This document shows, piece after piece, positions 1 to 33,550 of a DNA stretch of 33,550 nucleotides. Location: positions 1 through 33,550 of the IMG/VR virus record IMGVR_UViG_3300048010_000613; one strand, 5' to 3'. Position 1 is the first letter of the stretch. Each line of letters opens with the position of its first letter. The notes beneath the pieces are model-generated. The model was not told the DNA's origin and made no database searches. It saw only the letters and a list, made by a program, of their open reading frames with translations. The DNA comes from a virus. The translations under genes and the position numbers were made by a program.

Positions 1-85
1 TTCAACCTGCTTGTTCGCAGGTGGTCCGATTGCCTGCGGCTTCGGTCTTGTTCGCAGGTTCAAACCCTGACGTCCTGCGACATTT

Positions 86-103
86 TTCAAATGGTCGGGC
101 CGA
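86..103. repeat. second tRNA-Pro 3'-end scar in the left flank
   Basis: The 18 bases TTCAAATGGTCGGGCCGA occur here and again at 156-173, 70 bp apart. Both resemble the tRNA-Pro acceptor end read on the complementary strand. Between them lies an imperfect palindrome (about 105-131, CCGTC...GACGG). A second scar suggests an earlier integration at the same tRNA or a spread of tRNA-end repeats. Confidence 0.6.
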
Positions 104-159
104 TCCGTCTACGCTCTCTGAGCTACGACGGACAGGCAGTCCATATCCGGAGAAATTCA

Positions 160-186
160 AATGGTCGGGCCGACAGGATTTGAACC
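160..186. repeat. attL core of the integrated element (direct repeat of the tRNA-Pro 3' end)
   Basis: These 27 bases match 33424-33450 exactly, where they form the 3' end of the tRNA-Pro gene including its CCA. The sequences diverge immediately after base 186. The copy next to the intact tRNA is attR, so this one is attL and marks the left end of a roughly 33.3-kb insertion. Integration into a tRNA 3' end that is restored by the incoming att copy is typical of tyrosine integrases. The exact crossover point inside the 27 bases cannot be seen. Confidence 0.9.
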
Positions 187-593
187 AGTTTTTAGATTTC
201 CTAATGTTGCATGAAGATTCCATTAGTAGCACTTAATCAGTGCTTTGTGGGTTTTCCTGTTTGCGGCTAAATGACGCTAAATGCAGGTTTTTGAGGCGAA
301 ATTGGCAAATCTTTGGCAAATAATTTTGGCTCGGCAGGTGGAGTTCCTGTCAGCAGAAATGGCAAATAATGGCAAATTCTGAGGGGTGAATAACTCTTCA
401 TGATAAGAAAAGAACCTAAGGTGCTCGATCGACTACTTAAGAATTTTACTTGATAATCCAGCCCAACAGGGTTCTTTTAGGTCAATACCTAGCAACGCTC
501 AGGCACTGCAAGGACACACTTTAAAGGTTCCGCCCCAGTAATAAGAGCCCAGGGGGCTCTTCCTCTCGTAGGATAGCTGGGGCGGTCGTGTGT
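187..593. other. gene-free left end of the element
   Basis: No credible coding sequence is seen here. The stretch carries four TGGCAAAT repeats (303-377) and a three-level nested hairpin (513-594), each listed separately. The position just inside attL fits a recombination arm followed by the transcription end of the defence genes. Confidence 0.6.
303..377 (+). promoter_or_regulatory. phased TGGCAAAT repeats, probable integrase arm-type sites
   Basis: TGGCAAAT occurs at 303-310, 314-321, 360-367 and 370-377. The members of each pair start 11 and 10 bp apart, about one helical turn. The same octamer occurs twice at the other end of the element as an inverted repeat at 33379-33402. Repeats shared by the two att arms and absent from the core are what arm-type sites of a lambda-class integrase look like. 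Binding is inferred. Confidence 0.6.
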
Positions 594-594
594 C
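513..594. terminator. nested three-stem hairpin downstream of the first DUF3800 gene
   Basis: Three concentric palindromes are visible: GACACAC 513-519 with GTGTGTC 588-594, CGCCCCAG 531-538 with CTGGGGCG 577-584, and AAGAGCCC 543-550 with GGGCTCTT 554-561 (loop AGG). The innermost stem read on the minus strand ends in a short T-rich stretch and could end transcription of the minus-strand defence operon. The outer stem reaches the first base of the DUF3800 stop codon. The unusual depth of nesting could also mean a mobile-element scar or a structured RNA. Confidence 0.45.
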
Positions 595-1262
595 TAGACC
601 TCGGGCTTAGTCTCAAGCACAAACTTCAGCCGCTCCTGCACTACGGGCTTGATGATTTTATAAGAACGCTCGTCACCGTCGCGCAGATACCTAAACGCCG
701 CCCAGTTAAAGTAGTCTGCGATTTGGAGATCAAAGTTCGATTTACTGTCATGGTGATAGATTCTGTAGCGAGTGCCTTTTGGGAGCGCTTTGCTGAGCGT
801 CTGCTTCACGCCTTTTTCCACTTCGTTTCGCTTCTTGTTCACAGGAATCCGGTCAGTAAACACAATCACCTCCTTGAAGGCTCCTAGATCATGCGCCTCT
901 AACAGATGTAGAAGCAGTCGTTTCAGCAGGGGCTCGTAAAAGCCGTGTCCACGCCGAGTGTTTTCCTCGGATGCCCGCTTGTCGATGTAGACAGAGTCAA
1001 AGCGAACGCCCTCTAAGTTTTGTTCGATAATCGAGAATACTTCGTTTCGGGTATTTTGTTGATCCTCAGCCGCATGAAAATACTCAATATCGACGCCTTT
1101 CTCGACTAAGTCATACTTCAATTCATTCAATGCCTTGCAGGCATGAAACGGACGCTCCTTCGTGATCGCGCCAACTTGCAGGTAGGGGCTGCCACTGTTC
1201 GAGAAGTCAAAATCACCTGCCTCATCGAGGAAAATATACAAATATCTCGGATTATTAGCCAT
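594..1262 (-). CDS. DUF3800 protein (RNase H-like fold), last gene of the OLD-Mrr group
   Basis: This 222-aa protein has the DUF3800 hallmarks: YIFLDEAGDF near the N-terminus, FHAAEDQQ in the middle, an acidic VFTDR strand, and DLQIADYFNWA near the C-terminus. These acidic residues resemble the metal-binding positions of RNase H-like nucleases, but the biochemical activity of the family is not established. The ATG at 1262 is chosen over the TTG one codon upstream. The gene lies 37 bp after the Mrr-type gene on the same strand, so co-transcription is likely. DUF3800 genes are often seen in defence islands. A second DUF3800 gene ends the neighbouring restriction operon; the two share only the family motifs and are not recent duplicates. 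Confidence 0.85.
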   Translation of the reverse strand: MANNPRYLYIFLDEAGDFDFSNSGSPYLQVGAITKERPFHACKALNELKYDLVEKGVDIEYFHAAEDQQNTRNEVFSIIEQNLEGVRFDSVYIDKRASEENTRRGHGFYEPLLKRLLLHLLEAHDLGAFKEVIVFTDRIPVNKKRNEVEKGVKQTLSKALPKGTRYRIYHHDSKSNFDLQIADYFNWAAFRYLRDGDERSYKIIKPVVQERLKFVLETKPEV

Positions 1263-1299
1263 CAATTATTCTCAAATCACTCCTTGCCAATAGCACTTC

Positions 1300-2289
1300 T
1301 CAATCCGCTGGCCACAGCACCTTAATCAATGGCAGTAGCGTCCGCGCCTCGGTATCGAAATTATCGTAATGCGTTTCGATCAGGCGAGCAAAGCTGTCTA
1401 GGTCGAGTAGGGTGATGGGTATGTTCGCTCGGTCTGCTTCGTATTTGGCATCTTTGCTGAAGCCTCCGGTGGATAGGTAGATGCCTCGATCACCTGGTCG
1501 GAGGGCACCGATGAAGCTTCGGAGGTCTTGCGACCCGATGGTTGTATTCCGACGGTGCTTCACCTCTGCCTTGATGCGTGGCTCTAGCAACCCGAGTCCA
1601 TCGGGCGATGCAATGACGTCCACTCCGCGGTCGGGGCCGACGGGGCTCACCGTTGCTTTGAAGCCCATTGCTCGGAGTAAGCTAGCCAGCAGCTCTTCCA
1701 TTTCCTGATCGTCGAGCTGGACAATTTTATCCTTCACGCGCTCGCGCGCGTTTTCCTGTAGAGACCGCTTCGACTCTTCGCTGACTTCCTCGTCGCTTGG
1801 ATCTTCTGCTTCCGTCGCGCTGGACTTTCCCTCAAGTGCCGCTTGGACATCCGTCAAGATTTCTTCGGTTAAGCGGAATAGGGTCAGCGTGCTTCCTAGG
1901 CTGTTCCGGGTGGCAAGTTTCAGATCGTCCCTTGCGACCTGCTTACCTAGCCATGTGACTTTGCGTCGGTGTGGCAGCTCGTTCGACGAGTTTTCAAAGT
2001 AATAGTCGCTGGCAATCTCGCCCACCAAATATTTCCGTGTTCCGGGATCATAGGTGAGCACCTTGTCGCCTTGCTTTATTTCATTGGCGAAGCGATGGAG
2101 CATTCCCACGTCCCCGTTTGCTCTTGGTCCTGTTATCCCCGGGTTCTTAGTATTGTAGGCCTCACGTATTCCTTCGCGGTCGCGATTCGTCAGATCCATT
2201 GGTGTCCCGAAGCCAATCGCAACAAGACCTGATTCGAAGAGTTCAATATAGTCGCCGCCTCCGGAGCGGACCATCCATGCGTTTTTCAT
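1300..2289 (-). CDS. Mrr-type restriction endonuclease with N-terminal EVE/PUA-like domain
   Basis: This 329-aa protein ends in an Mrr_cat-type PD-(D/E)XK domain (about 190-329). The visible catalytic pattern is Asp224 (RGVDVI), Glu242-Val-Lys244 (AEVKHR) and the conserved Gln254 (GSQDLR). The N-terminal 100 residues (MVRSGGGDY..., then VAIGF) resemble the modified-base-binding EVE/PUA-like domain that precedes some type IV nucleases. An acidic linker (155-175) joins the two. Family knowledge suggests cleavage of DNA carrying foreign modifications; the specificity cannot be read. The gene lies between the OLD-like ATPase gene (80 bp upstream) and a DUF3800 gene (37 bp downstream), so the three may be one defence operon. 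The start is an ATG. Confidence 0.85.
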   Translation of the reverse strand: MKNAWMVRSGGGDYIELFESGLVAIGFGTPMDLTNRDREGIREAYNTKNPGITGPRANGDVGMLHRFANEIKQGDKVLTYDPGTRKYLVGEIASDYYFENSSNELPHRRKVTWLGKQVARDDLKLATRNSLGSTLTLFRLTEEILTDVQAALEGKSSATEAEDPSDEEVSEESKRSLQENARERVKDKIVQLDDQEMEELLASLLRAMGFKATVSPVGPDRGVDVIASPDGLGLLEPRIKAEVKHRRNTTIGSQDLRSFIGALRPGDRGIYLSTGGFSKDAKYEADRANIPITLLDLDSFARLIETHYDNFDTEARTLLPLIKVLWPAD

Positions 2290-2369
2290 AAGTTTGTAGT
2301 TTTGTGGCGGATTAATACAGGGTCTAGATGTTATCTATAATAGGACTAGCGAGTCTTGGATTCATAAAC

Positions 2370-4232
2370 TCAATCGATGACGGATTCGATGAAATCAAAG
2401 ATAGGCGTGAATCTTTGGAAACACTCGGGGCTTAGTGCGGGAATTATTTCATTCGCGAATTCTACCTTTTTGCCGGTGAATTTGATGAAATTGTCTGGCC
2501 GATCCGTATCGACCACGAAATAGCTTTCCAGCCCGTCCACGCCGTGAAACAACATCTCTATTGGGAATAATGATTTGTCCTTGTAGGTCTTTCCTGTGCT
2601 GCTGTTGATCACTTGGTTACTGATGGTCGAATCTTCAGGTATCGGCAGCATTAAGGCGTAGCTGTTCTCTCTGCGATGCTTCTTTGTCAGGCATTTGCAG
2701 GGGTCTTCTTCGATGGTATCTCCCTTGAAACCATTCCACTTGTTAAAAGCTTCATCGAAATCGAAAAGGGCAAAGAAGGTTCGAGTGGGATGATTGCGGT
2801 AGATCTCGTCGCGGGTGAGTAGGTTGCCGAGGAAATTACAATCAAACGCATTCTGTATTTCAAATGGGCAGTCGCGGTCTGGGTGCAATTTAGACCAGGC
2901 AGTCTCCAGTATAACCTCGTCTGTAATTCCTTCTGTAAAGAGCACTGCCCCGTCGGTATTCTTTAGCATATGCTGGATGTTTAGCCGGGCTTCTCTCTCC
3001 GAGAAGGTAATCAGACCCGCTGAAAGGGAATCAATGACTTTGGTTTTGGATGCCTTGGTCACTTTGACACTGCTTCCGTTGATCTCGAACAGGCTGATCA
3101 GTTGTTCGGGGCTTGCTGAGATCGTAGATGCACTGTGGCTGCTGAGTAGGACGTGGTTGCTTTCTGAGTCGATGGCTGAGATCTCGAACACCTGTGAGAG
3201 GAACTGATGTTGCCATTCCGGATGGAGAAAAGAGTCGGGCTCGTCGAGTAGGGTGAGGCAGTTGCGATCTTTAAATAGCTCGATGATCGAATAGATGTAT
3301 ACGGATTGAAACTGGCCGTCGCTGAAGAAGGAGCTCTGAGCGGGATCGCCACTTTCGAGGGTGAGTGGGAGCGACATGCTGCCGAGCATTCCGAGCACCT
3401 TTAGATTGTCGAATTGCCGGAATAGTTCCTGCGGAGTCAGTGCCGCAAACTCCGATTGGATCTTCGATATATCAAAATAGAGAATGTATTGGTCGTCGTT
3501 CGCCTGATAACCCTCGGTGCGGATTGGGCTATTGTCGTCTGCAGGAGAGATGCACTTGCTGAGCCGATCCAGGAAATCCTTCGTGATGCCCTTTGGTGAC
3601 CAAAATCGATCTTTCTCGTCGTTGTTGACTACATCATATTCTGGCGTCTTTGCGTAGTGCGGACGCTTGAGCACGAGCCTTAGTTCATCGCCAGTCTCTG
3701 CGATACTGAGCTTTTGGCGGACGAAGCGCCTGGCTGGATTATCGCTGGGCTGTATCAAGAGCGTTGACAACAAAAGTTCTTTGTATTCCGGCCCGACGCC
3801 CAAAAAATACCGACTCTCGCTTGCATCGGCACTCTTAATACGGCCTTGAAAGCGTTCTTCATAGTCTTGTATCAATTGTGAGACGGTTTCGTTGTGGCCG
3901 GAGTAGTAGACTAGGACATTGTCGGGCAACGGAGTCTGCCCCATTTTCTTACGTGACTTACCGTCTATTTTCAGTGCCCCTGCCTGCCATTCGATTTGAG
4001 TCTCCTTTCCCTCGATTTCGTAGCCGATACTGTAATCAAAATGAATATCAGCGCTGCTGCCCTTATCGAATTCGAAAAGGTGGCGAAATATCTCGATCAG
4101 TGCTTCGAAGAGGTTCGATTTGCCAGTTCCGTTCTTGCCGACGAAGACATCGAGAAAGCTCTCGCTCTCGAAGCTGAGTCTGAACTCTTTCAGATTCTTA
4201 TAATCGCTGATATATACTTCTTTGAGGCGCAT
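2370..4232 (-). CDS. OLD-family ATPase with C-terminal TOPRIM-like nuclease domain
   Basis: This 620-aa protein opens with an ABC-type ATPase. Walker A is GKNGTGKS (32-39), a degenerate signature is SDGQFQS (304-310), Walker B is CLTLLDEPDSF (325-334), and a switch His sits in LLSSHSAS (366). After residue 425 comes a TOPRIM-like region with LFTEGITDE (Glu434) and FALFDFDEA (Asp491, Asp493). This order is that of OLD-family overcoming-lysogenization-defect nucleases, known anti-phage proteins that sense phage proteins or DNA and act as nucleases. Some abortive-infection systems of similar layout (PARIS-like fusions) are an alternative. It is the first gene of a three-gene same-strand group with Mrr and DUF3800, and starts about 150 bp after the restriction operon. 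Confidence 0.85.
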   Translation of the reverse strand: MRLKEVYISDYKNLKEFRLSFESESFLDVFVGKNGTGKSNLFEALIEIFRHLFEFDKGSSADIHFDYSIGYEIEGKETQIEWQAGALKIDGKSRKKMGQTPLPDNVLVYYSGHNETVSQLIQDYEERFQGRIKSADASESRYFLGVGPEYKELLLSTLLIQPSDNPARRFVRQKLSIAETGDELRLVLKRPHYAKTPEYDVVNNDEKDRFWSPKGITKDFLDRLSKCISPADDNSPIRTEGYQANDDQYILYFDISKIQSEFAALTPQELFRQFDNLKVLGMLGSMSLPLTLESGDPAQSSFFSDGQFQSVYIYSIIELFKDRNCLTLLDEPDSFLHPEWQHQFLSQVFEISAIDSESNHVLLSSHSASTISASPEQLISLFEINGSSVKVTKASKTKVIDSLSAGLITFSEREARLNIQHMLKNTDGAVLFTEGITDEVILETAWSKLHPDRDCPFEIQNAFDCNFLGNLLTRDEIYRNHPTRTFFALFDFDEAFNKWNGFKGDTIEEDPCKCLTKKHRRENSYALMLPIPEDSTISNQVINSSTGKTYKDKSLFPIEMLFHGVDGLESYFVVDTDRPDNFIKFTGKKVEFANEIIPALSPECFQRFTPIFDFIESVID

Positions 4233-4382
4233 GGGAATTATTACTGTGAGCTTAGCGTCACTGAATGGGCTCTTCGCGTGGTTTAGATTTCTCGACTTTT
4301 CTGTTGCTCTCGGCGGAAGATTTCATTCGTTTATGTATAAATGGATTGGGAGTGCCCGGTCGGCGTATGGGTTTCGGTGAGT

Positions 4383-5249
4383 TCACCGAGGCCCTTCGCT
4401 TTTTATGGAGGGCACGATTTTTAGGCCCCATCCGTCGAAGTCCTCGCCCACCTTGGGGCGCCCGCCTTTGCAGTAGAATTTGTGTTTTAGCACGTCAAAT
4501 GAGCGGTTTGGCTGCTCGGGACGCAATATTCGTAGCCCGACGGGTCGAGCCACGAGGTCAGCCACTTGTAAGCCCGACGACATCGCCTTCTTGTCGGCAA
4601 ATAGAATCTCAAAGGGCAGTTGAATGCCTCGGGAGTTGTTGCCGTCGCAGATCCGACGAAATTCGAGTTCGAGCTCTTTATCCTCTTTGGCGCCTCGACG
4701 CTCGACGACTACGTGGGTCAGTTGTTCGTGCTCTTCTTTCTCGACTAAAAAGTCATACAGGCTGAATATGCAGTGCATCAGCGCGATGTGGTAAGGGTTG
4801 TCGGGAGTCTCCGTGATTTTACGCAGTCGCTGCTTGTCGATCACACAGCTGGCCAGGATGAAATTACTGTCCTCAACGATCGTGGTTAGGTCGTTGAGGA
4901 AGGCGTTCTTGGCCGCGCGGTTAGGGAAGAAGCTGAAGGCTCCTTTTTCTTTACGTATTTCATGCTCGTGTAGCACTACTTGGTCATGGCCGAAATGCTT
5001 GAACTTGAAGGCTTCGAGCGCGGGGACGACTTTTTCGCCGTAGTGCCTCTTGTGGAAAATACAAAATGCGAGGACGAAGATCGGGTAGCTTTTGTCGATC
5101 GAGACCATGCTATGGTCACCACTTTCATCGACGTAGACGATGTATTTGCCAAAGGGTCGATCGCTACTCGGCACCGTTTTGTTAGTCGCTGCGGCAGGAC
5201 GCTCTTCCTCGGCGAACTGGTTGAAAAGCGGTAGATCCTTCTGTTCCAT
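4383..5249 (-). CDS. DUF3800 protein, fourth gene of the type I restriction operon
   Basis: This 288-aa DUF3800 protein carries YIVYVDESGDHS (about 36-47), HEHEIR, VVERRGAKED and SGLQVADLVARP near the C-terminus. These are the acidic positions expected of the RNase H-like fold. The N-terminal 30 residues look like a poorly ordered extension. Its ATG lies 3 bp after the hsdS stop codon, so it is almost certainly translated from the hsdRMS message. Such tight linkage suggests a role in or alongside restriction, for example processing or nuclease activity on invading nucleic acid, but no function is established. Its C-terminus (WGLKIVPS) is a usual family ending. Confidence 0.88.
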   Translation of the reverse strand: MEQKDLPLFNQFAEEERPAAATNKTVPSSDRPFGKYIVYVDESGDHSMVSIDKSYPIFVLAFCIFHKRHYGEKVVPALEAFKFKHFGHDQVVLHEHEIRKEKGAFSFFPNRAAKNAFLNDLTTIVEDSNFILASCVIDKQRLRKITETPDNPYHIALMHCIFSLYDFLVEKEEHEQLTHVVVERRGAKEDKELELEFRRICDGNNSRGIQLPFEILFADKKAMSSGLQVADLVARPVGLRILRPEQPNRSFDVLKHKFYCKGGRPKVGEDFDGWGLKIVPSIKSEGPR

Positions 5250-5252
5250 CGC

Positions 5253-6965
5253 TTATGCTTGCACAGTCGCCTGCTCGACCAGGCAATCGGCAAGCTTGAG
5301 CTGGGTGGCTTGGGCGCTTTTGAGCTGCGCTTGGAGGCGGTCGCAGAGAGACATCAGCTCGTCGACTTTGGCGACGATGCGGTGTTGTTCGGGTAGGGGG
5401 GGGAGAGGCACCAGAAAGCCTTTTATGTCCCTCATCGATATATTGTCGTTTGTAGAGTTTTTCGCTTCGCGAATCACCTCCTGAGTGAGCTCCGACTGAA
5501 TCAGAATATTGAGATAATTTGATGTGACCGCTTCAGATGCTCTTATCGTGGCTACTCGCTGGTTGACTAGCATGGGTTCAGTAAGCGCCCTTACATGAAG
5601 GCTCTTTCCCACTGTTCCTCCGGTCATCGCCATAAGTATATCGCCGCCTCTGAGGCTGAATTTTATGAGCTCAGGAGAGAATGAGTGCCTTACGATCTTA
5701 GCATCTTTAAAACCATACTCATCGAAGTCGGAGATTCGAACGACTCGTGTGCCCTCATCAGAGTAGTCGCTGCTCTTGAATGCAAAACCGCCGTTGATTG
5801 TGGCTAGTTGATCTAGGTTCGACCATGTCCATGCCGGTGGAATCTTGAATGGAGCCTCTGGTTTGGAATCGGAACTAAACAAGCTGGGGTTCCCAGTGGC
5901 CTTCGCCGGTTCATCCCCGGGGTCTTGCTCGACGAGTTTGCCCATGACGGCGAGTTGGAGGATGGTTTGTTTGAGTTGCTCGATGCTGCTTTCGGTGGTG
6001 AAGAGGCTGTCGAAGTGGGCTGCGATGCGTTGCCAGGCGCTGGAAAACTGGCCTTGCTCGCTTGCGGTCGTCAGCGCTTCCAGTAGGGCTGAAACCAGTT
6101 TGGTGTGCGCGCTCATGCTGTCGGCCTGCTGCTGCTCCAGTTGGTCGCAGAGCGCCATTAGCTCATCCACCTTCGCGACGATGCGCGTTTGCTCGGCTAG
6201 GGGTGGGAGGGGGATTAATGTTTCGACTATCTTCTTTTGGTTAATTGAAGACTGGCCAATAGCATGTTGAGCAATTGCGAGAAAAAATCCCGATAGCCGA
6301 AGTTGATTGATGCACAAATCCACGTAAGAAGTGTTAATTATACCGCTGGGCCTTAGCAGGAGTAAGTTAACTCCATGGTATAATTCACTATTACCGATGA
6401 AAACTGCGGTTTTGGCTACGTGATAGTCGCTGTTAATATGCGAGAGGAGGATGTCTCCGCTGTGTAGCTTGTAGTAATCGCGTTTCTCTTCAGGTAGATT
6501 TGTCGTAAAGCCTACTTTCTCTAGGTTTACAGTTGAATCGGAAATTGTTTCTATTCGAGTCAGGGGGTGGCCATTGCCACTTTTATCTTGTTTACCTGAG
6601 AAACCATTGGAAATTCTGTTGAGGAGATTTCCAAGTTTAACGAGTTCCCAACCAGTAGGTTGAGAGCTGAGAAGGCTCTTCGCCTCAACTGGTGCTAGTG
6701 CCTTTTGTTTTTTTATTTTGCCTTCTTTAATTTGCTCAGCCTTTTCTGCTTCGATTCTCTTCAGCAACTCTGAAGCCGGCTCATCATTCGGATCCTGCGG
6801 CACCAGCATGCCACGCACCGCCAATTCCAGAATCAGCTCGCGAAGCTTATTGATGCCATAGAGTTCCTGCTTTTTACCTCCGCCGCGACCGGATGCGGAC
6901 TTGGCTTTGATCGCACCTGTCCAAGTGTCGAGGTGCTCGGTGATGAGTTTTTCGGCGATGGGCAT
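5253..6965 (-). CDS. hsdS: type I restriction-modification specificity subunit HsdS
   Basis: This 570-aa protein has two target-recognition domains (about 105-250 and 380-510), each followed by a near-identical conserved segment: LPPLAEQTRIVAKVDELM and LPPLPEQHRIVAKVDELM. These are the spacer helices that bind HsdM. Each target-recognition domain reads one half of a bipartite DNA site. The ATG overlaps the hsdM stop (TAATG). An eight-base homopolymer (G8 on the plus strand, 5396-5403) lies near codon 521, close to the second conserved segment. A slippage there would replace the last roughly 50 residues. The two conserved segments also give homologous DNA for domain shuffling. It assembles with HsdM and HsdR in the cytoplasm. 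Confidence 0.95.
   Translation of the reverse strand: MPIAEKLITEHLDTWTGAIKAKSASGRGGGKKQELYGINKLRELILELAVRGMLVPQDPNDEPASELLKRIEAEKAEQIKEGKIKKQKALAPVEAKSLLSSQPTGWELVKLGNLLNRISNGFSGKQDKSGNGHPLTRIETISDSTVNLEKVGFTTNLPEEKRDYYKLHSGDILLSHINSDYHVAKTAVFIGNSELYHGVNLLLLRPSGIINTSYVDLCINQLRLSGFFLAIAQHAIGQSSINQKKIVETLIPLPPLAEQTRIVAKVDELMALCDQLEQQQADSMSAHTKLVSALLEALTTASEQGQFSSAWQRIAAHFDSLFTTESSIEQLKQTILQLAVMGKLVEQDPGDEPAKATGNPSLFSSDSKPEAPFKIPPAWTWSNLDQLATINGGFAFKSSDYSDEGTRVVRISDFDEYGFKDAKIVRHSFSPELIKFSLRGGDILMAMTGGTVGKSLHVRALTEPMLVNQRVATIRASEAVTSNYLNILIQSELTQEVIREAKNSTNDNISMRDIKGFLVPLPPLPEQHRIVAKVDELMSLCDRLQAQLKSAQATQLKLADCLVEQATVQA
5396..5403. repeat. G8 homopolymer inside hsdS
   Basis: A run of eight G on the plus strand (eight C in the coding strand) falls within the codons for LPPLP of the second conserved segment of HsdS. 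The matching position in the first conserved segment (about 6209) is broken up. Runs of this length can slip in replication and are a usual basis for phase-variable type I specificity genes. Confidence 0.5.
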
Positions 6966-8458
6966 TATTTGTCTCCCGTTAGGGCGTTGGCCAAAATGGA
7001 TTTCAATTCGTCGCGCAGGCTTTGGATACTGCTTTGCTGTATGGCGTAGTCGGCGAGCAGTTCTTCGGGGTCGTGCTCTTCTGCTGCCTCCACGTGCGGG
7101 TTGCTGATGTCGAGGTTGTAGTTGCGCGCTGCGATGTCTTCGATGCTGACTTTCCAGGCTTGCTCGGTCTCTTGGCGGCTGGCGAAGCCGTCGGCCTCAG
7201 TGCCCCACCAGTCGATCTCAGCCTGGAACTCTTCGAAGCGCATCGGCTTGGTCTTGTTATAGCTGACCACGCCTTCGGGGTAAGGGTGCTCGTAATACCA
7301 GACTGCTTTAGTGGCGGGTTGCTCGTTCTCGGGCTTCTTGGTAAAGAAGAGCACATTCGTCTTAATCCCGGTGTAGGGGTTGAAGACGCCATTGGGTAAA
7401 CGCACGATGGTGTGCAGGTGGCACTTTTCCAACAGGTCTTGCTTGAGGCGGGTCTTCATGCCTTCGCCGAAGAGGAAACCATCAGGCAGGACGACGGCGG
7501 CGCGGCCATTGTTTTTCAGCAGCTTGATGACGAGCGCCATAAAGAGATCGGCAGTTTCGCGGGTGCGATAGGTGGCGGGAAATTGATTCTCGACGCCATC
7601 TTCTTCGGTGCCGCCGAAGGGGGGATTGGTCACGATTACGTTTTTACGATCCTTCTCGCCGTAGTCAACGTAGGCACGGCAGCTAAGCATGTTGTCGTGG
7701 CGGATGTTGGTGGGTGTGTCGATGCCGTGCAGGATCATGTTGGTCGTGCAGAGCATGTGGGGTAGTGCCTTCTTTTCCACGCCGTGGATGCTGTCGACCA
7801 GTGTCTCTTCATCCTTTGCGGCTTTGACGTAGCGGCTGCGCTTGTGGTCGATCGTGCAGGCGAGAAAGCCGCCGGTGCCGCAAGCGGGGTCGAGCACGGT
7901 CTCGTGGAGCTGTGGGTCCACGCGGTTCACGATAAACTGGGTGACAGCGCGTGGGGTGTAGAACTCGCCGGCATTACCTGCGCTCTGCAGATCTTTGAGG
8001 ATCTGCTCGTAGATGCTGCCGAAGGTGTGGCGGTCTTCGGTGTTGTTGAAGTTGATCTCGCAGATTTTGTTGACCACCTGGCGAATCAGGGTGCCGGACT
8101 TCATGTAGTTGTAGGCATCTTCGAAGACGTTGCGGATCACTTGAGCGCGTTTGCCGTTCGGCCCTTCGAGCACGAGCTTTTCCTTTAGGGTGGGGAAGAG
8201 CTCGTCGTTGATGAATTTGTTCAGCGTTTCGCCGGTCATGCCCTCGGGGTCGGCGGCCCAGTTGCGCCAGCGTAGCTGCTCGGGCAGGGGCGACTGGTAG
8301 TCGTCTTCGAGGAGCTCGATCTCCTCTTCGCGGTCGTCGTAGATTTTCAGGAAGAACATCCAGACGAGCTGGCTGATGCGCTGCGCGTCGCCGTCGACGC
8401 CGACGTCCTTACGCATGATGTCCTGAATGGATTTAATGGTGCCGCTTACATTGCTCAT
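6965..8458 (-). CDS. hsdM: type I restriction-modification DNA methyltransferase subunit HsdM
   Basis: This 497-aa protein has the HsdM N-terminal helical domain followed by an N6-adenine methyltransferase domain. The S-adenosylmethionine motif is DPACGTGGF (190-198) and the catalytic motif NPPF is at 278-281 (IVTNPPFGG). Motif order and length are normal for the family. Two copies with one HsdS make the modification enzyme that protects host DNA. Its start overlaps the hsdR stop by four bases (ATGA) and its stop overlaps the hsdS start, so the three genes are translationally coupled. Confidence 0.97.
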   Translation of the reverse strand: MSNVSGTIKSIQDIMRKDVGVDGDAQRISQLVWMFFLKIYDDREEEIELLEDDYQSPLPEQLRWRNWAADPEGMTGETLNKFINDELFPTLKEKLVLEGPNGKRAQVIRNVFEDAYNYMKSGTLIRQVVNKICEINFNNTEDRHTFGSIYEQILKDLQSAGNAGEFYTPRAVTQFIVNRVDPQLHETVLDPACGTGGFLACTIDHKRSRYVKAAKDEETLVDSIHGVEKKALPHMLCTTNMILHGIDTPTNIRHDNMLSCRAYVDYGEKDRKNVIVTNPPFGGTEEDGVENQFPATYRTRETADLFMALVIKLLKNNGRAAVVLPDGFLFGEGMKTRLKQDLLEKCHLHTIVRLPNGVFNPYTGIKTNVLFFTKKPENEQPATKAVWYYEHPYPEGVVSYNKTKPMRFEEFQAEIDWWGTEADGFASRQETEQAWKVSIEDIAARNYNLDISNPHVEAAEEHDPEELLADYAIQQSSIQSLRDELKSILANALTGDK

Positions 8459-10809
8459 GCTGTGTGCTGTTGTTCAAAGAGTTCGCGCTCCATGTCCTGG
8501 AGGGCCGTTTCGTAGTTTGCTTTCCCGCCGAAGGCTTTATTGATGATCTCGACGGGGGTGCCCATCTGATCGAAGGGAGTGAGTTTCAAGACTTTCGGGC
8601 TCTCGATGGTGAGCACGCCCTCGTCGGCGTATTTCGCTAAGAGGGCTTCGAGCACGGCGCGGGCTTCTGCGCCGTATTTGGTGAAGTAGTTGCGCTTCTT
8701 TACATTCTCCGCGCGCTCCTTGCGCGTGAGCGGTGGCTGGTCGTAAGCAATGTGGCAGATTAGGTCGAAGTCGCCATAGTCGTGGCCCACTTCCTGGGCT
8801 AGCTTGTCGAGCTCGATGCCGTATTCTTCAAGCTCTGCGACGATGGCTTGTTTCTTCTTCGTGGCGTTCCACTTGTTTACAAAGTCGTCGAGTGAGGCGT
8901 ATTCCTTCAATATGTTTTTCCGGCTGTAGTCGCGGTAAGACTCGGTCACCATCTGCCCGTCTTCGCCGCGGTATTCGACGCGCTCGGAGAGGATCTTCAC
9001 CTCTAGATTACCCACGTAGACTTTCTTGGCGTTGAAGCTGGCTTGTTCTTCTTCAACGTAGTCCGCTTCTGGGTCATCATCGGGGTCGGGTGGCACGGGA
9101 TCGTCATCGTCGGGGTCGGGCTCATAGATCACGACGGGCTCGCCGTCGAACTCGGGGTCGGAGAAGAGCTTGGTTGCATTTTTGAAATCCATCACGGTGA
9201 AGAAGAACTTTCCGTGCTCTTCTTCGATGCGTGTGCCGCGGCCCACGATCTGCTTGAAGGTGGTCATCGAGTTGATCGTCTTGTCGAGGACGATGAGCTT
9301 GCAGGTCTTGGCATCGACTCCGGTGGTGAGTAGCTCGGATGTGGTGGCGATCACGGGGAACTTGCTCTCTGGGTCGATGAAGTTGTCGAGTTCGGCTTTG
9401 CCCTCTACGCTGTCACCTGTGATGCGCATCACGTATTTTGGGTTGTCGAGTGCGAGCTTACCCGCGGCGTTGGTAATCGCCACACGCATACGCTCGGCGT
9501 GGTCGATGTCTTCGCAAAAGATGATCGTCTTCGAGTAGGGATCGGTGGCGTTGAGTAGCTTCATCACGCACTTGGCCACGAGCTTGGTGCGTTGATTCAG
9601 CACGAGCTTGCGGTCCATGTCCTGCTGGTTGTATTCGCGCTGCTCGATTTCCTGCCCGAGGTCGTCGACCATGCCTGCCGGTGGTGTCCATCCTTCGAGG
9701 TCGCGGTCGATGTTGTAGCGGACGACTTTGTAGGGGGCGAGAAAACCGTCTTCGATGCCTTGCTTGAGGGTGTAGCTGTAAACCGGCTCGCCGAAGTAGG
9801 TGATGTTGGAAGTGTATTTCGTTTCCTTGGGCGTGGCAGTCAGGCCGATTTGTGTCGCGCCAGAAAAGTATTCAAGAATCTCCCGCCATGCCGAATCTTC
9901 GGAGGCACTGCCTCGGTGGCACTCGTCGATCACTATCAGGTCGAAAAAGTCGCGCGAGACGGTCTTAAAAATCTTATCGACTTCTTCGGGGCCAGTGAGG
10001 GCTTGATAGAGCCCAAGGTATATCTCGTAAGACGGATCTATTTTACGGTTCTTGATCTTGGTCATGACCGAGCCGAATGGCTTGAAATCGTTGACCAGCG
10101 TCTGATCGGCAAGCACGTTTCGGTCGACTAGGAAGAGTGTGCGTTTGGCTTTGTGGGCCTTCCAGAGTCGATAGATGATCTGGAAGGTGGTGTAGGTCTT
10201 ACCTGTGCCGGTGGCCATCACTAGAAGCAGTCTGTTTTGGCCTTTGGCTACTGCTTCAATCGAGCGATTGATCGCCTCGCTCTGATAGTAGCGCGGCTCC
10301 TTGCCTTGGGCGTCTTTGTAGTAGGGCTCTAGGACGAGTGCTTCATCCTCATCCTCAATACCGCGGTATTTTTTGTAGCGACTCCAAAGAGCCGCTGGAG
10401 AAGGAAATGCATCGAGTGGGAATTGACATTCGATATCTTCGCCTGCTTCGGGGAATTTGTTGTAAGATGCAAAGGCATCGCCGTTTGAGCTAAAGGCACT
10501 GGGAACATTCAGATCGACCGCATAGCTGAGAGCTTGCTGTATGCCGTGGCTTACGGAGTGGTTATTCTCCTTCGCTTCAACAACGGCAATGGGCACGCCG
10601 GTTTCTCGAAGAAGCGCGTAGTCGGCGCGGCGGCTCTTTTTCTTGTTACGAGAGGACATGTTACCTCGAACGATAACCGGACCGGGTGAAATCGGGTATT
10701 CGCGCCGAATCTGGGTCATCGGATCCCAGTGAGCATTCTTGATTGCGGGCGTGATAAACAGATCGCAAATGTCGCTCTCGCTTAGGTCCTTTTTCTCTTC
10801 CGGGGTCAT
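8455..10809 (-). CDS. hsdR: type I restriction enzyme subunit HsdR (EcoEI-like)
   Basis: This 784-aa protein starts with a PD-(D/E)XK nuclease domain (Asp63 in RADYALL, Glu78-Ala-Lys80 in VVEAKENN). An SF2 translocase follows: Walker A ATGTGKT (199-205), DECH box (295-298), TATP (about 320) and the QIVGRGTR motif VI. After it comes a very acidic Asp-Pro linker built on a short DNA repeat (about 9071-9120), and a C-terminal domain of the EcoEI_R_C type that contacts the methyltransferase. It pulls DNA through the bound complex and cuts it when sites are unmethylated. It is the first gene of the R-M-S order, 72 bp downstream of the HTH-nuclease regulator gene, which may control it. Confidence 0.96.
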   Translation of the reverse strand: MTPEEKKDLSESDICDLFITPAIKNAHWDPMTQIRREYPISPGPVIVRGNMSSRNKKKSRRADYALLRETGVPIAVVEAKENNHSVSHGIQQALSYAVDLNVPSAFSSNGDAFASYNKFPEAGEDIECQFPLDAFPSPAALWSRYKKYRGIEDEDEALVLEPYYKDAQGKEPRYYQSEAINRSIEAVAKGQNRLLLVMATGTGKTYTTFQIIYRLWKAHKAKRTLFLVDRNVLADQTLVNDFKPFGSVMTKIKNRKIDPSYEIYLGLYQALTGPEEVDKIFKTVSRDFFDLIVIDECHRGSASEDSAWREILEYFSGATQIGLTATPKETKYTSNITYFGEPVYSYTLKQGIEDGFLAPYKVVRYNIDRDLEGWTPPAGMVDDLGQEIEQREYNQQDMDRKLVLNQRTKLVAKCVMKLLNATDPYSKTIIFCEDIDHAERMRVAITNAAGKLALDNPKYVMRITGDSVEGKAELDNFIDPESKFPVIATTSELLTTGVDAKTCKLIVLDKTINSMTTFKQIVGRGTRIEEEHGKFFFTVMDFKNATKLFSDPEFDGEPVVIYEPDPDDDDPVPPDPDDDPEADYVEEEQASFNAKKVYVGNLEVKILSERVEYRGEDGQMVTESYRDYSRKNILKEYASLDDFVNKWNATKKKQAIVAELEEYGIELDKLAQEVGHDYGDFDLICHIAYDQPPLTRKERAENVKKRNYFTKYGAEARAVLEALLAKYADEGVLTIESPKVLKLTPFDQMGTPVEIINKAFGGKANYETALQDMERELFEQQHTA

Positions 10810-10881
10810 TAGTTGATAAGTAACATTGCTAATAAGCTAACTGATATAAACTTAATGAAGTTGTAAAGTAGGGAGTGTTGG

Positions 10882-11529
10882 TCATAGTTCCAAGCTCGTG
10901 TTTAAGTGTAAAACGATTTCGTGCAAACAGACAAAGTCAGGCGGTGCTCCCTCCTCGTGGTAAGGCACTACAATCACCACACGCTCACACCCCAAGCCTT
11001 CCTTCAATAGCTCCGCCATCGCTAAAGTCTTCTCCGGATCACGGCCCGCATTCGCCTTACACTCCAGCGCGATCCGTTTCCCGTCCTTCTCGATCAAAAA
11101 GTCAGTCGAGTAAATCCCTTCGCAGTAGTCTTGCTGGTAGGCGATGCCAGCCTTATCTAGCTCCCGGGCCACGCTGCGCTTGAAGAGGATGGCTTGCGTC
11201 TTGCGCTCGAGAAACTGCTCGGCCCGTAGGCTCAGGAGTTCTTTCTCAGCGGATGGATTATTGCTGGGTTCGTTGTCTTCGATGAGTTGCTCGCTGCCAG
11301 CGAAGGCTGACACGAGTTTTTGTTCTTCGTCTTTAGTTGTGCAGAGCACTTTGCACATGCGTGTAAAGGTATTCTGCCGTGGACGGCTGGCACCATTCAT
11401 GATCTTGCTGATCGAAGTCGCGCTGACACCGATCTTTTTGCCCAGCTCATAAGCCTTCAATCCACGTAGCCGGAGGAGCATCTTAATGGTCTCTCCGAGG
11501 GGATTTGTTGGGGGTTCAGCGGCAGTCAT
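10882..11529 (-). CDS. XRE-family regulator fused to a PD-(D/E)XK-like domain
   Basis: This 215-aa protein has an XRE/Cro-type helix-turn-helix at about 12-65 (KAYELGKKIGVSATSISKIM). The second half (110-210) reads as a restriction-endonuclease-like fold: Asp143 in STDFLIEKDG, then Glu156-Cys-Lys158 in IALECKANAG, followed by a helix and the strand RVVIVVP. The D-(12)-ExK spacing is that of PD-(D/E)XK enzymes. It sits at the divergent point between the defence genes, which follow on the same strand, and the replication operon on the other. It could be the element's master repressor, with the nuclease-like part as a sensor, or the controller of the restriction operon. Both roles are inferred. 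Confidence 0.75.
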   Translation of the reverse strand: MTAAEPPTNPLGETIKMLLRLRGLKAYELGKKIGVSATSISKIMNGASRPRQNTFTRMCKVLCTTKDEEQKLVSAFAGSEQLIEDNEPSNNPSAEKELLSLRAEQFLERKTQAILFKRSVARELDKAGIAYQQDYCEGIYSTDFLIEKDGKRIALECKANAGRDPEKTLAMAELLKEGLGCERVVIVVPYHEEGAPPDFVCLHEIVLHLNTSLEL

Positions 11530-11634
11530 GAGTGTGCTTAGAGAATAAAGTGGAAGCCGTTAGCTGACGTCCAACTTCAATTGAGTGTCGTCTGCATGGT
11601 TCGGTGATTAATTTGTGCATGGTGCGTGAATAAC

Positions 11635-11686
11635 TTAAAGAAAGGTGCGGAATCAAGAGTAAACTTAAAGAAGGATTAAAGAAAGG
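11635..11686 (+). promoter_or_regulatory. three TTAAAGAA(A)GG direct repeats, candidate operator
   Basis: TTAAAGAAAGG is at 11635-11645, TTAAAGAAGG at 11665-11674, and TTAAAGAAAGG at 11676-11686. They sit in the 255-bp divergent intergenic region between the XRE-type regulator and the excisionase-like gene. An imperfect inverted repeat (GAAAGTGAGCGCT 11701-11713 against 11738-11754) follows. Either could bind the XRE protein or the small HTH protein. Confidence 0.5.
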
Positions 11687-11784
11687 ACTTGTCAGTGTAT
11701 GAAAGTGAGCGCTTTTTCGAGTTATCCAATGCCAATTAGCGCACTCACTCTTTCAGTAGATTCACAAGCAAAAATTTCAGAACC

Positions 11785-12000
11785 ATGTCCGATCAAGCCG
11801 CACCTACGCTCTCCCCAAAAGAAGTCGCTCTACAGCTTGGACTCTGCACTAAGACTGTTCTTAAGCTGATTAAGGAAGAGGATATCGCGCCGGTCTATCG
11901 GATGAATAAGCGCGTGATTCGTATCCCTCAGGCATCGGTAGATCGCTATCTACGTGCCTGCGCTGGTCACTCCGAGGCAGCACCAGCGCGCGCTGGCTAG
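11785..12000 (+). CDS. small HTH protein, excisionase/AlpA-like
   Basis: This 71-aa protein is a MerR-superfamily winged HTH of the helix_turn_helix_17/excisionase type: LSPKEVALQLGLCTKTVLKL is the HTH, followed by the wing (RVIRIPQASVDRYL). Such proteins serve as recombination directionality factors or as activators of integrase and replication genes in phages and satellites (AlpA in P4). It is the first gene on the plus strand, divergent from the XRE-type regulator, so it is well placed as the first gene of the induced programme. The Arg/Ala-rich last 15 residues look disordered. Confidence 0.75.
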   Translation: MSDQAAPTLSPKEVALQLGLCTKTVLKLIKEEDIAPVYRMNKRVIRIPQASVDRYLRACAGHSEAAPARAG

Positions 12001-12134
12001 CTAAAACAGTTAGCTACAACTTAAACTTTAACTTCTAGGGCCTATTAACAGCTCTCAAGGGCGTAGCTATGCCTATTTTAAGCAATTCTTTAATTTTCAC
12101 CAATAAACCAACCACAAATAACAAGTAAATTACT

Positions 12135-12272
12135 ATGGCAAATAAATCATGGGCGCAGCGCGACAGCGCTAAGATGGTGCGCCGCAGGCGTGCCCGAAGG
12201 GTGGTTTCGGACGGGTGCCCTCTGGGCGGCCTCAACCACAAACAAAATGCTGGAGGGCTTTGGCATGAGTGA
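12135..12272 (+). CDS. possible 45-aa arginine-rich protein
   Basis: A 45-codon open frame starts at an ATG after an A/T-rich leader and overlaps the start of the next gene by eight bases. Its centre is strongly basic (MVRRRRARRVV), so nucleic-acid binding is possible. No Shine-Dalgarno is visible. The DNA from about 12150 to 12235 resembles a hairpin-rich stretch in the portal gene (about 26410-26500), so it may instead be an interspersed repeat that happens to be open. It is not recognised as any family. Confidence 0.3.
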   Translation: MANKSWAQRDSAKMVRRRRARRVVSDGCPLGGLNHKQNAGGLWHE

Positions 12273-12582
12273 CAAAGCCTGGAAAGCATTCGAGCGACGC
12301 GTCGCTCGCTTCTTCGGCAGCGAGCGCAACGCGCTCTCTGGTGGTAACTCGAAGCTGACCCGCTCCGACTCGCTTCACCCGAAGCTCTTCATCGAATGCA
12401 AACAACGCAAGCGCTTTGCCGCGGTGCGTCTTTGGGACGACACCAAGCGTCTCGCTGATGCCGAGCGAAAGACACCCGTCGTCTGCCTATCCGAAAAGGG
12501 CCGCCCTGGCTTTTGGCTGCTCGTGCATAGCGACGACCTCTCTGACTTGACACCAGACACCATTAACGAACCCGAAAAATGA
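12265..12582 (+). CDS. small PD-(D/E)XK nuclease, Holliday-junction-resolvase-like
   Basis: The start is set at ATG 12265 because a clear GGAGGG (12252-12257) precedes it by seven bases. An in-frame ATG 75 bp upstream would add a repeat-derived segment. The 105-aa product reads ERRVARFFGSERN..., then SDSLHPKLFIECKQRKRF, a D...ExK pattern of small phage PD-(D/E)XK nucleases related to Holliday-junction resolvases and VRR-Nuc proteins. The end, FWLLVHSDDL, is a usual closing strand. It begins a closely packed replication-recombination operon and probably resolves or trims DNA during replication or packaging. The exact substrate is unknown. Confidence 0.7.
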   Translation: MSDKAWKAFERRVARFFGSERNALSGGNSKLTRSDSLHPKLFIECKQRKRFAAVRLWDDTKRLADAERKTPVVCLSEKGRPGFWLLVHSDDLSDLTPDTINEPEK

Positions 12583-12761
12583 TCACACAAGAACCACCAA
12601 CAACCGAAAATCGAAAAACGCTCGGCTCATTTGGCGCGATCCAGATGTGGCGCTTGAGGCGGAAGGGGCAAGGGAGCGTAGCCATCTACGTGACCGCCGC
12701 ACCGGCCAACGAACACGCCGCATGTGGACGCGAGAGTGAAGCTGATTCCAACATCCATTGA
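12579..12761 (+). CDS. small hypothetical protein, 60 aa
   Basis: The ATG overlaps the stop of the nuclease gene (ATGA), and the stop falls just before the next gene, which favours a real translated frame. The product has a basic middle (MWRLRRKGQGSVAIYV) and no recognised domain, signal peptide or membrane segment. It could be a small regulator or accessory protein of the replication operon. Confidence rests only on packing within the operon. Confidence 0.45.
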   Translation: MITQEPPTTENRKTLGSFGAIQMWRLRRKGQGSVAIYVTAAPANEHAACGRESEADSNIH

Positions 12762-12763
12762 AA

Positions 12764-13030
12764 ATGCAAACTACAGAAGAAAATCAATTGCATCAGTTTC
12801 ACTCGGCCAAATGTGCTGAGAGGCTCGTCGATGCCAATGGCCTACTCGAAGCACTCTTCGATCCGTCTTCGCGCCCATCACTCCGCTGGCTCCGACAAAT
12901 GCAAGCCCAACGCAAGATCCCCTACATCAAACTCGGCCATCTCGTTCGTTTCGACGTCGAGGAGGTCAGGGAGGCTCTGCGTAACGACTGCACCGTTCAT
13001 AGCCGCCGCCATCTTCGCAAAACAAAATAA
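12764..13030 (+). CDS. small HTH DNA-binding protein
   Basis: This 88-aa protein has an excisionase/AlpA-like winged-helix region: RPSLRWLRQMQAQRKIPYIK followed by LGHLVRFDVEEVREAL, the usual recognition helix and wing. The ATG at 12764 is chosen over a TTG two codons upstream. It is the second of three such small HTH proteins in the plus-strand operon. Candidates for its job are directionality factor, origin-binding protein or late activator; the sequence does not decide. Confidence 0.65.
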   Translation: MQTTEENQLHQFHSAKCAERLVDANGLLEALFDPSSRPSLRWLRQMQAQRKIPYIKLGHLVRFDVEEVREALRNDCTVHSRRHLRKTK

Positions 13031-13049
13031 CCATACACACATAGATACT

Positions 13050-13799
13050 ATGAAACTAAGCTACAAATCCGCAGGGAATTTCTCTCCCTGCCCCGAATAT
13101 AACGGCCGCGCTGTCTGCGTGGACGTGACTCCACTGGAGCACCAAACCACGCAATACGGCGAGCGCGACGTGTTTAAACTCGTCTTTGAAATTGATCAGA
13201 AGCAGGAGAACGGTTCCCCGTTTTGCGTCTGGTCGAGACCATTCACGGCGTCGTTGCACGAGAAGGCAAACTTCCGAAAATTCATGAAGCAGCTCTATGG
13301 CCGCGACTTGAATGCTCAGGAGCTGACTGACTTCGATACCGAGTCACTCATCGGTCGTCCCGTCTACATCGTCGTCACGCACTCAGAAGGCAACAACGGT
13401 GAGACATACGCCAATATCGCTGCCATCACGCCGCACAAGGAGGCGCACGGTGAGCCACTCCAGTCCTCGGGAAAGTTCGTGCGCAAGAAGGATCGCGAAC
13501 CACGCGAAGGGCAGGGGAGCCAAGCCAGCTATCGCAAAGCTGAAAACCCTGCCGACCCCGACACGGGTGAAGCTGCTGGTCGAGAGGACTGGATGACGAC
13601 CGAAGTTCATGTCGGTAAGCATGCCGGTGTCCAACTCGGAGACCTCGATGCCGAGGCTGTCGAGAAGTTGCTCACCCACTGGCTGCCAAGTTTCGCCACC
13701 TTGGAGAAACCAAAGGCTGCTGACAAACGTCTCGCTGCCGCATTGGAGCAGGCCAAGGCTGCGCTGGAAGGTGCCACAACCGAGGAGGCCGACTACTAA
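13050..13799 (+). CDS. phage single-stranded-DNA-binding-like protein (OB-fold type)
   Basis: The likely start is ATG 13050, after an A-rich leader; a much longer open frame upstream is read in the wrong frame of the preceding gene. The 249-aa product begins MKLSYKSAGNF and has alternating strands (VDVTPLEHQTTQYGERD, VFKLVFEID), then SLHEKANFRKFMKQLYGR and LIGRPVYIVVTH...YANIAAI. I know this pattern from phage proteins encoded beside exonucleases and annotated as single-strand-binding or replication proteins. A charged, low-complexity linker (165-200) leads to a short C-terminal domain. It is coupled to the exonuclease gene by a TAATG overlap, fitting a role in recombination or replication. 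Confidence 0.55.
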   Translation: MKLSYKSAGNFSPCPEYNGRAVCVDVTPLEHQTTQYGERDVFKLVFEIDQKQENGSPFCVWSRPFTASLHEKANFRKFMKQLYGRDLNAQELTDFDTESLIGRPVYIVVTHSEGNNGETYANIAAITPHKEAHGEPLQSSGKFVRKKDREPREGQGSQASYRKAENPADPDTGEAAGREDWMTTEVHVGKHAGVQLGDLDAEAVEKLLTHWLPSFATLEKPKAADKRLAAALEQAKAALEGATTEEADY

Positions 13800-14464
13800 T
13801 GAACGCGCTCATTTTCGACATCGAAACCGGCCCGGAAGTCGAGGCCGTCCTTTCCGCGATGGAACCGGAGTTCACCGCTCCGGCGAACTTCAAAGACCCT
13901 CAGAAGATCGCCGAGAAGATCGACGCCCAACGCGCTGCATGGCGCGATAAGGCTGCCCTCTGCGCGACGACCGGGCGCGTGCTCGCCATCGGCATCATGC
14001 TCGATGACGAAGTCGATCTGCTAATCGTCGATCCGGAGGAAGGCTTTACCGAGATCGAACTCTTGGATCGCTTCTGGCAACTAGCCGCGCCGGATGGGAT
14101 CTGGCGACACTTGGTCGGCTTCAACTCCAATCGCTTCGACATTCCTTTCCTGATTCGTCGCTCCTACAAGTTGGGTGTCTCCGTGCCCTATGGTGTCCTC
14201 AATGGGCGCTACCTCAACTCTCGCTTCATTGACTTGATGGAGAGCTGGAAGCTGGGTGACTATCAAGCGTCGATCTCACTCGATCGCTTAGCGAAGCATC
14301 TCGGAGTCGGCGCGAAGAATGGTGACGGCGCTCGCTTTGCGGAACTGCTGGAGCAGGATCGTGCCGCCGCGCTGGACTACCTCCGCAACGATATCGCAAT
14401 GACTGCCGCCGTGGCGCGGAAGCTCGGAGTCGTTGCCCCGCTAACCAAGGAGCTCGCTTACTGA
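13799..14464 (+). CDS. 3'-5' exonuclease, DEDD (DnaQ/PolB-exo-like) family
   Basis: This 221-aa protein shows the three exonuclease motifs. Exo I is IFDIETG (5-11), Exo II is GFNSNRFDIPFLIRR (about 108-122), and Exo III is LDYLRNDIAMTAAVARKLG near the C-terminus. It matches the predicted 3'-5' exonucleases related to the proofreading domain of family B polymerases, but no polymerase domain follows. In phages such free exonucleases act with ssDNA-binding proteins in recombination or replication repair. Start and stop overlap both neighbours (TAATG and TGATG). Confidence 0.8.
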   Translation: MNALIFDIETGPEVEAVLSAMEPEFTAPANFKDPQKIAEKIDAQRAAWRDKAALCATTGRVLAIGIMLDDEVDLLIVDPEEGFTEIELLDRFWQLAAPDGIWRHLVGFNSNRFDIPFLIRRSYKLGVSVPYGVLNGRYLNSRFIDLMESWKLGDYQASISLDRLAKHLGVGAKNGDGARFAELLEQDRAAALDYLRNDIAMTAAVARKLGVVAPLTKELAY

Positions 14465-14844
14465 TGCCATCCCTCCGCGAACTCATGGCTCAAAAGGCTG
14501 CTTCCAAGCCAGCTGGCCTGAAGCTGTCCGACCCCTCGGCTCCCCAGCCGGGGGAGTCGCAGCCCCTCCCTCCGAAGACGGAGGCGCAGGGGAGGCAGCT
14601 GCAGGCAGCCCAAGCCACGGGCGACGACATTCCAATGGACTATCCCTCCGAGAATGCCTCGCCCGACGAAAAGCTCTGGTGGCAAGCACGCCACGCACTC
14701 GATCGGGATCTGGTGATCTGGATCGAGCCGGAGAGCGACCACGCCTGGCTAGCCGTGGAACCGCCGAACCGAATCACGGCACCGCTCGTCCTCTTAAAAC
14801 GTCTGCCACTCGTCAACAACCCGCGCCCCGGCGACCCGTTCTAG
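14464..14844 (+). CDS. hypothetical protein with a repeat-derived proline-rich segment
   Basis: This 126-aa protein starts in a TGATG overlap with the exonuclease gene. Residues about 18-50 are Pro/Gln-rich and encoded by palindromic DNA (14535-14610: GGCTCCCCAGCC, CCTCCCTCCGAAGACGGAGG). This looks like an interspersed hairpin element read in frame. The C-terminal half (DEKLWWQARHALDRDLVIWI, then HAWLAVEPPN) looks like a folded domain that I do not recognise. It is probably a small replication-operon protein. Confidence 0.6.
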   Translation: MPSLRELMAQKAASKPAGLKLSDPSAPQPGESQPLPPKTEAQGRQLQAAQATGDDIPMDYPSENASPDEKLWWQARHALDRDLVIWIEPESDHAWLAVEPPNRITAPLVLLKRLPLVNNPRPGDPF

Positions 14845-15062
14845 CACCAGATGTCTCACAAGATTCAGAAGGGTTTCTGGCAAGGCGCAGACCGGGTTCG
14901 GCAAAGGAGCGCACTGATGTGCGTGACTGCGACGGTTCCGAGTCTGGAACGCAGCCAGAGGCGCTTGTGGACTTGAGGCTTAGTGGCGTTCACCGCCCGT
15001 CTGAAGGACGCACTTTTAAAAATACTCATAAATCAACCTACGCCAATAAGCCGGTGAGACAT

Positions 15063-15185
15063 TTGGTGGTCAGGCCGCCAACGACGCAACTGGGCTGTTG
15101 CCCTGAATGTTCCCGCTATGGCCGCGCGGTCCCGCTCCGCGATCCATGCCCAATCTGCACAAAACGTAATACCAACGAATCATGA
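15063..15185 (+). CDS. possible small zinc-ribbon protein
   Basis: The frame ending at 15185 encodes a two-knuckle zinc ribbon, CCPECSRYGRAVPL followed by CPICTK. Its stop overlaps the start of the helicase gene (ATGA), as in the other coupled pairs here. The open frame runs much further left, but that part overlaps the preceding gene and is not protein-like, so a TTG (15063) or GTG (15066) start giving about 40 residues is the best guess. Small zinc ribbons beside replicative helicases often bind nucleic acid or replication proteins. The start is uncertain. Confidence 0.4.
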   Translation: MVVRPPTTQLGCCPECSRYGRAVPLRDPCPICTKRNTNES

Positions 15186-16522
15186 CTACTTTACTCAAAC
15201 CATCTGCAATCAAGAATCCGCAATCCGCCATTAGGCTAGATGCTTCCCAACAACACGCGCTCGATCTGATGCGTGGTGGCAAGAACGTCTTTCTCTCAGG
15301 TCTGGCAGGGACGGGTAAGTCAACCGTTGTCGGAGAGTTTGTCGGATCCTCCTTTTCCCCTGTGGATGTCACGGCCACCACGGGAATCGCTGCTATCAAT
15401 CTGCAAGATGCCTTTCTCCATAAGACAGGTCTGATGCTCCGCACGATGACTGTCTATCGTTGGGCAGGAATCGGTATCGGCCCGAAGCTCAGCGAATCTT
15501 TTGTCGATTTCTTTCGCGGGCTCGAATGCAACATGTTCCCCGCTCGTCGGGCTGCGTTTAATCGTATCCGTAAAGCCGATACATTACTGATCGATGAAAT
15601 TTCCATGTTGCCGGGTCGTGTGCTCGACTATCTGGACTTCCATTGTCGGCAGATTCGCACTGACGACCGCCCGTTTGGTGGCATTCAAATCATTGCTGTC
15701 GGAGACTTTCTCCAGCTCCCGCCCGTCAGTAAGACTGGTGTGTATGATTGGGCCTTCCAGTCGTCAGCATGGAAGGGGGCGGACTTTGTTCCTGCCTTCC
15801 TCGATACCATTCATCGGCAGGATGAGCCAGAGTTCATCTCTGCGCTCAATGATTTCCGCGAGGGTCGGATTCGTGGTGCAACTGCTCGCACGCTCAGTGC
15901 TCGCATCGCCCGTTTCCCTGATCGCGATATTACCCGCCTGTTCACGCATAACACGCAGGTCAACAAGTGGAATGATTACTCGCTGGGTTGCATTGAAGAC
16001 GAAGAGGAGAGGGTGTTCGTCGCCGACAGCGAAGGCCCACCCAATGAGGTCGAGTTCCTTCGTAAGAATATGATCACGCCTTGGGAGCTGCGTCTCAAGC
16101 GAGGTGCCCGTGTTATGGTCACGCGTAATTTGTCGGTGGAAGGGGATTTGATTGCAGCCAACGGTGCCACTGGAACCGTGGAGGAGTTCGCCTTTGATGG
16201 GCGTATCCTCGTGCAGCTGGATGGAGGCCGCATGACGGAGATCGGTCGGAACACCTTTCACTTCGATCCGATGCGTCAGGATTCGGGTAGTGTCACCCAA
16301 TACCCGCTGCGTCTCGCCTACGCCATGACGATCCACAAGAGCCAGGGGCTTACTCTGGATCGTGCTTTGATCGACATCCGCGCTGCCCGTGAGCCAGGGC
16401 AGGCTTACGTCGCGCTCTCCCGTCTGCGGGGGCTGTCTGGTCTGCACCTGAAGGACTGGATCAGCGGCATCTTTGTCTCATCCGAGGCCATTCAATTCTA
16501 CCGCGATATTTCAAATTCATGA
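15182..16522 (+). CDS. Pif1/RecD-like SF1B DNA helicase
   Basis: This 446-aa protein has the SF1B motifs: Walker A SGLAGTGKST (39-48), Walker B TLLIDEISM (134-142), motif III GDFLQLPPV, the hairpin LKRGARVMVTRNL, motif V MTIHKSQGLTLD and motif VI YVALSRLRGL. It is close to the minimal Pif1 core. Pif1-like helicases move 5' to 3' on DNA and assist replication through duplex or structured DNA. The first 15 residues include AIKNPQSAI, encoded by a short DNA repeat. It is coupled by ATGA overlaps to genes on both sides and so is probably made with the primase-helicase that follows. Confidence 0.92.
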   Translation: MTTLLKPSAIKNPQSAIRLDASQQHALDLMRGGKNVFLSGLAGTGKSTVVGEFVGSSFSPVDVTATTGIAAINLQDAFLHKTGLMLRTMTVYRWAGIGIGPKLSESFVDFFRGLECNMFPARRAAFNRIRKADTLLIDEISMLPGRVLDYLDFHCRQIRTDDRPFGGIQIIAVGDFLQLPPVSKTGVYDWAFQSSAWKGADFVPAFLDTIHRQDEPEFISALNDFREGRIRGATARTLSARIARFPDRDITRLFTHNTQVNKWNDYSLGCIEDEEERVFVADSEGPPNEVEFLRKNMITPWELRLKRGARVMVTRNLSVEGDLIAANGATGTVEEFAFDGRILVQLDGGRMTEIGRNTFHFDPMRQDSGSVTQYPLRLAYAMTIHKSQGLTLDRALIDIRAAREPGQAYVALSRLRGLSGLHLKDWISGIFVSSEAIQFYRDISNS

Positions 16523-18948
16523 CCTCTCTCTCAGATACATTTCCCAAGTGTGTTGGCTTGTTCCCCAATGCCTTTGCTCAGGAACCCGACGAACAACCAT
16601 CGCTGGGTAAACTCTTGGAGCGTATTCGCTCCGACGAGTGGAAGGAGCCGATCCTTCTACTTCGCAAGCGACTCGATAAAGGCTCACGTCAGAAATACGA
16701 TGAGAGCAAGCGTTCGCTGCCAGCCTTCACCTTGTCGGCTAGTTGCCTGACTCGTGAGAAGGGCGTCCCGATGGAAGCCAAGATGACGGGCCACTCGGGC
16801 TGGCTACAAGCCGACCTCGATGCCAAGGACAATCCCCAACTCGCCGATCTAGAGGAAGTCCGGAAGCTCTTGATGGACGATCCGCATGTCGGCTTTGTCT
16901 TCACCTCGCCATCAGGGCAGGGGCTCAAGGCAGGCGTTCGCATTGATGGTTCGCGGCATCGTGAAGCGTTCTTCGCTGCCGAGGATTACTTCCTTCACAA
17001 ATACGGTCTCCAGATCGACCGCTCGACCAAGGATCCGTTGCGTCTTTGTTTCGTCAGTTGGGATACTGAGCTTCAGTGGAAGACTGCCGAGCCGATTGTG
17101 ATTCCCGAGCTGCAGGCGGCGGGTAAACAATCGCAGTCCTGGCAAGCACCTGTCGAGACGACCGCCGAGGATATTCGGGAGATGCTACGCTTCGTCCCGT
17201 CGCGTCCTGCTTATGAGAATTGGCTTCGTATCGCCTCTGCTGTCTGGTCGGTCCTGCCCATGGCGGAAGGTTGTCAACTTCTCGCTGAATGGTCGCCCGA
17301 AGAGAAGCCAGGGGAATACACCGACAAGTGGAAGCATAAGCTCGATCAGATTGGGATCGCGACGCTTGTTTGGTATGCCAAGCAGGGGGGCTTCGATGCG
17401 CAGGAAGCTTCTCGTCGGAAGCGATGGGCGGGGCGTATTCGATTTGCCGATCCCTCCGCTCGGGATGGGCTTGAAAGTTTCGATCACGATCCGGCCAAGA
17501 ACATCACTCAGGTCGAGCTGACCCGTGAATTTGTTGAGACCTGCTATCGTCAGAACCAGCGGGGAGATGCCGCACTGGTCGCTCGTATCTTTGAGAGCAA
17601 AAAGCTCTACGATCATTACGCTAAGGTTTGGCGCACCTACCGAACTGGTATCTGGGAACGTGATGAAATGCAGGGCACGCTTGTCGAAGCTTCCGATGCA
17701 GTCGCCGCCGCCTACGCTGGACTGGCCGAGAGCATCTGCGCAGAAATTGAAGCCTCACCCGCACCCGATCCCAAGAAGGACCCGCGTGTCGCACAGGTGA
17801 GCGGTCTTGAAAAACGAATTCAGAAGATTCGTTCCACGGGCTACCTCTCTGGATGCCTCACCTTTGCCGAGTCCATTCTTGGCACCGTCGCCACCGAGTT
17901 TGACCAGCATCCTGGTATCCTCGTCGTCAATAACGGTGTCCTCGACTTTGCCAATGGAGTCTTCCGCGAGCACCGCCCCGCCGATCGCGCCACCTACAAG
18001 ACGCCCTGCGATTTCAATCCCGATGCCGAGTCTCCGCGTTGGGCACGCTTTCTCGACTACTTTATGCAGGGGGATCAATCGCTGATCGACTACCTTGCTC
18101 GTGCCGCAGGCTACTCGCTCACAGGTTACGTCGATAAGGACATCCTCTTCTTCCTCTACGGGAAGGGAGCCAATGGAAAAAGCACTTTTACCTGCGCCCT
18201 CAAAATGATGGCAGGGGAGTTGATGACGACTGTCCCGATCGAGGCACTCATGGCCAAGGCTTCCGATAACAACTTCGATTACCGCAAGGCACAGATGGAG
18301 GGGAAGCGGATCGTCGTCTCGGATGAGATCCCTGAAGAACGCCGCCTCAACGAGAGCAGCATCAAAAGCCTCGTCGGTGGCGATGACATCACTGCACGGC
18401 GGCCCTATGAAAAACCCTATGTCTTCACCCCGACGCATAAGCTTTGGCTCGTCGGCAACCATAAGCCTAAGATCGCCGGCACCGATCATGGTATCTGGAG
18501 GAGGGTGCATCTCGTCCCTTGGCTCAAGACCATGCCCGAGGATGAGCGCCGACCACGTCACGAAGTGCTGGCCGAGTTCCGCACCGAGTTACCCGGCATC
18601 CTCAACTGGGCGATCCGTGGCTACATTGATATGATCGATCAAGGCGGTCTCCAACCCCCGGGGGCTGTTCTCGATGCGACCAAAGAGTATCAAAAAGACT
18701 CCGATCAGTTCGCCCGTTTCATGGAAGAACGCACCGAGAATCAGTGGGGGTTGACAACCAGCCTCACCCAGCTTCGCGAGACCTATCAAGCATGGTGCCA
18801 AGACGAAGGGGAGGAGCCCCGCTACCGCTCCAACCAGAAGATTTCGCACTACCTCCGCGACCAAGGCTGGGAGATTTTCCAATCCGGCAACCGCAAAGAG
18901 CGCCACGTCCGAGGACTCCACATCAACGACTATCAACTCACAGGGTAG
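16519..18948 (+). CDS. primase/SF3 helicase replication protein (VirE_N-PriCT-D5 type)
   Basis: This 809-aa replication protein has three parts. Residues 65-195 resemble the VirE_N/BT4734 primase-like domain (GWLQADLD; VRIDG; DRSTKDPLRLCFVS). Residues 217-290 resemble PriCT (EMLRFVPSRPAYENWLRIAS...VWYAKQGG). Residues 440-790 are D5_N plus a superfamily 3 helicase: Walker A LYGKGANGKST (546-556), Walker B GKRIVVSDE (595-603), sensor KLWLVGNHKPKI. Such proteins melt the origin and prime replication for phages, plasmids and satellites, so the element should replicate by itself once induced. The gene ends the coupled replication block, just before an inverted repeat that may be the origin. Confidence 0.92.
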   Translation: MTSLSDTFPKCVGLFPNAFAQEPDEQPSLGKLLERIRSDEWKEPILLLRKRLDKGSRQKYDESKRSLPAFTLSASCLTREKGVPMEAKMTGHSGWLQADLDAKDNPQLADLEEVRKLLMDDPHVGFVFTSPSGQGLKAGVRIDGSRHREAFFAAEDYFLHKYGLQIDRSTKDPLRLCFVSWDTELQWKTAEPIVIPELQAAGKQSQSWQAPVETTAEDIREMLRFVPSRPAYENWLRIASAVWSVLPMAEGCQLLAEWSPEEKPGEYTDKWKHKLDQIGIATLVWYAKQGGFDAQEASRRKRWAGRIRFADPSARDGLESFDHDPAKNITQVELTREFVETCYRQNQRGDAALVARIFESKKLYDHYAKVWRTYRTGIWERDEMQGTLVEASDAVAAAYAGLAESICAEIEASPAPDPKKDPRVAQVSGLEKRIQKIRSTGYLSGCLTFAESILGTVATEFDQHPGILVVNNGVLDFANGVFREHRPADRATYKTPCDFNPDAESPRWARFLDYFMQGDQSLIDYLARAAGYSLTGYVDKDILFFLYGKGANGKSTFTCALKMMAGELMTTVPIEALMAKASDNNFDYRKAQMEGKRIVVSDEIPEERRLNESSIKSLVGGDDITARRPYEKPYVFTPTHKLWLVGNHKPKIAGTDHGIWRRVHLVPWLKTMPEDERRPRHEVLAEFRTELPGILNWAIRGYIDMIDQGGLQPPGAVLDATKEYQKDSDQFARFMEERTENQWGLTTSLTQLRETYQAWCQDEGEEPRYRSNQKISHYLRDQGWEIFQSGNRKERHVRGLHINDYQLTG

Positions 18949-18968
18949 GGGCAACTTTCCTAAAAATT

Positions 18969-19087
18969 GCGGACACTACGGACACTTACACCCCCTAACC
19001 CCTAACTTTTGCGTAAAGAACCCGAAAATAATCCATAAATTACAGAGAAGTTAGCCAAATCAGCCCCCAAGTATCCGCAGTGTCCGC
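18969..19087. repeat. inverted repeat downstream of the primase gene, candidate replication origin
   Basis: GCGGACACTACGGACAC (18969-18985) faces GTATCCGCAGTGTCCGC (19071-19087), with 15 of 17 positions pairing. Each arm itself repeats the GGACAC unit. The 85 bp between them are A-rich and without genes. A repeat-flanked A-rich stretch beside an SF3 primase-helicase gene is a plausible origin or operator; function is inferred. Confidence 0.4.
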
Positions 19088-19126
19088 AGCCTTAAATCAA
19101 TCATTATTCATCACCCATTCGCCATC

Positions 19127-19330
19127 ATGCTCAAACACAACGACACCCAACTCCTCACCGTCAAAGAACTCGCATGGCGCCTCAACCGCCACCCCAACTA
19201 CGTCTATCTCATGAAGAAGGCCGGTTTCCCCATGCCCGGTTACCGCGCAACCGTAGAAGACGCCCTCAACTGGCTCCAGGAGAATCCCGCCTGGCGCAAA
19301 AAACTCACCCAAAAGCACAAAACCAAATAA
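19127..19330 (+). CDS. small HTH protein (excisionase-like)
   Basis: This 67-aa protein has LLTVKELAWRLNRHPNYVYL as helix-turn-helix, then MPGYRATVEDALNWLQENP as wing and C-terminal helix. This is the third excisionase/AlpA-like HTH in the plus-strand operon. It follows the inverted repeat at 18969-19087, which it may bind. The leader before its ATG is rich in TCATT-like units and lacks a Shine-Dalgarno. Confidence 0.65.
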   Translation: MLKHNDTQLLTVKELAWRLNRHPNYVYLMKKAGFPMPGYRATVEDALNWLQENPAWRKKLTQKHKTK

Positions 19331-19342
19331 CCCATAGCAACT

Positions 19343-19795
19343 ATGACCACACTAACAACACCTCTGGTAAAACAACCTGGCTTCCCGCATCGAGGGTGGC
19401 TGCATTACGGCTGCGATGACCGCAAAAAAGCAGATAATCTCTGCGCTTACTGCGGCCACCACCATGTCCGATATGACCACATACTCGGCCATCCGGATTA
19501 TCCTCACTCAATAGAAGTTGGTTGTGTTTGCGCTGGAAAGTTGGGTCTCGAGCATGAGGCACAAGATGCAGAGCGAGACACCCGAAGGCGGGCATCGGGC
19601 CTCAAACGATTTATCGAAAAAGGTTGGAAGACCACCAACAACGGCAACCCTTACAAACGTGTCAGGGTAGCCGTCTGCGGAAGAGGTCGCTTCTTTAAGA
19701 TTTCAATCAACAGCAAGTTAGGGAGTAAGATCTTCCGCGATCAAAAAGACGCCATGACACATGCCTTTAACTACATCGAAGACCGAAACCTATGA
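19343..19795 (+). CDS. putative zinc-binding protein, 150 aa
   Basis: The protein has LCAYCGHHHVRYDHIL followed by YPHSIEVGCVCAGKL, a CxxC...CxC arrangement that probably binds zinc. The second half (KRVRVAVCGRGRFFKISINS, then KIFRDQKDAMTHAFNYI) is basic and strand-rich. I have seen similar small proteins in plasmids and phages but cannot name a function. It lies 12 bp after the HTH gene and overlaps the next gene by ATGA, so the three are probably one transcript. Binding nucleic acid is an inference. Confidence 0.6.
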   Translation: MTTLTTPLVKQPGFPHRGWLHYGCDDRKKADNLCAYCGHHHVRYDHILGHPDYPHSIEVGCVCAGKLGLEHEAQDAERDTRRRASGLKRFIEKGWKTTNNGNPYKRVRVAVCGRGRFFKISINSKLGSKIFRDQKDAMTHAFNYIEDRNL

Positions 19796-19995
19796 ATAGA
19801 TATATACTCACCCCCATCGACATCAACGATCCCTGCTGGGCTGGCTGCCATAAAAAAGACATGCAACCTCTCGAAGTAGAGGCCGAAGATGAATCAGCTG
19901 CTCGCAGAGCGGTCATAGGCAAAGCTGGAACCATGCAAGAAGGTCGAAATCGTAATCCAACCCCTACTTATGGCATCCATAATAAATTGACGTAA
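19792..19995 (+). CDS. small hypothetical protein, 67 aa
   Basis: The ATG overlaps the stop of the zinc protein gene. The N-terminus MNRYILTPIDINDPCWAGCH and the stretch VEAEDESAARRAVIGKA look like a small alpha/beta fold. No family is recognised. It ends the compact early operon, and the composition becomes more AT-rich at this point. Confidence 0.5.
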   Translation: MNRYILTPIDINDPCWAGCHKKDMQPLEVEAEDESAARRAVIGKAGTMQEGRNRNPTPTYGIHNKLT

Positions 19996-20059
19996 CAGTT
20001 ATGGTGGTTGACTGATAGGCCGTTAGATGAAACTACTAACCTTTCGAAAAATATATAGT

Positions 20060-20437
20060 ATGAAAGCGTTATTATTACTGTTAGTTGTTTCTATGTTTGC
20101 ATCAGGCTGTGCAACATTAACTGAAGATGCGATGGCTCCTGTCGCACTCTCACTTAGCGATGGTTCAAGTGGTGATGCGACACTACAAAACAAGCGCGGA
20201 ATATGGCAGACAGAAATTCCAAACACGATCATGATTCGTAAGTCAGATGATGACTTGAAATACACTGTAAAAACAGACGACGGGCGCGAAGCTGTTGGTA
20301 TTATCCCAAGCTCAATGGGTGCCAAAATTGTCGCTAGTGCTGTTTTTATTGATTTTGGTATAACGGATGCGATTACAGATAAGCATCGCAACTACCCAGC
20401 CAGCTTTGTAATCCCGATCGCGAAGAAGGAAGATTAA
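20060..20437 (+). CDS. small lipoprotein, possible superinfection-exclusion or lysogenic-conversion gene
   Basis: From ATG 20060 the 125-aa product begins MKALLLLLVVSMFASGCATL, a clean signal peptide with a lipobox ending in Cys17. An in-frame ATG at 20027 would add 11 residues. The mature part (IWQTEIPNTIMIRKSDDDLK..., VASAVFIDFGITDAITDKHR) is not recognised. The gene is more AT-rich than its neighbours and stands between the replication and packaging blocks. This is where phages and satellites carry single-gene cargo. Some phage lipoproteins of this kind block superinfection; that role is only a suggestion. Confidence 0.65.
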   Translation: MKALLLLLVVSMFASGCATLTEDAMAPVALSLSDGSSGDATLQNKRGIWQTEIPNTIMIRKSDDDLKYTVKTDDGREAVGIIPSSMGAKIVASAVFIDFGITDAITDKHRNYPASFVIPIAKKED

Positions 20438-21379
20438 AGGGCCTCTTAGGAAGCTGCCTTTGTTTGGCCGCTCAACCCCATCGCTCGCTCGGGAACTACG
20501 CTAACGCGCAAGCTCACCCGCCCCGCAAGTCCACCCGTCGCACTGCCGTCTCCGTTCCGCCCCCGGCTCCGCGCCGCTCAACCCTCTGGTCGCCTTGGAG
20601 GCTCCCGCCGGGATTCGCTCTGCTCCGACCGGGAGCTCCACTCCGAAGGCAGAGCGACTACCGCTCGTTCCAAGCAAAGCCGGCTCTCCCATCGCCGCCA
20701 ACCAACCGCTCCCTCCGCACCGCTGCCGGGCACGCCTGTCCCGCCGGAGCTATCGAACCGATCTGCACTCCACAAGCGTAGGCGGATGCCTCGCGTCGGC
20801 ACCCGTGCTCCGGTCGCTCCCGCAACGAACTCCACCCGCAGACGCTGCCACCTCGGCTCCGTTCCGTCTCCGTTACGCAGCGCCCTCCGGGTCACTTCCG
20901 GCTACGAGGCCCACCGCCGGGGCTCAACACCTTCCACGCGGCTCCCGCAGATCCCGCTAAGGCGGGCACTGCGTCCGCTGATCGCGCTCCAGGTGTTTCG
21001 CCCAAAACCGGCGGAGGGCCTCTCCGCCTCCAGCGAACCTCCGGTCACAAGCTCCACTGCGACTCCACTCCACCGAAGCGTCACCGACTGCTACCGATGG
21101 TTCCAATCGATCTCCCCACAACGCTCGCTCTACCACTGCGCTACGTTCCCGCCGCAGACTGTTCCCTCAGTCCCGTTCTGTTACGCTACCGCTCCGGTCA
21201 ATCCCGCTAAGCGGGAATTCCCTACGCTCCGCTGCACAGCCCGCGCCTGAGCTCACAGACTGCTCTGGGATCGACGCAATACCAGTTCGGACCGGATTCC
21301 GGTCCTCATCCACTCCCAATGCCGCTTGCCAGCCTTCACACCACGGGAATCTCTCAGCTCAGGTCCCTGGGAACTTGCG

Positions 21380-21462
21380 CACAATGTCGCATTATGCCGA
21401 ATACCGCGTTGTATTCCTAGCGGACGGCGCAGACGCCTTATGTCGACATAACGGACATTGTG
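21380..21462. repeat. palindromic MITE-like element
   Basis: Outer arms CACAATGTC (21380-21388) and GACATTGTG (21454-21462) are perfect complements. Next inward, CATTATG (21390-21396) nearly pairs with CATAACG (21447-21453). Inside is a perfect 14-bp palindrome TTATGTCGACATAA (21438-21451) and a related TTATGCCGAAT (21392-21402). Repeats of this TTATGYCGA type remind me of the ends of tyrosine-recombinase transposons. No transposase is present, so a non-autonomous remnant is likely. Confidence 0.45.
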
Positions 21463-21998
21463 TCGCTCCGTTCCCCCCGAGCTTCGATTCACCCGAGCGT
21501 TCCGGCTACCGGCGCAGCAAAACGGCCATGCCCTCCCTGCGGTCGGCTCGTTCGTGCCTCACTCGTGGCCTACAGTTAGTTAGTCCCCGCCCCCGCCCGG
21601 GCACTTGCACGGATAACCTTTTCCCAGTCGCTAGCATCCCATCTACGCCACACCTCGTTGCCCGTAGCTCCAGGCGGCCCCCAACAAAGGGGCCTTCCCC
21701 CCGCCTCCCGGCGCGGTTGGCCCCGCGCTTTCGCTCGCTCCGCGTTGCGCGGGGCGCGCATGCTCAGCGCCAAGAGCCAGCGGCGCCCCTGCGCCGTTCT
21801 GTTTCAAACCTATTCGCTACGCTCACCAATTTCGCGGGCCTAGCCCCCGCGAGCGGCGGCTTCGCCACCGCCTTGAGGTGTCGACCCCCACACGACCAAA
21901 GGCGATTTCCAAACCACCCAACCTTCCACCGTTCTTCGCCCCAAAACCTTTACGCGCGTTTTTAAGCAGGGGCATCGGTGCCCCCCCGCGCCTATATC

Positions 21999-22015
21999 GT
22001 TAAACCCAGTCAAAC
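21999..22015 (+). promoter_or_regulatory. motif GTKAAWCCCAGTBAAAY, copy 1 (before terS)
   Basis: GTTAAACCCAGTCAAAC lies 28 bp before the small terminase start. Close copies are at 24837-24853 and 27497-27513, and a partial copy GTTAATCCAG at 22601-22610 lies before the large terminase. Recurrence upstream of head genes suggests a late-expression signal, though a dispersed host repeat would look the same. Confidence 0.4.
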
Positions 22016-22042
22016 CGAGTGAAAGCGCCACCTTGTTAAACC

Positions 22043-22573
22043 TTGTCAGCACCGACGACAATCATCCGTGTCGAAAACCTCACAGCCAAAGTCTCCACTG
22101 CGCGACAGCGTAAGTTCTCCCTGTCGCTATTCGAGGGCGTCCTTACCAACATCCTTGAAGGGGCCAACACACACCCGGCCATCGAGAAGGAGGGCATCAG
22201 CAAACGCCATTTCTACCGGCACGTTTCGGACAATCCCGACCTCGCCACCCGCTTCAAAGAAGCTCAGCTCCAGCGCGACAAAGTCCGCAACTCAAAACGC
22301 ATCGAGGAGGCCGAGGCCGAACTGGCACGCCGAGGCGTCGAAGGCTGGGAGGAACCCGTCTTCGACATCAAAGGCAACCACTGCGGCAACAAGCGCCGTT
22401 ATTCGGATGCCTGTCTTATTTTTATGCTCAAGAGCCTCAAGCCCGAAGTCTTCGCCGAGAAGCCCCAGACCCTTATCCAAAACAACGTCAGCGTCTCCAA
22501 TAAGGAGGAAAAAGAAGTCCTCGCCGAGTGGAGACAACGCCTGGGCGCAGCCCCTGAAGCATCCTCTCAATGA
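22043..22573 (+). CDS. phage terminase small subunit
   Basis: This 176-aa protein has an N-terminal helical DNA-binding part (EGVLTNILEGANTHPAIEKE, GISKRHFYRHVSDNPDLATR), a charged central helix (KRIEEAEAELARR) and the ending RRYSDACLIFMLKSLKPEVF. This ending is the pattern of Mu-like and Terminase_2-type small subunits. The reading frame has no early ATG. The TTG at 22043, two codons after an in-frame stop, is the likely start. It selects element DNA for packaging and recruits the large subunit. In satellites a private small terminase directs DNA into capsids. It follows the long gene-free region, which may contain its recognition site. Confidence 0.85.
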   Translation: MSAPTTIIRVENLTAKVSTARQRKFSLSLFEGVLTNILEGANTHPAIEKEGISKRHFYRHVSDNPDLATRFKEAQLQRDKVRNSKRIEEAEAELARRGVEGWEEPVFDIKGNHCGNKRRYSDACLIFMLKSLKPEVFAEKPQTLIQNNVSVSNKEEKEVLAEWRQRLGAAPEASSQ

Positions 22574-22632
22574 TCCTCTCCGTTCTCAGCGACCTCTGCG
22601 GTTAATCCAGCCGCAGCCCAGCTCAAACATTC

Positions 22633-23991
22633 GTGGTTAAAAAACAGCAGCCAAGTCAGTCACCAAGCCCCTTCGACCTGCTCCTTCCGTATCAAGTGGC
22701 CTGGGTCAACGATCCCGCACGCTTCAAAATCTGGTTAAAATCCCGACAGATCGGCGGCTCCCTCGCCGCTGCCTTTGAAGTCGTCGCCGATGCCATCGCC
22801 ACCGGTTCCGACTGGATCATCCTTTCGGCAGGTGAACGGCAGGCGCTCGAGTTCATGGAAAAGGTCCATCGGGTAGGGCAGATCTTCTGCGACGGCATCG
22901 AACAAAAAACAGGCAAGCCTTACCGTCCTGAGACCAAAGCATCACAAATCCGCTTCCCCAATGGTGCCCGAATCCTCGCACTTCCAGCCAATGCCTCAAC
23001 CGCTCGCGGTTACTCGGCCAATCTCGTGCTCGACGAATTCGCATTTCATGAAAACCCCGAGGAGATCTGGCGAGCGGTTTATCCCATCATCACCAACCCG
23101 CTGCGCGGCGAACTGAAGCTGCGTGTCATCTCCACGCCTGCCGGGATGAACAACAAGTTCTACGAATTGTGGAACGACGCTTCCGATTTCAAGCGCCACA
23201 AGACCAGCGTTTACGACGCCGTCGATCAAGGCCTCGGCCTCGACATCGAAGAGCTCAAGTCAAACCTCAGCGATCCCGACGGCTGGGCACAGGAGTTCGA
23301 GTGCCAGTTCATGGAGCACGCCGCCCAGGTATTCCCGATGGACTTGATCCGCACGGTCGAAGATCCCGCGGCATCCTTCGGCCCTTGGGAAATACGGACA
23401 CCCAATCCGCTCTTCGTCGGCATCGACATCGGCCGCCGTAAAGACCTCACCGTCGCCTGGACGCTTGAACGCGTCAACGGCGTCCTCTGGACCCGCGAAA
23501 TTCTCGTGCTTGAAAACACCCCATTCCCTGAGCAGGAGGCCATCCTTGCCGAGCGTGTCGCACGTGCCCGCTACATCGCCATCGACTCGACTGGAATGGG
23601 TGGCCCCATCTCCGAACACCTCGCCAAGAGGCTAGGGGACTACAAGCTCGAAGCCGTCAACTTCACCAACGATCGCAAACGCGAATTGTTCAGTCGCGCT
23701 AAGAAAGCTTTTCAAAGCCAGAAAGTCCGTATCCCAAACGACGCAAAACTCCGCGACGACCTCGCTAGCATCCAACGCATCGTCACCCCGCAGGGTCTGG
23801 TTAAATTCATCGCCGCCAGAACAAGAGACGGTCACGCCGACCGAGCGACAGCTCTGGCCTTAGCCATGCACGCTGCCGAGAAGATTCCGGATGGTATGGG
23901 GATCTCCGAACAAGCCCCGGCCAGAGTTGGAGAGAATCGAAGACGGCATCGACCGATGCGGACGCGCTTCGCTGGGGCGTGGCGGGGTTAA
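22633..23991 (+). CDS. phage terminase large subunit (Mu gp28-like)
   Basis: This 452-aa protein has an ATPase half with a Walker A-like KSRQIGGS (36-43), Walker B NLVLDEFAF (130-138) and a coupling motif near VISTPAG (165-171). The nuclease half carries GIDIGRRKD (Asp265), AIDSTGMGG (Asp318) and the closing DGHADRATALALA. Order and length fit the Terminase_6/Mu gp28 family, which pumps DNA into proheads and cuts it. The start is GTG 22633, since no ATG precedes the conserved region. It lies 59 bp after the small subunit gene. The last 30 residues are basic. Confidence 0.93.
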   Translation: MVKKQQPSQSPSPFDLLLPYQVAWVNDPARFKIWLKSRQIGGSLAAAFEVVADAIATGSDWIILSAGERQALEFMEKVHRVGQIFCDGIEQKTGKPYRPETKASQIRFPNGARILALPANASTARGYSANLVLDEFAFHENPEEIWRAVYPIITNPLRGELKLRVISTPAGMNNKFYELWNDASDFKRHKTSVYDAVDQGLGLDIEELKSNLSDPDGWAQEFECQFMEHAAQVFPMDLIRTVEDPAASFGPWEIRTPNPLFVGIDIGRRKDLTVAWTLERVNGVLWTREILVLENTPFPEQEAILAERVARARYIAIDSTGMGGPISEHLAKRLGDYKLEAVNFTNDRKRELFSRAKKAFQSQKVRIPNDAKLRDDLASIQRIVTPQGLVKFIAARTRDGHADRATALALAMHAAEKIPDGMGISEQAPARVGENRRRHRPMRTRFAGAWRG

Positions 23992-24011
23992 TTTTGTCAG
24001 TCGCACTTTGG

Positions 24012-24037
24012 CCGAATAACACGCGCGCGTGTGTTCG
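24012..24037 (+). terminator. hairpin downstream of the large terminase gene
   Basis: CCGAATAACACGCG pairs imperfectly with CGCGTGTGTTCGG about 20 bp after the terL stop. No T-run follows, so intrinsic termination is doubtful. A second small hairpin, GAGTC-TACA-GACTC, lies shortly downstream. These may be processing or attenuation structures before the AT-rich small genes. Confidence 0.3.
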
Positions 24038-24211
24038 GAGACATTGTGACACACACGAGTCTACAGACTCCGCTCCGCGAGCATGCCGGCAGGCACATAA
24101 AGCAGCGAATATCAGTCTCTTGCAGGCTCCAAACCATTAAGCTTGAAGCTGAGTAAAGCCTAACTAGTTTCGCCTAGAGATACACTAATAAAAATAGTTA
24201 TCCAGAAGAAT

Positions 24212-24448
24212 ATGACTACACTAGAACTACTCAAAAGCAAATTTACTGATGCTGAGAATCCATGCATCTCTTTTTCAATTAGAAGAAACCAAAAAGATTA
24301 TATAGTTCGTATCCTACAGGACACTCCAGACCTAGAAGCAGAAATTGAAAGCTCCCTGTCAGGGCAAATCCAAAAGGTTCATTGCCGTGCCGAGGAAACA
24401 GTAGATGATTTACTTCACGAAGTAAGCACTCGACTGAACACAATATAA
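24212..24448 (+). CDS. small hypothetical protein, 78 aa, AT-rich
   Basis: The product MTTLELLKSKFTDAENPCIS... has alternating strands and helices (ISFSIRRNQKDYIVRILQD; VDDLLHEVSTRLNTI) and no recognised family. Its base composition is far more AT-rich than the surrounding head genes, as is that of the next gene. The two probably form one recently gained unit between terminase and portal. Mu has no equivalent gene here. Confidence 0.6.
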   Translation: MTTLELLKSKFTDAENPCISFSIRRNQKDYIVRILQDTPDLEAEIESSLSGQIQKVHCRAEETVDDLLHEVSTRLNTI

Positions 24449-24461
24449 AAGAAGGTGCACC

Positions 24462-24731
24462 ATGCTTAAAGCATTAATCAGATTAAAAGTATACATTCAG
24501 GATCGATTTGACCTATTGTTGAAGGTTTCAATCTTAGCGGTTCTAATCGCCATCTTCATTCAACTAATCCAAGCGAATGAACGCCTTAAAACAATTGATC
24601 GTTTAATGCCTAATATATATGAGGCCATGGATGTCAGGATTGTTGATGTTAGAAAAGGTGTTGAGGTTCCTGTAGAAATCCAAAATAGGAGTGTCGATGT
24701 GAACGTTAAAAACACCTATGACTTCCGATAA
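24462..24731 (+). CDS. small membrane protein, 89 aa, AT-rich
   Basis: A Shine-Dalgarno GAAGG (24451-24455) precedes the ATG by about six bases. Residues 18-37 (LLLKVSILAVLIAIFIQLIQ) form one clear membrane segment behind a basic N-terminus, so the C-terminal domain should face the outside of the membrane. That part (AMDVRIVDVRKGVEVPVEIQ) is strand-rich. No family is recognised. With the preceding gene it looks like a small cargo pair, perhaps acting at the envelope (exclusion or lysis), which cannot be settled from sequence. Confidence 0.6.
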   Translation: MLKALIRLKVYIQDRFDLLLKVSILAVLIAIFIQLIQANERLKTIDRLMPNIYEAMDVRIVDVRKGVEVPVEIQNRSVDVNVKNTYDFR

Positions 24732-24796
24732 GGGATACCCAGTCGATGGTATCAATTCCGTTACGGCTTCCCCTCCACTCCATGCCTACCTTTGAC

Positions 24797-24827
24797 GTTG
24801 CGCGAGCTGCATCGCATCTCGCGCAAC
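24797..24827 (+). repeat. 10-bp perfect hairpin GTTGCGCGAG/CTCGCGCAAC
   Basis: GTTGCGCGAG (24797-24806) pairs exactly with CTCGCGCAAC (24818-24827) around an 11-base loop. No T-run follows. It could be an RNA structure ending the AT-rich gene pair or a dispersed palindromic repeat. Confidence 0.5.
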
Positions 24828-24836
24828 TGGCCCGCA

Positions 24837-24853
24837 GTGAAACCCAGTTAAAT
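24837..24853 (+). promoter_or_regulatory. motif GTKAAWCCCAGTBAAAY, copy 2
   Basis: GTGAAACCCAGTTAAAT is related to the copies before the small terminase gene and before the protease gene. Here it lies upstream of the terminator at 24893, about 270 bp before the portal start. Confidence 0.35.
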
Positions 24854-24892
24854 TTCCCGCTCCGCATAATAGCACCTTTGCACTAAAACATC

Positions 24893-24924
24893 AGGCCACG
24901 TCTCATCTGCGTGGCCTTTTCTTT
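24893..24924 (+). terminator. intrinsic terminator before the portal gene
   Basis: AGGCCACG (24893-24900) and CGTGGCCT (24910-24917) form an 8-bp GC-rich stem with a 9-base loop, followed by TTTCTTT. This is the clearest factor-independent terminator in the window. It would end transcription of the small AT-rich genes or the terminase message, leaving the portal to its own promoter or structured leader. Confidence 0.75.
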
Positions 24925-24964
24925 GGAAAGGGTCTGACGGTGGCGATGCTGTCGGCTTTGACGA

Positions 24965-25077
24965 CTGACGACCAAGGGAACGTATAAACATACGTGACCG
25001 CAGGTCGGAGGAAGGAACAACCGGCATGGAGCCCCGAGGATTGAGGCGAACCCCTCGCGGGCGTCAGCCTAATCAAA
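24965..25077 (+). ncRNA. structured leader element A, upstream of the portal gene
   Basis: An outer stem CTGACG/CGTCAG (24965-24970 with 25062-25067) encloses hairpins CGTAT-AAAC-ATACG (24981-24994), GACC-GCA-GGTC (24996-25006) and CGAGG/CCTCG (25035-25039 with 25053-25057). The block ends in AGCCTAATCAAA (25066-25077), 43 bp before the portal ATG. A related block with the same end lies 45 bp before the major capsid gene. A cis-acting RNA leader or small RNA is inferred. Confidence 0.45.
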
Positions 25078-25119
25078 CATAACTAACCCTTCGCCTCGAT
25101 CTGTTCAGGCCCTTTCCAA

Positions 25120-26769
25120 ATGGGAGTCCAACGCACCATCATCCGCCCGCACCCCCGCGACAACCAACTGTCGCCGATCCCAATCGACTTCGATCCCGAG
25201 ACCCTCGGCTGGATCCTCGACGAAGGCGGCCGGGGCAACCTCATGCTCCAGAACGAGCTGTTCAACACCATGGAGGATACCTGGGATCGCCTCCGCTCCA
25301 ACCTGAACAAGATCAAGAAGGCCGTCGCCAAGCTCCCGTTCAACCTTCAGCCCTGGACCGAGAAGGGCAGGGAGCCCACCGCTTCCGCCCTCGAAAAGTC
25401 GGCCTTCGTCGAACACGTCCTCCACAATCAGAAAGCCGCCACTTGGGAGGGGCAGCACAACTTCCAAGCCACCATCTACGAACTGCTCGACGCCGTCGCC
25501 CGTGGCGTCTCCGTCCTCGAAATCGATTGGACTGTCGACAACGGCAAATACGTCCCCGCCGGCACCCGCCGTGTCCCGTGGACCTGTCTTGGCTTTGAAA
25601 AGCCTCAGTATTTTCACTCTTCAAACTTCACCCTTCACAATTCCGAAGCGTTACGGCTTTTTCCTGATCGGAATCAGGAAAACCCGAAACGCTTCGAGTC
25701 CTACCCTCATAAATTCATGGTCGGCGTTTACCGTGCCAAGTCCGGGCACATCGCTGAGACCGCGCAACTCCGCGCCCTCGCACATCTCTGGCTTGGCCGT
25801 ATGCTCGGCTGGGAGTGGATGGCGCATAAAGCCGAACTCTTCGGCCTCCCGATCCGCTGGGCCACTTACGATCCCACCGCACCACAGACCCAGATCGACC
25901 AAATCTCCGACATGCTCCGCAACATGGGCACCGCCGCTTGGGGCGCATTCCCCCAGGGCACCGACTTACAGATGATCCATGGCAGCACGCCCGGAGTCGC
26001 TGGAAAGTCCGAACCCACTGAACGCCTCATGTTCCTCGCCGACCGTGCCTGTGATTTGCTCTTCCTTGGCCAGACCTTGACCAGTGAAGAAGGTAGCTCG
26101 GGCAGCTATGCGCTGGGAAGTGTGCACCGTGAAGTCGAACTCGACCTCTACGAGAACTACGCGAGCTACGTGATCGACGTGATCAACAACCAACTGATCC
26201 CAAGCATCATCGAATTGAACTGGGGCAACTCCGAAGAGCTTCCCTTCCTCGAAGTCGAACTCAACCGCCCCGAGAAAGACCGCCAACTCGTGGAACGCGA
26301 CAAGCTCCTATTCAAAGACATGGGCTTGCCGGTCAGCAAACAATGGCTCTACGACCGCCACAAAGTTCCGGCGCCAGGCCCCTCGGAAGACTTGTTTCTT
26401 CCGAGAGGAGACGGAGCGCGGCAGCGCGCAGATGGTCCACGCGCCAGCGTTGGCCCCGAAGGGGTGACTGAAGCGGGTGCCCTCCGGGCGCTGAAGGAAC
26501 AAAGCACAAATGAAACTTGCTGCATTGAAGCAGCAAGTGAGTCCACCGAATCCCTAAACGCCCGCAAAGCCCAAGCCGCCACCGACTTGGCCGAACTACT
26601 CCGGACCACCGACCTAAGCACCCACGATCTCGTATGGACGGCAGGCGACTGCCCCGTCTGCAGCCCCCTCAACGGCACCACTTATCCCGATGGCTGGACG
26701 ACCCCGCCACCGATTCATCACAACTGCGATTGTGAGATCAACGTGCAGTCCAAAACGAATAAAACCTAG
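25120..26769 (+). CDS. portal protein (DUF935, Mu gp29-like) with a C-terminal MuF-type motif
   Basis: Residues 1-425 of this 549-aa protein are a DUF935 portal: DFDPETLGWILDEGGRGNLM, KKAVAKLPFNLQPW, GVSVLEIDW, LAHLWLGRMLGWEWMAHKAE and FLGQTLTSEEGSSGSYALGS. The portal ring is the DNA gate of the head and the docking site for terminase and tail. The last 40 residues (GDCPVCSPLNG..., TPPPIHHNCDC) carry the Cys/His motif that ends MuF/gp7 head-morphogenesis proteins. In Mu that domain is a separate gene (gp30). Between them (about 430-480) is an Arg/Gly/Glu-rich linker whose DNA is full of hairpins. The gene overlaps the antisense DUF4926 gene by four bases. Confidence 0.92.
   Translation: MGVQRTIIRPHPRDNQLSPIPIDFDPETLGWILDEGGRGNLMLQNELFNTMEDTWDRLRSNLNKIKKAVAKLPFNLQPWTEKGREPTASALEKSAFVEHVLHNQKAATWEGQHNFQATIYELLDAVARGVSVLEIDWTVDNGKYVPAGTRRVPWTCLGFEKPQYFHSSNFTLHNSEALRLFPDRNQENPKRFESYPHKFMVGVYRAKSGHIAETAQLRALAHLWLGRMLGWEWMAHKAELFGLPIRWATYDPTAPQTQIDQISDMLRNMGTAAWGAFPQGTDLQMIHGSTPGVAGKSEPTERLMFLADRACDLLFLGQTLTSEEGSSGSYALGSVHREVELDLYENYASYVIDVINNQLIPSIIELNWGNSEELPFLEVELNRPEKDRQLVERDKLLFKDMGLPVSKQWLYDRHKVPAPGPSEDLFLPRGDGARQRADGPRASVGPEGVTEAGALRALKEQSTNETCCIEAASESTESLNARKAQAATDLAELLRTTDLSTHDLVWTAGDCPVCSPLNGTTYPDGWTTPPPIHHNCDCEINVQSKTNKT
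25644..25696. repeat. nested palindrome inside the portal coding sequence
   Basis: CGAAGCGTT (25644-25652) faces AACGCTTCG (25688-25696). Inside, TTTTCCTGAT (25659-25668) faces ATCAGGAAAA (25673-25682) with a 4-base loop. Both arms are perfect. It encodes about 17 residues (SEALRLFPDRNQENPKR) of the portal. Two nested perfect stems in a gene suggest a palindromic interspersed repeat accepted in frame. Confidence 0.55.
26411..26545. repeat. hairpin-rich segment in the portal linker
   Basis: Small hairpins follow each other: CCCCGAAGGGG, GCCCTCCGGGC and CTTGCTGC/GCAGCAAG. The order AGATGGT, CCCGAAGGG, CGGGTGCCCTC, GGGCG is shared with 12147-12235. The repeat encodes the non-conserved linker between the portal and MuF-like parts. 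It looks like a repeat that was inserted in frame. Confidence 0.45.
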
Positions 26770-26993
26770 ACCGCGATTTCACGCACGTGCGGGATCATCC
26801 GCGCATCGGCTACGCGCAGCAGTGTGGCTTCCAGTGTGAGCAAAGCCACGGTGCTCCCATCCATCGTGAGAAACTCCACTTCGCAGGCTTCGCCTCCCTT
26901 GTGGATATGCACGACAACGCCGACATCGCCCTTGGCAAGACCGTTTTCAGGCAAGTCCTCAGTGAGAACTACATTGGCATGTTCCTCGATCAT
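26766..26993 (-). CDS. DUF4926 domain protein
   Basis: This 75-aa protein reads NVVLTEDLPENGLAKGDVGV, then ACEVEFLTMDGSTVALLTLE, the whole of the small beta-rich DUF4926 domain. Members are often encoded beside DUF6883 proteins, as here: its ATG overlaps the DUF6883 stop by four bases. The molecular role is unknown; such pairs resemble toxin-immunity or toxin-antitoxin cargo. It lies on the minus strand inside the plus-strand head operon and overlaps the end of the portal gene, so it must have its own expression. Confidence 0.8.
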   Translation of the reverse strand: MIEEHANVVLTEDLPENGLAKGDVGVVVHIHKGGEACEVEFLTMDGSTVALLTLEATLLRVADARMIPHVREIAV

Positions 26994-27328
26994 TTCAAAA
27001 TAGGGTAGGCGGTAATCAGCCTCGGTGCAAGTTCATCCTTATCAATTTGCCAGACGCTACGAACGATTGGTGAACGTCCATCCGGGCATCTTAGCGGCCC
27101 TTCGATTTCATGCTTAGCACCGTAGACGCTTTTAGTGGTGCCGACCACAGGTTGTGTTTGCCCGTGCGCTTTCAGCGCCCGAGCAAGTTCCGGCCATTCG
27201 TCTGAAGTGAAGCCGCAGGAGAAAAAGAACCGCGCCTTCGCCGCAGTAGGCATGCGCGTGGTATTGAGCAGGTAGTCCGTCACCTTTCGCTCATCCACAT
27301 AGCAGTTCTCTTTACCCGGAAGTTCCAT
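26990..27328 (-). CDS. DUF6883 domain protein
   Basis: This 112-aa protein matches the DUF6883 pattern: CYVDERKVTDYLLN near the start, KARFFFSCGF, a middle with YGAKHEIEGPLRCPDGRSP, and the ending VRSVWQIDKDELAPRLITAY. The ATG at 27328 is preferred over a TTG two codons upstream. It is translated before, and coupled to, the DUF4926 gene. The family is known from phage cargo and from polymorphic-toxin contexts, but activity is not established. This antisense pair interrupts an otherwise Mu-like head gene order. Confidence 0.8.
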   Translation of the reverse strand: MELPGKENCYVDERKVTDYLLNTTRMPTAAKARFFFSCGFTSDEWPELARALKAHGQTQPVVGTTKSVYGAKHEIEGPLRCPDGRSPIVRSVWQIDKDELAPRLITAYPILK

Positions 27329-27429
27329 CTTCAAAGATCATTCCCCCGAGAGTGATCCTGCCAAACCCAAAATCAGATTAGCGCACAATAGCGGTTAAGA
27401 AAAAGCCGGCCCAAGGCATCCGCCACCGA

Positions 27430-27466
27430 GTCCTGCATAGCCAGCGGCGACGCATGGATCATTCAT
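27430..27466 (+). repeat. 37-bp direct repeat, copy 1 (before the protease gene)
   Basis: GTCCTGCATAGC, five variable bases, then GCGACGCATGGATCATTCAT. The same arrangement is at 30876-30912 before the small membrane protein gene. Here it lies 90 bp before the protease start. Confidence 0.65.
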
Positions 27467-27496
27467 CCGTTATTATTCATTGAATCGTGAAACTCC

Positions 27497-27513
27497 GTTA
27501 ATCCCAGTGAAAT
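27497..27513 (+). promoter_or_regulatory. motif GTKAAWCCCAGTBAAAY, copy 3 (before the protease)
   Basis: GTTAATCCCAGTGAAAT ends 43 bp before the protease ATG. It matches the copies at 21999 and 24837 at nearly every position. Confidence 0.4.
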
Positions 27514-27555
27514 CACCCGCTCGCTACCCGCATCCCGAGGCTCGAACCTCGTTCT

Positions 27556-28551
27556 ATGCCCGAAGCGATCAAAGCAGCGCTCACCACGCCACTTTCACTT
27601 TCCACTCCTGACTCTTCACCTGTTGAAGCTCCTTCCGATCTTCAATACATGCCTCCCGGCACGCACCGAATCAACGCATCGCGTAACGGCAAACCCGTCT
27701 CCCTCGAGATCACCGTCGATGCCTCCACCGCCGAGACGCTCAACAACTTTCTTCAGGCTCAACTGATCAAAGCCACCGAAGGCAACGACGACCGCCCCTT
27801 CTTCGACTTTAACCACGAAGACCGCGAAGCCGCCGCCTGGCCGACCGAGTTTTACTGGGCGGGCGATGATCCGCTAACGGGAGGCGTCCGCGCCAAGGTA
27901 GACTGGAGTGGGGCAGGCAAGAAAGCGGTCACCGAAAAAACCTTCCGCCGCTTCTCGCCGACTTTTGTGCCCGACGAGGCCGGCCATGTCGTTGGCTCGG
28001 AAACAAACATGGGCGGCCTCGTCAACCGGGCCGCATTCAAAACCATCGCGCCCCTTTTCGCTAAATCTGAATCCAATCAATCTATGCCTAATCCTATTCA
28101 AGCCAAACTCCATGCACTGAAGCTGATCGACTCCATCGAAGCCTCGGACGAATCCGCCGCTCAAGTCATCGAAGTCAAGTTTAACGAGCTTCAATCTCGT
28201 ATCGATACGCTTGAGACTGAGAAGGACGAAGCGGGCAAAGCGCGTGCCGCTTCTCATGTTGAAGCTGCTGTCAACGCAGGGCGCATTGCGCCGAAAGACG
28301 ACGATGCGAAAGCCTTCTGGCAAGACGCCCTCATCCGCGACGAAGCGAAGGCCGTTAAAGCCCTCGAATCGCTCCCCGCAAATCCAGTCCTCGCCAAAGT
28401 CACCGATGGCGACGACCCCAAGTCAAGCCTGCTCGACAAGATGCAGCTCCAGCAAAAGAAGCTCGCCGAAGTCCAGGCCGCGCACCCCGGTGCCGACTTC
28501 CAGACCATCTTTGCCAAGGCCCAAACCGAGGCGCCTGATCTCTTCCGCTGA
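27556..28551 (+). CDS. head maturation protease and scaffold (Mu gpI/Z-like)
   Basis: This 331-aa protein has a protease domain in its first 170 residues. FFDFNHEDREAAAWP holds the likely catalytic His87, followed by PLTGGVRAKVDWS and TFRRFSPTFVPDE, the hallmarks of Mu I-type proteases. The second half (176-331) is helical, charged and coiled-coil-like (VIEVKFNELQSRIDTLETEK), the usual scaffold. The scaffold shapes the prohead and the protease then clears it. Mu makes the scaffold alone (gpZ) from an internal start; Met177 here could serve the same way. It comes after the antisense DUF pair and before the cement protein gene, as in Mu. Confidence 0.88.
   Translation: MPEAIKAALTTPLSLSTPDSSPVEAPSDLQYMPPGTHRINASRNGKPVSLEITVDASTAETLNNFLQAQLIKATEGNDDRPFFDFNHEDREAAAWPTEFYWAGDDPLTGGVRAKVDWSGAGKKAVTEKTFRRFSPTFVPDEAGHVVGSETNMGGLVNRAAFKTIAPLFAKSESNQSMPNPIQAKLHALKLIDSIEASDESAAQVIEVKFNELQSRIDTLETEKDEAGKARAASHVEAAVNAGRIAPKDDDAKAFWQDALIRDEAKAVKALESLPANPVLAKVTDGDDPKSSLLDKMQLQQKKLAEVQAAHPGADFQTIFAKAQTEAPDLFR
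28084..28551 (+). CDS. possible nested scaffold protein from an internal start (Mu Z-like)
   Basis: ATG 28084 is in frame with the protease gene at the junction between protease and scaffold. It is preceded by an AT-rich stretch unlike the GC-rich coding DNA around it. Initiation here would give a 155-aa free scaffold (MPNPIQAKLHALKLIDSIEA...). Mu makes its scaffold Z in exactly this way. No Shine-Dalgarno is visible, but few genes in the window have one. Confidence 0.4.
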   Translation: MPNPIQAKLHALKLIDSIEASDESAAQVIEVKFNELQSRIDTLETEKDEAGKARAASHVEAAVNAGRIAPKDDDAKAFWQDALIRDEAKAVKALESLPANPVLAKVTDGDDPKSSLLDKMQLQQKKLAEVQAAHPGADFQTIFAKAQTEAPDLFR

Positions 28552-28557
28552 AAGAAT

Positions 28558-28585
28558 CTAAAACCTAGCACCTAAAACCTAGCAC
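28558..28585 (+). repeat. 14-bp tandem repeat between protease and cement genes
   Basis: CTAAAACCTAGCAC occurs twice in direct succession (28558-28571 and 28572-28585), just before the next ATG at 28596. It may act as an unstructured translation leader or be a slippage product. Confidence 0.7.
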
Positions 28586-28595
28586 CTTCCAAGAT

Positions 28596-29006
28596 ATGTC
28601 CAAAACCACACGCGAAAACGCTATTCTTCCTTTTTCTCCTGACGCAGATCTTTCAGGCAAAGAGGGTTATTTCGTCAGTATCCAAACAGCAGGTAATGTT
28701 GGTGCCGTCGAATTATTCTCCGTCGCCTCCAGTTTGCCCCCCTTTGGCGTTGTCGTTTACGGCAGTGGGCCAGGCGGTGCCGCTTCGGTCGCTATCGCTG
28801 CCGGCGGTCTAGCCGGAACGGTTAAACTCAAGCTCAGTGGCCCGGTCATTGCCGGACAAGACCTACAACTTGATGACGGCGGAACAGTGTCGGGCGATTC
28901 TAAATCTGGCAACCGGACTATCGTTGCTCAGGCCCTCGAAGCAGGCGTAGCCGAAGAACTGATCGAAGGCGTCCTCTTCCGCCCCGAACCCATTACCGTC
29001 GCCTAA
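28596..29006 (+). CDS. capsid cement/decoration protein (DUF2190-like)
   Basis: This 136-aa protein begins MSKTTRENAILPFSPDADLS and contains GKEGYFVSIQ, VVVYGSGPGG, AGTVKLKLSGPVIAGQDLQL and a GNRTIVAQALEAG...IEGVLFRP ending. This is the strand-rich pattern of the DUF2190 capsid-stabilising proteins encoded between protease and major capsid genes in Mu-like phages. It probably binds the outside of the shell. Its position in the order protease, cement, capsid supports the call. Confidence 0.78.
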   Translation: MSKTTRENAILPFSPDADLSGKEGYFVSIQTAGNVGAVELFSVASSLPPFGVVVYGSGPGGAASVAIAAGGLAGTVKLKLSGPVIAGQDLQLDDGGTVSGDSKSGNRTIVAQALEAGVAEELIEGVLFRPEPITVA

Positions 29007-29253
29007 TCCTCCACCAATCACCTAACCGAACCCACTTCATTTTTAAATGATACGAAGCCCAGGCACAATGCGCCGCAAGGCCCGAGGCGAGCAGCCAAAA
29101 GAGCATACCAATATATGTGACTTCGGCAGCGCAGCCGAGAACGCCGCGCCGCGCCTATGTGGGCGAGAGGTTGGGTGATTTTACCTCCCATCGCGCCAGC
29201 CTAATCAAAATTTAGACCCTCCCTAAATCACCCAAACGCTAGCATCAAAAATT
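29007..29253. other. 247-bp intergenic region with a structured leader
   Basis: No gene is seen. Its main content is structured element B, ending AGCCTAATCAAA 45 bp before the major capsid start. Confidence 0.6.
29082..29209 (+). ncRNA. structured leader element B, upstream of the major capsid gene
   Basis: Hairpins CATA/TATG (29104-29117), TCGGC/GCCGA (29123-29138) and GGCG-GAGGT/ACCTC-CGCC (29162-29197) follow one another. The block ends in the same AGCCTAATCAAA (29198-29209) as element A. The first parts also align (CCAA..GA.C.TA..AA.ATA.GTGAC). The common end lies 43-45 bp before the start codon in both cases. It is probably a shared cis-acting leader. Confidence 0.45.
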
Positions 29254-30165
29254 ATGAGCTCTTCCAAGTTTAACGTCACCCTTACCAACTACGCGCGAGG
29301 TCTTGCGCAGGACTTCAAGTCCTCTCTGGCCGACTTCATTGCGCCCGAGGTCATCGTCCCTGCCGCCACCGGGCAGTATAAAAGTTTCGACGACAAGAAC
29401 ACCTTCCAGACCGTTGATACCTCCCGCGCCGTCGGTGGTCCGGCCCGTCGTCTCGAATTCGCGGCTGACGATCCCACCTACAACTGCATGCCTCAGGCCC
29501 TTGAAATCCCCATCGACGACCATGAACGCGACGAGGCTGGGCGAGGCGATCCCCTCGGCATCGAACAGGCCAAGGCCCTCACCCTGGTTTCGACTGCCCG
29601 ACTATCCCACGAGAAGAAGGTTTACGATATCATGATGGCCAGCAAACCATCGGACGAAGCCTTCGACTTCAGCGACAGCGCCGAGGATCCCGTAGTTAAA
29701 TTTGACGAACACATCGAGATACTGGCCACCCTGACCGGCCGCATGCCTGATCGCATGATCATCCCGCTCCCCATCTGGGCTACCATCCGCCACAACCCCG
29801 AGGTGATCAAACGCTTCCCGGGTGCCGCATCCGTTGGGGTGACTCGCAACCAGTTTGCTTCGCTTCTGCTTAACCCCGATCTCGACATCCGTGTTGGTGT
29901 CCTGTCGCGGGACCTCCGCAAGCGGGGTGCACCCCGACAGGTTGAAAACCTCGAAGGTGAGTCCGTTATCATCTTCCACGGCAACAACAGCCCCACGCTC
30001 TACGACCCGGGCTTCATGAAGACCTTCCGTATCCGTCGCGGCGGGGTCGATACTGTCCGCACCTATCGTGAGGACAATTCCCGCTCCGACATTCTCGCCG
30101 TCGACTGGACCGAAGACATCAAAGTCGTCTCTCCCATCTCTGCACGCCGTATCACTCACGCATAG
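29254..30165 (+). CDS. major capsid protein (HK97-fold, Mu-like head module)
   Basis: The 303-aa protein has SSLADFIAPEVIVPAATGQY, FQTVDTSRAVGGPARRLEF and YNCMPQALEIPIDDHERDEA. Later come PDRMIIPLPIWATIRHNPEV and IFHGNNSPTLYDPGFMKTFR. This is the pattern of major capsid proteins annotated in prophages with Mu-type portal and protease genes. The length fits an HK97-type shell protein without a long prodomain. It follows the cement protein gene and is the last recognisable virion gene. No connector or tail gene follows it before the element ends. Confidence 0.88.
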   Translation: MSSSKFNVTLTNYARGLAQDFKSSLADFIAPEVIVPAATGQYKSFDDKNTFQTVDTSRAVGGPARRLEFAADDPTYNCMPQALEIPIDDHERDEAGRGDPLGIEQAKALTLVSTARLSHEKKVYDIMMASKPSDEAFDFSDSAEDPVVKFDEHIEILATLTGRMPDRMIIPLPIWATIRHNPEVIKRFPGAASVGVTRNQFASLLLNPDLDIRVGVLSRDLRKRGAPRQVENLEGESVIIFHGNNSPTLYDPGFMKTFRIRRGGVDTVRTYREDNSRSDILAVDWTEDIKVVSPISARRITHA

Positions 30166-30205
30166 CCCAGTCGCGTTATGCCGCTACCTCGTTGCCATTA
30201 ATATC

Positions 30206-30727
30206 ATGAAAGACTCGAAGACCCGACAGCGGCTATTAATTGTCAGCCTACTCACCGCGCTTTTCACGACGACTGGCTGCGAAACCATCGAAAGCACTTT
30301 CTATGAGCCAGTCCCTTACGATGAAGTTGCTGCCGAGCAAGGCATCACCCTCGAAGAAGCTGAGGCCTTCGGCATTGTCCGTCCCAGAACTTCAATCAAA
30401 CCACTCGTCGAAGCCACTACTGCCCTCATTCCAGCGCCCGGAGCCAGTTCGCTTGCCAGCCTCGTGCTCAACGGCGCATTAGCCGTCGGCGCCGTCTGGC
30501 TCGGTAAGAAAAAACGCACCGCCGATAAAGTCAGCGCCAGCCTCGTGCAAGGCATCGACACCTTCCGCGACGTCCTCGATCAAACGCCCCAGGGCGAAAA
30601 GATCGATGCCAGCCTAACGGCAACACTCAAAGAGCACCAACAAGCCCTGCAAGTGCAGCGCGAAATCACCAAGCTCCTCGAACGCTTCGCCACTCCAACC
30701 AAGAAACCCATACAACTGGATACTTAA
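30206..30727 (+). CDS. lipoprotein with a second membrane segment
   Basis: From ATG 30206 the 173-aa product begins MKDSKTRQRLLIVSLLTALF, with a lipobox ending TTTGC. A charged region (DEVAAEQGITLEEAEAFGIV) follows, then a hydrophobic stretch at about 85-100 (ASLVLNGALAVGAVWLGKKK) and a long helical C-terminus (ATLKEHQQALQVQREITKLL). It lies where head-tail genes would normally be. Lipoprotein plus helix could point to a lysis-associated or envelope protein, but no known spanin or holin family is recognised. It is 40 bp after the capsid gene and probably on the same transcript. Confidence 0.7.
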   Translation: MKDSKTRQRLLIVSLLTALFTTTGCETIESTFYEPVPYDEVAAEQGITLEEAEAFGIVRPRTSIKPLVEATTALIPAPGASSLASLVLNGALAVGAVWLGKKKRTADKVSASLVQGIDTFRDVLDQTPQGEKIDASLTATLKEHQQALQVQREITKLLERFATPTKKPIQLDT

Positions 30728-30875
30728 CCGACGTGTTAGCTTAGAAGGGAGATGCGGTTGGCAGGGTAGAGTTTCACAGGTTTCAGCCTTTCTGTGTTTG
30801 CGCTTTCCCCCTTTCAAGTGGCTACGGCCTCCGGCCTATACCGCTAAGGCCGCGATGGGTCTGATTAGCTACCGT

Positions 30876-30912
30876 GTCCTGCATAGCTGAAAGCGACGCA
30901 TGGATCATTCAT
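30876..30912 (+). repeat. 37-bp direct repeat, copy 2 (before the small membrane protein)
   Basis: GTCCTGCATAGC, five variable bases, then GCGACGCATGGATCATTCAT, as at 27430-27466. It ends 28 bp before the ATG at 30941. Two copies in front of genes of the late region suggest a shared control site or a dispersed repeat. Confidence 0.65.
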
Positions 30913-30940
30913 TATCCATCCGCCTTTAGCTATTTCATCC

Positions 30941-31111
30941 ATGCGCCGCATCTACGAACAAATCATCGACCTGCGCCCCGCCTTAGTCGGCACTGCCGGA
31001 ACGGGAGCCACTGCCATACTCGATGGCGTCAACGCTGCCGTAGGTATTCTCGTCGGCCTCGCGACGCTGGTTTACCTCGTGATTCGGATTCGCAAGGAAT
31101 TGCGTAAATAA
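30941..31111 (+). CDS. small membrane protein, holin-like, 56 aa
   Basis: The 56-codon frame encodes MRRIYEQIIDLRPALVGTAG, a Gly/Ala-rich stretch, one membrane segment (AAVGILVGLATLVYLVIRI) and a basic tail RKELRK. One membrane helix with a charged C-terminus at the end of a phage late region is the usual look of a small holin or its partner. No endolysin gene is recognised nearby, so lysis by itself is doubtful. The start is the only ATG, downstream of the 37-bp repeat and a TCATT-rich leader. Confidence 0.65.
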   Translation: MRRIYEQIIDLRPALVGTAGTGATAILDGVNAAVGILVGLATLVYLVIRIRKELRK

Positions 31112-31125
31112 ATTGGCGGAGAGAG

Positions 31126-31203
31126 AGGGATTGACTCGCTTCGCTCGGGGCTCTGCCCGCTGCCTCTGGCAGCTCCATCTCCGCTTCGCTACGTCGAATC
31201 CCC
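31126..31203. repeat. long imperfect hairpin repeat
   Basis: GGGATTGAC at the left pairs with GTCGAATCCC at the right with one bulge. Inside lie CTCGCTTCGCTCGG and the perfect hairpin GCTGCC-TCT-GGCAGC. It lies between the small membrane protein gene and the convergent minus-strand genes. It resembles dispersed palindromic repeats more than a terminator, since no T-run follows. Confidence 0.45.
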
Positions 31204-31316
31204 GGAACTGTTGTCAGCTCAACTGATTTCAAATCAGCCGCAATCGACCACCCTGCCGTCTCTCCTAAAAAGGGGATGCAGTTAAAGTGATGATCGAAGG
31301 GCGAAGTTCATGGCCT

Positions 31317-31490
31317 TTAAATGCTTGCGAGAACTTCTTTGTAGGGAGCGCGTGGCTTGTGATTCTTTGTTAGAATTCCAGCACGGACCAAGGTTTCCGC
31401 CTTCTCCTTCTTGCTCAGGCGGTTAAAACGCTTCTCAACGACATCCCATGCTTTACGTGGATCATTGGAGACTAGTTTTGTCGTGGTCAT
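31317..31490 (-). CDS. 57-aa protein, candidate antitoxin of the neighbouring ART-like gene
   Basis: The minus-strand frame encodes MTTTKLVSNDPRKAWDVVEK, then RLSKKEKAETLVRAGILTKN and KPRAPYKEVLASI. It starts four bases after the stop of the ART-like gene, which indicates co-translation. The middle looks like a small helix-turn-helix-like bundle found in short proteins of similar position; I do not know a named family. A short basic protein directly coupled to a possible toxin suggests an antitoxin. The order toxin before antitoxin is less usual but known. Confidence 0.6.
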   Translation of the reverse strand: MTTTKLVSNDPRKAWDVVEKRFNRLSKKEKAETLVRAGILTKNHKPRAPYKEVLASI

Positions 31491-31494
31491 AGAG

Positions 31495-32076
31495 TTAAGA
31501 TGGTAAGAAATAGCCCACTATGCAAGCAGGATTGCGAATCGCGATTTGGATGTGCGATTTTAGCTTAATGTCAGAGCCGTCATAGGCGGGGGCGTCCTCT
31601 TGGAAGACGCCGCGAACAGAATCGAAAGTCATATCGTTGCTCTCAAACATGCTCAGTGTCCAATTTATCGCAGCACAGTCGCGATGACGGAGGATTCGAT
31701 CTCGAGGCGTTAGCGTTTTCGGATCAGTATTTTCAGGGATCTTCTCGTTCAGTGCTTTTTTGGCCTGAACAAACTTAGGCCATGCAGTTCGCAGTGTTTC
31801 GGTATAGCGCGTATCGAGTAAGTCGAAACATTCACCGAGGTTTAGAACAGCACCAATCACGGCAGGGCTGTCAATTTTTCCGCGTCGCTTACGCTCTTGC
31901 GCCCATTCCATAGCTCTTTCTGGGCCATACTCCCAAAAGTAGATACCTTTCCCCAGCCAGTCGTATTTCTCCTCGCTGGGTTTGAGCTGGTCGCCTTTCT
32001 CAATGATGCCTTGAACGGTTGATTGGTCGCAACCGTGGTAGGCAATCACTTGGCGTTGGTAAAGATAGTGGTTCAC
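31495..32076 (-). CDS. putative ADP-ribosyltransferase-fold protein (DUF3990-like), possible toxin
   Basis: This 193-aa protein begins YQRQVIAYHGCDQSTVQGII (His14), then YDWLGKGIYFWEYGPERAME (Tyr46). The His...GxGIYF pattern, 32 residues apart, resembles the first two NAD-binding motifs of the PARP/DUF3990 type of ADP-ribosyltransferases. The third catalytic residue is not evident. The C-terminus (KSHIQIAIRNPACIVGYFLP) is a plausible closing strand. The start is a GTG with GAG eight bases upstream. It is followed by a 57-aa gene and stands beside the integrase, a common place for maintenance or anti-phage toxin pairs. Cellular target unknown. Confidence 0.65.
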   Translation of the reverse strand: MNHYLYQRQVIAYHGCDQSTVQGIIEKGDQLKPSEEKYDWLGKGIYFWEYGPERAMEWAQERKRRGKIDSPAVIGAVLNLGECFDLLDTRYTETLRTAWPKFVQAKKALNEKIPENTDPKTLTPRDRILRHRDCAAINWTLSMFESNDMTFDSVRGVFQEDAPAYDGSDIKLKSHIQIAIRNPACIVGYFLPS

Positions 32077-32097
32077 GTATTCTCAAAGTAATGAATC

Positions 32098-33369
32098 TTA
32101 TTCCTTCTGGGCAATCACATACCGCCCCTCCTTCTTCTCCATCGGCGGCAGCTTCTCACCCTCGGGCACGATCGACCAAAACGAATCCGCCTCCTCGACG
32201 CTTTTCATATCTAGATAGTGCTTACGGATAATTGCCTCTGAGTTGCCCGCTTGGAGCGCGGCATCGCCAACGGAACGGAAGGCTCCGACGGTCATCGAAA
32301 TGTAAGTGTGGCGCATCACGTCCGGAGGCAGCTTCCAGTGTTTGCGGATTTCGCGGAACATATGCTTTAGCCGACGGGTTGGTAGGATCGGATACTCGTC
32401 CAGCGGATATTTCTCCAGCCACTTGCGGAGGTTCGGCTGGATCTTCACACTGCGTTTTTCATTCACCTTTGAGACCTCGGGCTCTATGAAAATAACGTCG
32501 GTATCCATACGCACATGCTCAGGGCGAAGGCTGCTCATTTCGCCCGTTTCCCAATCGGGCCGAATGCCCGCAAAGAGAGTCAGGGCAAAGTAGGGAACCA
32601 TGCAGCCAGGCACGCCCCACCATTTGCCGTCCTTGTTCTGCTGCCCTTTGTAGGACTCGAGCCAGTGCATAAACTCTTTCGCCTGCTTTGCGGAGAGCGT
32701 CGCGGCGGTGCCTCGTGCTTTCTGGATTTTAAACTGCTGAACGTAAATCACTGGATCGGCGGCCACATGCTTCTTAAGCAGGCAAAACTTGTAGAAGGTG
32801 CTCAGATAGCCGCGACGGTTGTTCCAGGTCTTCAGCGAGACCGCATTGCGAGCCTGGGGCAGTTTACCTTCCAGATACTCCTTAAGTTCCTCACTGCTGA
32901 TCGTGTCGATAGTTCGCTCTGCGAACACCTTCTTGAAGGTTTCCATCTCCGCACGGATGTTCTTGTATTGCCTCAGGCTAATGAGGCCCCGCGTCTGGTC
33001 CATCGAGCGCGCGTCCATGTAGCCATCGACCACATCCTCGACCTGTGCGGCATGCTCCGCTTCGCGGTAGTGCTCGATCAGGTAGTTGACTGCGAAGGTC
33101 AGTGATTTCTGGAACTTCGCACGTTTAAGGATGTTGACCGCCGCGATCGCATCACGGTTCTGATCATGCGTGAGAGTCGTCCAGACGGTCTGGCCGTCTG
33201 ACTCGCCGTTGAGGCGCTCGACCTCATATTCCTGACGCTGGGCAACTGCCTCAGCACGCGATTTGTAGTTTTCGCGGATCCGCTTCCCGTTAAGGGTGCC
33301 GGAAAGCCGCCAAGCCTTGCCACCACTGGGGTTGGTGAACTCGGAGATTTTGAATTTAGATTTAGACAT
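32098..33369 (-). CDS. int: tyrosine site-specific integrase
   Basis: This 423-aa protein (ATG 33369; a TTG at 33387 would add six residues) has an N-terminal arm-binding part, a core-binding helical part (about 95-200) and a C-terminal catalytic domain. Visible catalytic pieces are LFAGIRPDW (Arg), MRHTYISM (Arg) and RKHYLDM (nucleophile Tyr). The position usually His in HxxR is Asp here (DVMR), and the later His/Trp is Asn (AGNSEAII). Such changes occur in related integrases but are worth noting. It lies beside attR and the tRNA-Pro target. The inverted repeat at its start contains the arm-type octamer, so autorepression is likely. Confidence 0.93.
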   Translation of the reverse strand: MSKSKFKISEFTNPSGGKAWRLSGTLNGKRIRENYKSRAEAVAQRQEYEVERLNGESDGQTVWTTLTHDQNRDAIAAVNILKRAKFQKSLTFAVNYLIEHYREAEHAAQVEDVVDGYMDARSMDQTRGLISLRQYKNIRAEMETFKKVFAERTIDTISSEELKEYLEGKLPQARNAVSLKTWNNRRGYLSTFYKFCLLKKHVAADPVIYVQQFKIQKARGTAATLSAKQAKEFMHWLESYKGQQNKDGKWWGVPGCMVPYFALTLFAGIRPDWETGEMSSLRPEHVRMDTDVIFIEPEVSKVNEKRSVKIQPNLRKWLEKYPLDEYPILPTRRLKHMFREIRKHWKLPPDVMRHTYISMTVGAFRSVGDAALQAGNSEAIIRKHYLDMKSVEEADSFWSIVPEGEKLPPMEKKEGRYVIAQKE

Positions 33370-33376
33370 GGAATTA

Positions 33377-33404
33377 ATATTTGCCAATTAGGATTGGCAA
33401 ATAT
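33377..33404. promoter_or_regulatory. 12-bp inverted repeat at the integrase start, probable arm site and operator
   Basis: ATATTTGCCAAT (33377-33388) and ATTGGCAAATAT (33393-33404) form a perfect inverted repeat with a 4-base spacer. It contains the same TGGCAAAT octamer as the left arm and sits directly upstream of the likely integrase ATG (33369). Binding of the integrase here could both build the attR complex and repress its own gene. That role is inferred. Confidence 0.6.
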
Positions 33405-33423
33405 CGCTCCAATGTCGATTCTC

Positions 33424-33520
<97 letters not shown>

Positions 33521-33550
33521 CGATGGCTTCGTGCTCGTATGGGTCAAGCC

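Follow-up and report, generated by a model that had tools for sequence, protein, structure and literature searches.

An XRE-type regulator with a putative restriction-endonuclease-like C-terminal domain heads varied defence operons in phages and in one bacterial order

DNA-binding repressors that head unrelated immune operons have been described as CapW/BrxR, CapH with CapP, and CapK with CapS (PMC13373217; for BrxR, PMC9122589), and the families treated in the available part of the 2026 paper (PMC13373217) sense DNA damage by WYL, protease, or kinase modules. A further transcriptional repressor, RptR, adjoins and represses type I restriction-modification (RM) islands and is described as a small TetR-like dimer binding TAGCTA (PMC12255303). 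HTH_3 and PD-(D/E)XK domains were predicted in 2005 to be combined in COG1395 (the archaeal PAB2104 family), whose members are annotated as regulators (PMC1189080, as far as its available text goes). Additionally, a defence hotspot between cI and the integrase gene is reported in Vibrionaceae prophages, according to the available part of PMC9122126.

The window, that is, the whole stretch of DNA analyzed here, comprises the 33,550 bases of a virus record and looks like an integrated prophage. The regulator under study, referred to below as XRE-REase, lies on the minus strand 72 bp upstream of hsdR-hsdM-hsdS and is encoded on the same strand, so that it heads a type I restriction operon; this position was absent from the original prediction. 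Replication genes lie beyond the divergent excisionase-like gene and run away from the regulator. The features of the window are as follows.

160..186, plus strand: attL-like 27-bp repeat, identical to 33424-33450
594..1265, minus strand: second DUF3800 gene of the cargo run (PF12686, 1.9e-11)
1300..2289, minus strand: PDC-S02/Mrr_cat gene of the cargo run (PADLOC PDC-S02, 6.7e-77; Mrr_cat, 3.5e-21)
2370..4232, minus strand: PtuA-like AAA ATPase gene of the cargo run (PADLOC PtuA1, 4.8e-60)
4383..5249, minus strand: DUF3800 gene of the cargo run (PF12686, 3.4e-17)
5253..6965, minus strand: hsdS (Methylase_S, 1.8e-26)
6965..8458, minus strand: hsdM (N6_Mtase, 3.1e-77)
8455..10809, minus strand: hsdR (ResIII, 9.6e-45; EcoEI_R_C, 4.8e-38)
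10882..11529, minus strand: XRE-REase regulator gene (ATG start, 215 aa)
10885..11241, minus strand: putative PD-(D/E)XK-like domain, residues 97-215 (weak PF18741 match; hhalign 91% with shuffle control)
11056..11064, minus strand: codons of E156-C157-K158
11101..11103, minus strand: codon of D143
11323..11499, minus strand: XRE helix-turn-helix domain, residues 11-69 (Pfam HTH_31, 4.7e-9; HTH_3, 1.8e-8)
11530..11784, no strand: divergent intergenic control region between the regulator and the excisionase-like gene
11632-11642, 11662-11672, and 11676-11686 (span 11632..11686), no strand: candidate operators, direct repeats around TTAAAGAA
11785..12000, plus strand: divergent HTH_17/excisionase-like gene, the first early gene (HTH_17, 4.9e-10; phrog_66, 1.3e-6)
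32098..33387, minus strand: integrase gene at the other prophage end (phrog_1, 4.8e-16)
33424..33450, plus strand: attR-like 27-bp repeat, identical to 160-186, at the 3' end of tRNA-Pro (33426-33502)

The operon-head position of XRE-REase is the same as that of CapW/BrxR, CapH with CapP, and CapK with CapS, and the N-terminal domain of CapH is among the structures that the helix-turn-helix (HTH) part of its model resembles. The position of an immune-operon regulator is thus known already; what differs here is the candidate sensor domain. In the Cap systems, as described in the available part of PMC13373217, the sensor is a WYL protein in one case and a separate protease or a kinase pair in the others, whereas in XRE-REase it would be a PD-(D/E)XK-like domain of the same chain. 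In contrast to CapW/BrxR proper, the window protein has no WYL domain (Pfam, E ≤ 1), and in contrast to CapH with CapP proper, no separate protease gene was found among the scanned window neighbours (Pfam). Like the C proteins of type II RM systems, XRE-REase has an XRE-type HTH and a gene directly ahead of restriction genes; however, the solved C proteins consist of the HTH only and have about 75-80 residues, whereas XRE-REase has 215 residues and a second domain and precedes a type I RM system here and many non-RM systems elsewhere. No nuclease-like domain is described for RptR in the available text of PMC12255303, and this description sets it apart from XRE-REase. Because COG1395 combines both domain types, the fusion of HTH and PD-(D/E)XK domains is not without precedent. 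The order reported in the available part of PMC1189080 is an N-terminal PD-(D/E)XK domain, a central HTH, and a C-terminal inactive PD-(D/E)XK domain, all in archaeal proteins, in contrast to the HTH at residues 11-69 and the single C-terminal domain of XRE-REase; defence operons are not mentioned for COG1395 in that part of the paper. With CI-type lysogeny repressors and their hotspots, XRE-REase shares the XRE repressor divergent from the early genes and the cargo on the integrase side. In contrast to CI/LexA-type repressors, it lacks an S24 peptidase (self-cleavage) domain (window protein, Pfam, E ≤ 1) and also heads chromosomal defence operons. No account of an XRE-REase family heading defence operons was found in the open literature, a scope that leaves aside most subscription papers and preprints available only on bioRxiv.

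The gene at 10882-11529 had been called an XRE-type repressor from its letters, and the XRE part of this assignment holds: both HTH matches exceed the Pfam cut-offs (36.9 bits against 27 for HTH_31 and 34.7 against 23 for HTH_3), and an HTH match was found in 12 of 13 scanned members of the family. Searches of NCBIfam and PHROGs with the window protein returned nothing beyond HTH-type or sub-cut-off matches. In the full-length AlphaFold model (mean pLDDT 59.4, pTM 0.38), the fold search returned HTH matches, the HTH part resembling C.BclI and C.Esp1396I in addition to CapH.

The C-terminal domain occupies the place where a CI-type repressor has its cleavage domain and is, judging by profile comparison, near a restriction-endonuclease family. 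The family in question, REase_MTES_1575 (PF18741), which we take to be a member of the PD-(D/E)XK superfamily clan, matches the window protein with an E-value of 0.0031 and 18 bits, below the cut-off of 38.2. At E ≤ 0.1, it matches 9 of 13 aligned members (best 2.5e-4), all of these single-sequence matches being sub-cut-off. Alignments were compared by hhalign, one comprising 11 domain sequences of PF18741 from genomes within the same bacterial order and the other 24 C-domain sequences. With default settings, the probability was 91% (E 1.1e-6, 44 columns), and D143 and E156 aligned with the conserved Asp and Glu of PF18741. After removal of gappy columns, the probability was 86% with a score of 36.1, which was reached by none of 200 column shuffles (best shuffle 17.8); under another option, it was 52%, and one of 150 shuffles, an outlier with a score of 130, reached the value. 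No profile match was obtained to the Mrr-like protein encoded in the window itself, and no nuclease was matched in sequence searches of the PDB.

The residues D143, E156, C157, and K158 are located exactly where the original prediction had placed them, and their conservation goes beyond chance. Counts were made over 21 distinct XRE-type members, leaving out L023, L035, and L002, the last being nearly identical to L003. D143, C157, N160, and R163 are invariant (21/21). Position 156 is Glu in 20 members and Asp in one, L026, which is the most divergent member; position 158 is Lys in 18 and Arg in three (L024, L118, and L119), and these three still precede defence genes. Loss of the D, E, and K residues in orthologues had been named as grounds for abandoning the assignment. 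The acidic pair is retained throughout, with Asp once in place of Glu, while the lysine is replaced by arginine in the three members named and in four of six aligned cousins with a ribbon-helix-helix-like N-terminus.

For the fold prediction proposed at the outset, models were built from six sequences, and that of the C-terminal domain has low confidence (mean pLDDT 59.2, pTM 0.51). It consists, in order, of a helix, two strands on which D143 and E156-K158 are located, a helix, and a strand, an order that would suit a restriction-endonuclease core; no significant Foldseek match was obtained with it, and in a VIA search the Z-scores were 5.5 or lower with no nuclease among the matches listed, an absence to which we give no weight. 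The models being too weak to confirm it, the putative restriction-endonuclease fold is assigned from the profiles and from motif conservation. The original prediction is thus supported in part: profiles and motif favour the fusion of an XRE repressor to a PD-(D/E)XK-like domain, the fold models standing at a mean pLDDT of 59.

Relatives of the window protein were picked by protein similarity and not by neighbouring genes. The window protein alone had no match in the phages and viral_contigs collections and only HTH-region matches among plasmids; the C-terminal domain alone had none in phages or plasmids. The first relatives, 51% identical, were found on two metagenome-assembled genome (MAG) contigs, L003 (labelled Opitutales) and L002 (labelled Lentisphaerae), in both of which the regulator overlaps hsdM by 4 bp. 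Among plasmids, the L003 regulator had an HTH-region match only, and those of L024 and L025 had none. A three-row alignment (A1) had no match in viral_contigs, and a search with alignment A5 returned three records already found. The C-terminal domain was found in 12 of 387 genomes of the phylum and, at 1e-10, in 28 of 273 genomes of one order, which includes the L003 genome; a repeat search drew the same matching genomes. All 12 genomes of the phylum search reappear in the order search, and the family is therefore seen only in that order within the phylum sample. It was also found in four viral records. Thus, the XRE-REase family found so far belongs to one bacterial order and to phages.

The type I RM contigs L002 and L003 are nearly identical (98.8% for HsdM) despite their Lentisphaerae and Opitutales labels, which would be accounted for by a recent transfer or by a misbinned contig. 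The idea that all phages having the RusA-like gene of the window carry the regulator locus was tried and given up: 48 loci were fetched and 24 scanned, and no XRE-REase was found. The two genes were seen together only in L037 and L038, which are the records of L032 and L033. In L036, the closest by its RusA-like gene, the record starts 384 bp before that gene and contains no member. A cousin family (L027-L031 and L126-L135) has a D...E-C-(K/R)-x-N domain behind the ribbon-helix-helix-like N-terminus, a label given by appearance, with no such Pfam match in the five cousins scanned. These genes stand alone among housekeeping-type genes and for that reason were left out of the counts of defence regulators.

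Among the 24 XRE-type loci, 21 were readable; L020, L023, and L035 were dropped as having the downstream sequence missing or the gene cut. In 15 of the 21 readable loci, a defence gene follows next on the same strand, and in 17 one is present anywhere along the same run. In most loci, XRE-REase is the first gene, on the same strand as the cargo and often overlapping it by 1-4 bp. The systems found behind it are type I, II, and III restriction, BREX, Hma, DUF499/DUF1156, DrmD-like, PDC-S46, and SIR2-HerA, as listed by locus.

Window: next gene hsdR
L002 and L003: next gene hsdM
L019: next gene HmaA
L021: next gene BrxF
L022: next gene PDC-S46
L024: BrxA, then BrxB and BrxC
L025: DrmD-like helicase, then HEC-06 and a type III methylase
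L026: N-terminal fragment of HmaA
L032: DUF499, then DUF3780 and DUF1156
L033: HmaA, then HmaB
L034: type II methylase, then type II restriction enzyme
L117: two genes without a match, then a DUF1156-like methylase and a SNF2 helicase
L118: N6_N4 methylase, with a type III restriction gene further on
L119: type II methylase across a 660-bp gap
L120: a gap of 826 bp and an unmatched gene, then metallophosphatase, LmuB-like, SIR2, and HerA genes
L121: BrxF, then BrxC
L122-L125 (one clade): no defence run behind the regulator

When 12 of the next genes were compared with PADLOC, 11 matched better than 1e-8, the one without a match being that of L117. In contrast, none of ten same-strand next genes behind ordinary XRE genes matched PADLOC at 1e-8. 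The control set consisted of 26 ordinary XRE loci from ten of the same genomes; the loci not represented among these ten had no close same-strand next gene, were duplicates, or were short. XRE-REase genes also head chromosomal defence operons distant from visible phage genes. The presence of the family at the head of many unrelated defence sets suggests a shared on/off switch with a sensor recycled from a nuclease.

The cargo differs behind closely related regulators. L032 and L033 come from two sister phages, the backbone of which resembles the window (88-89% identity for the RusA-like gene and 59% for the excisionase-like gene). Over the stretch that reaches to about codon 192 of the regulator, their DNA shows 98.2% identity, and the similarity ends there; 194 of the first 195 residues of the two regulators are identical, and the last ~25 codons differ. 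Behind this junction, L032 has DUF499/DUF3780/DUF1156 and L033 has Hma, at the place where the window has its type I RM genes. Similarly, two regulators of one genome (L118 and L119, genome G781) share 88% identity, which extends to a point within 6 nt of the stop codon's end; past it, the cargo is of type III in the one and type II-like in the other. Moreover, cargo types are intermixed on the regulator tree. We propose, with the same confidence as for the overall explanation given below, a module made up of the regulator and its promoter, behind which one defence system can replace another.

Repeats that resemble operators were found upstream of some of these genes. The hexamer CTTTAA, picked after the sequences had been looked at, occurs 15 times on both strands, in 8 of 15 upstream regions, against 2.8 in shuffled sequences, and none of 500 shuffles reached this number; an unbiased scan of 7-mers in 15 promoters gave nothing significant. 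The arrangement CTTTAA-N3-CTTTAA was found at only three sites in 184 loci and the window (~1.03 Mb of distinct sequence), and all three precede an XRE-REase start codon by 38-48 bp and are followed by TTGA(C/T). They stand before the PDC-S46 (L022), BREX (L024), and SIR2-HerA (L120) operons, the regulators of which form one clade; the L022 and L024 regions have no other DNA similarity by blastn. In the window, the repeats between the divergent genes are candidates only. Their block is partly conserved in the sister phages, and the operator assigned to it is a guess, because the spacing of the repeats differs from that in the three operons. In 10700-11900, a scan for sigma-70 promoters detected none.

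In the window, in its sister phages, and in the separate phage of L034, the regulator is divergent from the early genes, and the divergent control point that had been foreseen is real, the interval 11530-11784 parting it from the excisionase-like gene. The cargo is on the integrase side, directly in L034 and, in the window, once the ends are joined at the att repeats. No second XRE-type repressor was found among the ORFs of the window (ORF list, PHROGs). Because of this position and of the lack of another XRE-type repressor in the window, the phage-borne regulator is probably the lysogeny repressor. The suggestion that the protein may link restriction to induction of the element stands on its restriction side, since the gene heads a restriction operon and its relatives head other defence operons; control of prophage induction may be surmised from gene position.

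Our main reading, to which we assign a probability of roughly 60%, is that XRE-REase is a self-contained repressor of defence operons, probably serving as lysogeny repressor in phages, with a DNA sensor derived from a nuclease. The XRE domain would bind repeats upstream of its own gene and would set by this binding the level of the operon that it heads, comprising both regulator and defence cargo; phage versions would also repress the divergent early genes. The C-terminal domain would act as the sensor, binding DNA ends or foreign or damaged DNA via the D/E/K site, and this binding would alter repression, while defence systems could be swapped behind the module of regulator and promoter. We favour the sensing of DNA ends or of foreign DNA because the retained D and E, with K sometimes replaced by R, suit DNA and metal binding over obligatory cleavage. 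Against the main reading stand the low confidence of the C-domain model, Arg at position 158 in three members, the sub-cut-off PF18741 scores, the clade L122-L125, the gaps of 660 and 826 bp in two loci, the choice of CTTTAA after inspection, the differing repeat spacing in the window, the single clade behind the three shared repeats, and the negative sigma-70 scan. We hold more tentatively, as a possible wider view, that the proteins form a further family of immune-operon regulators in which a restriction-enzyme fold, its catalytic D/E and mostly its K retained, serves as sensor of a one-protein repressor, that in phages a single DNA-sensing event frees the prophage and switches the exchangeable cargo, and that the regulator-operator module is the docking point for this cargo.

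The main rival to a sensor is an active nuclease: a small autoregulated effector that would cut invading or own DNA and add a layer to the downstream system. The nearly complete D...E-x-K site in 18 of 21 members and the defence gene context would agree with this, as would the standalone and fused backup REases beside BREX described in the available part of PMC12839542. However, the members having Arg at position 158 all still head defence operons, the gene position is that of a regulator, and most restriction-type cargo already has a nuclease of its own, so we regard this alternative as unlikely. The fold might instead be kept as a dimerisation surface or ligand pocket for a non-DNA signal, such as a nucleotide or one of the proteins encoded by the downstream system, with timing after entry into a new host as in C proteins. 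A specific ligand is suggested by the invariant C157, N160, and R163 beyond the catalytic residues, and the change of the last ~25 residues with the cargo in L032 and L033, the likeness of the HTH model to C.BclI and C.Esp1396I, and the proposal in the available text of PMC12839542 that inactive REase domains are nucleotide sensors are further points in favour of this explanation. A bare scaffold, however, would not need D143 and E/D156 in all 21 members, and cargo devoid of a toxic nuclease/methylase pair, e.g., SIR2-HerA, requires no timing; we consider this explanation rather doubtful too.

A chance neighbourhood, in which the gene is an ordinary XRE repressor of phage or chromosome that lies in defence islands by accident, would be helped by the clustering of defence genes, by the abundance of XRE genes in the same genomes, and by the four members (L122-L125) without defence neighbours. 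It is very improbable in view of the regulator's place in most loci as first gene on the cargo strand, often with an overlap of 1-4 bp, the 0/10 result at control XRE genes, and the retention of the regulator while the cargo is swapped. The reading as a self-contained repressor with a DNA sensor bears on how antiphage operons stay quiet and when they switch on, and, if true, a nuclease fold as sensor is a different solution from the WYL, protease, and kinase modules.

XRE-REase can also serve as a handle gene: in its home order, a defence system is the likely content of the sequence behind it, also in runs such as that of L117, whose first genes match no family. In that locus (L117:5160-8891), genes for 912 and 330 aa lie between XRE-REase and the DUF1156-like methylase gene and have no match in PADLOC or Pfam; their products are candidates for new defence components. 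In L022 (869-8526), the PDC-S46 ATPase gene is followed by genes with weak similarity to JetB and JetC, and this run is possibly a divergent Wadjet-like system, judging from these similarities. In the window, four extra same-strand genes (two DUF3800, PtuA-like ATPase, and PDC-S02/Mrr) are located behind hsdS at 594-5249. Near the 27-bp repeat at 160-186, fragments of the tRNA-Pro end region were found at 52-64 and 90-103, one a 14-bp direct and one a 13-bp inverted copy, and these extra fragments may mark earlier or tandem integrations.
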